In this document: in pieces, positions 1 to 64,000 of the stretch
How the letters are laid out: each line of letters begins with the position of its first letter
Numbering within the stretch: the stretch's first letter is position 1
From: Enterococcus pallens ATCC BAA-351
Lineage (GTDB): Bacteria > Bacillota > Bacilli > Lactobacillales > Enterococcaceae
Direction: 5' to 3'
Length of the DNA stretch: 64,000 nucleotides
Assembly (NCBI RefSeq): GCF_000407485.1
Contig: NZ_ASWD01000005.1
Location: forward strand, 124,001-188,000
Program-made: the position numbers and the translations under genes
The notes under the pieces: generated by a model
Databases searched by the model: none
Told to the model about the DNA's origin: nothing
The model's input: only the letters and a program-made list of their open reading frames with translations

Positions 1-1371
1 CAAATGTATGGGATTGCTAAAGGTAAAAACGTCGTCTACATTCATTTGGAAAGCTTCCAGCAATTTTTAATCGATTATCAATTGACTGATGAAAATGGCG
101 AAGCTCATACTGTAACCCCATTTTTAAATAGCTTGTTTCATGATCAAAGTACTTACAGCTTTGATAACTTTTTCCATCAGGTAAAGGCCGGTAAAACTTC
201 TGATGCAGAAACTCTGCTGGAGAATTCTTTATTTGGTTTAAATCAAGGTGCCTTGTTTACCCAAATGGGTGATAAGAATACGTTTGAAGCTGCACCTAAT
301 ATACTTCAGCAGACAGCTGGTTATACTTCGGCCGTTTTTCATGGACACTCAGCCAGCTTTTGGAATCGGGATGCTACCTATAAGCATCTAGGTTACGACT
401 ATTTCTTTGATTCCAGCTACTATGATATTAATGAAGATAATTCTTTCCAATATGGGATGCACGACAAGCCGTTTTTGAATCAGTCGGTTCAGTATTTAGA
501 ACACTTACAGCAGCCTTTTTATGCAAAAATGATTACTGTATCGAACCATTATCCTTATTCCAGTTTTAATAATGAGGAAGATGGATTTCCCTTAGCTAAT
601 ACTAGTGATTCTACGATTAATGGTTACTTTGCTACAGCAAACTATTTGGATACAGCTTTGCAGGAATTCTTCGATTATATGAAAGCCAGTGGTTTGTACG
701 ATAATTCCATTTTTGTTCTTTACGGAGATCACTACGGCATTTCAAATACTCGTAATAGTGAACTGGCTCCTTTATTAGGCAAGTCCTCTGAGGAATGGGG
801 AGATTTTGACAATGCTCAAATGCAGCGTGTCCCATTCATGATTCATATTCCCGGACAAACGAACGGGGGAATTAATCACACGTATGGCGGACAAGTAGAT
901 GCTTTGCCAACGTTACTGCATTTACTAGGGATTCCTACTGATGACTACTTAATGCTGGGACAAGATCTTTTTTCTTCAGAGCACCAGCAAGTTGTGGCCT
1001 TTAGAGATGGTGACTTTGTAACGCCAGAATATACTTTTTACGGTGGAAAGATTTATGACAATCAAACTGGATTGCCAGTTGATGAGCCGAATCTCGAGCA
1101 GCAAAAGCTGTTTACAAAACTAAATCAAGCAGTCGATGAGCAATTGATGACCTCTGATAAAATCAATAACGGCGATTTGCTGCGATTTTATCAAGGAAGC
1201 GGCTTGAAATCTATTAATCCACAAGATTTTGACTATCACAACCAGCTGGAACGCCTTTTGCAAATTGAGTCAGACAAAGGTAAAAATTCAACTAGTCTTT
1301 ATAGTCAAAACAACGAACAAACAACCGTTCCGCTTTATCGGACGGAAACCTATACTGAATACCAAAAATAG
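1..1371 (+). CDS. ltaS: Lipoteichoic acid synthase-type sulfatase (5' end outside window)
   Basis: This is the extracellular catalytic domain of an LtaS-family enzyme, which moves glycerol-phosphate from phosphatidylglycerol onto the growing lipoteichoic acid chain at the outer membrane face. The reading frame is open from base 1, so the N-terminal membrane segments lie upstream of the window. Visible motifs, counted from the ATG at base 4, are the metal-binding Glu in IHLESFQ (about residue 16), the catalytic Thr in GKTSDAE (about 65) and YGDHYG (about 239-244), followed by the usual C-terminal region. The gene ends at a strong terminator. Enterococci often carry more than one LtaS paralogue, so the exact paralogue is uncertain. 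Confidence 0.9.
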   Translation, partial: QMYGIAKGKNVVYIHLESFQQFLIDYQLTDENGEAHTVTPFLNSLFHDQSTYSFDNFFHQVKAGKTSDAETLLENSLFGLNQGALFTQMGDKNTFEAAPNILQQTAGYTSAVFHGHSASFWNRDATYKHLGYDYFFDSSYYDINEDNSFQYGMHDKPFLNQSVQYLEHLQQPFYAKMITVSNHYPYSSFNNEEDGFPLANTSDSTINGYFATANYLDTALQEFFDYMKASGLYDNSIFVLYGDHYGISNTRNSELAPLLGKSSEEWGDFDNAQMQRVPFMIHIPGQTNGGINHTYGGQVDALPTLLHLLGIPTDDYLMLGQDLFSSEHQQVVAFRDGDFVTPEYTFYGGKIYDNQTGLPVDEPNLEQQKLFTKLNQAVDEQLMTSDKINNGDLLRFYQGSGLKSINPQDFDYHNQLERLLQIESDKGKNSTSLYSQNNEQTTVPLYRTETYTEYQK

Positions 1372-1396
1372 TGGGACAGACTCCCACTATTTTTTA
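1367..1396 (+). terminator. Intrinsic terminator of ltaS
   Basis: Stem AATAGTGGGA (1367-1376) pairs with TCCCACTATT (1382-1391) around a 5-base loop and runs into a T tract. The stem overlaps the ltaS stop codon. Confidence 0.9.
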
Positions 1397-1434
1397 TTTA
1401 CATCAAGATAAATTAAGCTAAAATTTTTATTGCC

Positions 1435-1791
1435 CTACTCTTCCACTACAATTACAGCTAAATCCTCTGACTTTTCTAGTTTAGGATGGTCAGAAGATAC
1501 ATAGCCATCGTAAACCACTACCGAAAATTCTCGTTTCGTTTTTATTGCTAAAGCGATTAGTCTAGCAATGGTTCCTTCCTGCAGATTTCCATTAATGATT
1601 AGTTTCTTTCTTGATTTATTTAATAAGCTGGTTAACTTCTCCATCGCTTTCCGAGGGTTCATATGAAAATCCTTGTATGTAATGAACTCGGAAATCTTAT
1701 TAGGTGTACAGCCTAATAAGATGTGCTTTTCTTCTACTACCTCATTTGATTTATTTTGCCTTTCTAAAAGATAACTCAAAATCCTGTTCAT
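1435..1791 (-). CDS. Unknown protein under a MerR-type promoter
   Basis: A 118-residue protein of unknown function, with no signal peptide or membrane segment. It is rich in Lys and Glu, and the pattern LIINGNLQEG..ARLIALAI..FSVVVYDG suggests an alternating alpha/beta fold. The ATG at 1789-1791 has AAAGGAG about nine bases upstream. It is divergently transcribed from the MerR-family gene at 1890, and its promoter has a 19-bp spacer of the kind that MerR regulators activate by DNA distortion. It is therefore the likely regulated target, for example in small-molecule stress. Function cannot be assigned from the sequence. Confidence 0.7.
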   Translation of the reverse strand: MNRILSYLLERQNKSNEVVEEKHILLGCTPNKISEFITYKDFHMNPRKAMEKLTSLLNKSRKKLIINGNLQEGTIARLIALAIKTKREFSVVVYDGYVSSDHPKLEKSEDLAVIVVEE

Positions 1792-1847
1792 CCTGTTTAG
1801 CTCCTTTTGTCCTTTACTTGAAGGTTATTTTGAAATGCTATACCATA

Positions 1848-1878
1848 GTTATAAACTATCCCTTAAAGGGAAGGTCAA
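1848..1878 (-). promoter_or_regulatory. MerR-type promoter/operator with 19-bp spacer
   Basis: Read on the minus strand, TTGACC (1873-1878) and TATAAC (1848-1853) are separated by 19 bp. The spacer contains the palindromic core CCCTTTAAGGG. The over-long spacer with an internal dyad is the hallmark of MerR/BmrR-class activated promoters. The -35 hexamer also overlaps the ribosome binding site of the divergent MerR gene, so bound regulator could repress its own expression. Confidence 0.8.
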
Positions 1879-1889
1879 GGAGGAAACAG

Positions 1890-2708
1890 GTGGATTATAA
1901 AAATTTGTTAACGATCGGTAAATTAGCCAAAATATCTGGGGTACATGTGAAAGCCTTACGTTATTATGAAAGCATTGGAATATTGCCGCCAACCTATGTT
2001 AATCCAGAAAATGGTTATCGTTATTATTCTCAAGTTCATATTTATTTAGTTGAAACGATTCGTCTTTGTGCCGAATTGAGTATTCCTTTAAAGGAATTGA
2101 AAAAATATATTTCTGAAGAGAGCTTCGTTATTTCTATGCCCGATATCATTGAGATTGGAATTCAGCTAGCTAATCAAAAAATGCGCCAGTTTCAGGATAA
2201 TTTAGCATTTTTAGAGAAAATAAAGCTAGAAATCCAGCGCTCCGATCGCTTATTTGAAGCTGATGAAGCCCAAACAATTACTATTCCTGAAACAGACTAT
2301 TGGTTAGTCCCCTTTAGAGAAACCTTTGATAGTGACAGCTATGAGTATCATCAACTGTTAAATGAAACTTATGTTGAAGTGTTATCTTTAGGGCTGCGAC
2401 CCGTCTATGAAATGGGCACAATGTTAAGATATTCAGGAGAACACTATCAGTCATTTCTTTTTCTGACTTTAGAAAAAAATCAGCGAAACTATTCTTATGA
2501 TCGTACTTTTACAATGCCTAAGACTACTTATGTTTCAAAGCTGACAGAAACAAATACTTCTGATTTAGTTGAGAGACTATTTCCCGAGCTCTCTGACAAA
2601 GATTATGACAAGGTTGTTTTTAAATTGGATATTTTAACAAGCCAATTTAATGCTCATTCTCCTTTGTTTGAAGCTCGTTGTTCCTTACCAGCTGATTATT
2701 CATCTTAA
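1890..2708 (+). CDS. MerR-family transcriptional regulator with effector domain
   Basis: A 272-residue regulator of the BmrR/TipAL-like type. The N-terminus reads LTIGKLAKISGVHVKALRYYESIGILPP, the winged-helix signature of MerR proteins. It is followed by a coiled-coil dimerisation helix (about residues 80-115) and a C-terminal domain of roughly 150 residues that resembles GyrI-like small-molecule binding domains. A GTG start at 1890 is preferred because AAGGAGG (1877-1883) lies just upstream; a longer reading with an ATG at 1704 would run back through the promoter and lacks a binding site. It probably controls the divergent gene at 1435-1791. Confidence 0.88.
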   Translation: MDYKNLLTIGKLAKISGVHVKALRYYESIGILPPTYVNPENGYRYYSQVHIYLVETIRLCAELSIPLKELKKYISEESFVISMPDIIEIGIQLANQKMRQFQDNLAFLEKIKLEIQRSDRLFEADEAQTITIPETDYWLVPFRETFDSDSYEYHQLLNETYVEVLSLGLRPVYEMGTMLRYSGEHYQSFLFLTLEKNQRNYSYDRTFTMPKTTYVSKLTETNTSDLVERLFPELSDKDYDKVVFKLDILTSQFNAHSPLFEARCSLPADYSS

Positions 2709-2900
2709 GCCTATTACACGCACGAGCTTTATAATAAATAAAAATCGTACACTTTTAAGGCGGACGTAAAATCACAAATGTAGATGATCGTAGTGGGAAA
2801 ACTCATAGCAGATTAGCTGTAGACGGTGGAATTGCTTGTTCGAACGAGGCTATCATTACGGCGATTTTTATCATGGAGATCCCTTTACCATAAAAAAATG
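2709..2900 (+). other. Intergenic stretch with protein-like remnant
   Basis: No intact gene was found. Translating forward, one frame from about 2782 gives VDDRSGKTHSRLAVDGGIAC and another frame, ending at a TGA near 2901, gives RGYHYGDFYHGDPFTIKK. Their proximity and protein-like composition suggest the eroded, frameshifted tail of a lost gene. The family is not recognised. Confidence 0.25.
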
Positions 2901-2904
2901 ACTA

Positions 2905-2945
2905 AAAAAGCTGCTCCGGTCTCTAAAATACCGGAGCAGCTTTTT
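2905..2945. terminator. Bidirectional terminator downstream of asnB
   Basis: A 16-bp perfect stem (2905-2920 with 2930-2945), core GCTGCTCCGGT, has A and T tracts on its flanks, so it can stop transcription in both directions. It lies directly after the asnB stop codon. Confidence 0.92.
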
Positions 2946-2947
2946 CT

Positions 2948-4834
2948 CTATGCTACACTAATTGGAGCTGGTACAGGTTTTTCACCATCGTTGATGAAGT
3001 ATACTTGATACCAGGTTAAGAAAGTATAGATCGTCCAAATTTTACGACGACCATCGGCTTTCCCTTCGAAATTATCATCCAACAGCTTCAAGATTTTTTC
3101 TTGATCAAAGAATTCTTTGACAAATTCCTGTTCGAACAGATTGCGAATAATCTTGTAATATTTTTCTTCCCTCAGCCAATCCTTGATTGGTACTGGAAAA
3201 CCTAATTTTTCACGATTGTACCATTCTTCAGGCAAGTGACGAGCGGCTGCTTGACGAAATGCGTATTTCGTATTTTCTGCATTAATCAGATATTTGGTAG
3301 GTACTTGCTCAGAAACCTTCATTAGTTCTTTATCTAACAATGGAACTCGGACCTCCAATGAACTAGCCATTGAAAGCTTGTCCGCTTTTAGCAAAATATC
3401 TTTTGGCATCCATTGGTGCATATCTAAATACTGCATTTTTTTAATTTCAGACATGTCTTGCACTTGATCATAATGTACCTGAACAATGTCCTTAACGCTT
3501 GGACTCGACTGATAAGTTGGTTGTAGATACTCCACAGCTTCTTCTTCTTCAAATACTTTGGCTTGGCCAATAAAGAAATCTTCAGCAGGTGCTAAAGAAG
3601 TATACAGATGCAAGGCACCACGGAAAGTTTTTCCTTTTAGACCGCGACCAATTTTGTAACGCATGCCCTTAGGTAGTTTTTTCAGGCCTTCTGCCACTAC
3701 TTTTACCATTTTAGAATTTGTATTCATTCCATATGCTTGGTAGCCGGCAAATAGTTCATCGGCCCCTTCCCCGCTTAATGCTACTCGTACATCACGACTA
3801 GCTAATTCAGCCAAGAAATATAATGGTACACAGGAAGGATTAGAATCTGGTTCATCTAAATGATATTGAATCAATGGGAAATAATCAAAGGCTTCATCGC
3901 CTGTAACCACCCGTGATGTATTGTTCAGGTTGATTAATTCTGCCAATTTCTTCGCCTCAACCGATTCATTATAGGTCTTATCCCCAAATCCGATGGAATA
4001 AGAATGTTCCGGACGCAGCACAGCAGTTACGTAACTAGAATCCACTCCAGAGGAAAGGAAAGAGCCGACTTCAACATCAGCGATTCGGTGAGCTTCCACT
4101 GAAGAAACCACCGTTTTATCAATTAAATCAACCGTTTCGTCTAAGGTTAAATCAGTTTCCTTTTCATCCACATCCCAATATTGCTCAATCTTCAGCTCGC
4201 CATCTTTATAAGTAAAATAGTGTCCCTCTTTGATGCGGTACACGTTTTTAAAGAAGGTTTCGTCCAAGGCCGAATATTGGAAAGTCATGTAAGGCTTCAA
4301 AGCTTCTTTATTCAATTCCTTCACGAAATTTGGATGCTTCAAAAAGCTCTTGATTTCTGAACCGTACATAAAAGTACCGTTCATTTGTGCATAGTACAAT
4401 GGCTTAATCCCAAAATGATCTCGTGCACCAAACAATTCTTGCTTTTCCGTATCCCAAATAACAAATGCAAACATCCCGCGAATTTTTTGCAGCAGTTCAA
4501 CACCATACTCTTCATACCCATGCAGCAACACTTCAGTATCAGCATGAGTTCTGAAAATATGACCCTTTGCAATTAGATCTTCACGAATGGATTGGTAGTT
4601 ATAAATTTCACCATTAAATGTGATGATTTTTGTTTCATCTTCGTTATAGATCGGCTGTGAGCCGCCTTCTAAGTCAATGATACTTAACCGACGAAAGCCC
4701 AATGCCACTCCTTCATCAATAAATTGACCAGAGCTGTTTGGCCCACGGTGAACAATGGTATCCATCATTTCTTTGATGACTTGCTCTTTTTGTGTTGTAT
4801 TTGAACGATCAACGAATCCTACAATTCCGCACAC
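2948..4834 (-). CDS. asnB: Asparagine synthetase (glutamine-hydrolysing)
   Basis: A 628-residue class B asparagine synthetase, which makes asparagine from aspartate, glutamine and ATP in the cytoplasm. The N-terminal Ntn glutaminase domain begins MCGIVGFVD, so Cys2 is the nucleophile once the initiator Met is removed. Further motifs are RRLSIIDLEGGSQP and FNGEIYN. The synthetase domain carries the PP-loop SSGVDSSYV and GEGADELFAGY. The start is GTG (4832-4834) with AGAGGG upstream. Its length matches the AsnB/AsnO type of Bacillus. It is monocistronic, with its own promoter and terminator. Confidence 0.95.
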   Translation of the reverse strand: MCGIVGFVDRSNTTQKEQVIKEMMDTIVHRGPNSSGQFIDEGVALGFRRLSIIDLEGGSQPIYNEDETKIITFNGEIYNYQSIREDLIAKGHIFRTHADTEVLLHGYEEYGVELLQKIRGMFAFVIWDTEKQELFGARDHFGIKPLYYAQMNGTFMYGSEIKSFLKHPNFVKELNKEALKPYMTFQYSALDETFFKNVYRIKEGHYFTYKDGELKIEQYWDVDEKETDLTLDETVDLIDKTVVSSVEAHRIADVEVGSFLSSGVDSSYVTAVLRPEHSYSIGFGDKTYNESVEAKKLAELINLNNTSRVVTGDEAFDYFPLIQYHLDEPDSNPSCVPLYFLAELASRDVRVALSGEGADELFAGYQAYGMNTNSKMVKVVAEGLKKLPKGMRYKIGRGLKGKTFRGALHLYTSLAPAEDFFIGQAKVFEEEEAVEYLQPTYQSSPSVKDIVQVHYDQVQDMSEIKKMQYLDMHQWMPKDILLKADKLSMASSLEVRVPLLDKELMKVSEQVPTKYLINAENTKYAFRQAAARHLPEEWYNREKLGFPVPIKDWLREEKYYKIIRNLFEQEFVKEFFDQEKILKLLDDNFEGKADGRRKIWTIYTFLTWYQVYFINDGEKPVPAPISVA

Positions 4835-4887
4835 ACTGTCTACCCTCTTTCAAATAACCTCAGATACACATAGGTATCAACTTTCAA

Positions 4888-4916
4888 AGTATATCATAGG
4901 ATATCGCGACTTTCAC
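4888..4916 (-). promoter_or_regulatory. Probable asnB promoter (extended -10)
   Basis: On the minus strand TGATATACT forms an extended -10 (TATACT at 4888-4893), with a weak -35, GTGAAA, 17 bp upstream (4911-4916). The asnB start lies about 50 bp downstream. Confidence 0.5.
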
Positions 4917-5144
4917 GACTTGCGCAGTTTTTCCCGGAATTTTATCAAAAAATCTTAATTTTTTACAAAGGGTGAAAAGTAACTGGTAGGCACATTTTCT
5001 TTGACTGTCTCATAGTGTGATTATTTACCGATACCTAATTTATTGATCAAAGCCATATTATTTGCGGAATGCTTTATCAAAGCCACTAACTTATATGCTT
5101 TTTTTGACCTTGTTATGAGCAATAAAAAATTCATTTAACTATTT
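4917..5144. other. Intergenic, no gene seen
   Basis: AT-rich DNA between asnB and the next minus-strand gene. The only structure noticed is a short repeated word, ATCAAAGCCA, near 5046 and 5086. No open frame with a ribosome binding site was found. Confidence 0.5.
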
Positions 5145-5212
5145 GCAAAAAAATACCCGAAGAACATTTAACTAAACCATCCTACTAGGCTGGAATAATT
5201 AGTTGTTCTTCG
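5145..5212 (-). terminator. Long hairpin terminator after the 343-aa gene
   Basis: CGAAGAACA (minus strand, 5212-5204) pairs with TGTTCTTCG (5166-5158), with secondary pairing of AACTAA/TTAGTT and CCAG/CTGG-like arms inside, followed on the minus strand by GGTATTTTTTT. The large loop is unusual for a simple terminator. Confidence 0.65.
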
Positions 5213-5228
5213 AGCAGATAAGCGAATT

Positions 5229-6260
5229 TTATTTTAGAGCTAATGATACCAAAAATGGATAGGCACCGAAAAATTCTATTAAGGATTTATTACTGTTAGC
5301 TGTATTTAAAGTTAGCCGTGTGGTATTTTGTTCTTCATTCTGAATCAGCTCAACCTTGTGTTCATTTTCCAACTTAACTAAATAGTGATCATCTTCAATT
5401 TTCTTAAAATCATATTTAGGATTATTCATGGTAGTAATAAATATATCATCTAAGGTATCAGCACTCACTAAATGCGGTAAGTTAAAGGACAAGTCTAATG
5501 GTCGGCTATTGTCTAACAAATTGTCATCCAATGTAAACCCTAAGCTCTTCATATGAGCGAATACAATGTTCATCTCATAACTTAATAATGAGTTTTGTCC
5601 ACTTGTATAAATATGATGCTGGTAGCAATCTGCCAATAATGTCAAAACAGCATCATTTAATACAACCACTTTCATTGTTTCAGGATAAACGGTCATTAAA
5701 TGAATCTTCTCTGTGCGGATTTTCCCATCAGAAGTAGGCATCATTAAATTAAAAGTGATTTCTTTGTCATTGATTAGCCGGTAAGAAAGTGTGAAATGCT
5801 TGGTTTCCCAAGTAGAAAAATCATTACTGGAAAGCTGCAGCTCGTGAGTTTCCAAAGGCTTCAGCAATTCAAAAGTAAAATATTCTAACAGAGCGCTTTT
5901 AGCAATAGCAGACACTTCATATTCTCGGTTTAAGAACACATCCCGAAAATCATTCAGCAAAGTTGGAAAATCGGATTCCATTAATTTCTTGCGGAATTTT
6001 AAGTCAGCTAATTCCTTCTCAGCATCTTGGATCAAATTTAACAGGTCTTGATAATTATTCTCCCGATTATCGTAATAGGAAAGTACCGAACGACTAAGCG
6101 GTTTTTCTTGGACAGGCAGTTCTTCAGCAGACTCGGAATTAAAATCTGCTTCATCTGTGTGCAAAATCTCTTTTTCTTTAATCGTTAACTCTTCATTTTC
6201 TTCAGGTTCCACCAAGGTGTCATATAGTTCACTTACCCGTGTTTTCTTTTCATCTGTCAT
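5229..6260 (-). CDS. Unknown acidic coiled-coil protein, second of a pair
   Basis: A 343-residue cytoplasmic protein of unknown family. Residues 1-60 are acidic and look disordered (EPEENEELTIKEKEI). A coiled-coil segment follows at about 65-100 (NLIQDAEKELADLKFRKK), then a C-terminal region of mixed alpha/beta composition. There is no signal peptide or membrane helix. The ATG directly follows the stop codon of the upstream 278-aa gene with no intervening base, and the binding site AAGGAGG is inside that gene. The two are therefore translationally coupled and probably act together. No enzymatic motif was seen. Confidence 0.8.
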   Translation of the reverse strand: MTDEKKTRVSELYDTLVEPEENEELTIKEKEILHTDEADFNSESAEELPVQEKPLSRSVLSYYDNRENNYQDLLNLIQDAEKELADLKFRKKLMESDFPTLLNDFRDVFLNREYEVSAIAKSALLEYFTFELLKPLETHELQLSSNDFSTWETKHFTLSYRLINDKEITFNLMMPTSDGKIRTEKIHLMTVYPETMKVVVLNDAVLTLLADCYQHHIYTSGQNSLLSYEMNIVFAHMKSLGFTLDDNLLDNSRPLDLSFNLPHLVSADTLDDIFITTMNNPKYDFKKIEDDHYLVKLENEHKVELIQNEEQNTTRLTLNTANSNKSLIEFFGAYPFLVSLALK

Positions 6261-7097
6261 TTACTTGTCCTCCTTGTTTAAAAACACTTGGACAAATTGC
6301 TGCAGCTGTTTTTCCATCTCTTCCAATGAACCAAAGCGTTTGTTAATTATCCGTAATTCCTTTAAGGCAATTGCTTGCTCCAAGGCAAGAGCTTTTTTTC
6401 TCTGAGCTAGCTCAATCTTTTGCGACTCACGAGATACTTCGCTGCTGACAAAAGGAAGCCATTTGCGGTGTTCCTCTTGAAGTCCTAAAATTTTGCGATT
6501 CAATTGATCGATTTCATCATCAATTTTCTTACGGTTTAACAGACCCTTGGATTCCTCCAACTCAGCCTTTTGGTGTTCTTGTTGTTGGATTTGCAGCTCC
6601 AGTTCATCAATCTCTGAACGAGCAGCAATTATTTTGGCATCAAAATCATTTTCCTGCTCCTGTAATGCGACAATTTCGTCCCGGTAAGTTCCCTCTTCAG
6701 CTTTTTTCCACTGTTCTTTCACCTCAGGCAAAATCATTACAGAAGGTTGTGTCGCATCCAGCTGGATCACCGCACGGTCTCGATAATAGCTGCCTAATTG
6801 ATAGTTTAGCAATACTGGAGTTACTTGTTCCCGTAATTGCATGAAAGGATACGTCCGTATAAACTCTCTGTCCAGCTTACTGATAAAGTAATTGTCCATC
6901 TCATGATTTTTGTTACTAGACTGTTGAATTGATACCGGTAATTCATTCCAGTAAATTTGATAAACGCTTCCCATGTCTTCTCTTTCCATGGCTTCTTCGA
7001 GACGTTGCAGCTGTGACATTAAGTCTCCTAGTACAACTGAAGCTGATTCCTTGACTGAATCAAAGGATGTTTCAGGCTGATTTTCTGGCGTCTCCAT
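6261..7097 (-). CDS. Unknown coiled-coil protein, first of a pair
   Basis: A 278-residue protein of unknown function. It has a globular N-terminal part of about 125 residues, then a long Glu/Gln/Lys-rich coiled coil at roughly 135-270 (IDELELQIQQQEHQKAELEE and similar heptads). The start ATG has AAGGAGG seven bases upstream. It is the promoter-proximal partner of the gene at 5229-6260, whose start codon touches its stop codon. The coiled coils in both products suggest they bind each other. It is preserved as a tight unit between asnB and a secreted protein gene. Confidence 0.8.
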   Translation of the reverse strand: METPENQPETSFDSVKESASVVLGDLMSQLQRLEEAMEREDMGSVYQIYWNELPVSIQQSSNKNHEMDNYFISKLDREFIRTYPFMQLREQVTPVLLNYQLGSYYRDRAVIQLDATQPSVMILPEVKEQWKKAEEGTYRDEIVALQEQENDFDAKIIAARSEIDELELQIQQQEHQKAELEESKGLLNRKKIDDEIDQLNRKILGLQEEHRKWLPFVSSEVSRESQKIELAQRKKALALEQAIALKELRIINKRFGSLEEMEKQLQQFVQVFLNKEDK

Positions 7098-7179
7098 TTG
7101 ATCGCCTCCTTATGCAGGTTTATAATCTCATAGTACCATTTTTTTATGCAAAAAAGTGATTTCATGACTTAAAAGGCCC

Positions 7180-7209
7180 AAAAAGAGCGTTGACCTGACG
7201 ATCAACGCT
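7180..7209 (-). terminator. Terminator of the DUF1002 gene
   Basis: AGCGTTGA (7186-7193) and TCAACGCT (7202-7209) form an 8-bp stem. On the minus strand it is followed by CTTTTTG. Confidence 0.8.
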
Positions 7210-7261
7210 TCTATCTTTGCTGTCACTAAATTATATTAATAAAATGCAAACAATTAATCAA

Positions 7262-8308
7262 TTAATTCCCAAGGTTGCCAAAGAAATCTTTGATCGATTG
7301 CCATAGGTTAGCAAAAAAGCCTTGATTATCCTCCAATGTTCCCTTCAAAGAATCACCAAATTTTCCTAACTGATCCGACAGACTATTAACAGTGTCTTTA
7401 AAATCACTACTGATTTTATCCAACTGCTCAATAGACTCTTTATCTAATACACCATCAGTAGTTTGGTATTGTTCAGCTAAAGAAACCAATTTATTGATGT
7501 CATCTTGGCTAATATATTGAGAGAGATTATTTTTTTCCAAGGCTTCATTAACAATTTTTTGAACATCCTCTTTAGTAGCTAATTCACCTTGTTTTTCTTT
7601 AAGATCTGCTAAATCCTTTTTGATATCAACTAAGGTTTGATTCAATTGAGCTTTATAGGCTTCGTCAGCTTTTTCTTTATCGCTGGCTGAAAGATCTTGC
7701 TGCTGTTTGTTCTCATTCGCACTGTTTACAATCGATTGAGAAACTTCATTAGTAGTATCCAATTCTGTTTGAGCTAACTGGGCACGAGCTGGGTCAACCT
7801 TTTCGCCATTTGACTCAAAAGCTTTATAGACACCCGTCAGTGCACTTTCACCTGTTACTTTAACAACACTGGCTACCTTTATTGTAGCATCAGAAATACC
7901 AGCAGTAACCAAAGGATTTTTGTATTGATCAGCAGTAATTTGAGTAATATTTTCTGGCGTTAAAATTTTTACATTTATTCCTTTGCCCGGATCTTCTCGA
8001 TTAACTACAACGGAACTCAGCATGACACTGTCATCGCCACTGCCATAGCCTAAGTATTTAACTAAATCCGCTCCTGTTGCTTGTTCAGTTTTAACGCTAT
8101 CCTGATTAATACCTAATACATTCATAGTTTCATTCAGTTGCTGCTGACTTAATCCAGCCCCCGCGACAAAAGTTGGTTTGCCCCAACGTTCATTAATTAC
8201 TGTTTCAGAGTTTGAACTAGTAGCATGAGCTGTTGCAGCTGCTTGAAAACTACCCACTCCCAATGACAATGTTAAGCTGGCTAAAATTATATATTTGTGT
8301 AATTTCAT
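7262..8308 (-). CDS. Secreted DUF1002-domain protein
   Basis: A 348-residue exported protein. The signal peptide is Lys-rich then hydrophobic (MKLHKYIILASLTLSLGVG) with a likely cleavage after ATAHA near residue 29. The next 170 residues fit DUF1002, as in Bacillus YpuA. The C-terminal half is Gln/Lys/Glu-rich and helical (about 190-330), probably coiled coil, and ends near FFANLWQSIKDFFGNLG. The start has AGGAGG eight bases upstream. The biochemical role of the family is unknown; a cell-envelope role is inferred from export only. Confidence 0.85.
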   Translation of the reverse strand: MKLHKYIILASLTLSLGVGSFQAAATAHATSSNSETVINERWGKPTFVAGAGLSQQQLNETMNVLGINQDSVKTEQATGADLVKYLGYGSGDDSVMLSSVVVNREDPGKGINVKILTPENITQITADQYKNPLVTAGISDATIKVASVVKVTGESALTGVYKAFESNGEKVDPARAQLAQTELDTTNEVSQSIVNSANENKQQQDLSASDKEKADEAYKAQLNQTLVDIKKDLADLKEKQGELATKEDVQKIVNEALEKNNLSQYISQDDINKLVSLAEQYQTTDGVLDKESIEQLDKISSDFKDTVNSLSDQLGKFGDSLKGTLEDNQGFFANLWQSIKDFFGNLGN

Positions 8309-8462
8309 TTGTTTAGTCCTCCTATTGCTTCTCTGGCTTTATTTTAGCTGATTCCTGTTTTTCTAGCTAAAATAGCGCTGGGATTTAAGTAATTATTTAC
8401 CAACCTAAAAGTAATTTAACAAAAAAATCGGACCAAGGTTGGATGTTTTTCTTTAGTTTTCC

Positions 8463-9242
8463 TCAAATCCACAAAAATTCAGCAATCATTTTATCTATTT
8501 CGGGATTTTCATGTAGCATAAAATGAAAAGCTGTTAATGGTGACCCATCAATAATTCTAAATTGGTAACTTTCAACATAGGATTTTACAACGGGTTCAAT
8601 GGCTTTAACCTCGGTTTCCTTCACCAGTCCATCAGTGGGATGCCCCCAAATATTTCCAGCTATTGCTAAAACCTGTAAATCTCTGGGCAATTTTTCTCCC
8701 GAAGCTAAATAGCTTGAACTGGGATGCAGCGGAAAATCTCCGCCAATACTAATTAATTTTTCTGGTTTAGGAATCGTAGGATCATTAGGATATGCTGTTA
8801 AAATCGCTACACTCATAGGTCCTCCTGTCGAATGGCCAACTAAATTCATTCTATCAAAGCCCTGTGTCTTTAGATATTGTAGATACGGATAAATCTGTTC
8901 TACCTCTTTTTTTGGTTTACGACTATCTTCAAATAATAGCTGCACCATGGAATTATCGCCAAAGCCGTGCTGCTTTTGCTGCATGAATTTTCCATCTGCT
9001 TTGATATAAGTACGCTCACTGAAAGTGCCTAAATTGTAACGATCCAGTCGCGAGACTACTCCTCCAAATGAAGTACGATTTCCACCATATCCCGGCACAA
9101 ATAAAGTAACGGTTTTTGCATGTGGTTCTACTTTTACTTCATTCAATAGTTGTTCTCTTTGTCGAAACCAGATAAAAAAAATACTGATTAAACTAATTAT
9201 GATTGCTAAAAAAAAGACAAGCACTTTTTTCCACCTCTTCAT
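8463..9242 (-). CDS. Membrane-anchored alpha/beta hydrolase (DUF915-like)
   Basis: A 259-residue alpha/beta hydrolase anchored by one N-terminal membrane helix (about residues 5-24). Motifs include LFVPGYGGNRTSF near the oxyanion region and the nucleophile elbow GHSTGG. A late conserved His in AFHFMLHEN probably completes the triad. Staphylococcal and lactobacillar DUF915 proteins have the same plan; substrates are unknown. The ATG at 9240-9242 is chosen because GAGGTG sits six bases upstream; the GTG three codons earlier is part of that binding site. Confidence 0.85.
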   Translation of the reverse strand: MKRWKKVLVFFLAIIISLISIFFIWFRQREQLLNEVKVEPHAKTVTLFVPGYGGNRTSFGGVVSRLDRYNLGTFSERTYIKADGKFMQQKQHGFGDNSMVQLLFEDSRKPKKEVEQIYPYLQYLKTQGFDRMNLVGHSTGGPMSVAILTAYPNDPTIPKPEKLISIGGDFPLHPSSSYLASGEKLPRDLQVLAIAGNIWGHPTDGLVKETEVKAIEPVVKSYVESYQFRIIDGSPLTAFHFMLHENPEIDKMIAEFLWI

Positions 9243-9314
9243 GGATGTCACCTCATTGCTTAGTTTACCATGAAATGAATAAAAAGCCTTTTTTCACAGC
9301 TTCTTTCAAAACAC

Positions 9315-9347
9315 AAAAATAAGGCTAGAACATTACGTCCTAGCCTT
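9315..9347 (-). terminator. Terminator after the 60-aa gene
   Basis: AAGGCTAG (9321-9328) pairs with CTAGCCTT (9340-9347). The minus-strand transcript then reads ATTTTTG. Confidence 0.85.
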
Positions 9348-9351
9348 ATGA

Positions 9352-9534
9352 TTACAACTCTTTTGTTGTGAAATGAATTTTCCCATCGCTGTCTCTTGAT
9401 AAAATCGTTATTTCTTTCAAGTAAGGAAAGGTTAATTCAGGAAGCTTTGGGTCTTCCAACATTTTTTCATATCCTTCAAAAATGTCGTGCATATACTGCT
9501 TATAGGCTTTTTTCTTTTTTTGTCGCTTGTTCAA
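9352..9534 (-). CDS. Small basic hypothetical protein
   Basis: A 60-residue protein starting MNKRQKKKKAYKQYM, strongly basic at its N-terminus and acidic later. It is unrecognised. The only plausible start is TTG (9532-9534) behind AAGGACGG. A dedicated terminator follows the stop codon, and it lies between pbp5 and the hydrolase gene on the same strand. The basic head could bind nucleic acid, but nothing else supports that. Confidence 0.55.
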   Translation of the reverse strand: MNKRQKKKKAYKQYMHDIFEGYEKMLEDPKLPELTFPYLKEITILSRDSDGKIHFTTKEL

Positions 9535-9591
9535 GTTCTTGCACCGTCCTTCTGAAATATATTACCAATCTTTGCTAGTTGGAACAAGTGC

Positions 9592-11616
9592 TTATTGATA
9601 AGTCGACTGAAGATAAGTCAATAATTCTTTAGAAAGCTCAGTAGCTGATTGACCATCTGCTCGGTTTTCTAGAAATTCTAATACCGAGTAGCCTTGATTC
9701 TGGGCATCAAAGGCATACAAGAAGCTGTTCTCCTGACCCTTTTCATCTTGCTTTTCTTTGATTTCGGCTGTTCCAGTTTTTGCTGCTAATGGAATATTCA
9801 AACTTTGCAGACTGTTAGCCGTTCCATTTGGATCACTTACGACCGCTTGTAAATCTTGATTAAGTGTTTCAACCGTAGCAGCTGAAACGACATCCGTTTT
9901 TGTTTTGGTTTCAGCACTGGCCAACAATTTAGGATAAACTAAAGTACCGTTATTAGGAAATACTGAATATGTCGCAATTTGCTGAATAGGATTTAATAGT
10001 AATTGTCCTTGACCATAACCAGTATCTGCTAATAATACTTCAGAACCAAAGGAATCCTTATTAGAAATTTGTGCTGGATCCATCGCAATTGGTAAGTCTA
10101 ATTTTTCACCAAAGATAAATTTATTCAAACCCTCTCTGAAGGTCTTCTCACCCATTTGCAAGGTTTCCTGAGCCATATAAATGTTGTCTGAATATACTAA
10201 TGCCGTTCGTAAATTGACTGGTGATACATCACTTACTCGAGTAACTTGATAACCACCCCAAGAGCTGTCTTTTTGCCATTTTAATCCGTTAATTGCTAAC
10301 TCTTCATTGGGATCAAGTGTACCGGAGTCTAAACCGACTGCAGCAGTGACCATTTTAAATGTAGAGCCTGGTGCGTATCCAGTAGCAAAACGGCTCATAA
10401 ACGGTAAGTTTTTATCATTATTGTAGGCATCATAATCGGCTTGACTAATTCCATTGGTCATTTTATTTGGATCAAAGCTAGGTGAGCTGACTACAGCCAA
10501 TAAATCACCGGTTTTAGGTGCCGTGGCTACACTGGACCCAGGTTGCCCTTGTAAAGAATCGTAAGCAATTTGTTGTGCTTTAGCATCAATTGTTAACTTG
10601 ATATTTTCACCGTCAGTTTTTTTAACTTCCTGCAGCACTTTTTTCTGAGAATCATCTTTATCAACGATAGCTAGCAGTCCGCCATCCTGTCCCCGCAATT
10701 GTTTGTCTAAAGCGCGTTCTAGTCCGGTTCGACCAATTAAGCTTTCAGCAGCCAGCTGATCATTTTTTTCCAAATCCTCGGCCGTTACCTTGCCGACATA
10801 ACCAATTAATTGTGCAGCGGCTTCACCTAAAGGATATGTTCGCCCAGTAGCTTGATGAACCTCTGCTCCTGCTGGGACATTCTCTGGCATTTCGCTTACC
10901 GTTTTTAATGGGACAAAAAAGTCATCTTGAACCCAGCCTTGTTCTAAAGCACTGTTGATTGCATCAGAGGTAGAACCAGTTGCCTCAGCAATAGCTGCAA
11001 TTTTTTGAGATCGTTCATCGCCAGTTCCTAACTGGTTAGGGATTACCCCAATTTGATAAACGGTTCCGTTAACCGCTAATCCTTGTTCATTACGATCTAG
11101 AATTTCTCCACGAATAGCTGATGAAGCTTGATAACTGATTTTATCAGTTGCACTCATTTCAGGAAAAATCAGATTAGGCTGCCAATTTATTTTCTGATTT
11201 CCTTCAGCTAATGTTCCTTCATATTTTTGGTTGTCCAATTTACCTAAACCAGTGGTTAAAGCCAATTTGTAGCTGAATTTATACCCATTGTCTGCTTTCT
11301 CTACTTGAATATCGCTAGCTTTGATATTTGAAGCATTAATACCTGTGAAAATGTTCTGGTATTTCTCCTGCACGCTGTCTTTAGTAAACCCGTTTTCTTT
11401 AATCGACGCATCGGTCAAATAGTTGGGAATCTCGTTGTATTTACCTTTTGAAATTGCGGCAATAAAATTTTTAACTGTTTGTTCTCCTGCTTTTTTTTGC
11501 TGATTGGCATGATAAACAGTGTAGCCGCCAAATCCTGCAACAGCTAGCAAAACGACTGCTCCAATAATAATCAAAGGCAGCTTGCTGCTCTTTTTATTTT
11601 TTTGACTTCTTTGCAT
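9592..11616 (-). CDS. pbp5: Low-affinity class B penicillin-binding protein, PBP5 type
   Basis: A 674-residue D,D-transpeptidase that cross-links peptidoglycan outside the membrane; in enterococci the family has low beta-lactam affinity. Order: short basic tail, membrane anchor (about 13-35), MecA-like N-terminal NTF2 domain (45-155), dimerisation/linker region, transpeptidase domain. Active-site motifs are STFK (418-421), SDN (476-478) and KTGT (613-616). Wording matches E. faecium PBP5 from end to end. The position equivalent to E. faecium 485 (SDN-IYM) is Met, the form of susceptible E. faecium. The ATG at 11616 is preferred by homology; a TTG two codons earlier is possible. It follows blaR1 by about 30 bp without a terminator. 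Confidence 0.95.
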   Translation of the reverse strand: MQRSQKNKKSSKLPLIIIGAVVLLAVAGFGGYTVYHANQQKKAGEQTVKNFIAAISKGKYNEIPNYLTDASIKENGFTKDSVQEKYQNIFTGINASNIKASDIQVEKADNGYKFSYKLALTTGLGKLDNQKYEGTLAEGNQKINWQPNLIFPEMSATDKISYQASSAIRGEILDRNEQGLAVNGTVYQIGVIPNQLGTGDERSQKIAAIAEATGSTSDAINSALEQGWVQDDFFVPLKTVSEMPENVPAGAEVHQATGRTYPLGEAAAQLIGYVGKVTAEDLEKNDQLAAESLIGRTGLERALDKQLRGQDGGLLAIVDKDDSQKKVLQEVKKTDGENIKLTIDAKAQQIAYDSLQGQPGSSVATAPKTGDLLAVVSSPSFDPNKMTNGISQADYDAYNNDKNLPFMSRFATGYAPGSTFKMVTAAVGLDSGTLDPNEELAINGLKWQKDSSWGGYQVTRVSDVSPVNLRTALVYSDNIYMAQETLQMGEKTFREGLNKFIFGEKLDLPIAMDPAQISNKDSFGSEVLLADTGYGQGQLLLNPIQQIATYSVFPNNGTLVYPKLLASAETKTKTDVVSAATVETLNQDLQAVVSDPNGTANSLQSLNIPLAAKTGTAEIKEKQDEKGQENSFLYAFDAQNQGYSVLEFLENRADGQSATELSKELLTYLQSTYQ

Positions 11617-11649
11617 AGACAATTAGTCCTTTCCGTTAACAATAATAGT

Positions 11650-13422
11650 TTATTCGTAAATCGCTTTTTCTTTCAAAATTCGCAAAGTCTCACTGGCGGC
11701 AGTTTTTCCAGAAACTTTTTCTCCCTGCAAATGGCAAGCAAAATAATATGTATTTTCGCTTGTTTCAATCCATCCGACAAACCAGCCGCGATTTTCTTGG
11801 TTCTGTTTTTTTCCCGTTCCGGTTTTCCCATAGAGAGTGTAATTAGTGCCTGATTCCAATTTTAATGCTTCTTTCATGAACTGAACATCGGAAGTTGAAA
11901 ATTCCAACTCATCATTAAACAGCTTGTTAAGGAGCTGCACTTGTTCAACTGCTGCTATTTTTAAGGAGGATTCCAGCCAGTAATTGTCAACTGAGCCTAA
12001 TAAATTTGCGTTGCCATAATGAATAGTCGAAAAATTTTTGGTTAATTCGGCTTTACCTAATTGAGCATCTAACTGTTGAAAATACCAATTAGTCGAGTTG
12101 GTCAAGGCAGCTTTTAGGCCTTGGCTGGTATTCCAAGCCTGAAAAGGATACACCGTTCCATCCCAGGTTAGTTGGTTTTGCTCTGGCCTGATTATACCTT
12201 TTTTTAATCCGAACAATCCACTCCATAATTTATAGGTACTGTCAGGTGAAAATCTTTGATAAGCAGCGGACTCATTGTAAATGGAATACTGATTCACTGC
12301 TTCATCGTATAACACGAAGGAATTTTGACTATTTGCTGTGAAGGTTGCATCAGATACACTTTCAAGAATGTCGGATGCTGGCAAAGGAGGTGCATTTTGA
12401 CTACCTTCACTTTGCGGAATAGCTACTAAAAAACCGCTAATGATTAGCAAAATTGTTAGAAATTGAAGGTGCAAATGGCCTTTTTTCGGTTGGTAGCTTG
12501 CAATTAATCGAATTCGCTCAGCTAAGGATTTTTTATTCGTAGAAAAACCTGCTAACTGGTTATTCGTTCTATGAATAATACTGCTGAGTAACACTTGACC
12601 ATAATTCATAATTTCTGATTCTTCTAAATGAGACAGCACAAGAGAATCACAGGCAACCTCACGATCCTTCTCAGCCAGACTTGCCAGCCAGTATACGAGA
12701 GGATTGTACCAAAAAAGTACTGTAAACATTAAAAGTAGCGTTTGTTGATATAGGTCTTTATTTTTGTGATGTCCTAGCTCATGCATAAAAATTAGGCTTA
12801 GGTGATCCTCAGTGATAGTTTCACTGTAACAGTCAGGAAGTAAAATAATTGGATGAAGCAAACCGCTGGTAGCAGGCGTTTTAATTTTTTTTGATTCTAT
12901 CACTGTAACTTTTATCTGAGTATTTAACCTTGTTTGCGCTCTGGCTAAACTGCGTTGGACTTTAAGGCTTTCTAACACCTGTCCTTCCTTTATCCAGGAG
13001 TGTAATTTGTATAAAGAAAATAAGAGAATCAATCCTCTAATGATAATTCCAGCAATCCAGATCATCAGTATTCCTTTAGCATAATTTTCTACAGATGCTC
13101 CTGCACTTAACGAATAATCATTAAGCCAATGGCTGTTCGATGGTGTCAAGGTGCCAATCAATTCAGGTTTTATTTCATCTACCCACTCATTTTGAAAAAG
13201 ACGAACCATAGGCAAATTATAATGCAAATAGGTCTTTAAATTAGCTAAAGGCTGATGAGGAATAAAGAAGAAGACGCTTAGAAATGGCAGATACCAGAAA
13301 ATACCTCTTAGTTTCGGGTTCAAGCGGTTTCCGATTGTTTTTCTCAGCAACAACAAAGACACGAAATAAAGAATCACTGATACATTATTAAACAAAAATT
13401 GCTCAATTGTCGGTAGAGCCAT
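11650..13422 (-). CDS. blaR1: BlaR1/MecR1-family beta-lactam sensor-transducer
   Basis: A 590-residue integral membrane sensor. N-terminal helices surround an M56 metallopeptidase with HELGH (214-218) and a downstream Glu in EKDREVACD (about 255). After the last helix (about 318-335) comes an extracellular penicillin-binding domain with STYK (394-397), STN (442-444) and KTGT (532-535), the class D-like acylation site. In staphylococci, acylation by a beta-lactam triggers the protease and loss of the BlaI repressor. It overlaps blaI by 20 bp and precedes pbp5 in the same operon, so its output here is a transpeptidase and not a beta-lactamase. Confidence 0.93.
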   Translation of the reverse strand: MALPTIEQFLFNNVSVILYFVSLLLLRKTIGNRLNPKLRGIFWYLPFLSVFFFIPHQPLANLKTYLHYNLPMVRLFQNEWVDEIKPELIGTLTPSNSHWLNDYSLSAGASVENYAKGILMIWIAGIIIRGLILLFSLYKLHSWIKEGQVLESLKVQRSLARAQTRLNTQIKVTVIESKKIKTPATSGLLHPIILLPDCYSETITEDHLSLIFMHELGHHKNKDLYQQTLLLMFTVLFWYNPLVYWLASLAEKDREVACDSLVLSHLEESEIMNYGQVLLSSIIHRTNNQLAGFSTNKKSLAERIRLIASYQPKKGHLHLQFLTILLIISGFLVAIPQSEGSQNAPPLPASDILESVSDATFTANSQNSFVLYDEAVNQYSIYNESAAYQRFSPDSTYKLWSGLFGLKKGIIRPEQNQLTWDGTVYPFQAWNTSQGLKAALTNSTNWYFQQLDAQLGKAELTKNFSTIHYGNANLLGSVDNYWLESSLKIAAVEQVQLLNKLFNDELEFSTSDVQFMKEALKLESGTNYTLYGKTGTGKKQNQENRGWFVGWIETSENTYYFACHLQGEKVSGKTAASETLRILKEKAIYE

Positions 13423-13798
13423 CTTGATTATTCCTTTCCATGAGTAAAGCTTGCAGCCTCTCGATTTCTTTTGGGTCTACAGCTTCCTCTTTCACAAAAT
13501 TCATCACCAAATCACTTACCCTGCCATCAAAGAACTTTTGGATAAATTTCTTACTCTCCTGTTTTACAAAACGTTCTCTTGGAACTTGCGCACTGTAAAT
13601 ATACATGCGTCCGCATTTTATGTGAGTAATGATCTCTTTTTGCTCTAAGCGAGTCAGTAATGTCCGAATGGTATTAGGATTCCAGCCTTCAGACTGTTCC
13701 AATTGTTGATTAATCTCTTTGGAACTTATGGTATCCCGGCCCCAAACTACTTCCATAACCTTCAGCTCGGATTCAGTAATATTAATTTCTTCTTTCAT
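13403..13798 (-). CDS. blaI: BlaI/MecI-family repressor
   Basis: A 131-residue winged-helix repressor. ITESELKVMEVVWG opens the DNA-binding domain and NPNTIRTLLTRLEQKEII is the recognition helix region. A C-terminal dimerisation segment follows. In BlaI the BlaR1-dependent cleavage site lies in the C-terminal third, and a comparable Asn/Phe region (SDLVMNFVKEE) is present. The ATG has GGAGGA upstream. A perfect TACA/TGTA palindrome overlaps its own promoter, so autoregulation of blaI-blaR1-pbp5 is expected. Confidence 0.93.
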   Translation of the reverse strand: MKEEINITESELKVMEVVWGRDTISSKEINQQLEQSEGWNPNTIRTLLTRLEQKEIITHIKCGRMYIYSAQVPRERFVKQESKKFIQKFFDGRVSDLVMNFVKEEAVDPKEIERLQALLMERNNQDGSTDN

Positions 13799-13810
13799 CG
13801 TCTTCCTCCG

Positions 13811-13855
13811 TTTAAACTACACTTGTAGTTTAAATGAGTTTGCTGAGCCTGTCAA
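13811..13855 (-). promoter_or_regulatory. blaI promoter with perfect BlaI-type operator
   Basis: The minus-strand promoter is TTGACA (13850-13855), a 17-bp spacer and TAAACT (13827-13832). A perfect 24-bp palindrome with 11-bp arms (13811-13821 and 13824-13834), containing the TACA..TGTA core of BlaI/MecI boxes, covers the -10 and the start region. This is strong evidence for repression of the whole operon. Confidence 0.9.
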
Positions 13856-13863
13856 AACAAATT

Positions 13864-13908
13864 AAAAAATAAGCCTCTGTCTTAAGTAAAAGCTAAAAAC
13901 AGAGGCTT
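13864..13908 (-). terminator. Terminator upstream of blaI
   Basis: AAGCCTCTGT (13871-13880) pairs with ACAGAGGCTT (13899-13908). The minus-strand RNA continues ATTTTTT. It insulates blaI from the genes at 13941-14882. Confidence 0.9.
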
Positions 13909-13940
13909 ATCAAGCTATACGCTGGTTCTTTGAAGAGTAG

Positions 13941-14213
13941 TTAACAGCATACTGTTAAAAAGGTAAGCAGATAACTAGAAAGAAAGATAATAGGACAGCC
14001 GACAGCAGAGCGAATTTTGCTGCATAAGGTAATGCCATCCATACCAGGCATCGAAACATCCAGCAAAATTAGATCAGGCTTAACTGAAAGACTAGCTTCT
14101 GCTTGTTGAGCATTTTCTGCCGTGTATACCAAGTACTCAGACAACTCAAAAAAATCCTTTAGCGTGTCTAACAGCTCTTTTTCATCATCTACAATTAGTA
14201 AACTTTTCATCAT
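13941..14213 (-). pseudogene. Truncated response regulator (receiver domain only, incomplete)
   Basis: The first 75 or so residues are a clear OmpR-type receiver: VDDEKE acidic pocket, phospho-acceptor Asp in LILLDVSMPGMDG, and the conserved Ser of CPIIFLSS. The sequence then diverges into YLLTFLTVCC and stops. The last receiver helix, the conserved Lys and the whole DNA-binding domain are missing, and no sensor kinase gene is adjacent. A perfect inverted repeat TTAACAG-CATA-CTGTTAA sits exactly at the broken end (13941-13958), perhaps a deletion scar. It is most likely a gene remnant. Confidence 0.75.
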
Positions 14214-14240
14214 TGTTTGTTTTTCTTCACCTAAAATAGT

Positions 14241-14882
14241 TTAGAAGCCCACTGGTTCCAAAATCAAAAAGATCGTAATTCTTTCAGCGTCCCACGATCT
14301 TCGGGTCACAGCAATAGTATTGCAAATACATTCTTCGTTTAAGCAATCACCGCAAATTCCTTTTTTTATGCATGGAGTATGCTCCAAACCAATTCGATGA
14401 GCATTTAATGGTGCTGTCTTCTTCCTAACCATAGAAATGGTAGTATCTAGATCTCCATAAACTTTATTAATCCCTACAAAAGCAAAAACCTTATCCGGTC
14501 CGTAGGTAATAGCGGCTACTCGATTACCTACATTATCCACGTTAACCAACTGTCCATCTTCAGAAATACCATTTATACTGGTCAAAAAAACATCTGCTGT
14601 TAAAGCTCGCTTCATCAATTGATGTCTTTCAGAAAGGCTCTCTGCTTTTTCCCGATCAATAATCGATTGTCCTCGAGCATATAGATCCTCGATAATGCCC
14701 GATTCAACTAGTGTATTTGAACCTCCAAAAGAAACGGTCGCCTTAGGATCAATACGCTTTATTGCCTTTTTCTTAGCATCTTCCAACGAATCACATAGAA
14801 TAACTTGAAAATTTCTGCGTTTCAATTTCTTACTTAATGTTTCTCCAGCTGTTTTATAATAATGCTGACGAACTTCCTGCAT
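14241..14882 (-). CDS. LUD-domain protein (LutC/YkgG-like)
   Basis: A 213-residue LUD (DUF162) protein. Family hallmarks are ATVSFGGSNTLVESGI, DVFLTSINGISEDGQLVNVDNVGNRVAAITYGP and KVYGDLD. A Cys-rich segment near the C-terminus (CIKKGICGDCLNEECIC, about 170-187) is seen in the stand-alone Clostridia/Enterococcus type and may bind a metal or iron-sulfur cluster. LutC proteins assist lactate oxidation with LutA and LutB, but neither is present here, so the function is open. The ATG has GAGGACG upstream. Confidence 0.85.
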   Translation of the reverse strand: MQEVRQHYYKTAGETLSKKLKRRNFQVILCDSLEDAKKKAIKRIDPKATVSFGGSNTLVESGIIEDLYARGQSIIDREKAESLSERHQLMKRALTADVFLTSINGISEDGQLVNVDNVGNRVAAITYGPDKVFAFVGINKVYGDLDTTISMVRKKTAPLNAHRIGLEHTPCIKKGICGDCLNEECICNTIAVTRRSWDAERITIFLILEPVGF

Positions 14883-15023
14883 TTTTTTCGTCCTCTTTTC
14901 TTCTTTTCTTTTATTCTCCTGTATTTTTCTTGGATTGGCAATACTTGATTTACTTTATTACTTGTTTCTAGCTGAATTAGCTGTTTTTCTTTATACTTAA
15001 AGAAAAAAGAAGGAGGAGAAAGG

Positions 15024-15569
15024 ATGAACCATTGTTACCTATTTATCGGTCCTAGTGGCTCAGGGAAAACAACTTTAGCTGCCAGCAGCTTTAAACCTGA
15101 ACAAAAAATTATTTCCTATACTACTCGTCCTAAACGTAGCGGCGAAAAAGATAATGTAGATTATCACTTTGTACCAAGAGCTGTTTTCGAAGAAATGATT
15201 CAACAGAACGCTTTTGCCGAATATGATTATTATGATCATCAATATTATGGTATTGCTATGGCTAGTATTAAACAGGCCTTGGAAAAAGGAGATTGCTATG
15301 ACCCAATTACTATGCCGGGCTTTTGGAATTTACGGAAAACTTTTGGTTCAACTGTCGTTCCAGTGCTAATTGATGTTTCAAAGGAAACGATTCATCAACG
15401 ATTAAAAAAACGCCAAGCTTCCTCAGAGGAAATCACTCGACGCTTAAAATTATTTTCAAAAGAGCAAGAACAATATCCCGAATTAGAAAAATTGCCTGAT
15501 TTAATAAAAATAGATGGCGAACAACCTTTAAAAGCCATGATTCAGCAGCTGAAAGCGAACCTTCGCTAG
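15024..15569 (+). CDS. Guanylate kinase-like protein (paralogue)
   Basis: A 181-residue P-loop kinase of the guanylate kinase fold. Walker A is GPSGSGKTTL (9-18). TTRPKRSGEKDNVDYHFV (about 37-54) matches the GMP-binding loop of Gmk, and RLKKRQASSEEITRRL matches the lid. It is shorter and more divergent than housekeeping Gmk: the usual adenine-side and C-terminal parts are abbreviated. It could phosphorylate GMP or another nucleotide. The ATG has GGAGGAGAAAGG upstream. It is monocistronic and convergent with the GNAT operon. Confidence 0.8.
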   Translation: MNHCYLFIGPSGSGKTTLAASSFKPEQKIISYTTRPKRSGEKDNVDYHFVPRAVFEEMIQQNAFAEYDYYDHQYYGIAMASIKQALEKGDCYDPITMPGFWNLRKTFGSTVVPVLIDVSKETIHQRLKKRQASSEEITRRLKLFSKEQEQYPELEKLPDLIKIDGEQPLKAMIQQLKANLR

Positions 15570-15586
15570 CCGAATCATGGCTTTTT
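15530..15586. terminator. Shared terminator between convergent genes
   Basis: A 14-bp stem, AAAAGCCATGATTC (15530-15543) with GAATCATGGCTTTT (15572-15585), has its left arm inside the kinase gene and its right arm at the GNAT stop codon. It can serve both strands. Confidence 0.85.
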
Positions 15587-16241
15587 ATTTACTAACTAAT
15601 AATTGGAAAGCTTTTCGCTCGCCATTTTTGAAAGGAAAATGGATCATGCCACAATATGTGAATCCTAGCTTATCAATTAGACGCAGCATTGGTTGATTCG
15701 CAGGATATGTATCAATTCGAATATCACGATAGCCCAAACTTTTCGATTGCTCAATGGCTTTTTCTAACAAAATTTTACCTAAACCCTTGCTTCGTGTTTT
15801 CTGGCTTACAGCAACTCGATGAATTGAAACATAGTCTTGATCACCTTGCCATTGCCCATCAATTGCTTCATAAACAGGATCTACGCCGCCCACTAAAGCC
15901 ACGGTTCCTATCACTGCTTCATTTTGAACCAAAACATAGCTATAATCTTTAGCCATGTCTTTTAGGATAGCGGCCTCATCTGGACCATGACCATCCTGCC
16001 ATTGAGGAGATCCCTGCTCCTTTAAATAGTTTCTAGCCTCTTCAAAGATCAGCAGCATTTCCGGAATGTCTGCTTTAACTGTTTTTCGCAGCGTAATAGT
16101 CTCTTCCAGTTTGTCGCCAGCTCTTTGTTCTTCGCCAAAGGAAAGAATTTCTTCTGCATCCTTTTTCCCTAGTAATCCACCTATTACTTCTCCAGCCTGC
16201 TTAGCCATCCGGGTAATATAATCCTTATCTTCATACCCCAT
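15585..16241 (-). CDS. GNAT acetyltransferase with N-terminal extension
   Basis: About 218 residues. The N-terminal 40 residues (YEDKDYITRMAKQAGEVIGGLLG) resemble the DUF6483-like helical segment found alone elsewhere in Firmicutes. The rest is a GNAT domain: VSIHRVAVSQKTRSKGLGKILLEKAIEQ contains the acetyl-CoA pyrophosphate loop (R-x-x-G-x-G/A type), then NQPMLRLIDKLGFTYCG. The ATG at 16239-16241, two bases after the upstream stop codon, is chosen; an ATG at 16265 inside the preceding gene would add eight residues. Substrate is unknown. It is the third gene of a coupled operon. Confidence 0.85.
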   Translation of the reverse strand: MGYEDKDYITRMAKQAGEVIGGLLGKKDAEEILSFGEEQRAGDKLEETITLRKTVKADIPEMLLIFEEARNYLKEQGSPQWQDGHGPDEAAILKDMAKDYSYVLVQNEAVIGTVALVGGVDPVYEAIDGQWQGDQDYVSIHRVAVSQKTRSKGLGKILLEKAIEQSKSLGYRDIRIDTYPANQPMLRLIDKLGFTYCGMIHFPFKNGERKAFQLLVSK

Positions 16242-16243
16242 AT

Positions 16244-17155
16244 TTACGCCATCCCCTTCATCCAATGGTCTCCATGTTCAAAATAACTGCTTAGCAGCTC
16301 TAAATGATGAGCCAATGACCATTTCTTAATTGTCCCTAAGCCCGGAAATTTACCATTTTTTTCATAACTTAACAACTGCTGAAGTCCCAATGTCAAAAGC
16401 AATTGATCTTGATTTCTATGATACCAACTGCTTAGCTTATCTAATGCCTCACAGAACTTCAACCCTTGATCCTTTGCTGAATCATTTGTTTCTGAAACAA
16501 AGTGTTTCACCCGTAAGTTTAAATACGCATCAAAATAAGTAATGTGAATCGCAATTGCGCGACTTGGACCACCTTTATCAAAGTAGTGGCTGCCTTCAAT
16601 TGTATAGTCACTGTAGCCGGCAAAGCCATCCTCTAAATAGTATAAATGATTATCAGTGAAAAAGTCATCTTCTTTTACGGCATAATCGACAATATGTCTA
16701 CGAGGCTGGAAAGCTTCCTGTAACAGAATACGTTCTTCAGCTGGCAAAATTCGAAAACGCCCTTGATCAGGGATGACCATTTGGGCATTCTTTTCCATTA
16801 GATAGTGAAGATGCTGCAAAGAGCGTGGAGAACGTTCATTGAATAAGAGTAGATCAGCGCTTTCTATTTTATCATCAGTTGTCACAATTCGAGCTGTTTT
16901 AACTGAAGAGTCCTCTGACAACGTCCATAAATGCTTTTTATCATTGAACAGTTTGAAGGTTCCAACCTGTGGATTTTCAACTATGTAAAGTGGGAGATTC
17001 GTTCGATCAAAGGCTTCCACTGTTTTTTTTAGGGTAGCAGAATCTCTAACGGGTTCAATAATCGGGATAATCGATGGAGACCAGCGTTTTTCCTTAATTA
17101 ATGTGGTCAAAGCTAATAAATCAAATTGTTTTCCTCTTAAATATGGATAATACAT
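16244..17155 (-). CDS. Beta-protein/sce7725-like family protein
   Basis: A 303-residue protein opening MYYPYLRGKQFDLLALTTL with PIIEPVR shortly after, the pattern of the Beta-protein (T4-type) and sce7725-like families. It probably has an alpha/beta barrel-like fold, and its biochemical activity is not established. No membrane segments. GGAG sits about nine bases before the ATG. The gene begins four bases after the stop of the PD-(D/E)XK-like gene and ends next to a GNAT gene, a spacing that implies translational coupling. sce7725-type genes often travel with nuclease-like partners, in line with what is seen here. Confidence 0.7.
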   Translation of the reverse strand: MYYPYLRGKQFDLLALTTLIKEKRWSPSIIPIIEPVRDSATLKKTVEAFDRTNLPLYIVENPQVGTFKLFNDKKHLWTLSEDSSVKTARIVTTDDKIESADLLLFNERSPRSLQHLHYLMEKNAQMVIPDQGRFRILPAEERILLQEAFQPRRHIVDYAVKEDDFFTDNHLYYLEDGFAGYSDYTIEGSHYFDKGGPSRAIAIHITYFDAYLNLRVKHFVSETNDSAKDQGLKFCEALDKLSSWYHRNQDQLLLTLGLQQLLSYEKNGKFPGLGTIKKWSLAHHLELLSSYFEHGDHWMKGMA

Positions 17156-17159
17156 ATAC

Positions 17160-17846
17160 TCACTCCAAAGGTTCAGTTGGCCGACGAACCTGCCGCTGCC
17201 GTTTTAAAAAATCGTAATCCTGCTGCAACGCTGCTAACTCCTCTTCTAAGCTGGCAACCCGTTCGTTTTGAACATCGTCAACAAATCGTTGGTAATAATT
17301 TCCTTCACTTAGATGATCTTTTTCTAAACTTCGCTTACGTAATTCCTTGTACAATTGACTTGTTGAGAAAAATGATGTGCCATAATCCATGCGTTTGGCC
17401 TTTTGAACCTCTCGGAACATGGAGGACATAAAGCGCTGAGTTAAGGCTAATTCTGCCACCTTCAGCTCCTGTCTCACAGGCCTTTTGACAATAATAAAGG
17501 TTCCTTTCGCCCACATTTCTTCTTCTAGATTATCATAAGGCCGATAAACCAATACCCCAATTTCTGCTGGGATTTCCTCCTTCACTGCATCATATAAAGC
17601 TTGGGGCAGCACAAAATAATTGTAATGACCAATAAAAGACAACTTTGCCTTTGATCTAAAATCAGCTTTCGTTACCTTTAGCTCATAGCAGCGCCATTCG
17701 AAGCTCTCTTCTTTAAAAAAACAGGCTAAAGTGTCTACAATCCCTTGCTCTTCGGGCATAGATACTTCTTCTACCACTAGAGCTCCCAAGTCCATACAAT
17801 AATAATATAAGGCTTTCTCGATATCTTGCGTTAATTCTGTTTTCAT
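17160..17846 (-). CDS. PD-(D/E)XK nuclease-like protein (MmcB-like)
   Basis: A 228-residue protein. The core IVDTLACFFKEESFEWRCYELKVTKADFRSKAK (about 35-70) has the Asp...Glu-x-Lys arrangement of PD-(D/E)XK enzymes and resembles MmcB-like DNA-repair nucleases, including the following Y-NYFVLP strand and GVLVYRP. The C-terminal 60 residues are a helical, charged coiled coil. The ATG at 17846 is chosen; the longer reading frame would start inside a terminator. It is the first gene of a three-gene operon with a Beta-family protein and a GNAT enzyme. Catalytic activity is inferred from motif only. Confidence 0.7.
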   Translation of the reverse strand: MKTELTQDIEKALYYYCMDLGALVVEEVSMPEEQGIVDTLACFFKEESFEWRCYELKVTKADFRSKAKLSFIGHYNYFVLPQALYDAVKEEIPAEIGVLVYRPYDNLEEEMWAKGTFIIVKRPVRQELKVAELALTQRFMSSMFREVQKAKRMDYGTSFFSTSQLYKELRKRSLEKDHLSEGNYYQRFVDDVQNERVASLEEELAALQQDYDFLKRQRQVRRPTEPLE

Positions 17847-17894
17847 TTCATCACCATGGGAACGTATTTTCGTATACTTTAGCACAATCAGCAT

Positions 17895-17921
17895 AAAAAA
17901 AACAGAGGAATCCCTCTGTTT
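17895..17921 (-). terminator. Terminator of the disulfide oxidoreductase gene
   Basis: AAACAGAGG (17900-17908) pairs with CCTCTGTTT (17913-17921). A run of eight T follows on the minus strand. The hairpin starts at the stop codon. Confidence 0.9.
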
Positions 17922-19246
17922 TAAATGAAATATTCTAAATCACTAGCGGGCGTCGGATAAGCAAAGATAAAATCAGCCAACTCTTCATGGCTAACCTTTT
18001 TCTCTAAAATCAGGTTAAAATAGTTAATTAACTCATCCGCCAATTCACTAAAGCAAGTAATAGCTACTATTTTTTTCTGATCATCATACACAAGTTTAAT
18101 CTTAGCTTCTTGATCATTAATACGGAAGTAAGTAAACCAACTGCCTAGTTCCATGGTTTCACTATGGTATTTTTCAGGATGTTCACTTAATTCTTTTTCA
18201 CTTAAACCAATTCTTGCTAATTTCTGATCACCAAAAACAAGTGAAGGGATCAATGGATAATGAATCGGCTCTGTTTCTCCATTCATCGCATTTACTACAT
18301 AAGAAGCTTCAAATCCTGAAACTGGAGTCAACTTAGGATACGCTTTTTCCAATACATCGCCACAAGCAAAAATGTGCGATTGATTTGTTCGTAAATGCTC
18401 GTCAACAGGAATCCCTCTTTTTGAATAAGTCACTCCTGCTTTATCCAGTTTTAATGTTTCAATATTTGGAACTCTTCCAGCAGCAGCTACTACCATATCC
18501 GTAATTAATTCAAAATTGTCTGCAGATAAACGATAGCCAGGATCAAGAGGTTCTACTTTAGCAACATCAACATTGAAATGAAAGGTAATTCCCTTATTTT
18601 TTAAATGATCAGTTAAGTTCATTGCTAATTCTTTATCGAAGCCTTTTAACGGTTGATCATTGTGTTGAATTACATGAACCTCCGCTCCAGCAGCGTTGGC
18701 AATTGTAGCCAATTCAAAGGCAATGTAGCCAGCTCCAATGAATGCAATACGTTCTGGTAAATTATCTAGATTTAGGAAGTCCGTACTTGTTTGCAAGTAT
18801 TCCTGTCCTTCAATTGGTAAAATAGCCGGACGTTGACCCGTAGCAATTAGGAATTGTTTTGCTGATAATCGTTCATCTGCCACTTCAATCGTGTGGGCAT
18901 CAATAAATTCCGCCTGTCCTTCAAAGGTGTCGATTTCTGCATCTTCAAAGCCCTTTTTGGTGTTGCTAGGTACAGATTCGGTATAAGAACGTTTGAACTT
19001 CATCAGTTCTTCCCAGTGAATCTCCGGAGAAGTATTAAACCCTTTACCATTCAATTTTTCAACACGAGCTTTTGCTTCAACAGCACTCATCAAGATCTTT
19101 TTAGGGTCGCAGCCGCGGTTGGGACACGTTCCGCCCCAAAGATCTGCTTCAATCACTGCAACGGATTTGTTTTGTTCTTTTAAATCATAGGCCGCTGCGA
19201 TTCCGCCAGGTCCGCCGCCGATAACGATGGCATCATAATTTTTCAT
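17921..19246 (-). CDS. FAD-dependent pyridine nucleotide-disulfide oxidoreductase
   Basis: A 441-residue flavoprotein of the glutathione/mercuric reductase family. The FAD motif is IGGGPGGIAAAYDL (about 8-21), the redox-active disulfide is GGTCPNRGCDPKK, the NAD(P)H motif is FIGAGYIAFELA, and FACGDV closes the FAD site. The C-terminal dimer interface, where family members usually carry the catalytic His in H-P-T, reads AYPTPASDL, so the canonical His is replaced by Tyr. Substrate is therefore uncertain. The ATG at 19246 follows GGAGGATG; an upstream in-frame ATG would add 13 residues without a binding site. Confidence 0.88.
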   Translation of the reverse strand: MKNYDAIVIGGGPGGIAAAYDLKEQNKSVAVIEADLWGGTCPNRGCDPKKILMSAVEAKARVEKLNGKGFNTSPEIHWEELMKFKRSYTESVPSNTKKGFEDAEIDTFEGQAEFIDAHTIEVADERLSAKQFLIATGQRPAILPIEGQEYLQTSTDFLNLDNLPERIAFIGAGYIAFELATIANAAGAEVHVIQHNDQPLKGFDKELAMNLTDHLKNKGITFHFNVDVAKVEPLDPGYRLSADNFELITDMVVAAAGRVPNIETLKLDKAGVTYSKRGIPVDEHLRTNQSHIFACGDVLEKAYPKLTPVSGFEASYVVNAMNGETEPIHYPLIPSLVFGDQKLARIGLSEKELSEHPEKYHSETMELGSWFTYFRINDQEAKIKLVYDDQKKIVAITCFSELADELINYFNLILEKKVSHEELADFIFAYPTPASDLEYFI

Positions 19247-19345
19247 TTTACATCCTCCTCTAATATTAACGAGTTGGTTTTCCAAAGAAAAATCAGCTCT
19301 ATTTTTTATACTGTCTTACTTTAAAAATCGTTAGATAGCCTTCAA

Positions 19346-20293
19346 TCAGCTTAAGAAACGGAAAATATCAGCTCGAGTAACTTCAGCAATTACTTTCTGT
19401 TGTTCATCTTCGATATAAATTTTTTCGTGATCAGCAAATGCTTCAAAGGCTTGGCTAATATTCGTTTTAAGCCCTAAGACTGGAATGTCTTCTTCTGGAG
19501 TTATCACTGCTTGATGGTAACCAGCCTTAAAAACAGTTTCCAAGGTTTGTTCATGAAGTTCATCAGTAGCTTCATCAAAGAATGCTTTAACAAATGCATC
19601 TTTGGGTTGGCTCTGAATCATTTCAGGAGTGTCGCATTGAATTAATTTACCTTCATGCATCACTGCAATTCGATCACCTAATTTCAAAGCTTCCTTCATG
19701 TTATGGGTAACAAAAACAATCGTATTCCCTAACTTCTTATGAAGCTCTAAAACCAAATCCTGCAAACTTGTTCTTGAAATAGGATCTAGAGCACTAAAAG
19801 GCTCATCCATCAAAATGACATCAGGCTCTGCAGCTAATGCTCGTAAAATTCCAATACGTTGGCTTTGCCCACCGGATAATTCAGCCGGCATACGTGTGCG
19901 GAAGGTTTGAGGATCTAAATCAACTTCTTTTAACAATTCATCTGCACGCTGATTTCGTCGTTTTTTATCCCAGCCTAACATCTCAGGAATGACATCAATA
20001 TTTTCTTTAACTGTCATTGTTGGGAAAAGAGCAATTTGTTGTAAAACATAGCCAATCTGCCAACGCAGCTTGTGGATGTCATATTCCTTGATACGCTGAT
20101 TTTTATAATAGACATCCCCTTCACTTGGTTCAACTAAGCCATTAATCATCTTAAGAGAAGTGGTCTTACCACTGCCAGAAGGTCCAACCAGTACGAAGAT
20201 TTCGCCCTGTTTAACGGAGAGATTTAAGTCTTTTAACACCACTTGACCTTCGAATTCTTTGCCTACATTTTTAAATTCAATAATTGATTCCAT
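19346..20293 (-). CDS. egtUA: ABC transporter ATPase, EgtUA/OpuCA type
   Basis: A 315-residue ATPase with Walker A GPSGSGKTT, signature ELSGGQSQRIGI, Walker B DVILMDEP and the switch His in FVTHNM. About 75 C-terminal residues form a shortened CBS-like regulatory part (ADHEKIYIEDEQQKVIAEVTRADIF). This is the quaternary-amine uptake subfamily. It is transcribed after, and abuts, the fused permease-binding protein gene, one base apart. Because that partner resembles pneumococcal EgtUBC, the complex most likely imports ergothioneine; choline or betaine remains possible. Confidence 0.85.
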   Translation of the reverse strand: MESIIEFKNVGKEFEGQVVLKDLNLSVKQGEIFVLVGPSGSGKTTSLKMINGLVEPSEGDVYYKNQRIKEYDIHKLRWQIGYVLQQIALFPTMTVKENIDVIPEMLGWDKKRRNQRADELLKEVDLDPQTFRTRMPAELSGGQSQRIGILRALAAEPDVILMDEPFSALDPISRTSLQDLVLELHKKLGNTIVFVTHNMKEALKLGDRIAVMHEGKLIQCDTPEMIQSQPKDAFVKAFFDEATDELHEQTLETVFKAGYHQAVITPEEDIPVLGLKTNISQAFEAFADHEKIYIEDEQQKVIAEVTRADIFRFLS

Positions 20294-21829
20294 CTACTTC
20301 TCCCCCCCAATGATCTTTTCTTTCGTTAAAAAGTCACGGGCAACTGCTGCAGGCTGTTTGCCTTCAACATTCACTTGATAATTCATGTCGATCATTTGAT
20401 CTTCAGTAATCTTACCAGCCAAACGATTCATTGCCTTAACAACGGTTGGATGGTCTTTAGCAAAGTCATTTCGCATCAAAGCAGCACCCTGATATGGTGG
20501 GAATAGATTCATATCATCTTCTAGAGTAACTAAATCATACTGCTTAATCTCACTGTCTGTAGAATAGCCATCAATGACATCTACATCCCCATTTTCAATG
20601 GCTTGATAGCGTAACGCTGGTTCCATACTCTGCACAGAGCCAAAATTCAGGCCATATAATTCTTGAATTCCTCGATAGCCGTCTTGACGATCTATAAATT
20701 CCAAAGTAAAACCGGCACGAAGATTGCCTTCATCAGCAACTAAATCCGAAATCTTTTTATAGCCACGTTCTTCAGCTACTTCTCGTTTCATTGCTAAAGC
20801 ATAGGTGTTTTCATAAGCCATCGGTTCTAAAAGCTTCATATTAAATTGTTCATTTAATAATTTATTGGCTTCAGTATAGGTTTTCTCCTTCGAACCATTT
20901 GTTTCAGTTCCTTCGGGGACTTTAACTAAGCTTTCTAGGACTGTTCCGGTAAACTCAGGATAAATATCTACCTGATCGTTCTCTAAGGCACTAAACAAGA
21001 AACTAGTCTTACCAAAGTTTGGCTTCAAATCCACCTGAATGGATGGGTCTTCATCCTGGATAACTTCTTTGTACATATTGATTAAAATATCAGGCTCTGA
21101 GCCTAGTTTGCCAGCAATAGTAACAGTCTGATCCGCTAATGGGTTGTGTTGGGCAAAGAAAATACCGCCAATACCTAAGAATACAACACCAAGTGTGATT
21201 AAAGTAGTTCTCATACTGCGATGCTGCAAGAAGCGAATCAAGCCGCTAAAGATAATTGCCAATAAAGCCGAACTAATTGCTCCAATTAATGTTAAGGTTG
21301 GATCATTACGATCAATACCAAGCAAAATAAATGTACCTAGTCCACCAGCACCAATTAAGGCTGCTAAAGTCGCTGTACCTATGATTAGGACCAGCGCGGT
21401 ACGAATACCAGAAATAATCACAGGCATCGCCATTGGTAGTTCCACTTTAAAAAGCTTGCGCATGCGAGACATACCAAAAGCATCAGCCGCTTCTTCTATG
21501 GAAGGATCAATTTCAGATAATCCAATATAAGTATTTTGGAAAATTGGTAAAAGAGCGTATACTACTAGTGCAATCAAAGCTGGCACTGTTCCGATCCCCA
21601 CAAAGGGAATCAACAGCCCCAATAAAGCAAGTGACGGAATTGTTTGCAAAATACTTGTTAGCTGCAACACAATCTCCGCTAATCTTTTTCTTTGGCTGAG
21701 AAGAATCGCCAGAGGTATTGCAATTAAAATGGCAATCAAAAGAGCGCTTAGTGAGATCGCCAAATGTTCAAAAATTGCATCCAGCAAATCATCCTTTCGC
21801 TCCATAAATGTTTGTATAATATCGTTCAT
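20294..21829 (-). CDS. egtUBC: Fused ABC permease and substrate-binding protein, EgtUBC-like
   Basis: A 511-residue fusion. Residues about 20-200 form a BPD permease with the EAA loop (EAADAFGMSRMRKLFKVELP), then a further membrane helix (about 208-225) leads to an extracellular binding domain (about 235-505). Segments EPALRYQAIENGD, YSTDSEI, FPPYQGA and MNYQVNVEGK track pneumococcal EgtUC, the ergothioneine-binding domain. The same region distinguishes it from betaine/choline binders, which use a cage of aromatic residues. The start has GGGAAAGG upstream. Assignment to ergothioneine uptake is from family resemblance. Confidence 0.85.
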   Translation of the reverse strand: MNDIIQTFMERKDDLLDAIFEHLAISLSALLIAILIAIPLAILLSQRKRLAEIVLQLTSILQTIPSLALLGLLIPFVGIGTVPALIALVVYALLPIFQNTYIGLSEIDPSIEEAADAFGMSRMRKLFKVELPMAMPVIISGIRTALVLIIGTATLAALIGAGGLGTFILLGIDRNDPTLTLIGAISSALLAIIFSGLIRFLQHRSMRTTLITLGVVFLGIGGIFFAQHNPLADQTVTIAGKLGSEPDILINMYKEVIQDEDPSIQVDLKPNFGKTSFLFSALENDQVDIYPEFTGTVLESLVKVPEGTETNGSKEKTYTEANKLLNEQFNMKLLEPMAYENTYALAMKREVAEERGYKKISDLVADEGNLRAGFTLEFIDRQDGYRGIQELYGLNFGSVQSMEPALRYQAIENGDVDVIDGYSTDSEIKQYDLVTLEDDMNLFPPYQGAALMRNDFAKDHPTVVKAMNRLAGKITEDQMIDMNYQVNVEGKQPAAVARDFLTKEKIIGGEK

Positions 21830-21860
21830 AGCCTGTACCTTTCCCTTCTGTATTAAATTA

Positions 21861-21888
21861 AGTATAACGGAAGAAGAAGGGTCGTCAA
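21861..21888 (-). promoter_or_regulatory. Promoter of the egtUBC-egtUA operon
   Basis: On the minus strand, TTGACG (21883-21888) and TATACT (21861-21866) are 16 bp apart and lie about 35 bp before the egtUBC start codon. Confidence 0.65.
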
Positions 21889-21949
21889 AAAGATTCGCTC
21901 AATCGTTACTTCAAAAAAGCTTTATAAAAAACAAAAAGGAGATAAAAAA

Positions 21950-22564
21950 ATGCTTGAAAAAGACTTACCAACTATTCATTTAACTATCAACGATCAAATC
22001 TTAACCTACACAAATTCTTATTACTATAACTGGTTCAAAACGTTGCAGGCTAATTTAATGCAAAGCAATAATTTTACAAATGAATTTGTTCGTTTGAACA
22101 AAAACGCTCCTGAACTCTATGAAAGAATCCAACAGCGACTGTTATTTGCCGGTGTCGTTGCCTTTTTAAAACAGCTTGAGCCTTTGGACACTTTCGTTCT
22201 TTTGACAGCCAGCTGGAGCGGCGGTCTATCTACTGAGCAGCCAGCAATAACATTACAGAATTATTTAACCCGTTACACGATTCAGAAAAATGACCTTCAC
22301 GGAATTAATCAAATGAATGCGGATTTAAACCAAGTGTTGATCCAACATTTTCCTCTTGTACGGAAACAAGATTTAAAGATGATTTATCGGCTGTTAATGA
22401 TTTATCCTCTATCTAAAGAAGAACGAAATGAACAACTGTCTAAGCTGAATCAACGTGCCCAAGACCGAACAACAAAATTACTTTTCTTGTTGGAGGACGC
22501 CTACTCCTTAGCCAGTAACAATAAAGGTTCCCTAAATGATCCAAGTATTGGCAGGAATATATAA
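21950..22564 (+). CDS. Unknown 204-aa protein
   Basis: A cytoplasmic-looking protein with no recognised domain. It is mostly helical, with a hydrophobic central stretch (LLFAGVVAFLKQLEPLDTFVLLTASW, about 65-90) that is probably buried and not membrane-spanning, and a polar tail. AAAAAGGAG precedes the ATG. It is divergent from the EgtU-like operon and followed by a terminator, so it is transcribed alone. No function is proposed. Confidence 0.7.
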   Translation: MLEKDLPTIHLTINDQILTYTNSYYYNWFKTLQANLMQSNNFTNEFVRLNKNAPELYERIQQRLLFAGVVAFLKQLEPLDTFVLLTASWSGGLSTEQPAITLQNYLTRYTIQKNDLHGINQMNADLNQVLIQHFPLVRKQDLKMIYRLLMIYPLSKEERNEQLSKLNQRAQDRTTKLLFLLEDAYSLASNNKGSLNDPSIGRNI

Positions 22565-22617
22565 AAAGAGCTACAGATGAGATTCTATCAGCAAGAATTT
22601 CATCCGTGGCTCTTTTT
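22563..22617. terminator. Shared terminator, 204-aa gene and AhpD-like gene
   Basis: AAAAAGAGC (from 22563) pairs with GCTCTTTTT (22609-22617), extended by GATGA/TCATC pairing inside. It lies between convergent genes. Confidence 0.85.
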
Positions 22618-22624
22618 GTTTATT

Positions 22625-22969
22625 TTATGCTTGACTGAATAAGTATTCAGCGATTGCCAAAGCTTTAGCACCATAAGCAGTGGAAGGTCCGCCGCCCATT
22701 AAAATAGCCACCTCAATTGTTTCAGATAGCTCTTCCATAGTCGCCCCAGCTTGAATGGCATTACGCACATGCGCCATAATACAATCCTCACAGCGTACCG
22801 AAACGGCAATCCCTACAGCAATCAATTCTTTTGTTTTCGCATCCAAATTCTTAGGTGTCAGGACTTCTTTCGCTACGCCCATGAATTTTTCCATCACTTC
22901 AGGGCTATTCTTCTTTAATACCGCACTGTTTTGTGCTGACTCCTCAAATTTAGCTTTAAAATCTGTCAT
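22625..22969 (-). CDS. AhpD-like carboxymuconolactone decarboxylase-family protein
   Basis: A 114-residue member of the CMD/AhpD family. The signature CEDCIMAH has Cys60, Cys63 and His67, the redox/proton-relay residues of AhpD-type peroxidases. GATMEELSETIEVAILMGGGPS matches the second half of the fold. It is the length of single-domain CMD proteins, usually hexameric. It probably protects against peroxides or acts on an unknown ring substrate; no AhpC gene is nearby. AGGAGG lies upstream of the ATG. Confidence 0.88.
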   Translation of the reverse strand: MTDFKAKFEESAQNSAVLKKNSPEVMEKFMGVAKEVLTPKNLDAKTKELIAVGIAVSVRCEDCIMAHVRNAIQAGATMEELSETIEVAILMGGGPSTAYGAKALAIAEYLFSQA

Positions 22970-23281
22970 ATAAACATTCCTCCTTTATAAAAATTATACC
23001 ATAATCTTTTTGAAGCGTTCTCAGAGACGTTTGATTGCAAAAAAAGTTCTATTGAGAATAAAAAACTCACCGATGACAAAAGTATTTTTAACTTTCAAAA
23101 AGTGTCAACTATTTCTTGAAATCAGATGGATTTTCTTTAATATGTAAAGCCTTTATCTGAGCAAATTGCTCATCTAGTTGATTAACTGCTAAAACTTTAA
23201 TGAGTTATTGTGTTATTTCCTTTTTGAAACTTTATAAGTGTTAAAATTCCTGTGTATTTCCGGAGAGGAGGAGGAAGAAAA
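22970..23281. other. Intergenic, 310 bp
   Basis: AT-rich DNA between divergent genes. No gene, repeat or convincing promoter was identified. The end of the stretch, near 23262-23276, is a purine-rich GGAGAGGAGGAGG tract that would act as a strong ribosome binding site for the short frame at 23282. Confidence 0.4.
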
Positions 23282-23341
23282 ATGCAGGGAACGTTATTCT
23301 TTGTTTGGTCGTTTTCTCTCTTTTACATTAGAGATACATGA
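23282..23341 (+). CDS. Possible 19-aa hydrophobic peptide
   Basis: MQGTLFFVWSFSLFYIRDT is preceded at ideal spacing by GGAGGAGGAAG. It could be a leader peptide, a small membrane peptide, or chance. It ends about 47 bp before the next gene on the same strand. Only the very strong binding site argues for translation. Confidence 0.3.
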   Translation: MQGTLFFVWSFSLFYIRDT

Positions 23342-23388
23342 TCGCCTCTTTTATCAAAGAGAGAACATTTTTGAAGAGGTGAAGGAAT

Positions 23389-23808
23389 TTGACTAGAAAA
23401 TATCAGTTTAGTGAATACAAAAAGGGAAATATATTAAGCTATTTGAAAAGCAACAATCAGTCTACTTTATACGATGATCAACAAATTGTCCTCTATTACT
23501 CTGAGGAAAATGAAGCAAAAATAGGGTTAACTATGGTTGTAGTTCCTCAAGAAAGAGCGCATAAAGTATTTATTTTTGTTGATGATTACTTATCTTATGC
23601 GATCTTTGATGGCACCAAATACTATTATATTAATCTAGGAAAATTTGTGATATCTGACGAAAAAGCAAGTCGACCATCCTATCTTCAAACTGGCATGCAT
23701 CAAATAAAAGCAGCTCAATTTAGTAATGATAATCCTAATACAGGTAAATTAATCAGCATTACTACTGAAAGCTACATGATTAAAGACAAGCCAGAACAGT
23801 TGAATTGA
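23389..23808 (+). CDS. Unknown 139-aa protein
   Basis: A protein with a beta-rich middle (IVLYYSEEN, GLTMVVVPQ, KVFIFVDDYLSYAIF) and no membrane helix. The start is TTG (23389-23391), preceded by GAGGTGAAGG. The family is not recognised. It sits at the chromosomal side of the attL repeat and is followed by a GC-rich hairpin. The only gene-like feature directly upstream is the 19-aa frame at 23282. Confidence 0.65.
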   Translation: MTRKYQFSEYKKGNILSYLKSNNQSTLYDDQQIVLYYSEENEAKIGLTMVVVPQERAHKVFIFVDDYLSYAIFDGTKYYYINLGKFVISDEKASRPSYLQTGMHQIKAAQFSNDNPNTGKLISITTESYMIKDKPEQLN

Positions 23809-23835
23809 CCGACTTAAAGATTATAAATCTAAATA

Positions 23836-23875
23836 CCGTGGGCTTTGCCATTCTTGTAAAGCCCATGGTTTATGA
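23836..23875 (+). terminator. Probable terminator of the 139-aa gene
   Basis: CCGTGGGCTTT (23836-23846) pairs with AAAGCCCATGG (23858-23868) and is followed by TTTATGATT. The stem is strong but the T tract is poor. Confidence 0.6.
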
Positions 23876-23934
23876 TTAATTAGCTATTTCCTTCTAAAAA
23901 TTTATTAGTCAAGTATTCCCAGTTTCACCTATGT

Positions 23935-23958
23935 AAGTTCCGCTTCCCCACGGAACTT
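23935..23958. repeat. Perfect inverted repeat
   Basis: AAGTTCCG (23935-23942) and CGGAACTT (23951-23958) flank an 8-base loop. No gene uses it obviously. It lies between the 139-aa gene and the attL-side terminator, outside the integrative element. Confidence 0.5.
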
Positions 23959-24000
23959 GCTCCTATTAAGATTAGGGCATTTCCCTATATTTAAGAAAAT

Positions 24001-24033
24001 AAAAAAAGGCTTCCCCTTAACAGAGAAGACTTT
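24001..24033 (-). terminator. Displaced terminator of the DUF59 gene
   Basis: On the minus strand AAAGTCTTC (24033-24025) pairs, with one mismatch, with GAAGCCTTT (24013-24005), followed by a T run. It lies 16 bp beyond the attL copy of the DUF59 gene end, the place where the terminator of that gene would be before insertion. Confidence 0.7.
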
Positions 24034-24048
24034 TAATAAAACCTGTCT

Positions 24049-24114
24049 TTATCTAATTCCTAATGCAATCCGAGCATAACGGCTCATTTTGTCAGTGGTC
24101 CACGCTGGGTACCA
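24049..24114 (-). repeat. attL, 66-bp direct repeat (duplicated end of the DUF59 gene)
   Basis: Identical over 66 bp to 28220-28285. It encodes, on the minus strand, the last 21 codons plus the stop of the DUF59 gene (...RYARIALGIR) but has no gene attached. It marks the left end of the integrative element. Confidence 0.95.
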
Positions 24115-24213
24115 AACACCTAAATGATAGTTTTAAGTTATTTAATTAAGAAAATGCTTCTCTTTAGGTATCTCTTAGTGCTTAGTATATCAATTAAAAT
24201 AAAAGAAAAAAAT

Positions 24214-24268
24214 TTGGACTACCTATAAGACAACATTACTTATTTAAAATTACTTATCAGTAGTCCAA
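24214..24268. repeat. Inverted arm-type sites, left end
   Basis: TTGGACTAC (24214-24222) and GTAGTCCAA (24260-24268) are inverted copies. The right one in full, TTATCAGTAGTCCAA (24254-24268), resembles TTATCAGTTGTCCA (28079-28092) at the other end. Their place near both att sites suggests recombinase arm-binding sites. Confidence 0.5.
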
Positions 24269-24356
24269 TAAAATTTCTATATCTCCTACTTTACAAAAAT
24301 ATTAACAATACGAGAATATATGTTTGCATAAGTGAATAACATTGGGGAGATCAGAA

Positions 24357-24638
24357 ATGGAAGCATATAAAGAAACTAGGCAGATGACTGATCATCAGAT
24401 TGACACAATCATCCTTGCAGCTTTTGCAGCTAAACAACAAGTCACAATAACTCAAACAAATGGCAAACAATATTCTTGTTTTTATCTTCTGATTTTTGAT
24501 CAAGATGGTTTCAGTTTGACAACTTCATATATTTGGTGGAAAGACATCCAGTTTGTTCAGCCTGATTCAGAGTTTTATACAGAATGGGCTGATGTTCTTA
24601 ATAACTATGTTTCAGAGATCAATTCTAAGCCAATTTAA
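24357..24638 (+). CDS. Small unknown cargo protein (possibly YolD-like)
   Basis: A 93-residue protein. The middle (QQVTITQTNGKQYSCFYLLIF..IWWKDIQFVQ) has the alternating strand pattern seen in YolD-like proteins, but similarity is weak. The ATG at 24357 follows GGGGAG by seven bases; a TTG at 24342 would lie inside that site. The next gene starts 23 bp downstream, so the two form an operon at the left end of the element. Function unknown; an accessory or anti-defence role is only a guess. Confidence 0.65.
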   Translation: MEAYKETRQMTDHQIDTIILAAFAAKQQVTITQTNGKQYSCFYLLIFDQDGFSLTTSYIWWKDIQFVQPDSEFYTEWADVLNNYVSEINSKPI

Positions 24639-24661
24639 AGATGAAAGGTAGGTGATTAGTC

Positions 24662-24967
24662 ATGAAACTGTTCCATAAGTTGCAATCAAAAAAATACATA
24701 GATGATATGCCTTACTGGTTTGCAAAAAAGGGACAGCCCTACTCTGTGCCCCTCAGCACTGCTATAAAGGCAAATGGTAGAAGCTATGATTCTTCTTATA
24801 GATACCACAAAGATGGTAAAACAATGTTTGTCATCACTACAATCAAAAACTATTATATAGACTTTCCATATCATAAGGCTCTATTTTTTGAATTATCACC
24901 AATGGAAATTCATCTTTCAGGAAAACCAGTTGAGTATATGGTTGAGGATTTCTTTAAACCAGACTGA
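24662..24967 (+). CDS. Small unknown cargo protein
   Basis: A 101-residue protein, aromatic-rich (YRYHKDGKTMFVITTIKNYYIDFPYHKALFFEL), predicted to be beta-rich and soluble. AGGTGA lies upstream of the ATG. It is cotranscribed with the 93-aa gene and ends just before a bidirectional terminator shared with the FRG-domain gene. No family recognised. Its composition is as AT-rich as the rest of the element. Confidence 0.65.
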   Translation: MKLFHKLQSKKYIDDMPYWFAKKGQPYSVPLSTAIKANGRSYDSSYRYHKDGKTMFVITTIKNYYIDFPYHKALFFELSPMEIHLSGKPVEYMVEDFFKPD

Positions 24968-24985
24968 CAAAAAAAGATGGCATAG

Positions 24986-25014
24986 AAAAAGGGTGCATTA
25001 CTGCAACCCTTTTT
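24986..25014. terminator. Bidirectional terminator inside the element
   Basis: AAAAAGGGTGCA (24986-24997) pairs with TGCAACCCTTTTT (25002-25014) allowing one bulge. It separates the two small plus-strand genes from the convergent FRG gene. Confidence 0.85.
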
Positions 25015-25018
25015 CTTA

Positions 25019-26377
25019 TTATTTGTATTTACTAGTTATATGCTTTGCAATGTTATCGGGATCAAGATAAATTGTCCCTCTGTTAATTCCCATGTAGTCT
25101 AATTCTTTTAATACAGTTTCTTTATTCTCAATTAGAATCCTTTCATTACTAACAATTTTCTGAATTACTCTCGCAGTATATTTTGTATTTTTGTCATTAT
25201 TAATGTAATTGTATTTAGCTGAAATTTGATACAAAAAATTACCTTGTTGTGCTTTTATTCTGCCAAACTTGACACTAGGATTAACCAAAAGATATGGTAA
25301 ATGTGGAAGATACTCTGATGTCCTATTTACATATATGCTTCTACCTAGAACAAATAGAGCAATATCTAGAAGACAGAAATACTTAAATACACTATCTTGC
25401 TTGATCTGTTTTTGAACTTCACCACCCATTTCATAAAAAGAAATGTAAGAATTATTCAAAGATAAATACTTTGCAAACAGAACATCCACAAGTGTTTGTT
25501 CTGTTTCATAATGTAAAAGCTTAGGGAATTGGTCATCATAGTCATAACTAGGGTCTTCTTCATCCCACACATGTGTGTATACATCAGATAGACCTTCATG
25601 TATGAAATCCTCAATTGATTGGGTTTCTTTTAGATAGTCTCCTTCAATGTATTTGGTATTTAACAGTTTAGCTACTTCCATATAATTTTGATAGACAACA
25701 TCATTTTTCATATGTTTTGGAGCATCATCCATCATATCAATAACAGGAAAATCACTAATGTACTTTATCAAATCATTATTCCAGACATTAAGTATAGAGT
25801 TAATGCTTTTATCTTGCTGCCTAGCCCTTTCAAGTCCATTGAACATTAAAGAAAATAGCTCACTCCCTTTATTTGCAAGCATAGACAGGTATTCTTTTTC
25901 AATGTCAATATCCCAAAATCCTTTATGTGGGATGCTGCTAATGTCAATGCACAACCTCTTATCAAAAACATGCAGTTGACCTTGCTCCCCCTGCCCATCT
26001 TCATTAGTAGCAAAATATAATGCAGTATTCAGTATTTCTGTGGTATCAAGTAATGGAGTTGGTAATCCATGATGCTGAGAATAAAACAAGAAATTATTCT
26101 CTTCTAAAGTAGAAATATCAGCACCAATTTCTCCATGATACTCTTGGATAATTTTCAGAAAATTTGGGTCTCGCAATCTGTTCACTGATGCAATTGGATC
26201 TGAGTAAACTCCAGCCTCTCCTCTTAGAAGAACACTATTGTCACCAGAGTAAAGGCTGTTTCCAGTTTCGCCACTAAGAAACTTATCATATATGTCCTTT
26301 AAATTTTTCACATTGGTGACATTTGGTTTACTATACATAGAATATTTACTAAATAATTCTTCATCACTTTTATTCAA
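25019..26377 (-). CDS. FRG-domain protein
   Basis: A 452-residue cytoplasmic protein. The N-terminal third carries the FRG domain: the Arg-Gly motif in LLRGEAG (about 50-56), FYSQHHGLPTPLLDTT (98-113) and ALYFATNE (119-126), matching the Q-H-x-G-x-P-T-x-L-L-D pattern of the family. The remaining 300 residues are mostly helical and unrecognised. FRG domains occur in phage- and mobile-element-associated proteins; their activity is unknown. The start is TTG behind AAGGGGTG. It is the largest cargo gene, alone on its strand next to the recombinase, and a candidate phage-defence or exclusion factor by context. Confidence 0.85.
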   Translation of the reverse strand: MNKSDEELFSKYSMYSKPNVTNVKNLKDIYDKFLSGETGNSLYSGDNSVLLRGEAGVYSDPIASVNRLRDPNFLKIIQEYHGEIGADISTLEENNFLFYSQHHGLPTPLLDTTEILNTALYFATNEDGQGEQGQLHVFDKRLCIDISSIPHKGFWDIDIEKEYLSMLANKGSELFSLMFNGLERARQQDKSINSILNVWNNDLIKYISDFPVIDMMDDAPKHMKNDVVYQNYMEVAKLLNTKYIEGDYLKETQSIEDFIHEGLSDVYTHVWDEEDPSYDYDDQFPKLLHYETEQTLVDVLFAKYLSLNNSYISFYEMGGEVQKQIKQDSVFKYFCLLDIALFVLGRSIYVNRTSEYLPHLPYLLVNPSVKFGRIKAQQGNFLYQISAKYNYINNDKNTKYTARVIQKIVSNERILIENKETVLKELDYMGINRGTIYLDPDNIAKHITSKYK

Positions 26378-26887
26378 AAAAACACCCCTTATTGACTATC
26401 TATGCAAAGTTTACCAAAATGTTTGATGTCAGTAAATGGAAATATCAATATATATTTATTCCTTATAATTAGTATGAACAATAGTAATTTTGTTGCTTCA
26501 AAATTTGTGATCATTGAGTTATGCAATACACTCTCACCTGGCCCTTGAGTAACCTTTCAAGCAAGAGTCTTTTTTCTTCTCAATTATTTAAAAAGAGCTG
26601 TTTTTTCAGGCAGAGAACTCAAATAAACTCTGCAAATGCTTGATAAGGGAAATTAGCCTACATAAGGACTCCCTCCTACACCTTTTTAATGGTCTGGTAG
26701 TAACACCCCAGATATTTTCAACAGCTTCTCACCATTATAGAGACAAAATGCCCCAACTGTTGTCTGTAATTTTTTTGTGGCAGTCCTACAGCAGACTCTT
26801 TTTCTTTGAGTGTCAGCTCTCTGACTGACCTTTTAACTCTTTCAGCCTAAGAAAAACTTTCAATAAGGCTGACCAGAACTCCTCTAG
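26378..26887. other. Non-coding part of the element
   Basis: About 510 bp without a convincing gene. It holds the 5' region of the FRG gene and small hairpins such as GCAGAG/CTCTGC (26610-26633). A short frame at 26640-26828 on the plus strand has no ribosome binding site and is not called. Confidence 0.5.
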
Positions 26888-26916
26888 TTGAAAATATGGA
26901 TACCTCTTTGTATAAT
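26888..26916 (+). promoter_or_regulatory. Near-consensus sigma-A promoter
   Basis: TTGAAA (26888-26893), an exact 17-bp spacer and a perfect TATAAT (26911-26916). No protein gene follows; a terminator lies about 100 bp downstream, implying a short RNA. Confidence 0.8.
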
Positions 26917-26922
26917 GAGGAG

Positions 26923-27025
26923 TAACTGGTTTATGAAGTATTAATGCTCAATGAACCTAAGTAGATCAGTTGTGAAGCTTTGTCAGAGCTTCTGAGTCTC
27001 CTGTCGTCAGCAGGAGGCTCTTTTT
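26923..27025 (+). ncRNA. Candidate small RNA of the integrative element
   Basis: The predicted transcript of about 100 nt runs from the promoter at 26888-26916 to the terminator ending near 27025. It can form GAAGCT/AGCTTC (26974-26992) before the terminator hairpin. Open frames inside are 14 codons or fewer and lack good binding sites. It points toward the 3' end of the recombinase gene without overlapping it. Role unknown. Confidence 0.55.
26994..27025 (+). terminator. Terminator of the candidate small RNA
   Basis: GAGTCTCCTG (26994-27003) and CAGGAGGCTC (27011-27020) form the stem with one mismatch, followed by TTTTT. Confidence 0.85.
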
Positions 27026-27030
27026 GGTTC

Positions 27031-28004
27031 TTACCTTTTCAAATTCATTAATGGACTGTTTGTTAATCCTTTTTTCAATACCTTGTCAGAAGATATTGAT
27101 CTTAGGTAAGTTTCAGTTGTTTGTATTGATGAATGCCCTAACAGCCTTTGGATGTCATAAATACTAGTCCCTAAATCTAGTTGTTTTTGAGTAAAGTAAT
27201 GTCTAAAAGTATGGGGACTCATTCTTACAGTGGGATCACAACCTGATTCAATACCTATTTTTCTTATAGCAATTTCAGTAGCATCATTTGTCAATTTCTC
27301 ACCTAGCCTTGAGACAAATAAATATGGGTCTGGGATTAAATCTCTTGATTTAAAATATTGTTCTTTAGCCATTTCATACTTCAATTTCTGTTTCTGATGT
27401 GTATACAACCCTGTCCTCTTTACCTTTGCCTCTACTTATAAAAATGTCTCTTTCAGTGAAATCATCAGAGTGTAAATTTTCTAACTCACTTATTCTTAAT
27501 CCTGTATCAGTCAGCAACATAATCATTAATCTATTTCTCTCAGCAATAAACCAAGAAGATTGTCCTCTACTACTTTTAATTCTCTTTCTGGTCTCCTTAA
27601 CCTCCATTTCTGTGTATCTAAGCATTTTTTCAATATCCTCATCAGACCAAGACCTAACTATTTTCTTTTGCTCTTTTCATCCATTTAACTCTTAGGGTTG
27701 AATTCTCCTGTTGAGTCATATAATCTTCATTTTCTGCATAAATACACATTGCTCTTATTGATCTCAAAAAGACATTTACATAGGACTCAGCATTCTCCTC
27801 ACCTTTTTTATAAGCCTTAAACATTTTAATATGTGCAAGTTTTAGTTGATCAAGGGATGATATTTGAAACTGATCTTCCAAATACCTAAAAAACATGTTC
27901 AATACCTTATTATTTTTCTTTATTGATTTTTCTGTTAATCCTCTTGCTCTGTCAGTAAGCTCCATTTCAATTAGCGAACTTTGAAAATCTATGTTTATTA
28001 CCAT
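27031..28004 (-). pseudogene. int: Tyrosine recombinase/integrase, split by two frameshifts
   Basis: Three consecutive frames together make one XerC/D-like integrase of about 320 residues. Part 1 (28004 to about 27690) is the SAM-like core-binding domain. Part 2 has the catalytic Arg in DTGLRISELENLHSDDF. Part 3 has HTFRHYF, GHSS and the nucleophile in TETYLR. Both breaks are +1 shifts: near 27690, where AKE continues as KIVRSWSDEDIE, and near 27370, where EIEV continues as EMAKEQYF. It is either a decaying gene or two sequencing errors in A-rich runs. The start ATG follows GGGGAGGG. Confidence 0.88.
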
Positions 28005-28078
28005 AACAAGAAAGCCCTCCCCATATCTCAATTAAGAGCTACAGAGAGAGCTTTATTCTTAAATATCTTAAAAACAAA

Positions 28079-28092
28079 TTATCAGTTGTCCA
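28079..28092. repeat. Arm-type site, right end
   Basis: TTATCAGTTGTCCA matches 13 of 14 bases of the left-end site at 24254-24267. It lies between the recombinase start and attR, where a recombinase arm site would be expected. Confidence 0.45.
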
Positions 28093-28219
28093 TATAGAAG
28101 AATATTCCCACAGTTATAAAAAACATGCTAACTGGATTCCCTACTAGTTATACTCACCAAGAATGAAATCTGAATTGGTATACCTGATAAAATACATTTA
28201 AAACACTGACATTACAGTA

Positions 28220-28285
28220 TTATCTAATTCCTAATGCAATCCGAGCATAACGGCTCATTTTGTCAGTGGTCCACGCTGGGTACCA
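28220..28285 (-). repeat. attR, 66-bp direct repeat at the 3' end of the DUF59 gene
   Basis: Identical to 24049-24114. It forms the last 22 codons, including the stop, of the intact DUF59 gene, so integration regenerates the reading frame exactly. Confidence 0.95.
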
Positions 28286-28561
28286 TACTAGTTTCACTTC
28301 TACATTGTTGACTTCTGGAATTTCGTGTAATGCAGATTGAATTTGATCAGTCAATACATCAGCTAAAGGACAGCCCATTGTAGTTAAAGTCATTTTAATT
28401 ACTGCATTTCCACTTTGTTCAAAATCCACTTCATAAATCAAGCCAAGATTTACGATATCTATCCCTAATTCTGGGTCAATGACAGATTCCAAAGCTGTTA
28501 AAATGCGTTCTTTAATCTCTTCGATTTCTGACTCAGACCAATTCTGTTTATTTTCTTCCAT
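28220..28561 (-). CDS. DUF59/MIP18-family metal-sulfur cluster assembly protein (SufT-like)
   Basis: A 113-residue DUF59 protein, implicated in maturation of iron-sulfur proteins. Hallmarks are LESVIDPELGIDIVNLGLIYEV, the conserved Cys in LTTMGCPLAD, and VELVW-like VEVKLVWYPAW. The ATG at 28561 is preferred over a longer frame because GGGGTGG is correctly spaced. Its 3' end is the attachment site of the integrative element: the C-terminal 21 residues are encoded by attR, and the original terminator now lies 4.2 kb away. It is otherwise intact. Confidence 0.92.
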   Translation of the reverse strand: MEENKQNWSESEIEEIKERILTALESVIDPELGIDIVNLGLIYEVDFEQSGNAVIKMTLTTMGCPLADVLTDQIQSALHEIPEVNNVEVKLVWYPAWTTDKMSRYARIALGIR

Positions 28562-28732
28562 TCGTTGCCACCCCTTTTTCGAGTTTCGCATTTATTTTAC
28601 TCTATCAATAAGGTTTTGTAAATGAGAACTGGCAGGTTTTTCCTGATCTCATGAAAATAAAGCTTTTTCTTAAACAAAGAGCTTGTCATTAGTACTCTTG
28701 GCAGGAGTACTAATGCTCCTAACAATAAATAC

Positions 28733-29641
28733 TTACATAATTTGTTGGTTACTACTTTTCTTAATCTTCTTTTGTTCGTCCTCATTGAGAAAACTGCCTA
28801 CAACTGATTCTGTAGCAACTATATTAGTAAAGGCCATTGGATCAACCGTTTGAACAATTTGTTTTAACTCATACAATTCATAGCGGGTTAGAACGATCAT
28901 TAATACTTCACGATCGGTTGAACTGAATCCTCCCTTTGCTGGAATCACGGTCATTCCCCGAACTAGGCTATTGTAAAGAGCATCTCGAAGCTCTTTACTC
29001 TTATTAGTAGTAATAAAAGCGGTCATTTTCTGATGGCTAGTATGAATCATATCTACCACGCTCCCCATCGTGAAAATGGTAATGATTGTATATAAAGCAC
29101 TTTCCCAATTAAAGAAGAATCCTGCAATTACAACAATAACACCGTTCAGCAGCATAATATAATTACCTACAGTCCGACCAGTCGTTCTGGAAAGTAATAA
29201 TGAAACAATATCTAATCCACCCGTAGTGAAACCGTATTTTAATGAGAATCCACCGCCTAAACCAAGCAATACGCCACCTGTAATTGCATTCATTAGAACA
29301 TTGTCCGTAATTTCTCCAACAGGAACTAGTGTCGTAAAAAAGGAAATGGACAAGACATTAAGAAAGCTTAAGAGCATTGCTGACTTCCCTAATTTTAAGA
29401 AGCCTAAAATGAAAACTGGCACATTTAACAGGAAAATTAGGATACCCGTATCAATAGACATACCAAATAATTGTTGAAAAAAAGCGCCTACTATTTGTGC
29501 AATCCCTGTCATTCCGGCCGAAAAAACATTTGCTGGGATTAAAAAAAAGTTCAAACCAACAGCGCCAGTTATCCCAGTTAATAGGATGACGAGGATTTTT
29601 TTAACTAAGTCTTTTCTATTGTAATCGATCACTTTGTGCAT
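28733..29641 (-). CDS. YitT-family membrane protein
   Basis: A 302-residue protein with five or six N-terminal membrane segments (DUF161 repeats, for example NFFLIPANVFSAGMTGIAQI and GGVLLGLGGGFSLKYGFTTGG) and a cytoplasmic C-terminal DUF2179 domain from about residue 205 (VIPAKGGFSSTDREVLMIVL). The transported substrate is unknown. The ATG at 29641 is chosen since GGGAGG is well placed. A hairpin, TTAGTACTC/GAGTACTAA at 28689-28713, follows the gene but has no T tract. Confidence 0.88.
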   Translation of the reverse strand: MHKVIDYNRKDLVKKILVILLTGITGAVGLNFFLIPANVFSAGMTGIAQIVGAFFQQLFGMSIDTGILIFLLNVPVFILGFLKLGKSAMLLSFLNVLSISFFTTLVPVGEITDNVLMNAITGGVLLGLGGGFSLKYGFTTGGLDIVSLLLSRTTGRTVGNYIMLLNGVIVVIAGFFFNWESALYTIITIFTMGSVVDMIHTSHQKMTAFITTNKSKELRDALYNSLVRGMTVIPAKGGFSSTDREVLMIVLTRYELYELKQIVQTVDPMAFTNIVATESVVGSFLNEDEQKKIKKSSNQQIM

Positions 29642-29780
29642 TTCATTAACCTCCCGTTTCAACATCATCTATAGATTAACAGGGAAGATGAAAAAGCTCC
29701 AATCTTTTCTTAGAAAGATAAGAGAATAATCATGGCTTTCTTAACGTTTTTTGATAAACTAAAATTAAAGGAGGATGACT

Positions 29781-30272
29781 ATGGCAAAAGATGCAAGTTT
29801 TGACATTGTTTCAGAAATGAATAAGGAAGAAGTGAAAAATGGGATTCAAATTGCTTTGAAGGAATTAAAGAATCGTTTTGACTTTAAAGGATCAACCTTT
29901 GATATTACATTAGAGGGAAATCAGCTGGTGGTTAGTGCTGAGGATGACTACAAAATTGAACAGGTTAAGGATGTCCTGTTCAGCAAACTAATTAAACGCA
30001 ATGTTCCGTTGAAAAACATCCATTTTTCAACTTCTGAACATGCGCTTGGAGGAACCGCTCGCCAAAAAGCTGATTTAATCAGTGGAATTGATAAAGACAA
30101 TGCCAAGAAAATTACTACCGCGATTAAAAACAGCAAGCTGAAAGTCAAAGCACAAATCCAGGAAGATCAATTGCGTATCACAGGGAAAAACCGTGATGAT
30201 CTGCAAAAGGTCATTGCCTTGGTAAAAGAGCTGGATTTACCAATTGATGTTCAATTTACAAATTACCGCTAA
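29781..30272 (+). CDS. YajQ-family nucleotide-binding protein
   Basis: A 163-residue YajQ/UPF0234 protein, two RNP-like folds. Typical segments are [38 protein letters not shown] and VQFTNYR at the C-terminus. Homologues bind cyclic di-GMP in some proteobacteria; in Firmicutes the role is unknown. The second ATG (29781) is chosen because AAAGGAGG lies six bases before it and covers the first ATG. Confidence 0.93.
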
Positions 30273-30273
30273 C

Positions 30274-30321
30274 AAGAGAGGATGAACGGCGTTTGATTTC
30301 CGCTCATCCTCTCTTATTTTT
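30274..30321. terminator. Shared terminator of yajQ-like and SRPBCC genes
   Basis: AAGAGAGGATGA (30274-30285) pairs with TCATCCTCTCTT (30304-30315), followed by ATTTTTC. The convergent SRPBCC gene ends within the right arm. Confidence 0.9.
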
Positions 30322-30712
30322 CTAAGTGTTTTTTCAGGTCTTGCATATATTGTTTTTGCTGTTTGGCCAAATACCGTTTTACAAAAGGTTTTAAAAATAG
30401 TTTTTTAGCGTATACTTCTTCAGTAAATACAGCCTGTGTTTGCTCCCCTCTCTTTGTTAATGTCCCTCGCCATTTCCCACTCATATTGTCATTATTCATC
30501 GTAAAAGCATAATCAGTCGGTGGGTGAAATTCTGTAATAGTGAAATGAGTAGGATAACCGTCCATAATGTATTCCACGAATTCCGTGCCTTCGTTTAATA
30601 CTTCAATTCGACTAATATCACTGCGCCAAGTCACATTCTCAAGTTGAGTTACCACCTGCCAAACGTCCTCGATTTTAGCATCAATCATAACTTCAATTGT
30701 TGATAAGGTCAT
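30314..30712 (-). CDS. SRPBCC-family protein
   Basis: A 132-residue START/SRPBCC fold protein (polyketide cyclase-like). Features are STIEVMIDAKIEDVWQVVTQLENVTWRSDI at the start, a beta-rich middle (FVEYIMDGYPTHFTITEF) and a long C-terminal helix (LFLKPFVKRYLAKQQKQYMQDLKKHL). The fold binds hydrophobic ligands; no specific ligand can be named. The ATG at 30712 is used because AAGGAG precedes it at 10 bases; a GTG three codons upstream is too close to that site. Confidence 0.85.
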   Translation of the reverse strand: MTLSTIEVMIDAKIEDVWQVVTQLENVTWRSDISRIEVLNEGTEFVEYIMDGYPTHFTITEFHPPTDYAFTMNNDNMSGKWRGTLTKRGEQTQAVFTEEVYAKKLFLKPFVKRYLAKQQKQYMQDLKKHLEK

Positions 30713-30751
30713 TATCTTCACACTCCTTATCTTTAGTTTACTTTAATTATA

Positions 30752-30795
30752 CCGAAAAACCTCTCCATTTTTTGCCTAAATTGGAGAGGTTTCGG
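30752..30795 (-). terminator. Second hairpin downstream of the helicase gene
   Basis: AAACCTCTCCA (30757-30767) pairs with TGGAGAGGTTT (30782-30792), extendable by CCGAAA/TTTCGG. TTTTT follows on the minus strand. It lies between the helicase gene and the SRPBCC gene. Confidence 0.7.
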
Positions 30796-30857
30796 ATAAA
30801 ACAGATTTTAGATGAAATACAGGATGCGATGAACTTTACAAAATAGCTTTTTGGCAT

Positions 30858-30890
30858 AAAAAATGGATGCAGGTTATTTGCATCCATTTT
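30858..30890 (-). terminator. Terminator of the DinG-like helicase gene
   Basis: AAAATGGATGCA (30860-30871) pairs with TGCATCCATTTT (30879-30890). The stop codon is in the loop and a T run follows on the minus strand. Confidence 0.88.
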
Positions 30891-33225
30891 CCCAAAACGC
30901 TTCAGCTAATTGTGTGATTGCTTGAGTTGAGCGGACAATTTTTCGATCTTGCCAGTTTGGCGGCAGTAATTGACTGTAATGAGGATTGGTGTAACGCTGA
31001 TCCAACAGTAATACAATTCCTCGATCAGTCATGGTTCTAATGACCCGGCCAGCTGCCTGAATTACTTTGTTCATTCCGGGCAGCTGATAAGCATAACTAA
31101 ACCCTGCATTCTTTTTTTCATCATAATACTCTTTGATAAGCTCTTGCTCATGGTTAACCTGCGGCAACCCTACTCCTACTATAATTGCACCACTTAACCG
31201 TTCACCTACTAAGTCGATTCCCTCTGAGAAAATACCGCCAAGTACACAAAAGGCAACCATAGTTTCTGATGGTGATGCTTGGAAATTTGCCAAAAAGGCT
31301 TCTCTTTCTGCTTCATCCAGCTTTGAGCCCTGAATACTTATTCGATATTCAGGATAAGCTTCTCGGAATTCATCGGCGACATCGTCTAAATACTTAAAAG
31401 AAGGAAAAAATACCATATAATTCCCTGTTTTAGTTTTAATTAGTGCGTGAATTGCCTCAACAATCTGTGGCAAACTTTGCTCACGCATTCGATAGGTAGT
31501 TTGTACGTGAGCATCGACAATAACCAGCTGATTTTCAGGTGGAAAAGGACTTGGTAAACGATAAGTTAAGCTGTCTTCTTCCCCACCCAAAACGTCTTTA
31601 TAATAATCTAAGGGTGAAAAGCTAGCTGAAAAAAGAGTCGTACTTCCAACCTTTGCCATCGTTTGCTGTAAAAACCAAGAAGGATCAATACAGTACTCTT
31701 TGACAATCAAGTCATAATTTTTTGCTTCTATCGTAGTTTCGTAATGATCATCGTATAACTCTCCCATTCGAGTATAACGAACAATATCAAAGTAGACAGT
31801 CAGCAGCTTCTCTTGTAAAGGGTCCTCAGCATTTTCAGCTAACCATTCCTTCATTAATTCTTGCAGCTGAAACAATCGGTTCAGCAATCCCTCGGCTGCT
31901 GCCGGCTGATGAAAGTAAGAGACCTTCTTTTCTTCCAAAACTTGATTGATCAACTCAAATTCATTATCTACTCGATTAAAAGCATTTCGTAATTTTTTCT
32001 GCTTTTTGTTTAATTGCTGACCAACGTCGTGAATTCGCTGCCGGGAAATTTCAGCTGAGTACATGTCTTTTGAACGGCTGACCAGATTATGAGCCTCATC
32101 GACCAACACTAAATTGTTTTTATCCTCTTCTTCGAAAAAGCGCCGCAAATAAACTGTCGGATCGAATAAATAGTTGTAGTCTCCGATTACTAAATCACTA
32201 AAACGACTAACGTCCAGTGATAACTCAAAAGGACAAAGCTCATGCTTGCGAGCATACTCTTCAATTACTGGGCGAGTATATTGATCCTCCTGATGCAGCA
32301 TATCCCATAATCCATCATTTACTCGATCATAATAACCTTTGGCAAAGGGACAGTGTTCAGGAGTACAATTGCGTTCCGTCAGGAAACAAATTTTGTCTTT
32401 GGCTGTTAAGGTAACACTTTTAACCCGTGCTTCTTGCTTAGCAAGTTTCCCTACCGTTTCTTCCGCTACTTGACGAGTAATCGTCTTTGCAGTTAGATAG
32501 AAAATTCGTTCCCCTAGTTCCTCACCCATTCCCTTAAAAGCTGGAAATAAGGTAGACATAGTTTTTCCAATACCGGTAGGGGCTTCAACAAATAATTTTT
32601 GCTGAGCTGCAATTGTTTTATAGACGGCTCCCGCCAACTCCCGCTGTCCAGCCCGATACTTTGGAAACGGAAAGCTCATTGCTTGTAACGATTGATTACG
32701 TGTTTCTCGCCATTCAGTTTGAAAAACCAGCCAATCTTCATATTTTTGGACTAAATTGTTGAAAAATGTACGAAGCTCTTCAAAGGTAAAGGTTCGTACA
32801 CGGGCTGTAATCTGTTCCTCTACTGTTTGGAAATAAGTTAGGCGAGTCCCGATTCGCTCTAATTCTTCCTGCTCAGCATAAATGTAGGCATACACCATTG
32901 CCTGGTAGAAATATAAATTAACAATGCCTTCTTCAAGCTCTTCAAAGGGCGTTTCCGAAGTCTTGATTTCATCGATAATGGTTAGATCATCTTCTATATA
33001 GATGCCATCTGCTCGGCCTTCGATTTGTACATCGATGCCGGCAATTGACAATTGCTTCTTTAGCCATACTTCCTTTTGGTAGTCTTCTCCCGCTGCTTTT
33101 TGCAGCTTACGATGAATACGCGCACCCTCTTGTGCTGTATGGTTGCTGTTTTTACCTTCATCAATACTGCCGCTGCGCAAAATTAATTCTACTAAGCTTC
33201 TTACAGCGATTTTTTTAATTGACAC
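30874..33225 (-). CDS. DinG/XPD-like iron-sulfur helicase with nuclease-like N-terminus
   Basis: A 783-residue superfamily 2 helicase. Walker A is EAPTGIGKT, the DEAH box is LVDEAHNL, and the C-terminal motifs include GGIFSEGIDLVGERL and QAAGRVIRT. Between motifs I and II, Cys residues in ICFLTERNCTPEHCPF and HELCPFEL fit the 4Fe-4S cluster ligands of XPD/DinG. The first 180 residues contain EGRADGIYIEDDLTIIDEIKTS, the Asp...Glu-x-Lys pattern of Cas4/PD-(D/E)XK domains. It is probably a DNA repair helicase. Start is GTG behind GAGAGGTGAGG. Confidence 0.9.
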   Translation of the reverse strand: MSIKKIAVRSLVELILRSGSIDEGKNSNHTAQEGARIHRKLQKAAGEDYQKEVWLKKQLSIAGIDVQIEGRADGIYIEDDLTIIDEIKTSETPFEELEEGIVNLYFYQAMVYAYIYAEQEELERIGTRLTYFQTVEEQITARVRTFTFEELRTFFNNLVQKYEDWLVFQTEWRETRNQSLQAMSFPFPKYRAGQRELAGAVYKTIAAQQKLFVEAPTGIGKTMSTLFPAFKGMGEELGERIFYLTAKTITRQVAEETVGKLAKQEARVKSVTLTAKDKICFLTERNCTPEHCPFAKGYYDRVNDGLWDMLHQEDQYTRPVIEEYARKHELCPFELSLDVSRFSDLVIGDYNYLFDPTVYLRRFFEEEDKNNLVLVDEAHNLVSRSKDMYSAEISRQRIHDVGQQLNKKQKKLRNAFNRVDNEFELINQVLEEKKVSYFHQPAAAEGLLNRLFQLQELMKEWLAENAEDPLQEKLLTVYFDIVRYTRMGELYDDHYETTIEAKNYDLIVKEYCIDPSWFLQQTMAKVGSTTLFSASFSPLDYYKDVLGGEEDSLTYRLPSPFPPENQLVIVDAHVQTTYRMREQSLPQIVEAIHALIKTKTGNYMVFFPSFKYLDDVADEFREAYPEYRISIQGSKLDEAEREAFLANFQASPSETMVAFCVLGGIFSEGIDLVGERLSGAIIVGVGLPQVNHEQELIKEYYDEKKNAGFSYAYQLPGMNKVIQAAGRVIRTMTDRGIVLLLDQRYTNPHYSQLLPPNWQDRKIVRSTQAITQLAEAFWENGCK

Positions 33226-33456
33226 GTCCTCACCTCTCTTCGTGCCTTTTCACAATAGAAGATTTTTAGCCTGTCGTCAAGTGCTCTTTATTCCGTGGGA
33301 AATACTTTAATAGAATTTATTTGTTGTAGTTTTTTTGAAATTAACTAGATTTTTACTTGTGTATCTGAAGGGTGGAAATTATTAGAATAAAAACAGTCTA
33401 TCCCCACTTTTTTGCTGTTTTCATGTATAATGAAAAAGAATGTTAGGAGGGAAAAC

Positions 33457-34083
33457 ATGATCCATATTGAAGGACTTGTGACAGGAGCAGCTCAAGAAAA
33501 CTGCTACCTGATTTATAACGAAGAAAACTTGCTGATTGTTGATCCAGGATCAGAAGGTGATCGTATTGCAAGTGAAATTAAACGAACCGGCCGCAAGCCA
33601 GTAGCGATTTTGTTAACCCACACACACTATGATCATATTGGTGCAGTGGAACAATTACGCAATTTATATGGGGTGCCAGTTTACGTGAGCGCTTTGGAGC
33701 AAGAATGGTTGGGTAATCCAATCTATAACCTTTCAGGCTTAAGCAGTCATCGCAATATGCCCGATTTGATTGTACAACCGGCTGAATACGAGTTTGACTT
33801 AAAAAAATACGAAATAGGTGGAATGTCTTTTGAGGTAGTACCGACTCCTGGGCATTCAATTGGCAGCGTCAGCTTTATTTTTGATGATTTTGTTGTAGTC
33901 GGTGACGCGCTATTTAGAGGAAGTATCGGCCGCACGGATCTTTACACGGGAGATCTGCAACAGCTGCTTTACAGTATCAAGACCTATTTGTTTACTTTAC
34001 CTAGAGAATTGCCAGCTTATCCAGGACACGGTGAAGCGACGACAATTGGGCACGAAATCGATACTAATCCTTTCTTTAACTAA
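33457..34083 (+). CDS. Metallo-beta-lactamase-fold hydrolase (YqgX/glyoxalase II-like)
   Basis: A 208-residue MBL-fold enzyme. Metal ligands are THTHYDH (about 54-60), the His in PTPGHSIGS, the Asp in VVGDALF and the His in YPGHGEAT, the order of glyoxalase II-like enzymes such as YqgX. The likely substrate is a thioester; this is inference. The ATG at 33457 follows TTAGGAGGG; longer readings start before this site. It is followed 17 bp later by a phosphatase gene in the same direction, so the two share a transcript. Confidence 0.9.
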   Translation: MIHIEGLVTGAAQENCYLIYNEENLLIVDPGSEGDRIASEIKRTGRKPVAILLTHTHYDHIGAVEQLRNLYGVPVYVSALEQEWLGNPIYNLSGLSSHRNMPDLIVQPAEYEFDLKKYEIGGMSFEVVPTPGHSIGSVSFIFDDFVVVGDALFRGSIGRTDLYTGDLQQLLYSIKTYLFTLPRELPAYPGHGEATTIGHEIDTNPFFN

Positions 34084-34100
34084 AAAATGGAGGTAATGAA

Positions 34101-34805
34101 ATGAAAGAGACAAATCTTTATATTGTACGTCATGGGAAAACAATGTTTAATACTTTAGAGCGTGTACAAGGCTGGTGTGATACACCATTAACAACAAAAG
34201 GGCGCGAAGGAATTCAATACGTTGGACTTGGCTTACAAGATACTAAGTTTGAAGAAGCTTATTCAAGTGATTCTGGTCGTGCAATTGAAACAATGCGTAT
34301 CCTGTTGGGCGAGCATCCAGATGGCAAAGATCTGCCCTACCATGTAGATCCACGAATTCGCGAGTGGTGTTTTGGTTCACTGGAAGGTGCTTATGATGCT
34401 GAAATGTGGGGTGTATTACCTCGTGTTTTAAACTTCAAGACAGAAGATGATCTATTCGCTACTGAAGTTACCTTTAAGGAAATCGCTGATGCAATTGTCG
34501 GTGCCGATACTGCGAGCTGGGCAGAGCCTTACGAAAAATTAAGAGAACGGGTTTGGAACGGTTTTGAGGATATCGCTCAACGTCGAGAAAAAGATGGCGG
34601 CGGAAATGTTTTAATTGTTTCCCATGGTTTAACAATCGCCTTTCTGTTAAGTTTAATTGACAGCAAACAACCAGTACGTGCCAACTTATTAAATGGCAGT
34701 ATTAACCGTGTGAAATACCAAGATGGTAAATTTACTATTCGTGCGATCAATGATATTAGCTATCTTGAACGTGGTAAAACCATTGCTGACAAAGCCAATG
34801 ATTAG
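34101..34805 (+). CDS. Histidine phosphatase-family (phosphoglycerate mutase-like) protein
   Basis: A 234-residue branch-1 histidine phosphatase. The phospho-accepting His is in IVRHGKTMFN (about 8-17). YSSDSGRAIET supplies the second Arg, IREWCFGSLEG the Glu, and VSHGLTIAF the second His. Sequence around the first motif resembles broad-range phosphatases of Firmicutes more than glycolytic mutase. GGAGG precedes the ATG. It is the second gene of an operon with the MBL hydrolase and ends at a strong terminator. Confidence 0.9.
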   Translation: MKETNLYIVRHGKTMFNTLERVQGWCDTPLTTKGREGIQYVGLGLQDTKFEEAYSSDSGRAIETMRILLGEHPDGKDLPYHVDPRIREWCFGSLEGAYDAEMWGVLPRVLNFKTEDDLFATEVTFKEIADAIVGADTASWAEPYEKLRERVWNGFEDIAQRREKDGGGNVLIVSHGLTIAFLLSLIDSKQPVRANLLNGSINRVKYQDGKFTIRAINDISYLERGKTIADKAND

Positions 34806-34817
34806 TTTATATCTTGC

Positions 34818-34847
34818 AGCAGGAGCCAAACTGGTTCCTGCTTTTTT
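34818..34847 (+). terminator. Terminator of the MBL-phosphatase operon
   Basis: AGCAGGAGCC (34818-34827) pairs with GGTTCCTGCT (34833-34842), allowing one G-T pair, then a T run. Confidence 0.9.
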
Positions 34848-34972
34848 ATTTGAATAAGAATATTCTTATTTTATGAAGGAAATCTTAAAAAAACCTTTCT
34901 CTTATTTCAATGGTTTTTCATACAACGAAACGGTATACTTGTCTATGTCATTAATCAGAAAGGAACAAATTC

Positions 34973-35803
34973 ATGCTTATTAATATTTTCAAAGCAATTA
35001 TTCTCGGTATTGTCGAAGGTATCACGGAATGGTTGCCGATTTCCTCAACAGGACATTTGATTTTGGTGGATGAATTTATCAAGATGGATGTCAGCCCTGC
35101 TTTTACTGAAATGTTCAATGTCGTGATTCAACTAGGAGCGATTTTAGCCGTCGTTGTTTTGTACTTCGACAAGCTTAATCCGTTCTCTGGAAAGAAAAAT
35201 CAAGTTGAAAAAAGTGAAACCTGGACTCTTTGGTCAAAGGTTGTTGTTGCTTGTATTCCTGCTGCCGTATTAGGTTTGCTGCTGGATGATTTTCTTGATG
35301 CTCATTTCCACAAATTTTTGCCTGTAGCAATCATGTTAATTGTTTACGGGATTGCTTTTATTGTGGTGGAACGGCACAACAAAACAAAAACACCTAAATG
35401 TACCAGCTTGAATGACTTTACTTATAAGGCAGCTTTAATTGTCGGCTTCTTCCAAGTCTTGTCTTTGGTTCCAGGTACTTCTCGTTCTGGCGCGACTATT
35501 TTAGGAGCGATTTTAATTGGCTCCTCTCGTTTTGTAGCAACAGAGTTTTCCTTCTTCTTAGGAATTCCAGTGATGTTTGGAGCTAGCGGCTTAAAAATTG
35601 TTAAGTTCCTGATGAATGGTAATTCTTTTGATTTCGCCCAAATTACTATTTTACTTGTTGGTATGGCGACTGCTTTTGTTGTTTCAATTGTCGCTATCAA
35701 ATTCTTATTGGACTATATTAAACGGAATGACTTCACCGTTTTTGGTTGGTATCGAATTATCTTAGGGATTATCCTAATCGGTTACTGGCTAATCGCTATG
35801 TAA
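34973..35803 (+). CDS. uppP: Undecaprenyl-diphosphate phosphatase
   Basis: A 276-residue integral membrane enzyme that dephosphorylates undecaprenyl pyrophosphate to recycle the lipid carrier for cell-wall synthesis. Both family signatures are present: [17 protein letters not shown] (about 16-32) with the catalytic Glu/Ser residues, and [13 protein letters not shown] (about 165-178). Eight or so hydrophobic segments. Overexpression gives bacitracin resistance in other bacteria. AAAGGAAC precedes the ATG; monocistronic with its own terminator. Confidence 0.96.
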
Positions 35804-35809
35804 AAATTG

Positions 35810-35843
35810 CTGCAAGCTGTAGATGCTTGCAGTTTTTTTTTTT
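35810..35843 (+). terminator. Terminator of uppP
   Basis: CTGCAAGC (35810-35817) pairs with GCTTGCAG (35825-35832), followed by eleven T. Confidence 0.95.
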
Positions 35844-35865
35844 GCTTTCCTTTTAAAGGTTCAAT

Positions 35866-35880
35866 TTATAATTATTATAT
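35866..35880. promoter_or_regulatory. PerR-like operator
   Basis: TTATAATTATTATAT matches the PerR box consensus TTATAAT-n-ATTATAA at 14 of 15 positions. It lies 130 bp before the P1B-4 ATPase gene; the homologous Bacillus PfeT gene is PerR-controlled. Confidence 0.6.
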
Positions 35881-35921
35881 CTATAATCCGTTTAGAAACA
35901 CTAATTTATCTTGGTTTTTCT

Positions 35922-35968
35922 AATTGATAATTACTTTCATTCTCAATTACGATATTTCATTATCAATT
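35922..35968. promoter_or_regulatory. Inverted repeat over the ATPase promoter region
   Basis: AATTGATAAT (35922-35931) and ATTATCAATT (35959-35968) are perfect inverted copies with a 27-bp gap. A possible promoter, TTGATA with TACGAT 18 bp later (35924-35953), is enclosed. A regulator bound to both arms would block it; the protein is unknown. Confidence 0.5.
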
Positions 35969-36011
35969 AACTCTTGAATATGCTACGATAGATGTGAGAG
36001 GAGGAAGAAAA

Positions 36012-37922
36012 ATGAGTAAAGAAGAAAAACAAGCGTTTCTCTCTACCCTTTTCTGTCTTATTTTACTAGTTTCCGGCAAGGTGGCCGAAATAACTACTTT
36101 CACTTATTATCCAATCTTATATGTGGCTGCTATTGTTTTTGGCGGATGGAAACAAACAACTGAAGGACTACAAGAATTATGGAATGACCGAACCTTAAAC
36201 GTAGACTTACTTATGGCATTAGCTGCCATTGGGGCCTGTTTAATCGGCAATTGGTTTGAAGGTGCTATGCTGACTTTCATCTTTTGTTTAAGCGGAGCAT
36301 TAGAAGAATACGCAACCAACAAGAGCACCAAGGAGATTACTGCTTTAATGAATCTTTCACCAACGAAAGCTGTTCGTATTTCTGAAACAGGTGAACAAGT
36401 TGAAGTAGATGTTAGTGAGCTGCAGGTGGATGATTTTGTCTTTGTAGCAAAAGGAAGTGCGATTCCTATTGACGGAATTTTGTTGGATCACAGTACATCA
36501 ATCGATGAAGCAGCCATCTCTGGTGAATCGGTACCAGTGGAAAAAGAACCTAATGACGAGGTATTTGGCGGTACAATTAATACAGGCAATGCCTTTAAAA
36601 TGAAGGTTACTAAGACCAGCGACGAAACCTTGTTTGCTCAGATCATCAAGCTTGTCGAGCATGCTCAAAACGAACAAAGTGAGACAGCCAGCTTTATCGA
36701 AAAAATTGAAAATGTGTATGTAAAAATCGTACTGGCTGCTGTGCCTCTAATGATTTTGCTTACTCACTTTGTAATTGGTTGGAGCTTTCAAGAAAGCTTT
36801 TATCGTGGGATGGTCTTGTTAGTGGTTGCCTCACCTTGTGCATTGGTGGCATCTGCTACCCCAGCTACTCTTTCAGCCATTTCTAATGGAGCTAAAAAAG
36901 GAGTACTCTTTAAATCTGGAAAAGAACTGGAGCGTTTAGCAGATCTGCGAGCCATTTCTTTTGATAAAACGGGGACTTTAACTCGAGGTAAACCACGAGT
37001 GACTGATTTTAAACAGCTAGTAGATGATCCCGTGATTCCTAAAATGCTAGTTTCGATGGAAGCTTATTCAACACACCCTTTGGCTTTGGCCATTCTTCAG
37101 TTTTTCCACGACGAAGAACGCTTTACTGACTTGCGGGTTGAGGAAAAAGCTGGAACCGGTTTGGAAACTGTTTATAATGGCTCTACCTGGAAGCTGGGTA
37201 AACATGCCTATCAAGAAGGCTCTATTGCTGAAACTACTATTAAACATTTAAGAGAGACTGGTAAAACAATTATTTTCCTTTCAAAGGACGATCAGCTGGT
37301 GGCTCTTTTAGGATTAATTGATCTGCCGAAAGCAGGTACTGAAGATGTGATTCGCTACTTTAAAGAGCAGCATATTCATACTACTATGCTGACTGGTGAT
37401 AACGAAGGTTCTGCTGCCTATGTAGCAGAAGCAACTGGAATTGATGACTATCACGCCAATTGTTTGCCTGCTGAGAAAACAGCATTTATTCAAAAGCAGA
37501 AAGACGAATATGGCGTAAATGCAATGGTTGGTGATGGGATCAATGATGCTCCTGCGCTGGCAACAGCGGCTATAGGTGTCGCTATGGGCCAAGGAACCGA
37601 TGTAGCTATGGATGTTTCTGATATTGTATTGATTAAGAATGACCTAGAAAAATTAGCATACAGTCATCGATTAGCTAAAAAGTTAAAGCGGGTAGTTAAA
37701 CAAAACATTACCTTTTCCTTAACGGTGATTGCCTTGCTGATCATCAGCAACTTTACACAATTCTTAAGTTTACCATTAGGAGTAGTTGGACATGAAGGTA
37801 GTACAATTCTGGTCATATTTAACGGTTTGCGTCTACTGTTGCCGTTAAAAGAAGAAGTTCATTCTGGTCGCTCACAAAACTGTAATGACTGTCCACTGTA
37901 TCAGTCTAGTCAATCTCATTGA
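36012..37922 (+). CDS. P1B-4-type metal-transporting ATPase (ZosA/PfeT-like)
   Basis: A 636-residue P-type ATPase. Motifs: SGES (about 170), SPC in the membrane (274-276), phosphorylation site DKTGT (318-322), TGDN, GDGINDAP and HEGST in a late membrane helix. SPC with HEGST defines group P1B-4, exporters of Fe(II), Co(II) or Zn(II). No N-terminal metal-binding domain; the C-terminus has NCNDCPLYQSSQSH, a possible metal ligand cluster. The ATG at 36012 follows GAGGAGGAAG. A PerR-like box upstream favours iron export under peroxide stress, as for Bacillus PfeT. Confidence 0.9.
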   Translation: MSKEEKQAFLSTLFCLILLVSGKVAEITTFTYYPILYVAAIVFGGWKQTTEGLQELWNDRTLNVDLLMALAAIGACLIGNWFEGAMLTFIFCLSGALEEYATNKSTKEITALMNLSPTKAVRISETGEQVEVDVSELQVDDFVFVAKGSAIPIDGILLDHSTSIDEAAISGESVPVEKEPNDEVFGGTINTGNAFKMKVTKTSDETLFAQIIKLVEHAQNEQSETASFIEKIENVYVKIVLAAVPLMILLTHFVIGWSFQESFYRGMVLLVVASPCALVASATPATLSAISNGAKKGVLFKSGKELERLADLRAISFDKTGTLTRGKPRVTDFKQLVDDPVIPKMLVSMEAYSTHPLALAILQFFHDEERFTDLRVEEKAGTGLETVYNGSTWKLGKHAYQEGSIAETTIKHLRETGKTIIFLSKDDQLVALLGLIDLPKAGTEDVIRYFKEQHIHTTMLTGDNEGSAAYVAEATGIDDYHANCLPAEKTAFIQKQKDEYGVNAMVGDGINDAPALATAAIGVAMGQGTDVAMDVSDIVLIKNDLEKLAYSHRLAKKLKRVVKQNITFSLTVIALLIISNFTQFLSLPLGVVGHEGSTILVIFNGLRLLLPLKEEVHSGRSQNCNDCPLYQSSQSH

Positions 37923-37959
37923 GTTTTTCTGTTAAGGGAAAAAACTTGTCACGATTTTA

Positions 37960-37988
37960 TTGCATTGCGACAAGCCTTTATGTATAAT
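37960..37988 (+). promoter_or_regulatory. rpsT promoter
   Basis: TTGCAT (37960-37965), a 17-bp spacer and TATAAT (37983-37988), about 60 bp before the rpsT start codon. Confidence 0.8.
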
Positions 37989-38045
37989 GAGTAATGTTGA
38001 ATTGTACGGAAATTCCGTATAAGACTGAATTCGGAGGTGAAACCC

Positions 38046-38300
38046 ATGCCAAACATTGAATCTGCAATTAAACGTGTTCGCACAAGCGAAAACGCAAGTG
38101 CAAAAAACTCTTCACAAATGAGCGCAATGCGCACAACTATCAAGAAATTTGAAGAAGCTGTGGCAGCAGGAGCTGAAAATACTAACGAGCTTCACAAAGC
38201 AGCGGTAAAAGCAATTGATATGGCTGAATCAAAAGGATTAATCCATAAAAACAAAGCAAACCGTGACAAAGCACGCTTAGCACGTGAATTAGCTAAATAA
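38046..38300 (+). CDS. rpsT: 30S ribosomal protein S20
   Basis: An 84-residue basic helical protein of the small ribosomal subunit. [17 protein letters not shown] and the C-terminal [21 protein letters not shown] are typical of S20. The start at 38046 follows CGGAGGTGAAACCC; reading three codons further upstream is not supported. Divergent neighbours differ, but the convergent holA gene next door is the conserved Firmicutes arrangement. Confidence 0.97.
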
Positions 38301-38301
38301 T

Positions 38302-38329
38302 AAAAACCGATCATATGATCGGTTTTTTT
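38302..38329. terminator. Shared terminator of rpsT and holA
   Basis: The perfect stem AAACCGATCAT/ATGATCGGTTT has no more than a minimal loop and is followed by a T run; on the other strand it follows the holA stop codon. Confidence 0.9.
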
Positions 38330-39356
38330 ATTTAATCTTAGCAGTTGTTTTGAGGATAAATAACTGGAAGGCCAGCTCTTTATCTAACTGGCCAATTTTC
38401 ACTTGGTAATCATTTTCTACCAATTGATCGTACATATCGGATAAAACATTTAATGGAAACTTCGCTACCTGCTGCATAGCCAATTTAATTCGATAAGGAT
38501 GTATTCCTAACGTTTCAGCGATATTCGCCTGTTGATAGCCGATCTTTTGCAGGATTTTCGTCTGCAGCAGCAAACGAACTTGGCTGATTAAAATAGCATT
38601 CAGCTTAATTGTTTCTTCTCCTTGGATATGCAATTCCTCGTAGGTCTGGTAAGCCTTAGCAGCATTTCCCTTCAATACTTGTTCAGTTAATTCAAAAACG
38701 TTGTGCTCCAGCGTTTTGGGAACTAAATCCTCTACCTGCTGCAATGTGATTGTTCCACCTTCACCTGCAAATAATAATAGCTTATTTAATTCATTCATTG
38801 CTTTTGATAAATCAAAATCCGTCAAACGCAAGAACAAATCAAAAGCTTCTCGAGAAATCTTGGCCCCTTCATTACTGATATAGCGCTGTAAGAAATTTCG
38901 TAAATCGCCTTCCTGCAAGGGTGCAGCATCGATTACGACAGCTTGCTTTTTCAACGCTTTGGTAATTTTTTTCCGGGCGTCCAGCTTAGGGTAGCTGGCC
39001 CAAATCACTAAGACTGTCGAATCTAGTGGTGTTTTTAAATAATTCAGTAAGGCGTCAACATCCTGTTCGGGAGCTGAGCTTTTTTTCTCTCCGGTTAAAA
39101 AATACGGCTTCTCAACGAAAACCATGCGGTAGTCACCGAAAAATGGCATGGATTCCGCTTCTCCAACAACTTGATCTAAGGTGCTTTCTTCCATATCAAA
39201 GGACATAAAATTCAGCTCTTCCAAATCATCGGCTTTCATCCGCTCCATGAAAGCCTGACGTAATTCCTGCTGTAAATAGTCTTCTGTTCCTGTAATTAAA
39301 TAAACCGGCTGCAGTGCTTGACTGCGAATGGCTTGAAGTGCTTCGTGTGTATTCAT
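38328..39356 (-). CDS. holA: DNA polymerase III, delta subunit
   Basis: A 342-residue clamp-loader subunit that opens the beta sliding clamp. The N-terminus (PVYLITGTEDYLQQELRQAF) and LVIWASYPKLDARKK fit the AAA+ domain I/II of delta, and the C-terminal collar domain runs from about residue 215. Start ATG after AGGAGG. It is the last gene downstream of comEA-comEB-comEC, the same order as comE-yqeN in Bacillus. Confidence 0.93.
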   Translation of the reverse strand: MNTHEALQAIRSQALQPVYLITGTEDYLQQELRQAFMERMKADDLEELNFMSFDMEESTLDQVVGEAESMPFFGDYRMVFVEKPYFLTGEKKSSAPEQDVDALLNYLKTPLDSTVLVIWASYPKLDARKKITKALKKQAVVIDAAPLQEGDLRNFLQRYISNEGAKISREAFDLFLRLTDFDLSKAMNELNKLLLFAGEGGTITLQQVEDLVPKTLEHNVFELTEQVLKGNAAKAYQTYEELHIQGEETIKLNAILISQVRLLLQTKILQKIGYQQANIAETLGIHPYRIKLAMQQVAKFPLNVLSDMYDQLVENDYQVKIGQLDKELAFQLFILKTTAKIK

Positions 39357-39388
39357 GTCTTTCCTCCTGCTGTTTTATGCTACCACGA

Positions 39389-41614
39389 TTATTCCAGAAA
39401 AGCTATCATGGTTTTTAATTTCCCTGATTTCGCAAAAGGCTGCCATTCATAGTAGACCATCCCTTGCTGATCGGTACGATAAACAACGGTTTCAGACTCC
39501 GATAAGGCAGCTAAAGTTTCAGGCACAGGATGTCCATAGCGATTATTTTTTCCGACAGAAATGACTGCCGCTTCTGGCTGCAGCTGATGAAGCAATTCTG
39601 GGCTGGTGGAGGTATTACTGCCGTGATGACCTATTTTTAGGACATCTGCCTGAAGCTGAGGATATTGTTTTATCAGATCCGCCTCCCCTTCCTTTTCTAA
39701 ATCGCCAGTTAATAGAAAACTTTTCCCAGCAACAGAGAAGTATGTGACGAGAGAGTTATTGTTGCTGCCATCACTCTTTTCAGGAGAAAGAATAGCCAAT
39801 TTCAGTTTTTTTCCGATAACATCCCCTTTTTTAACTAAATGGATTTTAGGGCGATTCTCCATTTGATTAAGCAGAGATAGGATATCTTGTTCGGAGCCTT
39901 TGCCTAGATAAAGATTCTTTACTCTTAGATTTTTCGTTATATTGAGTAATTCTCCCATATGGTCAGCATCGTTGTGGGTGATAATCAAATGATCGATTGA
40001 TTGATAGCCTTCTCCTTTTATAAAAGGCAAAATATTATAGTCAGAGGGCGGCTTGCTTTTACGTTTCTGCCAAGCTTCCTGCTTAAAAGCCAAACGACCA
40101 CCTGTATCAATCAAGAATGTTTCACCATGAAAAGGCAGTTTAATAAAAATACTATCTCCCTGTCCTACATCAATGAAAGCCACCAAACCACGACTGGAGA
40201 ATGGAATCGAAAGCACTAGACCCATCATTAGAACAATTAACTGCCAAACCACTTGTTTCTTTTTTCGGCGATGAATGATCAACATAATCAAGAAAATCAA
40301 ACCGATTAGCAACAGAAAACTTGGTTTGCCAATGACAAAGGCTGGAATGGTTCCTAAGAGTAAAGCTTTTTCCAGCAAAATAAAAATACCCTCGAACAAC
40401 TTTAAAAGAAAAGCGGGTAATGGTACTAAAAAGCTGCAGAAAAATAATATTAAACAACCAGGTAAAATAACCCAACTAAAAATCGGCATCAGGAGCAGTG
40501 TAAATATTCCGGCTACTAGTGACCAATCCGAAAATTCATAAATCAGTAACGGAAATGCCAGAAATGGGAAAAGTACACTTTGCAGCCAACGATTATCAGA
40601 TAAATAGGAGAGATACAACAATAGAAAGGAGAAAAATAGACTTAAGCGGCCACCGACCGAGTAAAATACTAGCGGACGCCATAGCAATAACAACAGCAAC
40701 ATAATTGCCCAGCGGTCTAAACCTGACAGCTTCAAATCAAAGGTCAAGCAAAACTGAGCGATCAAATAGCTAAGGACAGCACGTAAAACACTGGCTCCCC
40801 CTCCGCATAAGAAAATGAGAAATAGGCCAGCCAAAGTTAGAATAATAAGCCGAGATTCTCTTACCAATTTGCAACAAATCAGCAAAAGATGCAAACCACC
40901 CAAATAGAATTGAATATGGAGCCCTGACAGGCTGAACAAATGCAGCAGTCCGCTTAGCTGATAGCCAACCGTAAACTCTTCAAAATTTTCATCCTTATGC
41001 CCTATCACTAAGGCATTCAAATAGCTGGCTAATCGCTGGGGAAAAACCTTCCTTGTATGAAAAATCAAATAGTAGCGCAGCTTAGATAAAGAAACCCCAC
41101 CTACCCGCTTACTAACTAATGTTTCCGCTTGAATAGTACCTGTAATTCCTAAGCTACGATCATTTTGCCAACCATTATAACCGTGCAAATTGCGCGCTGT
41201 TTCTGCTTCAGAAAAACGACCGCTAATTAAAATGTGATCTGGCAGCTGTTCTTGCAGCCAAACCTTTTGTTCCTCCTGCGTTTTCAATCGATAATAGACA
41301 CGATAGGTTCCAGTTTCATTTCGACTGAGAAAGCGCAGCGAGTTTCCCTCTACCTTAACAGTATCGGCTAAAATCTCAACTATTTTTGTGTCTACTTTTT
41401 CAGGTAATGTTTGAAAACTTTGTACATAAACAAAAGTCCTGATTCCCACAAAAAAACTGCACAAAGCAGTCACAGCTATCAGCCTATGACTGTTCATGCA
41501 GCAAATTCGAATCAACAATACGACTAACAATAAGACAAATAACCAGTGTACCTGGTAGAACAGACTCCCCACTAAGGCAGCCGTTAAAATCGGCAAAATG
41601 AAGTAATTTTTCAT
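39389..41614 (-). CDS. comEC: ComEC/Rec2 DNA-uptake channel protein
   Basis: A 741-residue membrane protein that carries single-stranded DNA into the cell in naturally competent bacteria. N-terminal helices flank an OB-like extracellular region (about 60-170); the central Competence domain includes GLLHLFSLSGLHIQFYLGG; the C-terminal MBL-like domain starts FIDVGQGDSIFIKLP with THNDADHMGE and GHHGSNTSTS. It appears full length and in frame. Enterococci are not usually competent, so the role may be latent. The start follows three bases after the comEB stop. Confidence 0.93.
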   Translation of the reverse strand: MKNYFILPILTAALVGSLFYQVHWLFVLLLVVLLIRICCMNSHRLIAVTALCSFFVGIRTFVYVQSFQTLPEKVDTKIVEILADTVKVEGNSLRFLSRNETGTYRVYYRLKTQEEQKVWLQEQLPDHILISGRFSEAETARNLHGYNGWQNDRSLGITGTIQAETLVSKRVGGVSLSKLRYYLIFHTRKVFPQRLASYLNALVIGHKDENFEEFTVGYQLSGLLHLFSLSGLHIQFYLGGLHLLLICCKLVRESRLIILTLAGLFLIFLCGGGASVLRAVLSYLIAQFCLTFDLKLSGLDRWAIMLLLLLLWRPLVFYSVGGRLSLFFSFLLLYLSYLSDNRWLQSVLFPFLAFPLLIYEFSDWSLVAGIFTLLLMPIFSWVILPGCLILFFCSFLVPLPAFLLKLFEGIFILLEKALLLGTIPAFVIGKPSFLLLIGLIFLIMLIIHRRKKKQVVWQLIVLMMGLVLSIPFSSRGLVAFIDVGQGDSIFIKLPFHGETFLIDTGGRLAFKQEAWQKRKSKPPSDYNILPFIKGEGYQSIDHLIITHNDADHMGELLNITKNLRVKNLYLGKGSEQDILSLLNQMENRPKIHLVKKGDVIGKKLKLAILSPEKSDGSNNNSLVTYFSVAGKSFLLTGDLEKEGEADLIKQYPQLQADVLKIGHHGSNTSTSPELLHQLQPEAAVISVGKNNRYGHPVPETLAALSESETVVYRTDQQGMVYYEWQPFAKSGKLKTMIAFLE

Positions 41615-41616
41615 CC

Positions 41617-42108
41617 TTACTCTTCAGGTAAGACGGCAGCATCTTCTCCTAATTGAAGTTTAGCAAAATATTTACTCTCAAGGTGAACTTGATGCGCACT
41701 CGCACCCACCTGACTAATTAATTCAACTGCGTAAGGATCATTACGATAATCCTTTAGATAATGGATTTTTTTGATTCCTGCTTGCAGCAATGCTTTGGTG
41801 CAATGCAGACATGGAAAATGTGTGACATACACTTCTGCCTGATCAGTTGCAATCCCTAGCTTGGCACATTGCAAAAGAGCATTCATTTCAGCGTGGATGG
41901 TACGAATACAATGGCCGTCTACAACGTAGCAATCTTCATCGATACAATGAACATCACCGCTGACAGAACCATTGTAGCCTCCAGCAATGATTCGCTTATC
42001 GCGAACAATGGTAGCCCCTACCTCTAAACGAGTGCACGTGCTGCGTAAGGATAGCAAAACAGCCTGTGCCATAAAATACTGATCCCAAGGAATTCTTTCA
42101 ATGGTCAA
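41617..42108 (-). CDS. comEB: ComEB, dCMP deaminase-family protein
   Basis: A 163-residue zinc deaminase, converting dCMP to dUMP in related proteins. The zinc/catalytic motif is THAEMNALLQC (about 71-81), with PCLHCTKAL supplying the two Cys ligands. CTRLEVGATIVRDKRIIAGGYNGSVSG is the usual N-terminal signature. The start is TTG (42106-42108) preceded by GAGAGGAAGAAG. It is located between comEA and comEC as in Bacillus; it is not needed for DNA uptake there. Confidence 0.92.
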   Translation of the reverse strand: MTIERIPWDQYFMAQAVLLSLRSTCTRLEVGATIVRDKRIIAGGYNGSVSGDVHCIDEDCYVVDGHCIRTIHAEMNALLQCAKLGIATDQAEVYVTHFPCLHCTKALLQAGIKKIHYLKDYRNDPYAVELISQVGASAHQVHLESKYFAKLQLGEDAAVLPEE

Positions 42109-42134
42109 CTTCTTCTTCCTCTCCTGCTTCTTTC

Positions 42135-42758
42135 TTATATTGTAATCGAGTTGCGTAATTTTTCAAGCGTCTTTTGACCGATCCCCGAAACCTTCATTAA
42201 ATCCTCCACCGATTGAAAGCTGCCGTTTTCTTCTCGATAATTAATGATATCTTGGGCTCGTTTCTCACCGATTCCAGATAATTGTTGTAATTGTGTCGCA
42301 TCTGCTGTGTTAATGTTGATTTTTTCTGTTTCTGCGCTGCTGTTAGTTAGCTGAGGTGAATCTGTTGGCGCAGCTGCTGCTTGCTGCATAGCCGGAACTT
42401 CCTCCCCACTTTTTGGCACGTAAACGATCTCCTGATCAGATAAAAGTTTGGCCAAGTTCACTTGGTTTCGATCTGCCTCTTCAGTGAAGCCTCCAGCTTG
42501 TTCAATTACATCCATCAGACGCATTCCTTCATTGATACGATACATTCCAGGATGTGCAACGGCTCCTTTTAAATCAACAAACCATTCTGTTTCCACCTGG
42601 CTGCTGCTGGCAACGGTGCTGGATTCCTCTGTCGAAAAAAGTATTTCCTCTTGGACAGCTTCCTCTGACGGACGAAAGACAAGCCATAGCAAAACAAACA
42701 GCAGTACGCCGGCCGTTGCCAAAAGAACCAGTTTCTTCTGTTGCTGATCAAATTTCAC
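42135..42758 (-). CDS. comEA: ComEA, membrane-anchored DNA receptor
   Basis: A 207-residue protein: a membrane helix (about 11-27), a linker, an SLBB domain (VDLKGAVAHPGMYRINEGMRL, about 60-120) and two C-terminal helix-hairpin-helix motifs (INTADATQLQQLSGIGEKRAQDI and MKVSGIGQKTL) that bind double-stranded DNA. Start GTG behind AAAGGAGG. First gene of the comEA-comEB-comEC-holA operon; complete in sequence. Confidence 0.94.
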   Translation of the reverse strand: MKFDQQQKKLVLLATAGVLLFVLLWLVFRPSEEAVQEEILFSTEESSTVASSSQVETEWFVDLKGAVAHPGMYRINEGMRLMDVIEQAGGFTEEADRNQVNLAKLLSDQEIVYVPKSGEEVPAMQQAAAAPTDSPQLTNSSAETEKININTADATQLQQLSGIGEKRAQDIINYREENGSFQSVEDLMKVSGIGQKTLEKLRNSITI

Positions 42759-42840
42759 ATAATTCCTCCTTTCTACTTTAAAATACGCAAAAAATGAGAA
42801 AAATTTTTTGAATTACAAATTTATTCAACAAACAGATTTA

Positions 42841-42902
42841 TTGACAGTCTGGGGTGATTTTCATGATAATCGATTACAGCAACCTCGTATTCTCTAATCG
42901 AT
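42841..42902 (+). promoter_or_regulatory. corA promoter with overlapping inverted repeat
   Basis: TTGACA (42841-42846), 18-bp spacer, GATAAT (42865-42870). Perfect arms ATCGATTA (42869-42876) and TAATCGAT (42895-42902) begin in the -10 and span the start region, suggesting an operator or an RNA hairpin at the 5' end of a roughly 115-nt leader. Confidence 0.55.
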
Positions 42903-42992
42903 GACAACCCCTTGAATAAATTATGGTTAGTTGTTTTCTCTTAGAAATAGTAAGTGTAATTTATTTTAGTAAAAGAAGAGGATGAAGGCGGA

Positions 42993-43937
42993 ATGATCAA
43001 TTATTACCAAATCACTCCAGATAAAGGAATCAAACAGAGTGACGAAGCAACTGGAAACTGGATGTCTTTACAAGATTTATCAGACAATGAGCAGCAGGAT
43101 ATTATTGAAAAATATCACCTGCCTAATGATATCTTTCTAGGCGTAGATCAAGCAGAGGAAGTCTCACGTTTAGAAAGACTTGATGGAACAAAACTAAAAG
43201 ATGCCTACATATTGGTAATTACCAATTTATCCGCAGAAACAGATGCAAGAATTGAAAAACGCTTAGAACCGTTGATTTTTATTATTTCAGATACTTTACT
43301 GATTACTCATGTCAAAAAGAAGTCAGCATTTCTTGAGCGTTTGCTTGAAAAATATAGCGACAAAACAACTAGTCTGGAAAAGTTATGTGCATATGTAATA
43401 TTGATGGTCTACTCTCATTATATTGCCGAGCTGCTGCGACTTAAGGAGACCATCGATCATTTAGACGAGTCAGCGAGAGAAACGACGCGTAACGATGAGC
43501 TATTTCTATTAGCAGATACGGAACGAGATGTGGTTTATATTGATCATACCTTACAAGGTCAAACAAAAACTTTGAAGGCCCTATGGGAAAATACAGATTT
43601 TGTTGAAAACCTAAATGATTCTAAGCTGGTTTACGATATTGCTTTCAGGCAGCAGCGAGCAGAACAGCTGATAGCTATTTATCGTGATCTGTTAGAAACA
43701 GTCGGCGGATTATTCTCTGACATGATGGATAATAATTTAAACCATTTGATGAAGTACCTAGATTCTGCCGCATTGATCATTTCTATACCAGCACTAGTTA
43801 CTGGTATTTGGGGAATGAATACTGGGGGAATTCCAGGTGAAGGTTCCAAGCTTGCCTTTTTTGCAGTTTTAGGATTAGCGATACTCCTGTCCATTCTAGC
43901 AGGGATTCATTTAAGTAAAAAAGACTATTCAAAGTAA
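42993..43937 (+). CDS. CorA-family magnesium/divalent cation transporter
   Basis: A 314-residue membrane protein. A large cytoplasmic domain with long helices (about 1-245) precedes two C-terminal membrane helices; the pore signature GMN is present in GIWGMNTGGIP. CorA proteins form pentameric Mg(II) channels, and some export zinc or transport cobalt. The start ATG follows GAGGATGAAGGCGG. A promoter with an overlapping inverted repeat and a long leader lie upstream. Confidence 0.9.
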   Translation: MINYYQITPDKGIKQSDEATGNWMSLQDLSDNEQQDIIEKYHLPNDIFLGVDQAEEVSRLERLDGTKLKDAYILVITNLSAETDARIEKRLEPLIFIISDTLLITHVKKKSAFLERLLEKYSDKTTSLEKLCAYVILMVYSHYIAELLRLKETIDHLDESARETTRNDELFLLADTERDVVYIDHTLQGQTKTLKALWENTDFVENLNDSKLVYDIAFRQQRAEQLIAIYRDLLETVGGLFSDMMDNNLNHLMKYLDSAALIISIPALVTGIWGMNTGGIPGEGSKLAFFAVLGLAILLSILAGIHLSKKDYSK

Positions 43938-43940
43938 ATA

Positions 43941-43978
43941 AACAATCACTAAAAAGCATTAGCTTCTAGTGATTGTTT
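43941..43978. terminator. Shared terminator, corA-like and S51 peptidase genes
   Basis: AACAATCACTA (43941-43951) pairs with TAGTGATTGTT (43967-43977) between two convergent genes. Confidence 0.8.
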
Positions 43979-44598
43979 GCTTGCTTTTTGTGTAAAATCG
44001 TTGTTTGTACTCCTTTAACCCAAATAGCCTGATGATCTGTAATTGGCTTCAAATTCAAAATAGTGCCATACGTTTCAATAATTGCTTCGGCTGCCTTTCC
44101 CATTTCCCAATTTTGATAATGGGGAACAACGTAGAAATCAAGCAGATTTAATCCCGCATAGTCTTGTAATTCTGGAGCTTTTTCAACATTATCCATAGCA
44201 GCAGAGTACCTAATATCAGGAGCAGCAGCAATTGCCCCAGCTGATTCACCAATATAAAGCTTGCCCTTGTTTACTTCATTAATAATGAGTTGGTCAGCTC
44301 CCGATTTTTTTAATTCCTGCAGCAAGAAGAAGGTGTTTCCACCAGCGACATAAATGATTTCATTTTTTTCAAGAGCTGCTTTAATAGAAGCATATGGAGT
44401 TATGGTAACATCTACTTCTTCCACCGTTAATCCAAGTTTTTTCAATCGTCGTTTGCCAATTTTAGTGAAAAATCCGAGACGTTCGACTTTACTGGCGGTA
44501 GGAATGTAAGTAACAGTTTGGTTAGCTAAATGAGGTTCGACAATATTTAGCAGCTTAGCAACATTCTGAAACATTGACACTAACAACAATCTTCTCAT
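43966..44598 (-). CDS. Peptidase S51-family protein (dipeptidase E-like)
   Basis: A 210-residue class I glutamine amidotransferase-like peptidase. The nucleophile Ser is in YIGESAGAIAAA, preceded by IYVAGGNTFFLL, and the expected His/Glu region follows (FYVVPHYQNWE). The family includes alpha-aspartyl dipeptidase and cyanophycinase. The ATG at 44598 follows AAGGGA; longer readings extend into the upstream terminator and are rejected. Confidence 0.87.
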   Translation of the reverse strand: MRRLLLVSMFQNVAKLLNIVEPHLANQTVTYIPTASKVERLGFFTKIGKRRLKKLGLTVEEVDVTITPYASIKAALEKNEIIYVAGGNTFFLLQELKKSGADQLIINEVNKGKLYIGESAGAIAAAPDIRYSAAMDNVEKAPELQDYAGLNLLDFYVVPHYQNWEMGKAAEAIIETYGTILNLKPITDHQAIWVKGVQTTILHKKQANNH

Positions 44599-44641
44599 AG
44601 TTATCCCTTCCCTTTCCTCTCTCTTATTGTAACAAAGGAAT

Positions 44642-44674
44642 AAAAAAGCAGCTATGGCACTTTGCCATAGCTGC
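44642..44674 (-). terminator. Terminator of the coaD-sepM operon
   Basis: GCAGCTATGGCA (44648-44659) and TGCCATAGCTGC (44663-44674) form a perfect 12-bp stem, with TTTTTT following on the minus strand. Confidence 0.95.
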
Positions 44675-44681
44675 AATCATT

Positions 44682-46212
<1,531 letters not shown>

Positions 46213-46770
46213 CTATTCTGCCTCCCAATCATAAATTGTAACGGCACTCAAGCCATAAACCTGACGTTTTCGCTGAAGGAATTGATCAATGTTTTCCGGC
46301 AGCTCAATGGTCTTATCTGTCTCGCAAACCACTACAGCTCCAGGAGCTATTAAATCAGCTTGGGCTAAAGCAGTCAATTGTTTGACAATTTCTTGTTCTG
46401 CATAAGGAGGATCAAGTAAAATTAAATCAAAGGTAACCTTTTGCTCCGCTAGCTGCTGGATGGCTTTATTGGCCGGCATCTGCATAAGATGAAATCGTTC
46501 CGTTTCCTTAGTCATCGCGACATTCTCCTTGATAACGGCCATAGCACGAAAGTTTTTCTCAACTAAAAAGGCCTGATCCATTCCGCGAGAAACGGCCTCG
46601 ATTGCCAATGAGCCGCTTCCAGCAAAAAGGTCCAACACCATTCCGCCAGAAAAATAAGGCCCAATCATATTAAACATGGCACCTTTTACTTTATCGGTTG
46701 TAGGTCGAGTTGTTTTTCCTGGTAAGGTCTTCAATTTTCGACCACCAAATTCTCCTGATACCACTCGCAT
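46213..46770 (-). CDS. rsmD: 16S rRNA (guanine-966-N2)-methyltransferase
   Basis: A 185-residue SAM-dependent methyltransferase. The SAM loop is [15 protein letters not shown] and the catalytic motif DPPY is in [12 protein letters not shown]. The opening [24 protein letters not shown] is typical. AAAGGACAACC precedes the ATG. Followed immediately by coaD, the widespread rsmD-coaD pair. Confidence 0.95.
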
Positions 46771-46872
46771 AGTTGGTTGTCCTTTCTCTTTTCATGTAAG
46801 AATCCTCGTTCATCATACTAAATAAAGCTGCTGATTTCTACTAATTTGCAAAGCTGTTATTCATTATAAAAG

Positions 46873-46919
46873 AAAAAGATGAAAAATGTTTGATCAAATC
46901 AGACATTTTTCATCTTTTT
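46873..46919 (-). terminator. Terminator of the ylbG-proximal operon
   Basis: AAAAAGATGAAAAATGT (46873-46889) pairs perfectly with 46903-46919. It overlaps the ylbG stop codon. Confidence 0.88.
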
Positions 46920-47260
46920 TAGACTGTCTCAGCTAATCGAATTTTTGTATTTGCTTCTACTACGTCTAATTCTTCTTCTTCCTTCACCTGGTACGCAGCT
47001 TTCGTTCCAATGCGATCCGCAAAATTCATCTCAACATCAGGACGATAGGAGCGTTCAACCTGACGGACAAAGTGAAGTGCCTGCAGTTTCTCTTCTGATT
47101 CTTCTAAAACTTCCTCGTTCACATATAAAACCACATATTTCATTTTACGTGATACATAGTGAATCAAGCCATAACGCTTCAACGTTTTTAACTGTTTAAG
47201 GGAGTAGACCCACACAACGATTCCGCGTCTTTTTTGTACTGTAAACTCTATATTATCCAT
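46919..47260 (-). CDS. YlbG-family protein (DUF2129)
   Basis: A 113-residue protein of the YlbG family: FTVQKRRGIVVWVYSLKQLKTLKRYGLIHYVSRKMKYVVLYV is the conserved core. Function unknown; it is nearly always next to ylbF. The ATG at 47260 follows AAGGGG and lies inside the last codons of ylbF (8-bp overlap). The acidic tail (VKEEEELDVVEANTK) is variable. Confidence 0.92.
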   Translation of the reverse strand: MDNIEFTVQKRRGIVVWVYSLKQLKTLKRYGLIHYVSRKMKYVVLYVNEEVLEESEEKLQALHFVRQVERSYRPDVEMNFADRIGTKAAYQVKEEEELDVVEANTKIRLAETV

Positions 47261-47678
47261 GACAATTCCCCTTACAATGATGATTGCCTGTTTCAAAAAA
47301 AGGATTCCCGGCATCGACCTTTATCTCTGGTGAAACTGTTTGAGCGAGTCTTTGACTAATCTCATCCAGCAGTGTCTGTAAATCCGTTTCAGCTAGGCGA
47401 AATTGGGCAACCTTTTCGTTGAAATCCAACGCACGTTTGGCGCGGCGAGCAGTTCTTTGCTTTTCCAAATAATCAGGGGCGAACTTACCATAATCAGCCA
47501 CCCGCTCAAAACGTTCCTTTTCTCGCAAAAACGTTTGCTTTAACTGTTTCACTTCTGGACAATTATCCATCTGCTTTTTTGTTGCTACATAATGTGTAAA
47601 CACCTGACTATTTTTAATACAATCAATCAGGTGGAATGCTTGATCCTCCAAGGAAAATAATGCTTCATCTATAATCAA
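47253..47678 (-). CDS. YlbF/RicF-family protein
   Basis: A 141-residue helical protein of the YlbF/YmcA (DUF964) family; in Bacillus, RicF works with RicA and RicT in RNA processing by RNase Y. The C-terminal HHCKGNCHG keeps Cys residues that bind the iron-sulfur cluster of the Ric complex. Start TTG with GGAGG some distance upstream. Overlaps ylbG. Confidence 0.9.
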   Translation of the reverse strand: MIIDEALFSLEDQAFHLIDCIKNSQVFTHYVATKKQMDNCPEVKQLKQTFLREKERFERVADYGKFAPDYLEKQRTARRAKRALDFNEKVAQFRLAETDLQTLLDEISQRLAQTVSPEIKVDAGNPFFETGNHHCKGNCHG

Positions 47679-47680
47679 TG

Positions 47681-48790
47681 TTATTCACTTTCCTCCGTTT
47701 GTACTGGTTCCTGTAACAAGACTAGCACATTTTGCTGGTTAAATGCAACGCTTAACTGATAATCAGTCTCTTCAGAAAAGCGATCAGCCCAGCGATCCTG
47801 GCTCATCCATTCAAACAAACTAAACCATGAATCAATGACGGGAGAATAGAACAATCCGGCTTCCTGACTGACCAGCTGATTCTTGGCCAATTTTTGAAAT
47901 TCCTTATCACTTAACATGAAGGAGAAATTTCCAGCTCGGGCTTCTGCCGAAGTGGACCATTCATCCTGACGATCCCTAGACAACACACTTTGAGGCTGAT
48001 TTAAAAAGCTGTCTAGCATTTTTTTACTATCTTCTGCACTCGCGTCACTGCTAGTAAATGGCGTTAGGTCTTTAAGCGAACGATAAAAATTTACCGCTTC
48101 AAGCATTTGTTGTTCCTTTTGATGATTTACCTGTTCCCAGTCGAAATTATTTTCTTGCGCTTGAAACGATAACGGGTTACCGCTGTGAATCTGGTAGGGC
48201 ATAACCCGCAGCAAGGTTTCGATATTTAGATAGGCTACTGCAAAGAGCTCTTCGTTGCTACCATCAAAAAAAGGAATTGCAAAGGTTCCATTGTCAAAAG
48301 CAATTAAAGGTCGGAAACGCATATCGTCCTCAGTCAATTCAATGTCAATTGGCTCATCATTGTAATTGACTGCAAAATTGGATGATAGAGTCATTCGTTC
48401 AGCTAAATCACTATTAGACATACCAAAAGTAAAAGGGGCTTCTGTAGTTTCCTTGCCGATAACTTTGATAGCAGCAATCGTTCCATCAACTACATTAACC
48501 TGTAATAACCCCCCATCAGTTTGATATGTCCGAACTTCAAATAAGAAGCCGCTAGATTCCACCTTTGAGGGGGATCCTAAATCCGGCTCAATCTCACTAA
48601 CAGGTAAGCCGATATATTGAGCACACCCTGCTGTGGATATTGTCTCATGTTTGAGGGAATTACGTTTAGCCGGTCGATTGGTAGATTCGACCGGCGTATT
48701 CGTGGTATTAGGCGGAAAGAGTATTGGCTGCACATAATACCCGATCAAAACAATGATTAAGATACTAATGAAACCTAAAACTCTTTTCAC
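47681..48790 (-). CDS. YlbC-like protein with CAP-associated and CAP domains
   Basis: A 369-residue protein with an N-terminal membrane anchor or signal (VLGFISILIIVLIGYYVQPIL, about 4-24), a CAP-associated domain with strand repeats (about 60-200: GLPVSEIEPDLGSPSKVE) and a C-terminal CAP-like domain (about 225-360, EAVNFYRSLKDLTPF). The CAP domain is degenerate, without the usual His/Glu set. Start GTG behind AGGAGTG. Position between pyc and ylbF matches Bacillus ylbC. Confidence 0.82.
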   Translation of the reverse strand: MKRVLGFISILIIVLIGYYVQPILFPPNTTNTPVESTNRPAKRNSLKHETISTAGCAQYIGLPVSEIEPDLGSPSKVESSGFLFEVRTYQTDGGLLQVNVVDGTIAAIKVIGKETTEAPFTFGMSNSDLAERMTLSSNFAVNYNDEPIDIELTEDDMRFRPLIAFDNGTFAIPFFDGSNEELFAVAYLNIETLLRVMPYQIHSGNPLSFQAQENNFDWEQVNHQKEQQMLEAVNFYRSLKDLTPFTSSDASAEDSKKMLDSFLNQPQSVLSRDRQDEWSTSAEARAGNFSFMLSDKEFQKLAKNQLVSQEAGLFYSPVIDSWFSLFEWMSQDRWADRFSEETDYQLSVAFNQQNVLVLLQEPVQTEESE

Positions 48791-48802
48791 GTCTAAACAC
48801 TC

Positions 48803-51800
48803 CTATTTTTCTTTTACTTCAATTAATAAATCGCCAGAAGAAATACTTTCGCCTTCTTCCACATAAATGTGCTCAACTTCCCCGTCAAAGCGAGCATCAA
48901 TTGAGGTTTCCATCTTCATAGCTTCAGTCACCATCAGTGGTTGCCCCTTCTCAACATGATCGCCTTTTTTCACTAAGACTTTTAGAACAGATCCAGACAT
49001 AGTGGCACCAATTTGCTCGCGATTGGTCGGTTCAGCTTTACGTTTCGTTTGTACAGCGCTCTTAATTGAAGAATCCTTTACATTGATTTCACGACGTTGT
49101 CCATTTAAGTTGAAGAACAACGTGCGGTTTCCTTCAATGTCCGCTTCACCAATTTCATCTAGACGAATAATCAATATTTTTCCTTTTTCAATTTGAACAT
49201 TGATTGTTTCACCAAGACGCATACCAGCAAAGAAGGTTGGTGTATCTAATAAAGTTACGTCACCAAACTGGGCATAAGATTTTTGATAGTCCAAGAATAC
49301 TTGTGGATACATCAAGTAGCTTAACACATCCTTCTTGCTTGGTTCAAATCCTATCAACTCAGCTAATTCAGCTTTTACCTTTTCAAAATCAACAGGTGCT
49401 GCTGAAGCCCCTGGACGTTCAGTCAATGCTGGGCGTCCTTGCAGGATAATCTTCTGCAATTTCTCTGGGAAACCACCAACTGGTTGTCCTAGATCCCCTT
49501 GGAAGAAGCTAATAACAGAATCTGGGTAGCTCAATTCGTCGCCACGATCATATATATCTTGTTCTGTTAGGTCATTTTGAACCATGAACAAGGCCATATC
49601 GCCAACAACTTTAGAGGACGGTGTCACCTTAACAATGTCACCAAACATCATATTAACCATATGATACACTTCTTTAATTTCATCCCAACGATCACCTAGG
49701 CCAACTGCTTTAGCTTGCTGTTGTAGATTAGAATATTGTCCCCCAGGCATTTCATGCTGGTACACTTCTGTTTGAGCAGCTACAATACCATTTTCAAAGC
49801 CGCTATAATATGGACGAACATCTTCCCAATAATGATTTAACTGACGGACATTCCCTAAGTCAATATCCGGTGTACGACCACCATTTTGTAAAGCATAGTA
49901 TAAACTACTCATACTTGGTTGGCTAGTTGCACCACTCATAGCACTTATGGCTACATCGACGATATCCACACCAGCTTTAACAGCTGCTGAACAAGTAATG
50001 ATCCCGTTACCAGCAGTATCATGGGTATGCAAATGAATTGGCAGATCCGTTGCTTCTTTTAATTCACTAATTAGGCGATAAGCAGCCTGTGGTTTCAGGA
50101 GTCCAGCCATATCTTTAATCGCAATAATATGTGCTCCAGCACTTTCTAACGATTTTGCCATATCTTTATAATATTGAACATTGTATTTAGGACGACTTGG
50201 ATCCAAAATATCCCCAGTATAACAAATTGCCGCTTCAGCAATCTTTCCTGCATCACGAACGACTTGAATACTCTTTTCCATTTGCGGAAGCCAGTTCAAG
50301 CTGTCGAAAATACGGAAAACATCAATACCATTATTTGCGGCTTCCTTAATAAACTCTTCGATAACATTATCAGGATAATTTGAGTAGCCAACCGCGTTTG
50401 AGCCGCGGAACAACATTTGCAGCAAAGTATTTGGCATCGCTTTACGCAATAATTTCAATCGTTTCCACGGATCTTCGCTTAGGAAGCGATAAGCTACATC
50501 AAAGGTTGCTCCACCCCACATTTCGCTGGAGAACAATTCTGGTAATGCTTCTCCGGTTGCTTCAGCAATTTTCACGAAATCATTTGTACGAACTCGGGTT
50601 GCCAGCAAGCTTTGATGTGCATCACGGAATGTAGTATCAGTAAGCAAAACATTTTCCTGCTGCTTCACCCATTCAGCGACTGCCTCTGGACCTTTAGAAT
50701 CAAGAATCTGTTTGGCAGTTTCGATGTTCTTAATTTCAAGATTCTTCGGCATACGAGGAGCTTCGAAGAACCGTTTTTCTTGTTTTTCAATTCCTGGGAA
50801 GCCGTTTACTGTAATTTCAGAGATATAACGCATGGTTTTATTCCCACGGTCTCTTACTCTTGGAAATTCAAATAATTCTGGTGTGTTGTCAATAAACGTT
50901 GTTTTTGCATCCCCGCTTTGGAACACAGGATGGCTGATTACGTTATGCATGAACGGTACGTTAGTTTTCACACCGCGAATACGGAATTCACGCAGACAGC
51001 GCTGCATCTTTTGAATTGTTTGATCAAAGGTCAAAGCATGCGTACATACTTTAACTAATAATGAGTCAAAGTGTGGTGTAACCACTGCTCCAGCATAGGC
51101 ATTCCCTACGTCCAGCCGTACGCCAAAGCCACCTGGAGAGCGATACGTATCAATCTTACCAGTATCAGGCATAAACCCGTTTAAAGGATCCTCAGTAGTT
51201 ATACGACATTGAATCGCTGAACCATTCATTTTCACATCTTCTTGCTTAGGCAATCCGATATCAGCGTGCAGATCTTGACCTTGAGCAATCAATAATTGCG
51301 TCGTAACAATATCAACACCTGTAATCATTTCAGTAATTGTATGTTCTACTTGGACGCGCGGATTTACTTCAATGAAATAGAATCCATCATCTTCAACTAA
51401 AAATTCAACTGTTCCAGCATTAATATAACCAACATGCTTCATTAATTGAACTGCTGCATCACAGATTTCTTCCCGTTGTTGATCGCTCAACGAAAGACAA
51501 GGGGCAACTTCGACAACCTTTTGGTGACGGCGTTGCACAGAACAATCACGCTCAAATAAATGCAATACATTTCCATGGCTGTCGCCTAATATTTGAACTT
51601 CAATATGTTTTGGATTTCCGATGTATTTTTCAACATATACTTCGTCACTGCCGAATGCTGCTTTCGCTTCACTTTTCGCTCGTTCATAGCCTTCACGAGC
51701 TTCTTTTTCATCATGAGCAACTCGCATTCCACGGCCGCCGCCGCCTAGAGCTGCTTTAATCATAATTGGATAGCCATGAGATTCACCAAAAGCTAGAATA

Positions 51801-52228
51801 TCTTCGATTGATGCGACTGGACCGTCTGAACCAGGAATCGAAGATATGCCCGCTTCTAAAGCTGCCGTTTTCGCTTTAATTTTATCTCCAAAGATATCTA
51901 AGTGATGCAAAGAAGGCCCAACAAAAACAATGCCCTCTTCTTCACAACGTTTCGCGAATTCAAGATTTTCAGATAAAAATCCATATCCCGGATGGATTGC
52001 ATCTGCCCCAGCCTCTTTTGCGACCCGAATAATGTCTTCGATGTCTAAATACGCATCAATCGGCTTTTTCCCTTCACCCACCAGATAAGCTTCATCTGCT
52101 TTAAAGCGATGGACTGAATAAGTATCCTCTTCAGCAAAGATTCCGACTGTTTTAATATTTAATTCGCTGCAAGCACGGAAAATTCTTGTTGCGATTTCAC
52201 CACGATTGGCCACCAAAACTTTTTTCAT
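48803..52228 (-). CDS. pyc: Pyruvate carboxylase
   Basis: A 1141-residue biotin enzyme making oxaloacetate from pyruvate, bicarbonate and ATP. Order: biotin carboxylase (KKVLVANRGEIATRIFRA; GGGGRGMRV), carboxyltransferase with metal site (LLTDTTFRDAHQSLLATRVRT; LHTHDTAGNG), tetramerisation region, and biotinyl domain with the lysine in TEAMKMETS. The ATG at 52228 follows AGGAGTGAAG; three more codons upstream overlap ftsW. Follows ftsW as in other Firmicutes. Confidence 0.96.
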   Translation of the reverse strand: MKKVLVANRGEIATRIFRACSELNIKTVGIFAEEDTYSVHRFKADEAYLVGEGKKPIDAYLDIEDIIRVAKEAGADAIHPGYGFLSENLEFAKRCEEEGIVFVGPSLHHLDIFGDKIKAKTAALEAGISSIPGSDGPVASIEDILAFGESHGYPIMIKAALGGGGRGMRVAHDEKEAREGYERAKSEAKAAFGSDEVYVEKYIGNPKHIEVQILGDSHGNVLHLFERDCSVQRRHQKVVEVAPCLSLSDQQREEICDAAVQLMKHVGYINAGTVEFLVEDDGFYFIEVNPRVQVEHTITEMITGVDIVTTQLLIAQGQDLHADIGLPKQEDVKMNGSAIQCRITTEDPLNGFMPDTGKIDTYRSPGGFGVRLDVGNAYAGAVVTPHFDSLLVKVCTHALTFDQTIQKMQRCLREFRIRGVKTNVPFMHNVISHPVFQSGDAKTTFIDNTPELFEFPRVRDRGNKTMRYISEITVNGFPGIEKQEKRFFEAPRMPKNLEIKNIETAKQILDSKGPEAVAEWVKQQENVLLTDTTFRDAHQSLLATRVRTNDFVKIAEATGEALPELFSSEMWGGATFDVAYRFLSEDPWKRLKLLRKAMPNTLLQMLFRGSNAVGYSNYPDNVIEEFIKEAANNGIDVFRIFDSLNWLPQMEKSIQVVRDAGKIAEAAICYTGDILDPSRPKYNVQYYKDMAKSLESAGAHIIAIKDMAGLLKPQAAYRLISELKEATDLPIHLHTHDTAGNGIITCSAAVKAGVDIVDVAISAMSGATSQPSMSSLYYALQNGGRTPDIDLGNVRQLNHYWEDVRPYYSGFENGIVAAQTEVYQHEMPGGQYSNLQQQAKAVGLGDRWDEIKEVYHMVNMMFGDIVKVTPSSKVVGDMALFMVQNDLTEQDIYDRGDELSYPDSVISFFQGDLGQPVGGFPEKLQKIILQGRPALTERPGASAAPVDFEKVKAELAELIGFEPSKKDVLSYLMYPQVFLDYQKSYAQFGDVTLLDTPTFFAGMRLGETINVQIEKGKILIIRLDEIGEADIEGNRTLFFNLNGQRREINVKDSSIKSAVQTKRKAEPTNREQIGATMSGSVLKVLVKKGDHVEKGQPLMVTEAMKMETSIDARFDGEVEHIYVEEGESISSGDLLIEVKEK

Positions 52229-52233
52229 TAACT

Positions 52234-53427
52234 TCACTCCTGACTTTTCAAATATTCATATTCTATTGCGAGCTTTGTCCGTTTCTCGTCTGCACTGATA
52301 TTCAGCGCAAAAGCAACACCAACAGACAAAACTAATAGGCTGTTTCCGCCTTGACTTAAAAACGGGAAGGTAATCCCAGTCAACGGAATCAAACCTAGCA
52401 AACCACCAAGATTAATAAAAACCTGTAATAAAAATAGGCTTCCGATACCAATACAAATCAATGAATTGAATGGTTTCTTCGACCGGATACCCACGAGAAA
52501 AATTCGTATAATCATGAAGATCAAAAGACCTAAAATGACCAAGGCACCAATTAACCCGACCTCTTCAGCAACAATTGCAAAGATAAAGTCAGTATGGGCT
52601 TCACTTAAAAAGCCCTTCTTTTCAATACTGTTACCTAGTCCGCGACCGAACCAGCCACCATTAAACATGGCATAGTAACCATTAACCAGCTGATGTCCTT
52701 GATTCAATTCATCCATGAAAGGATTTTTGAAGACCTCAAAACGGCTAACAATATATTGAAAACGTGATGGAATAATGTATTGACCAAAATGAATCAAAAA
52801 TTCAATAGCTATAAAGCTTAAGCCTACACCTGCACCACCAATAATCACTGTGTAAAACCAGTTGACCCCACTAGCTAAAAGTAAAACTAAAGCCAATAAA
52901 GTGATAATTGCAGCATTCCCCATATCGGGTTGAATGACAACTAGAAGAACCATAAAGAAAACCAAAAGCAGTGGGCGCTTCATATCTCCCCAAAAGTTAT
53001 CTTGAATTGTATCCTGACGCTTGGACAAGATATAAGACAAATACCAAACCACCATGATCTTCAAATATTCCGCTGGCTGTAGACTAAATCCAAAGAAATT
53101 TAGCCAGCCCTTGGCTCCGTTGATCTCTTCACCGATAAAAGGAGTAAGGATTAGCAGAAGAAAAATAATCAAGGTTGAAAATACAATTAACTGCTGACTC
53201 TTCAAAACATCGGTCTTCATTTTATACATCAGTGTAATAACAATTAAACTTAACACCCAAAATATCGCCTGATTAGTTACAAAATATGTAGGGTCTGCTC
53301 CGCGAACAATCTGGATATAAGAAGTGGAACTATAAACAAAAATCAATCCTACAACCGATAAGATTAAATAGGGAATTAAAATACTATAATCTAAAAAGTG
53401 ACGTTTCCTTATTTTGGACTTCGGCAA
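52234..53427 (-). CDS. ftsW: FtsW/RodA/SpoVE-family peptidoglycan polymerase
   Basis: A 397-residue SEDS glycosyltransferase with about ten membrane segments. Typical features are GAKGWLNFFGFSLQPAEYLKI with the conserved catalytic Asp region nearby (QPDMGNAAI), and GITFPFLSQGGNSLL in the last loop. It polymerises septal glycan together with a class B PBP. Start TTG behind AAGGAGGC. Genomic place between ylaN and pyc supports FtsW over RodA. Confidence 0.92.
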   Translation of the reverse strand: MPKSKIRKRHFLDYSILIPYLILSVVGLIFVYSSTSYIQIVRGADPTYFVTNQAIFWVLSLIVITLMYKMKTDVLKSQQLIVFSTLIIFLLLILTPFIGEEINGAKGWLNFFGFSLQPAEYLKIMVVWYLSYILSKRQDTIQDNFWGDMKRPLLLVFFMVLLVVIQPDMGNAAIITLLALVLLLASGVNWFYTVIIGGAGVGLSFIAIEFLIHFGQYIIPSRFQYIVSRFEVFKNPFMDELNQGHQLVNGYYAMFNGGWFGRGLGNSIEKKGFLSEAHTDFIFAIVAEEVGLIGALVILGLLIFMIIRIFLVGIRSKKPFNSLICIGIGSLFLLQVFINLGGLLGLIPLTGITFPFLSQGGNSLLVLSVGVAFALNISADEKRTKLAIEYEYLKSQE

Positions 53428-53430
53428 GGA

Positions 53431-53733
53431 TTATGCCTCCTTGCTAGTTTCATTAGTTTCTTGACGGTTCTCGTACAACTCAGTGTACAAGCGATTTAAG
53501 TCAGCTTCTAAGTCACTCAACATTTGTTGGCCTTCTCCTTTTTTGAGGATACCAATCCGTTCGGCAAAGAATACTTGACGTGAGAAGCCATACATCTGTG
53601 TATCGACAACTTCTTCGAAAGCCTTGCACTGAGAAATACACAAGCTATTGTGTTGGTTTTGAATCAGCAGCTTGATGCGCTTTGCATCATCATTCAATAT
53701 TTTTATGGCAAAATCAGAAGAAATAGGTTCCAT
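53431..53733 (-). CDS. ylaN: YlaN-family protein
   Basis: A 100-residue DUF1507 protein. FAIKILNDDAKRIKLLIQNQHNSLCISQCKAFEEVVDTQMYGFSRQVFFAERIG is nearly the whole family signature. YlaN is essential in some growth conditions in Bacillus and Staphylococcus and has been linked to iron homeostasis and Fur. AGGAGGG upstream of the ATG. First gene of the ylaN-ftsW-pyc unit. Confidence 0.95.
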   Translation of the reverse strand: MEPISSDFAIKILNDDAKRIKLLIQNQHNSLCISQCKAFEEVVDTQMYGFSRQVFFAERIGILKKGEGQQMLSDLEADLNRLYTELYENRQETNETSKEA

Positions 53734-53762
53734 TTTGCTTCCCTCCTATCCTTAGTTTCAAT

Positions 53763-53768
53763 ATTATA
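53763..53768 (-). promoter_or_regulatory. Probable ylaN promoter (extended -10)
   Basis: On the minus strand TGCTATAAT gives an extended -10 with a perfect TATAAT about 30 bp before the ylaN start. No good -35 is visible. Confidence 0.5.
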
Positions 53769-54030
53769 GCACAGAAAAAATACAAAAAGGAGAAAAAAAG
53801 GAGCATCTAAGCTTTAATTAAATTCTTTGTTCGGATTTTGAGTTTTACACAGGCTGAAAATATTACAGGCAGATGACAAACACGAAAAATAGAATGAAAA
53901 CTCTTAACACCGGCAAAAATTTAAAACGTCCTGTGAAACAAATGCAAAATGTGAAACATGCGTTTTGCAACGAACCATTTTAACAACTATCAGAAGAGTA
54001 AACTTGCTTTTCCTCTTTCCTTTTAAGCTA
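53769..54030. other. Intergenic between ylaN and the DeoR operon
   Basis: No gene seen. It contains the partly inverted words TGCAAAA (53942-53948) and TTTTGCA (53963-53969) and a twice-repeated TGTGAAACA (53933, 53949), of unknown meaning. Confidence 0.4.
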
Positions 54031-54071
54031 CTTTAAGTTAATATTAAAATATGAATTAAACTAACTTAAAG
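54031..54071 (+). promoter_or_regulatory. Inverted-repeat operator before the DeoR gene
   Basis: CTTTAAGTTA (54031-54040) and TAACTTAAAG (54062-54071) are perfect inverted copies flanking an AT-rich -10-like region. The right arm touches the ribosome binding site GGGAGGGG, so the regulator probably controls itself and the operon. Confidence 0.65.
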
Positions 54072-54083
54072 GGAGGGGTTACT

Positions 54084-54860
54084 ATTTTTCAAAAGGAACG
54101 ACTGCAGATGATTATGCAGACTTTAGAGAAAAAACAGGCATTAAGTTTAAAAGAAATTATTCAGCTGACAGGAGTCTCACGCGATACGGCTCGGCGAGAT
54201 ATCGTTAAACTTGCTGAAAATAACTTGGTCCAGCGCACTTATGGCGGAATTTCTTTGCCTCAATCCTTTAAACGGTTGGATGATTATCTGCAACGCAGCG
54301 TTGAAGGTCATGTTGAAAAACAGCAGCTGGCAAAAGTTGCTGGTGAAATGGTTTATGATTCGCAAACTATTTATTTGGATGTGTCCACGACAATTAGTTA
54401 CATTCCCCAGTATCTAACTGACTCGGAAAACATTCTTGCAGTAACGAATTCTATTGACATTGCAGATCGGTTACTTCGCAACAGTACAAGTAAAACCCGA
54501 ATGCTTGGAGGTAATTTAGATCGCGAGAAACGATGTGTCAATGGAACACGGCCGCTCATGGAGCTGGAGCAATACACATTCGACATTGCGTTTCTTAGCG
54601 TGGTAGGGATTGATTCTAGTGGTGTCTATTATGCTTATGAAGAAGATCTCGACATGAAAAACAAATTACGTGAACAAACTGCTAAATTAGTCTTGCTGGC
54701 GGACCATCGAAAGATCAATCAAGCTCACTACTTTAAAGCGTATAGCTGGGATCAAGTCGATATCCTTATAACAAATGAGGCCTTGCCAAAAGAATTGTCG
54801 AAGATTTTGGAAAAACAAAAAGTTGAGGTATTTTACTCAGGAGGAAAACCCAATGATTAA
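54084..54860 (+). CDS. DeoR-family transcriptional regulator
   Basis: About 258 residues. The N-terminal winged helix reads LSLKEIIQLTGVSRDTARRDIVKLAENNLVQRTYGGISLP, the classic DeoR signature; the C-terminal sugar-phosphate sensor domain includes TIYLDVSTTISYIP, MLGGNLD and VLLADHRKINQ. The best binding site, GGGAGGGG, points to ATT at 54084 as start, giving the usual (M)FQKERLQMIMQ opening; an ATG at 54108 behind AAAAGGA would be shorter by eight residues. Leads an operon with a HAD phosphatase, suggesting sensing of a phosphorylated metabolite. Confidence 0.88.
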   Translation: MFQKERLQMIMQTLEKKQALSLKEIIQLTGVSRDTARRDIVKLAENNLVQRTYGGISLPQSFKRLDDYLQRSVEGHVEKQQLAKVAGEMVYDSQTIYLDVSTTISYIPQYLTDSENILAVTNSIDIADRLLRNSTSKTRMLGGNLDREKRCVNGTRPLMELEQYTFDIAFLSVVGIDSSGVYYAYEEDLDMKNKLREQTAKLVLLADHRKINQAHYFKAYSWDQVDILITNEALPKELSKILEKQKVEVFYSGGKPND

Positions 54861-55476
54861 AACAGTTTTATTCGATGTAGATGGTACTCTAATTGATACA
54901 GAACAAGCGGTTATCCAATCATTTAGAGATACTATGGGAATTGATCCATCAGTTTCTGACGAAGAACTGCACTTCATCTTGGGTATTCCAGGAGTTAAGG
55001 TGTTAGAACGTTACAGTGATTCGCGTGAAGAAATTCAAAAGCTTTTAGAGCTTTGGGTAGACAAGCTAGGCAGTTATGGAAAAGACGTTCAGTTATTTCC
55101 TGGTATATTCCCCTTGTTGGAACAGCTGCAAGTTCGAGAGTATCAGTTAGGTATTGTAACTTCAAAGCTGCGAACAGATATGGCGAATACTTTAGAAGCT
55201 TTTGGATTAAGTAATCTTTTTACTGTAGTCATCACAGCTTCAGATACCGAAAAATATAAACCAAATCCAGAACCTATTCTAAAGGCCCTAGAGCTTATTG
55301 ACGCTGACCCACAAGAGACAATTTACATTGGCGACTCTATCTACGATTTACAAAGTGCTCAAAACAGTCAAGTTGCCTTTGCTCTAGCTGGTTGGGGAGC
55401 GAAAAATCATGAAAAATTCGCTCAAGTCCATCAGTTAGCGGCACCTGAAGACTTAATTTATTATTTAGAGGGATAA
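54853..55476 (+). CDS. HAD-family hydrolase (PpaX/phosphoglycolate phosphatase-like)
   Basis: A 207-residue HAD phosphatase. Motif I is VLFDVDGTLID with nucleophile Asp8 region, motif II is VTSKLR, the Lys is in SDTEKYKPNPEP, and motif IV is YIGDSIYDL. The cap domain is helical, subtype C1. It may hydrolyse pyrophosphate, phosphoglycolate or a sugar phosphate. The ATG at 54853 overlaps the DeoR gene by eight bases and follows AGGAGGA, implying tight coupling. Confidence 0.9.
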   Translation: MIKTVLFDVDGTLIDTEQAVIQSFRDTMGIDPSVSDEELHFILGIPGVKVLERYSDSREEIQKLLELWVDKLGSYGKDVQLFPGIFPLLEQLQVREYQLGIVTSKLRTDMANTLEAFGLSNLFTVVITASDTEKYKPNPEPILKALELIDADPQETIYIGDSIYDLQSAQNSQVAFALAGWGAKNHEKFAQVHQLAAPEDLIYYLEG

Positions 55477-55478
55477 TT

Positions 55479-55700
55479 ATGTATGCAATTGAACGATTTT
55501 TAAACCAGCTTGGAAAAGAAAGCAACACTCTTCTTACCTATCCAGCTATCAATACTGCTGAATATACAGCGTGGGTAGAAAATGATGTCTCAGTGAAGGA
55601 ATTGCCTTTAAAAGTTTTTACTATTCTATGTAGCCTTTCTCACTTAAGCTACGATGACTTGTTAAAACAATTAGTTAAATATGAATTATTAAGCGAATAA
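55479..55700 (+). CDS. Small unknown protein in the DeoR-HAD operon
   Basis: A 73-residue protein, MYAIERFLNQLGKES..., acidic, helical, with no recognised domain. It starts two bases after the HAD stop codon, within GAGGGATAATT spacing, so it is translated as the third gene of the operon. Possibly a partner or regulator of the phosphatase; this is inferred from position only. Confidence 0.7.
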   Translation: MYAIERFLNQLGKESNTLLTYPAINTAEYTAWVENDVSVKELPLKVFTILCSLSHLSYDDLLKQLVKYELLSE

Positions 55701-55731
55701 AGGTCTTAGAGAAAATTCTAGGATCTTTTTC
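55698..55731 (+). terminator. Terminator of the DeoR-HAD operon
   Basis: AAAGGTCTTAGA pairs imperfectly with TCTAGGATCTTT across an AAAAT loop and runs into TTTTT. Confidence 0.7.
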
Positions 55732-55845
55732 TGAGCGTTTAGTTTACATAATATTAGACTGGACAACTAATGTATATCTGTTTATAAAACATTTTTCAGC
55801 GATTGAGTCGAAATACAATTACACTTGCTCTTTGGCTTAACGTCA

Positions 55846-55888
55846 AAAAAAGCATCTAAAGAGTCGTATAACTCTCAAGATGCTTCAA
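55846..55888 (-). terminator. Terminator of typA
   Basis: AAGCATCT and AGATGCTT form the outer stem, with GAGT/ACTC pairing inside. On the minus strand the hairpin is followed by TTTTTTT. It is located just after the typA stop codon. Confidence 0.85.
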
Positions 55889-55898
55889 AGTAATCAGT

Positions 55899-57740
55899 TT
55901 ATGCTTCTAAAACCTTGTTCTTCTTCGCTGCTTTTTCGCGTTCTGATTTGTTCAAAATTTGTTTACGCAAACGAATGCTTTCAGGCGTAATTTCGCAGTA
56001 TTCATCATCATTTAAGAATTCCAATGACTCTTCCAATGAAAGAATACGTGGTTTCTTAATTACTGAAGTTTGGTCTTTATTCGCAGAACGAACGTTAGTC
56101 ATTTGTTTTGCCTTCGTGATGTTTACGCCTAGGTCTTTGTCACGGCTGTTTTCGCCGACGATCATACCTTCATAAACTTCTGTACCAGGTTCAACAAACA
56201 CTGTTCCCCGTTCTTCTACACTCATGATTGAGTAAGTAGTAGCTTTACCATTATCAACTGAAACCAAGGCACCATTACGACGGCCACCCAAGTTTCCTTG
56301 AATTTTTGGCAAGTATTGATCGAAGGTATGGTTCATAATACCGTAGCCGCGAGTCATTGATAAGAATTCAGTTGTGAATCCGATCAAGCAACGTGCAGGT
56401 GCCAAGAAAACTAAACGAACTTGACCATTACCAGAATGGATCATGTCTTGCATTTCAGCTTTACGTTGACCTAATGCTTCAATTACACTGCCCATATATT
56501 CTTCAGGTGTATCAATTTGAACCAACTCAAAAGGTTCGCAACGTACACCATCAACCATCCGTTCAATAACTTCTGGACGAGATACTTGCAATTCGTATCC
56601 TTCACGACGCATGTTTTCGATCATGATTGACAGATGTAATTCACCACGACCAGAAACAACCCAAGCATCTGGAGAGTCTGTTGGTTCAACTCGTAGGGAT
56701 ACATCAGTATGCAATTCAGACATCAAACGTTCTTCAATTTTACGTGAAGTAACGTATTTACCCTCGCGACCGGCAAATGGTGAGTTGTTCGTCAAGAAGG
56801 TCATCTGTAAAGTAGGTTCATCAATGTGCAGAATTGGCAAAGCATCTTGATGATCAACTGGTGTAACTGTTTCTCCAACGAAGATATCTTCCATCCCAGA
56901 TAAGGCAATCAGGTCCCCTGCTTTGGCTTCTTGAACTTCCAAACGTTTCAAACCGAAGAAACCAAAGATCTTAGTTACTCGGAAGTTCTTAACTGAACCG
57001 TCTAATTTCAGTAGTGACACTTGGTCACCAACTTTAATCTTACCACGGAAGATACGGCCAATTCCGATACGTCCTACGTAGTCATTGTAATCCAGTAAAG
57101 ATACTTGGAATTGCAATGGATCTTCGCTGTTGTCAACTGGTGCAGGAATTTTTTCAATAATGGTATCAAATACTGGAACCATTGTTGCTTCCTGATCAGC
57201 AGGATCATCGGATAGGCTAGATGTTCCGTTTAAAGCTGAAGCATAAATCACTGGGAAATCCAATTGATCATCATCAGCGCCTAATTCGATAAATAATTCT
57301 AATACCTCATCAACAACTGCTTCAGGACGAGCTGAAGGTTTGTCAATTTTGTTTACGACTACGATTGGAATCAAATGCTGTTCCAATGCTTTTTTCAAAA
57401 CAAAACGTGTTTGAGGCATCGTTCCTTCGTAAGCATCCACAACCAATAACACACCATCAACCATTTTCATGATCCGTTCAACTTCACCACCGAAGTCCGC
57501 GTGTCCAGGTGTATCCATGATGTTAATCTTATAGTCTTTGTAGTTTACTGCTGTATTTTTAGCAAGAATGGTAATGCCGCGTTCTTTTTCCAACGCATTA
57601 GAGTCCATCGCCCGTTCTTGTAAGCTTACATGGCTATCTAAGGTATCTGATTGTTTCAACATTTCATCCACTAACGTTGTTTTCCCATGGTCAACGTGGG
57701 CGATAATGGCAACGTTACGAATATCATCTCTGTATTTCAC
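55899..57740 (-). CDS. typA: Ribosome-associated GTPase TypA/BipA
   Basis: A 613-residue translational GTPase. G1 is [16 protein letters not shown]2/G3 include [12 protein letters not shown] and [12 protein letters not shown]4 is VVNKIDKP. Then come domain II, EF-G-like domains III and V, and the BipA-specific C-terminal domain. It binds ribosomes and helps assembly, notably at low temperature. Start GTG behind AAAAGGAGC. Single gene with its own terminator. Confidence 0.97.
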
Positions 57741-57847
57741 TATAATTGCTCCTTTTCTTGTAACAAGTCACTCGACAAGCCATTATAGCAGATAATCATG
57801 TGAATTGTTAGTAAAACATTTTCATTTTTTCAGAAAACTAATATTTC

Positions 57848-58606
57848 TTAATCTTTGTATGCTTTTGCCTGCTCCATAGCAGCCGGTGTGAGTCCCATAA
57901 AGTACTCTCGACCAGAAAAACTTAATGGCTGAAAATCAACGCCACAGGTCGGCATACCAAACTGATCCATCATCACTTTACCAGCGGCGTAATCCCATGG
58001 ACTCAAGCTGCTGAGATAACCGATTTGCGTGCCCTTCAATATCGCAATAAAATCTAAGCCGGCACAACCCAATACTCGCACTCCCATTGTACGTACACCT
58101 ATATCTTTAGTGTAATGGTAGTTATTCGTATAGACTGGCATACCTACTCCTAATAACCCTTCTTCCAGCTGCTTGTTTTTCGGTGGCTGCAGCTGCTGCT
58201 TGTTGTGATAGACAGCATTGACTTTGGGACCGCCCCAATAAAGATCATCCCGCATCACGTCATAGATGAAGCCTAATTGCCCTACCCCATCCTCATAGAC
58301 AGCAATCATAATGCAGAAATTTTCCTTTTGATAGACAAAATTCAATGTTCCGTCAATTGGATCAATCACAAATACCCTGCCTTGATCAATTGGTGTCGTA
58401 TCCTGACCATTTTCTTCACCTAAAATTTTTGCACTAGGATCAAAGGCTTTAATCTTACTGACTAAAAAATCTTGAATTTCTTTATCAACATTGGTAACAA
58501 TATCTGTTCTACCTGATTTATGAACCACTTGTAGAGCATCCTGCTTCAACGCAGCTTTGATTTTAGCTCCTGCTTCATAAATCCAGTCGATAATTTCTTT
58601 TTCCAT
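57848..58606 (-). CDS. Inositol monophosphatase-family protein
   Basis: A 252-residue Mg-dependent phosphatase. Metal-site motifs are LGEENG, VIDPIDGTLNFVYQ and the late SPWDYAAGKVM. The family acts on inositol phosphates, fructose-1,6-bisphosphate or PAP; the Firmicutes branch is undefined. AGGAGG precedes the ATG. Located upstream of typA and downstream of a UPF0223 gene on the same strand. Confidence 0.92.
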   Translation of the reverse strand: MEKEIIDWIYEAGAKIKAALKQDALQVVHKSGRTDIVTNVDKEIQDFLVSKIKAFDPSAKILGEENGQDTTPIDQGRVFVIDPIDGTLNFVYQKENFCIMIAVYEDGVGQLGFIYDVMRDDLYWGGPKVNAVYHNKQQLQPPKNKQLEEGLLGVGMPVYTNNYHYTKDIGVRTMGVRVLGCAGLDFIAILKGTQIGYLSSLSPWDYAAGKVMMDQFGMPTCGVDFQPLSFSGREYFMGLTPAAMEQAKAYKD

Positions 58607-58704
58607 ATTTATCCTCCTTATTATTGCGATTATTGCGCTTTTCTCACGTTTTCTTCAGCCAAATGCCTCTTCGTTCAATAAATTTCACTGAACAAGCTGC
58701 ATAT

Positions 58705-58986
58705 CTAGTTCATTTTCAATCTTTTTTTCGCTTCTTTTTTTGCTGCCTGGACGGTTCGATACAATGAATACCCGCTGGCAGCTTCGAATTCACGACCAAT
58801 ACGTTTTTCCTCGCCAATGCTGCGAATCACCTGCTTAAACTTTTGATAGCCCTCTAAAAAAACCTGTGTTTCTACACCACTCTCATTGGCTTGTTCTACC
58901 AAATTAAGAAAATTGATCACCGTAATCATTTCTTCACGACTCCACTCAGGATCGATTGGGTAACTATAATTATCCAATTTCTTCAC
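58705..58986 (-). CDS. UPF0223-family protein
   Basis: A 93-residue protein of the YktA/UPF0223 family: YSYPIDPEWSREEMITVINFLNLVEQANE and RIGREFEAASGYSLYRTVQAAKK. Mainly helical, function unknown. Usually adjacent to the inositol monophosphatase-family gene in Firmicutes, as here. Start GTG at 58986; a TTG three codons later is possible because GGAG overlaps the GTG. Confidence 0.9.
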   Translation of the reverse strand: MKKLDNYSYPIDPEWSREEMITVINFLNLVEQANESGVETQVFLEGYQKFKQVIRSIGEEKRIGREFEAASGYSLYRTVQAAKKEAKKRLKMN

Positions 58987-59043
58987 TCCATTCTTTTTTA
59001 GTTTACCATAAATTGATTAACTAATCCCTTATTTAAACAGGCA

Positions 59044-59078
59044 AAAAGACCTTAACCAAATGATGGTTAAGGTCTTTT
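59044..59078 (-). terminator. Terminator after the orphan regulator gene
   Basis: AAAAGACCTTAACCA (59044-59058) pairs perfectly with TGGTTAAGGTCTTTT (59064-59078). Confidence 0.92.
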
Positions 59079-59132
59079 GATTCAAGTTATAAAAAAAGTT
59101 TCACTAGTCAGTTTATATACCTATTTTACTGG

Positions 59133-59894
59133 TTAGAAAGAAACAACACTGTCAAGAGTTGGAATTTCCTGCGAAATAGATTCAAAAACTTTAGCCGCTC
59201 GCTCAGTCTGCATAAATTTACAGAAGACAGGATCTAAAGAGTAGCCTTGTCCCCATTTAGTAACCAAGGTTTCATCCTCATACCCGGCATGTTGAAGCTT
59301 TGTTTTAATCCTCGCAGCAATACAAGACAACTGTGAACGATTTGAACTTGTTTCACCATCACGCCATAAAAATTGGCAAATTTCAGTTCTTGATAGAGTT
59401 TTTCCTTGTGCTTGCAACAAAAGAGCAAAAACTTTCTTTTCATTTTTAGAGAATCGTACATTGTTTAGTACATGCTGGAATGGTCCTTCTTCTGCCAAGC
59501 GAATAGGTCGATTAGAACGTTGCGCATTTCTAAAGAAATTATTTTGTAGCAGCACCAATTTTTCCCGGATCATTGTATTAGAAAGAGATTTGTTCAACCA
59601 ACCGCCAATAGCTGCTTCCTTTAAGGAAACTTGGTCCTCCGAAGAATAAGCATTATCAGTTAATCGAATAACTAGATTGTTGTCCGTATTCACCAAAGCT
59701 ACTACATCAGCAGCTTCTGAATCTGTAATTGTCTCACTTAGCAAGATCGTTGGAAAGTAGGAAAAGATATTATGATTCCGATTACTTTGATAAATGTCGC
59801 TGGAACAAAATACTTCATAGTTTAATAATTGCAATTGTGTTTGGAATTTTTGTTCAGCTAAAATGTTTTTTGTGAGAATCAAGATCTTGTTCAC
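59133..59894 (-). CDS. Orphan OmpR-type regulator with degenerate receiver
   Basis: A 253-residue regulator. The N-terminal half has receiver-like pattern (KILILTKNILAEQKFQTQL..., about 1-115) but lacks the acidic pair and the phospho-acceptor Asp: the equivalent strand reads TILLSET. The C-terminal winged helix (about 145-235) is typical: FSKNEKKVFALLLQAQGKTLSRTEICQFLW and RIKTKL..YEDETLVTKWGQGYSL. No histidine kinase adjacent. Start GTG at 59894 behind AAGGAG. Probably phosphorylation-independent; its targets are unknown. Confidence 0.83.
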   Translation of the reverse strand: MNKILILTKNILAEQKFQTQLQLLNYEVFCSSDIYQSNRNHNIFSYFPTILLSETITDSEAADVVALVNTDNNLVIRLTDNAYSSEDQVSLKEAAIGGWLNKSLSNTMIREKLVLLQNNFFRNAQRSNRPIRLAEEGPFQHVLNNVRFSKNEKKVFALLLQAQGKTLSRTEICQFLWRDGETSSNRSQLSCIAARIKTKLQHAGYEDETLVTKWGQGYSLDPVFCKFMQTERAAKVFESISQEIPTLDSVVSF

Positions 59895-60311
59895 ACATTC
59901 ACGCTCCTTATTGTCCTTAAATGTCAAATAAAATGTTCTTACTCCATCGAGTAAAAATCTAAAGTATACTTTATTTTATTTTTTTTACAATCAGATTAAA
60001 ACAGCCCATGAAAACGATAAGAATAAAAAAGTATTTTTGACATAAATAACGACATAGGATTTCTAGATATAAATCTAAAGGAATTACGTATATCTAAAAA
60101 ACTCTAATCTTACAAACAAAAAATTATACATTGGCGAAATACGAAAAATAATTATCGTTATTTTAACACTGTATCAGTAACAACGATTTTAATTTACCTT
60201 TTTATTTAATGATTTTTCAAGTTTGCGAATAAATAGAATAAGTTATACCATTTAACACTGTAGATAATAAAAGCAGTGTTTTTTTATGTTGATATGTGAA
60301 CCGTTACTTTC
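59895..60311. other. Intergenic, very AT-rich
   Basis: No gene found. Notable: a near-match to a CcpA cre site (60008-60023, one mismatch at the conserved C), the word TTAACACTGTA twice (near 60162 and 60252), and a small hairpin ACACTG/CAGTGT with seven T (60255-60285) that reads as a plus-strand terminator with no gene before it. Confidence 0.4.
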
Positions 60312-60343
60312 ACAACAAAAAAGGAGATTCCCTGATCTCCTTT
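60312..60343 (-). terminator. Terminator of the glycyl-radical/permease operon
   Basis: AAAGGAGAT (60320-60328) pairs with ATCTCCTTT (60335-60343), with TTTTTTG following on the minus strand. Confidence 0.85.
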
Positions 60344-60389
60344 AAGGTTCCGCAGCAACGCTATTCTATTAACTTTTAAAAATAGATGG

Positions 60390-61784
60390 TTAAATTAATC
60401 CGAATAGATTCCATAATGGATACATGACCAGAATAAAACCCAGAAGCATCAGTACCGCCTTCAATGTCATTTGCTTGACGAATTCTTTCATAGGCATCAT
60501 TCCATATCCATACATGATTAGATTCCCTGCTGACTCATAAGGTAAAAAGAGAAGCTCGCAAGAATACAATAGACACATACAAGCTGCAATCGGATTAATC
60601 CCCAAAGTAGCTGCAATCTGAACAAAGGGAAGTGCCAGTCCACCCAACATGGCATAAGGTGTCATAAAGAAATTGGCGATAGTTCCCATCAGAATAAAGG
60701 CTACACATACAAACAGCGTACTTTTTCCTGCCAGTACGGGGACAGCAATAGCTGTTAAAAAATTACCGAAGCCAACTTCCGCTCCTACGATGCCAATACC
60801 GAGACAAGCCGATACAAAGAACACCATGGAATAGTTTAATCTGCTCAAAGACTCTGGCTCGCCAATTCCAATTCGAGGAAGAAACATCAAGAAAGGAATA
60901 GCCATAAAACCATAAGCTGCCGGCAGGCCGATAAAGCTTGAAGCACACAAGTAAGCCAGCAAAAGAACGATCATGACAACCGCTTTCTTTTCCTTTATCG
61001 ACATGTCCCCCAGCATACGATATTTTTCGTCAAATAGTTCCTTGTTGGCGTTGATTTTTAAATTCTTTGTATCGTAAACCTTCATCAAAATCAAAATACT
61101 GGCTACACACACTACAATAAAAAAGCCATTATACTTCAATGAAGTAAACATTGACATCGTATAATTAGGGATCAGCTCACGAATCGCTACCTCCAGCATA
61201 GAAAAATAGCCTGGATAATAAAGACAAACGGTGCAGCCAGTCGCCCCGATAGTGCCAGCAAAACAGACCAGCGAGGCCTCTTTTGACGGTTTCATATCCA
61301 TGGCTTTACACACGCCAAAAACTAAAGCACTGGCAACTAACCAACCATTACAAAAGGTGATCAGATTCAAGATAATTCCAATAAAGAAGCAGCCGAAAAC
61401 AGCTCCTGCATACGTACCGCCACACAAGCGAATCACATAGTAAGCAATTCGAGTAAGCAAGCCGGTTTCATCCAGAATATTACTAAAAATTAAACCGCCT
61501 AATACCATCCAAACCGTCGTACTAGTCCAAGACCCAAATGCTATTTCAGCTGGAACCAGCCCACTAATTAAGTATAGTGACGGAAGAAGTATAGCTGAAA
61601 TTAGTCTGGGCAAAAGCTCCATAGCTATGATTAGAATGACAAAAATCGTAATTACAAGAAACTCTTTCAGGCTTGGTGTAAAGGCATCTGAAATTGGAAT
61701 AAAGGCGATCAGCGCCGGGATCGCCAAGCAGACGATCCATCCCATTAAACTCTTTTTATTTACGTTAATTACACTAATATCCAT
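60390..61784 (-). CDS. DASS/SLC13-type anion permease
   Basis: A 464-residue membrane protein with about 11-12 hydrophobic segments and the divalent anion:sodium symporter plan. Two repeats each have a clamshell loop: ...TSTTVWMVLGGLIFSN and ...YSMVFFVSACLGIG. FCNGWLVASALV, GTIGATGC and SAGNLIMYGYGMM are at binding-loop positions. Typical substrates are dicarboxylates, sulfate or sulfonates. The ATG at 61784 follows GAGGG. Last gene of an operon with an alcohol dehydrogenase, a TauE exporter and a glycyl radical enzyme, which suggests it imports their substrate or exports the product. Confidence 0.87.
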   Translation of the reverse strand: MDISVINVNKKSLMGWIVCLAIPALIAFIPISDAFTPSLKEFLVITIFVILIIAMELLPRLISAILLPSLYLISGLVPAEIAFGSWTSTTVWMVLGGLIFSNILDETGLLTRIAYYVIRLCGGTYAGAVFGCFFIGIILNLITFCNGWLVASALVFGVCKAMDMKPSKEASLVCFAGTIGATGCTVCLYYPGYFSMLEVAIRELIPNYTMSMFTSLKYNGFFIVVCVASILILMKVYDTKNLKINANKELFDEKYRMLGDMSIKEKKAVVMIVLLLAYLCASSFIGLPAAYGFMAIPFLMFLPRIGIGEPESLSRLNYSMVFFVSACLGIGIVGAEVGFGNFLTAIAVPVLAGKSTLFVCVAFILMGTIANFFMTPYAMLGGLALPFVQIAATLGINPIAACMCLLYSCELLFLPYESAGNLIMYGYGMMPMKEFVKQMTLKAVLMLLGFILVMYPLWNLFGLI

Positions 61785-61825
61785 TCTCTTTTCCCTCAAT
61801 CACTAATCAATCTATCAGCGACCTT

Positions 61826-62974
61826 CTATAAAGCTTTTTTGTACAACTCAATGATGTCCTTTACAGTTGTAGCTCTTGGGTTTACTGCAACATTAGGGCT
61901 CTTCATAGCATCCTCTGCCATCTCTTCAATTTTATCTTCCGTAACCCCCATTTCCGAAAGGGTTTTAGGAATACCAATTTCTTCATTTAGTCTTTGGAGT
62001 TCTTCTACCAGCATGTGAGGATCAAAATTTTGTGCTGGTTCGGCTTTTCTATTAATAAAATTATAGATTTTTTCGTAACGCCCACGATCCGCCAGAGCAT
62101 TGTATTCCATCACCGTTGGTAAAAGAATCGCATTCGCCACCCCGTGTGCAATGTGGAAATGCGCACTTAATGGGTGACTCATCGCATGAACATTTCCTAA
62201 TTTAGCCCAGGCAAAGGCAATACCAGCAAAGGTTGAACCTGACATCATTGCACAGGCGGCTTCCTCGTCTTGTCGATTCGCAACAAACTGACGTAGATTG
62301 CCCCCGATTAAGCTCATTGCCTTTTCTGCCATGGCATCAGTAAATGGCGAAGCATTCTTCGAAATATAAGCTTCCATCGCATGAATCAGTGCATCAATAC
62401 CACAAGAAGCTGCAATCGATGCTGGTGCAGTCATAATCATCTCCGGATCTAACACGGCATATTTCGGCAGCATTTCATAGCTGATAACTGACATTTTGTA
62501 ATTTCTTGATTCATCAGTAATCACAGCAGAAGCTGTTACTTCGCTGCCGGAGCCGGCAGTTGTCGGAATAGCGACAATCGGTACAACCGGTCCCGGAACC
62601 TTATGCAGCCCCTCGTAATCAGTGATTTCACCACCATACTTAGCTAAAACACCTGTTGCTTTTGCCACATCCATTGAGCTGCCGCCCCCTAAAGCAACAA
62701 TGCTGGTAGCTCCGCATTCCTTATACAGCTTGGTTGATTCATTTACGACCTCAACAGTTGGGTTTGGTACTGTGCCTAGATAAGTAGTGCACTTAATTCC
62801 ACCAGCCTCAATGATTTTCTGAATCTTTTTAACTACACCTAAACTCTCTAAGCCCCGATCAGAAATCAGAAATACATCCTGTGACTGATTTTCCTTTAAT
62901 ATGTCCGGCAGCTTCTTCAAGCTTCCCATGCCAAATTCAATACTTTGAGGTATTTTAAATGTAAAATCTTTCAT
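61826..62974 (-). CDS. Iron-containing alcohol dehydrogenase
   Basis: A 382-residue group III alcohol dehydrogenase. NAD-binding motif GGGSSMDVAKA (about 95-106), PTTAGSGSEVT, and the metal ligands Asp/His in GIDALIHAMEAYIS plus His in NVHAMSHPLSAHFHIAHGVANA. The family reduces aldehydes with NADH. In organosulfonate pathways such enzymes act on sulfoacetaldehyde or 3-sulfopropionaldehyde; in others on acetaldehyde or lactaldehyde. Located 21 bp after the TSUP gene in the same operon. Confidence 0.93.
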   Translation of the reverse strand: MKDFTFKIPQSIEFGMGSLKKLPDILKENQSQDVFLISDRGLESLGVVKKIQKIIEAGGIKCTTYLGTVPNPTVEVVNESTKLYKECGATSIVALGGGSSMDVAKATGVLAKYGGEITDYEGLHKVPGPVVPIVAIPTTAGSGSEVTASAVITDESRNYKMSVISYEMLPKYAVLDPEMIMTAPASIAASCGIDALIHAMEAYISKNASPFTDAMAEKAMSLIGGNLRQFVANRQDEEAACAMMSGSTFAGIAFAWAKLGNVHAMSHPLSAHFHIAHGVANAILLPTVMEYNALADRGRYEKIYNFINRKAEPAQNFDPHMLVEELQRLNEEIGIPKTLSEMGVTEDKIEEMAEDAMKSPNVAVNPRATTVKDIIELYKKAL

Positions 62975-62995
62975 ATTCTGTGTCCCTCTCCATCT

Positions 62996-63784
62996 CTAGA
63001 TTACGGATAACAAGCTAGTAACCAGCATATTTCCGCCGACAAATAGCAATACAACATAGACAATTTGTAAAAATTGTTCGCGATTGATTCGTTTTAGAAA
63101 GCCCATTCCCAAGAAAAAGCCGATTGCAGCCATTGGGAGACCGATTGCCAAAGCGCTCCACATATATGGGGTAAATGCGCCATTTCTGTATTGAGTAAAG
63201 GCATTCCATGTATTTAAAATCACCCAGACCATGTTCATCGTATTGCGGAATTTTTCTTTGTCTTGAACGGCTTCAATCGTGTAAACAGTGATTAAGGGGC
63301 CGCCGATTGTAAAAGCACCATGAACGATGCCGCCAAGGATCAGACAGCCGTATCGGAAAATTTTTTTAGCTGGCGTGTCTACTGCTTCTGCTACTACGGT
63401 TTCTTTTGATATCCGTGGCTTTACAATATATTTGTAAACATTCATTAAAGCAATTAACGTTACCATTAGACCGATTCCGATTTTCGCTGTGGTCGGACTA
63501 ATAGCATAAAACAAATAATTTCCGACTAGAATCCCTGGTAAACATAAAGCTAAGATCTTAGCCAAATCTTTCCAAGAAACATCTTTAAAAGCCCGAATAC
63601 CTAAATAGTAAAGAAACGGCAAGGTAATCAACGTTCCATAAGGCACTCCTACTTCAGTTCCCAATAACCCATTGGTAACGGCTGCCGCAATCACGGTACA
63701 GCCGAAACCAGTACACCCCTGTACGAAAAATCCAATTACCTGCATCAACGCAACCAAGATAAAGTTAATTTCGAAGCTCAACAT
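62996..63784 (-). CDS. TauE/SafE-family (TSUP) sulfite/sulfonate exporter
   Basis: A 262-residue membrane protein with about eight helices. FFVQGCTGFGCTVIAAAVTNGLLG and VHGAFTIGGPLITVYTIEAV are the two conserved TSUP signatures. Members export sulfite or organosulfonates, for example TauE and SafE. The ATG at 63784 follows GGAGTAGG; a GTG two codons earlier is possible. Its place between a glycyl radical enzyme and an alcohol dehydrogenase is the main pointer to sulfonate chemistry. Confidence 0.88.
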   Translation of the reverse strand: MLSFEINFILVALMQVIGFFVQGCTGFGCTVIAAAVTNGLLGTEVGVPYGTLITLPFLYYLGIRAFKDVSWKDLAKILALCLPGILVGNYLFYAISPTTAKIGIGLMVTLIALMNVYKYIVKPRISKETVVAEAVDTPAKKIFRYGCLILGGIVHGAFTIGGPLITVYTIEAVQDKEKFRNTMNMVWVILNTWNAFTQYRNGAFTPYMWSALAIGLPMAAIGFFLGMGFLKRINREQFLQIVYVVLLFVGGNMLVTSLLSVI

Positions 63785-63804
63785 TCCCACCTACTCCCAT
63801 TTTA

Positions 63805-64000
63805 TTAGAAACTCAATTCTGTTCGTTGGATCAAATCCTTTTGTAATGGTTTGCCAAGTTCAACGAAGTAGGCACTGTATCCGGCAACACGTACCAGCAT
63901 GTCTCTATAATCCTCCGGTTTCTTTTGCGCTGCTCGCATTGTCGCGGAGCTCATGATATTAAATTGAACATGCATCAGCTGCTTGACCATATAAGCATCC
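63805..64000 (-). CDS. Glycyl radical enzyme, C-terminal part (5' end outside window)
   Basis: The last 64 or 65 residues of a PFL-like glycyl radical enzyme. DMLVRVAGYSAYFVELG is the glycyl radical loop, the Gly being the radical-bearing residue, preceded by VQFNIMSSATMRAAQKKPEDYR. Endings of this type occur in choline lyase, isethionate lyase and dihydroxypropanesulfonate enzymes; the C-terminus does not distinguish them. Its activating radical-SAM enzyme is not in the window. First visible gene of a minus-strand operon of at least four genes. Confidence 0.9.
   Translation of the reverse strand, partial: DAYMVKQLMHVQFNIMSSATMRAAQKKPEDYRDMLVRVAGYSAYFVELGKPLQKDLIQRTELSF

What the first reader, a model, noticed from the sequence alone, without database searches (positions are those of the whole stretch)
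24049..28285. 4.2-kb integrative element with perfect 66-bp att repeats in a SufT-like gene
Two identical 66-bp repeats flank recombinase and cargo. The right one completes the DUF59 gene, the left one is an orphan copy of its tail. The element lacks replication and transfer genes, so it is a minimal island, and a conserved iron-sulfur assembly gene is an uncommon attachment site compared with tRNA genes.
Basis: partly seen in the sequence, partly recalled or inferred. Interest (0 to 1): 0.85.

Follow-up and report, generated by a model that had tools for sequence, protein, structure and literature searches.

The report
Broken defence island behind DUF59 gene
A small mobile DNA element, now probably stuck because its integration enzyme is broken, sits in the tail of a conserved iron-sulfur assembly gene, a spot that related elements, several with likely phage-defence genes, have repeatedly occupied in enterococci and their relatives.

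Summary
Confirmed: 24049-24114 and 28220-28285 are identical over 66 bp; one completes a DUF59 gene, the other is an orphan tail 4,171 bp away. It is a site-specific insertion: a terminator lies beyond the orphan copy, where relatives without insert have theirs behind the gene, and congeners lack the insert. But the tyrosine recombinase is broken into three ORFs: a remnant. Cargo: one FRG-domain protein (PADLOC candidate defence family PDC-S15).

The site is a hotspot. Of 105 family genomes 10 carry an orphan tail, one more an adjacent integrase. In the order, the 15 integrases scoring best against one member all sit directly behind DUF59; the next 15 do not, most lying behind enolase-like or guaA-like genes. 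Several siblings carry known or candidate defence genes; the window's nearest integrase relatives (Vagococcus) ride in about 12-kb phage-satellite-like elements.

Two unforeseen features: a strong hairpin holding the integrase ribosome-binding site, found in most of the clade; and a ~370-nt covarying non-coding RNA candidate behind the integrase, whose 3' half also occurs on two Vagococcus plasmids, without a credible Rfam match.

Integration behind housekeeping genes is known; this site, hairpin and RNA were not found in print in my ten searches.

The parts
28220..28591 (-). DUF59 / FeS_assembly_P (SufT-like) gene, target gene, reading frame restored by the att copy
   Evidence: PF01883 E 9e-24; a match in 103 of 105 family genomes
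28220..28285 (-). attachment repeat completing the DUF59 gene, 66 bp
   Evidence: 66/66 identical to 24049-24114
24049..24114 (-). orphan attachment repeat, tail copy of the DUF59 gene
24010..24028 (-). terminator-like site, taken as the displaced native terminator of the DUF59 gene
   Evidence: terminator scan; terminators directly follow DUF59 in relatives without an insert, by eye
28011..28054 (-). hairpin whose 3' arm holds the integrase ribosome-binding site; ends a few nt before the start codon (28004-28002); the run of T behind it is weak in the window
   Evidence: -23.0 to -24.3 kcal/mol; found in most of the clade; not flagged by the terminator scans
27654..28004 (-). integrase, N-terminal fragment (SAM-like domain)
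27374..27625 (-). integrase, middle fragment (first catalytic Arg region)
27031..27408 (-). integrase, C-terminal fragment (HxxR ... H ... Tyr)
   Evidence: PF00589 E 2e-14; 63% and 60% to the V. bubulae and V. vulneris integrases
26526..26896 (-). conserved non-coding segment, candidate structured RNA
   Evidence: no credible Rfam match
25019..26377 (-). cargo: 452-aa FRG-domain protein, candidate phage-defence gene (PADLOC PDC-S15), intact ORF
   Evidence: PF08867 41 bits vs cut-off 25; PDC-S15 E 1e-22; phrog_24967 E 1e-32; weak relatives in 3 other genomes of 105
24662..24967 (+). small cargo ORF, 101 aa, unknown
   Evidence: no family; matches in 3 of 105 family genomes, own included
24360..24638 (+). 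small cargo ORF, 92 aa, unknown
   Evidence: no convincing family; weak relatives in 11 other genomes of 105

Best explanation
This is the remnant of an integrative element inserted by a tyrosine recombinase of a clade that is found at the 3' end of the DUF59 (SufT-like) gene. Mechanism: (1) the circular element carried a copy of the last 66 bp of the gene; recombination with the chromosomal copy split the locus, so that the gene kept an intact coding end supplied with the element while its original end and terminator moved 4.2 kb away (supported by anatomy and comparison; no circle was seen). (2) The insertion put the integrase gene co-directionally behind a conserved host gene; a hairpin carried by the element just before the integrase start, with the ribosome-binding site in its 3' arm, probably keeps read-through mRNA from being translated into integrase and, in members with a good run of T, ends the host transcript (structure and conservation by computation; function inferred). 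(3) The payload is an FRG-domain protein, probably anti-phage (inferred from PADLOC and from the defence-type cargo of sibling elements). (4) The element descends from a lineage whose nearest relatives are about 12-kb phage-satellite-like elements in Vagococcus; it lost their core genes, kept the att sites, the RNA segment and a cargo gene, and its integrase then broke, so it can now leave only with an integrase supplied in trans (inferred).
For: Perfect repeats with the gene tail restored; terminator beyond the orphan copy; congeners without insert. Ten of 105 family genomes have an orphan DUF59 tail, each with a related integrase within about 210 bp behind DUF59. In the order survey the 15 best-scoring integrases (E <= 2.1e-59) are behind DUF59, the 15 others (E 7.4e-49 to 2.8e-41) are not. 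In the named scan 11 of 80 kept loci, those at 39% identity or more, are adjacent to DUF59; in the other 69, at 37% or less, no DUF59 was found in the flank held. Tree: the window is in a starred clade with V. bubulae and V. vulneris (100/99). The leader hairpin is at or below -16.8 kcal/mol in 16 of 17 clade members against 2 of 154 control genes. Defence-type cargo; phage genes in the nearest relatives.
Against: The genome with the same genes beyond the left end (G011) does not have a bare junction but 3.3 kb of other DNA between DUF59 and the next shared gene, and the contig of G005, the closest by DUF59, ends there, so the empty site in the closest relatives is seen only in part. Percent identity alone does not separate the integrase groups: G159, 36% over 250 residues, is not at DUF59 while G280, 35%, is. 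No excisionase was recognised. FRG function in defence is untested. The hairpin's terminator role is a prediction: the window's own run of T is weak (TTTCTT) and no scan flagged it; my scan of the gap found terminator-like sites in 5 of 18 elements; two Lactococcus members lack the hairpin and G280a is weak (-5.2, -6.7, -10.1 kcal/mol). Satellite ancestry rests on the integrase and one non-coding segment only.
Confidence: 0.85

Rival explanations
1. The repeat arose by partial duplication of the DUF59 tail, and the genes between are unrelated to it.
For: Repeat plus intervening DNA alone would fit.
Against: Independent inserts with tails of the same gene and integrases of one clade in 10 of 105 genomes; a terminator is beyond the orphan copy; the orphan homology starts at nearly the same codons in G000 and G009.
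Confidence: 0.03
2. The element is intact and mobile; the two frame breaks are sequencing or assembly errors, or programmed frameshifts.
For: All three fragments keep 54-63% identity to the V. bubulae integrase, and the catalytic regions are preserved.
Against: Two independent breaks; at the second break about three residues of the aligned homologue are absent as well, which a single miscalled base does not explain. The ten homologues aligned were read in one frame. I did not see the reads.
Confidence: 0.1
3. It was never a satellite: it belongs to integrase-only defence islands that move by an unknown route.
For: The sibling branch (G004, G024, G058 and others) carries defence-type genes; no phage structural gene was recognised in the products I submitted from it (part of the ORFs only). 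Integrase-only defence islands are described in E. coli (passages of PMC10121019).
Against: The window integrase groups with elements that carry phage head, portal or tail genes, and its 370-bp non-coding segment was found in full only in those.
Confidence: 0.35

Closest known systems
Integrative and mobilizable or other islands in 3' ends of housekeeping genes (guaA, rplL, rpmE, rpsI; PMC5704250, PMC5357655, passages)
   Same: Single tyrosine integrase at one end, 3' end of the target gene restored by the direct repeat.
   Different: Target is DUF59; no relaxase seen here; the integrase faces inward, co-directional with the target gene, whereas streptococcal IME integrases are reported as almost all outward facing.
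Integrase-only defence islands of E. coli hotspots (PMC10121019, passages)
   Same: Integrase plus interchangeable defence genes at a fixed site, no recognised transfer genes.
   Different: Different host, site and integrase; here the integrase is broken.
Phage satellites (PICI / capsid-carrying PICI; recalled)
   Same: The nearest integrase relatives in V. bubulae and V. vulneris lie in about 12-kb elements; matches there include DNA-binding or replication-type, head, tail, portal and small-terminase families.
   Different: The window element has none of these genes; induction by a helper phage is untested for all, and degenerate prophages are not excluded.
Tn916 terminator T1, an insulator against host transcription (PMC11658703, passages)
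   Same: Structure at the element end where host transcription enters, close to the start of a first gene.
   Different: Here it precedes the integrase gene, holds its ribosome-binding site, and belongs to site-specific elements; function untested.
Fold-back inhibition of IS10 / IS50 transposase (recalled)
   Same: Ribosome-binding site hidden in mRNA that starts outside the element.
   Different: Integrase, not transposase; not tested.

Membership tests
Site-specific integrative element (tyrosine recombinase) | Flanking direct repeats, one restoring the target gene | tested here: met
Site-specific integrative element (tyrosine recombinase) | Site without insert in relatives | tested here: met
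   G001, G006, G014; G005 only up to the contig end; G011 has other DNA there; same species not available
Site-specific integrative element (tyrosine recombinase) | Intact integrase gene | tested here: not met
   three ORFs in three frames; hence 'remnant'
Site-specific integrative element (tyrosine recombinase) | Excision circle | not testable with these tools
   needs PCR or reads
DUF59-site integrase clade (defined here) | Groups with integrases located behind DUF59 | tested here: met
   100/95 support for the 15-row clade that holds the window; with G280a 86/63
PICI-type phage satellite | Regulators, replication and packaging or interference genes | tested here: not met
   no such family in the window's ORFs (PHROGs only for the FRG protein); phage genes only in relatives
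PICI-type phage satellite | Induction by helper phage | not testable with these tools
   bench test
ICE / IME | Relaxase, conjugation genes or oriT | tested here: not met
   no relaxase or conjugation family among the submitted ORFs; oriT not searched
SufT / SUF_assoc | Score above the NCBIfam cut-off | tested here: not met
   94.9 vs 202.6 and 106.3 vs 143.4 bits; the Pfam domain PF01883 is met
FRG-domain proteins / PADLOC PDC-S15 | FRG domain above the gathering score; PDC-S15 profile match | tested here: met
   41.3 vs 25 bits; E 1e-22
FRG-domain proteins / PADLOC PDC-S15 | Protection from phage | not testable with these tools
   bench test
ROOL or another Rfam RNA | Covariance model match | tested here: not met
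   no match up to E 1 in window 23800-28700; best in 26400-27030 is RAGATH-22 at 20.2 vs 120.3 bits; RF03087 in 0 of 7 genomes, but it rang in none of its 14 control genomes either

The most novel reading that the evidence does not exclude
The element carries a structured RNA of about 370 nt not in Rfam (window 26526-26896, minus strand), shared by elements at the DUF59 site in Enterococcus relatives and Vagococcus, with its 3' half also near an integrase-like ORF in G057 and in two copies each on two Vagococcus plasmids. It would be a new RNA family of mobile elements, kept by this remnant after the core genes were lost.
Probability: 0.55. Interest if true: 0.75.

Novelty: new variant of a known kind. 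Interest (0 to 1): 0.6.

Why it matters
It names a recurrent integration site in enterococci and relatives where defence-type genes and satellite-like elements are exchanged, gives a rule (integrase clade predicts site) that makes such islands easy to find, proposes a testable way in which an element silences its integrase when parked behind a host gene, and points to an uncatalogued RNA carried by mobile elements and plasmids.

Tried and rejected
FRG relatives in viral contigs: none confirmed; solved structures: nothing better than E 0.087. The two small ORFs gave no convincing family. Integrase relatives in the phage collection were all under 60% identity (21 records, 291) and none was followed up. 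No structure prediction was made: few relatives of the FRG protein were available as allowed input. ROOL was considered for the RNA and not supported. Single-sequence folding of the RNA was not clearly more stable than shuffles (z -1.6, 0.9, 0.4; the opposite strand of the window segment gave -1.5), so the case rests on covariation and homology. R1 matches of about 24 bits or less and seven of eight pattern hits in viral contigs (the eighth is V. bubulae itself) were set aside as chance. The RNAalifold alignment of leader hairpins gave a near-zero covariation term (-0.12), as MAFFT does not align the arms; that case rests on the control comparison. A first, coarser run of the same comparison is superseded.

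Literature: ten searches, all used. Searches gave 0 papers; others (2 hold the terms, 1 listed; 1) gave nothing relevant by their listings; some searches gave listings from which passages of four papers were seen. PMC4701971 was seen only in a listing. The library holds open-licence papers only, so 'not in print' is limited to these searches.
Full report
OBSERVATION. The two repeats are real: 24049-24114 and 28220-28285 agree in 66 of 66 bases (68 of 69 when extended) at a spacing of 4,171 bp, and the genome search shows no third copy. The right copy is the 3' end of an intact gene of the FeS_assembly_P (DUF59) family; it scores below NCBIfam's cut-offs for SUF_assoc and SufT. The left copy is an orphan. 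Between them lie a tyrosine recombinase in three ORFs, an intact 452-aa FRG-domain ORF and two small ORFs.

IT IS AN INSERTION. In relatives without an insert a terminator follows the DUF59 stop codon directly (G001, G005, G011, G014, by eye). In the window my simple scan found no terminator in the 208 bp behind the gene, and a terminator-like site lies just beyond the orphan copy, at 24028-24010. Of the 20 genus genomes, 4 hold an insert at the site (G000, G004, G009, G019), 14 were examined and gave no match to the window's integrase fragments and no second tail, and in 2 (G005, G015) the contig ends near DUF59. In G001, G006 and G014 the next conserved gene comes within about 130-480 bp of DUF59; in the other 11 of the 14 the distance is larger, with other ORFs between. 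Among these is G011, which shares the genes next to the left end and has 3.3 kb of other DNA there.

A HOTSPOT WITH ITS OWN INTEGRASE CLADE. Among 105 genomes of the family (103 with a DUF59 match), 10 carry an extra DUF59 tail: G000, G004, G009, G019, G023, G024, G026, G041, G058, G071. In G009 and G026 the two copies are on different contigs; the G009 tail contig continues into the usual downstream genes, that of G026 was not checked. An eleventh, G029, has a related integrase behind DUF59 but no tail found. All 11 have an integrase of one kind right behind DUF59 on the same strand. In the family the extra tails come in two lengths, 60-66 bp and about 174 bp. In several pairs the two copies differ near the stop codon; in G004 and G019 the last codons of gene and orphan are of exchanged types, as expected if the element brings its own tail.

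With the G041 integrase as query, 395 genomes of the order gave 30 matches at E <= 1e-40 in 29 genomes (at most 5 candidates per genome were scored, and the window's own broken gene is not among the matches, so this is a lower bound). The 15 best (E <= 2.1e-59; 35-100% identity) lie directly behind DUF59, in G280 behind a DUF59 tail at a contig start; the other 15 (E 7.4e-49 to 2.8e-41; 29-36%) do not. Score separates the groups, percent identity does not quite: G159 has 36% over 250 residues. Of the other 15, eleven follow a gene with one shared C-terminal motif, identified as enolase in the one tested, and two follow a guaA-like gene, of which one was tested; G036 and G159 are unassigned. 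In GTDB representatives (366 relatives, the best 80 kept) 11 loci, at 39-100% identity, are adjacent to DUF59: Vagococcus bubulae, V. vulneris, V. acidifermentans, Enterococcus lactis, 'E. faecalis' 13-SD-W-01, E. dongliensis, E. xiangfangensis, E. italicus, E. ratti, Lactococcus formosensis and L. cremoris. In the other 69, at 37% or less, no DUF59 was found in the flank held, which is cut short by contig ends in some. Of 51 viral-contig loci one, L174, shows DUF59 next to the integrase; L173 and L175 begin at the integrase. The tree of 31 integrases puts the 16 DUF59-site rows on one side of a branch (86/63; 100/95 without G280a) and the window with V. bubulae and V. vulneris (100/99), away from G004 and G019 of its own genus; G009 and G029 were not in the tree. 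I infer movement between genera.

THE INTEGRASE IS BROKEN. Against V. bubulae the three fragments align at 58, 54 and 63% in three different frames. The region of the first catalytic arginine and the HxxR, H and Y regions (motifs recalled) survive in the pieces. One break looks like a small slip; at the other about three residues are missing as well. I infer a recent pseudogene. G009's integrase is also in pieces.

CARGO. The FRG protein exceeds Pfam's gathering score and matches PADLOC candidate family PDC-S15 and two PHROGs of unknown function. Relatives are rare: weak matches in 3 other genomes of 105 and in 3 plasmids. I gave PADLOC 20 large ORFs, chosen by me, of seven further elements. 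At least one ORF of each element matched: G004 (PDC-S56, type II restriction-modification, Gabija A and B), G058 (Tmn, kinase), G026 (Pycsar cyclase; contig link not checked), G024 (SIR2: LmuA/ThsA), G173 (type I restriction-modification), G124 (PDC-M62A), G253 (PD-Lambda-1); 3 of the 20 had no match at the thresholds used (one each from G058, G173, G253). These are profile matches, not tested systems. The remaining elements were not scanned with PADLOC. G041 has a tape-measure protein, V. bubulae a major head, a major tail and a small-terminase match, V. vulneris portal and head proteins. G071 carries IS21-type and MatE genes. G023 and G019 carry further recombinases. Starts of a second element after the orphan tail appear in G019 (56 bp only), G041, G058, G173 and G207, 5 of 15 tested, so elements seem to pile up in tandem.

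LEADER HAIRPIN. Just before the integrase start the window has a 44-nt hairpin (28011-28054) whose 3' arm holds the ribosome-binding site. The same scan gave -16.8 kcal/mol or lower in 16 of 17 DUF59-site elements (G280a -10.1) against 2 of 154 control genes from the same loci and the window (Mann-Whitney p 1.5e-11). Caveats: many of the 17 are close relatives (G004 and G019 are identical here), so p overstates; starts were chosen by a ribosome-binding-site rule, three of them by hand; G009 was not scanned this way. Two Lactococcus members lack it (-5.2, -6.7), and 9 of 15 sister integrases have it at -16 or lower. In 15 of the 16 a run of at least five T follows the ribosome-binding site before the start codon (sequences); the exception is the window itself (TTTCTT). 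My terminator scan of the gap, with a stem limit of 12, flagged 5 of 18 elements. I read the hairpin as hiding the integrase start from read-through mRNA and, in members with the T run, as a replacement terminator. Tn916's T1 is an experimentally shown analogue (PMC11658703, passages); fold-back inhibition in IS10 and IS50 is recalled.

NON-CODING SEGMENT. 26526-26896 (minus strand) matches the segment behind the integrase in V. vulneris (74% over 229 bp and 27 of 29 bp), V. bubulae (69% over 175 bp) and G041 (80% over 55 bp); stop codons interrupt every frame in all four, though one 32-residue stretch aligns at 53% with V. vulneris. RNAalifold on the four gives 34 pairs, 10 with changes on both sides; 91.9% of cells pair, against 39.7-52.6% when slid by 1-3 columns, and 0 of 500 shuffles reach the count of double changes. 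The structure was derived from this alignment, and four sequences are few. A blast with the V. vulneris segment found it in G207, G138 and G000 among 395 order genomes; 8 other genomes gave only matches of about 25-35 bases, and G041 was not found this way. A model of the 3' half found, among 390 order genomes, those four plus G057 (51.8 bits) and G118 and G131 (two copies each, 35-38 bits); the next match has 24 bits; at most 6 candidates per genome were scored, with strict filters. On eight sequences 12 of 27 pairs have double changes; this alignment is fitted to the model. The G118 and G131 copies are on plasmids of Vagococcus luciliae and Vagococcus sp. CY52-2, with no feature annotated under them, next to an AAA-family ATPase gene that looks ParA-like to me. 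The G057 copy lies behind an ORF that looks like an integrase by eye; no family search was made. In the plasmids the 5' half differs. No credible Rfam match.

VERDICT. The element itself is ordinary in kind and broken. The wider system, a DUF59-site integrase clade with defence-type and satellite-like payloads, a widespread leader hairpin and a candidate RNA, is the more interesting result. Whether the site is known outside the open papers searched I cannot say.

Noticed in passing
window 26526-26896 (-); L065:2282-2633; L066:11286-11662 (-); L053:2399-2723; L249, L250, L251, L264: Candidate structured RNA of mobile elements; the 3' half is shared with two Vagococcus plasmids and with a locus in G057.
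   Followed up: partly
window 28011-28054 (-): Integrase leader hairpin holding the ribosome-binding site, also at -16 kcal/mol or lower in 9 of 15 sister integrases at enolase-like, guaA-like and other sites.
   Followed up: partly
L067/L068 (G173): The DUF59 copy beyond the element is full length (110 aligned aa), its last 174 bp identical to the first copy's, about 36 kb away, followed by another element start.
   Followed up: no
L066:10110-10183 (-): The V. vulneris element encodes a tRNA gene (Rfam RF00005, 60 bits).
   Followed up: no
L078-L092: Sister integrases sit behind an enolase-like gene (11 of 15 by C-terminal motif, one tested) and a guaA-like gene (2 of 15, one tested); further hotspots worth a survey.
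   Followed up: no
L073/L074 (G280 contig C27, 29.6 kb): The contig begins and ends inside a DUF59 tail with the integrase at its start; could be an assembly break at the repeats or a circular form.
   Followed up: no
L040 (G011) about 1815-5129: 3.3 kb with a 454-aa and a 350-aa ORF between DUF59 and the next shared gene, without integrase match or second tail: another insertion, or ancestral genes.
   Followed up: no
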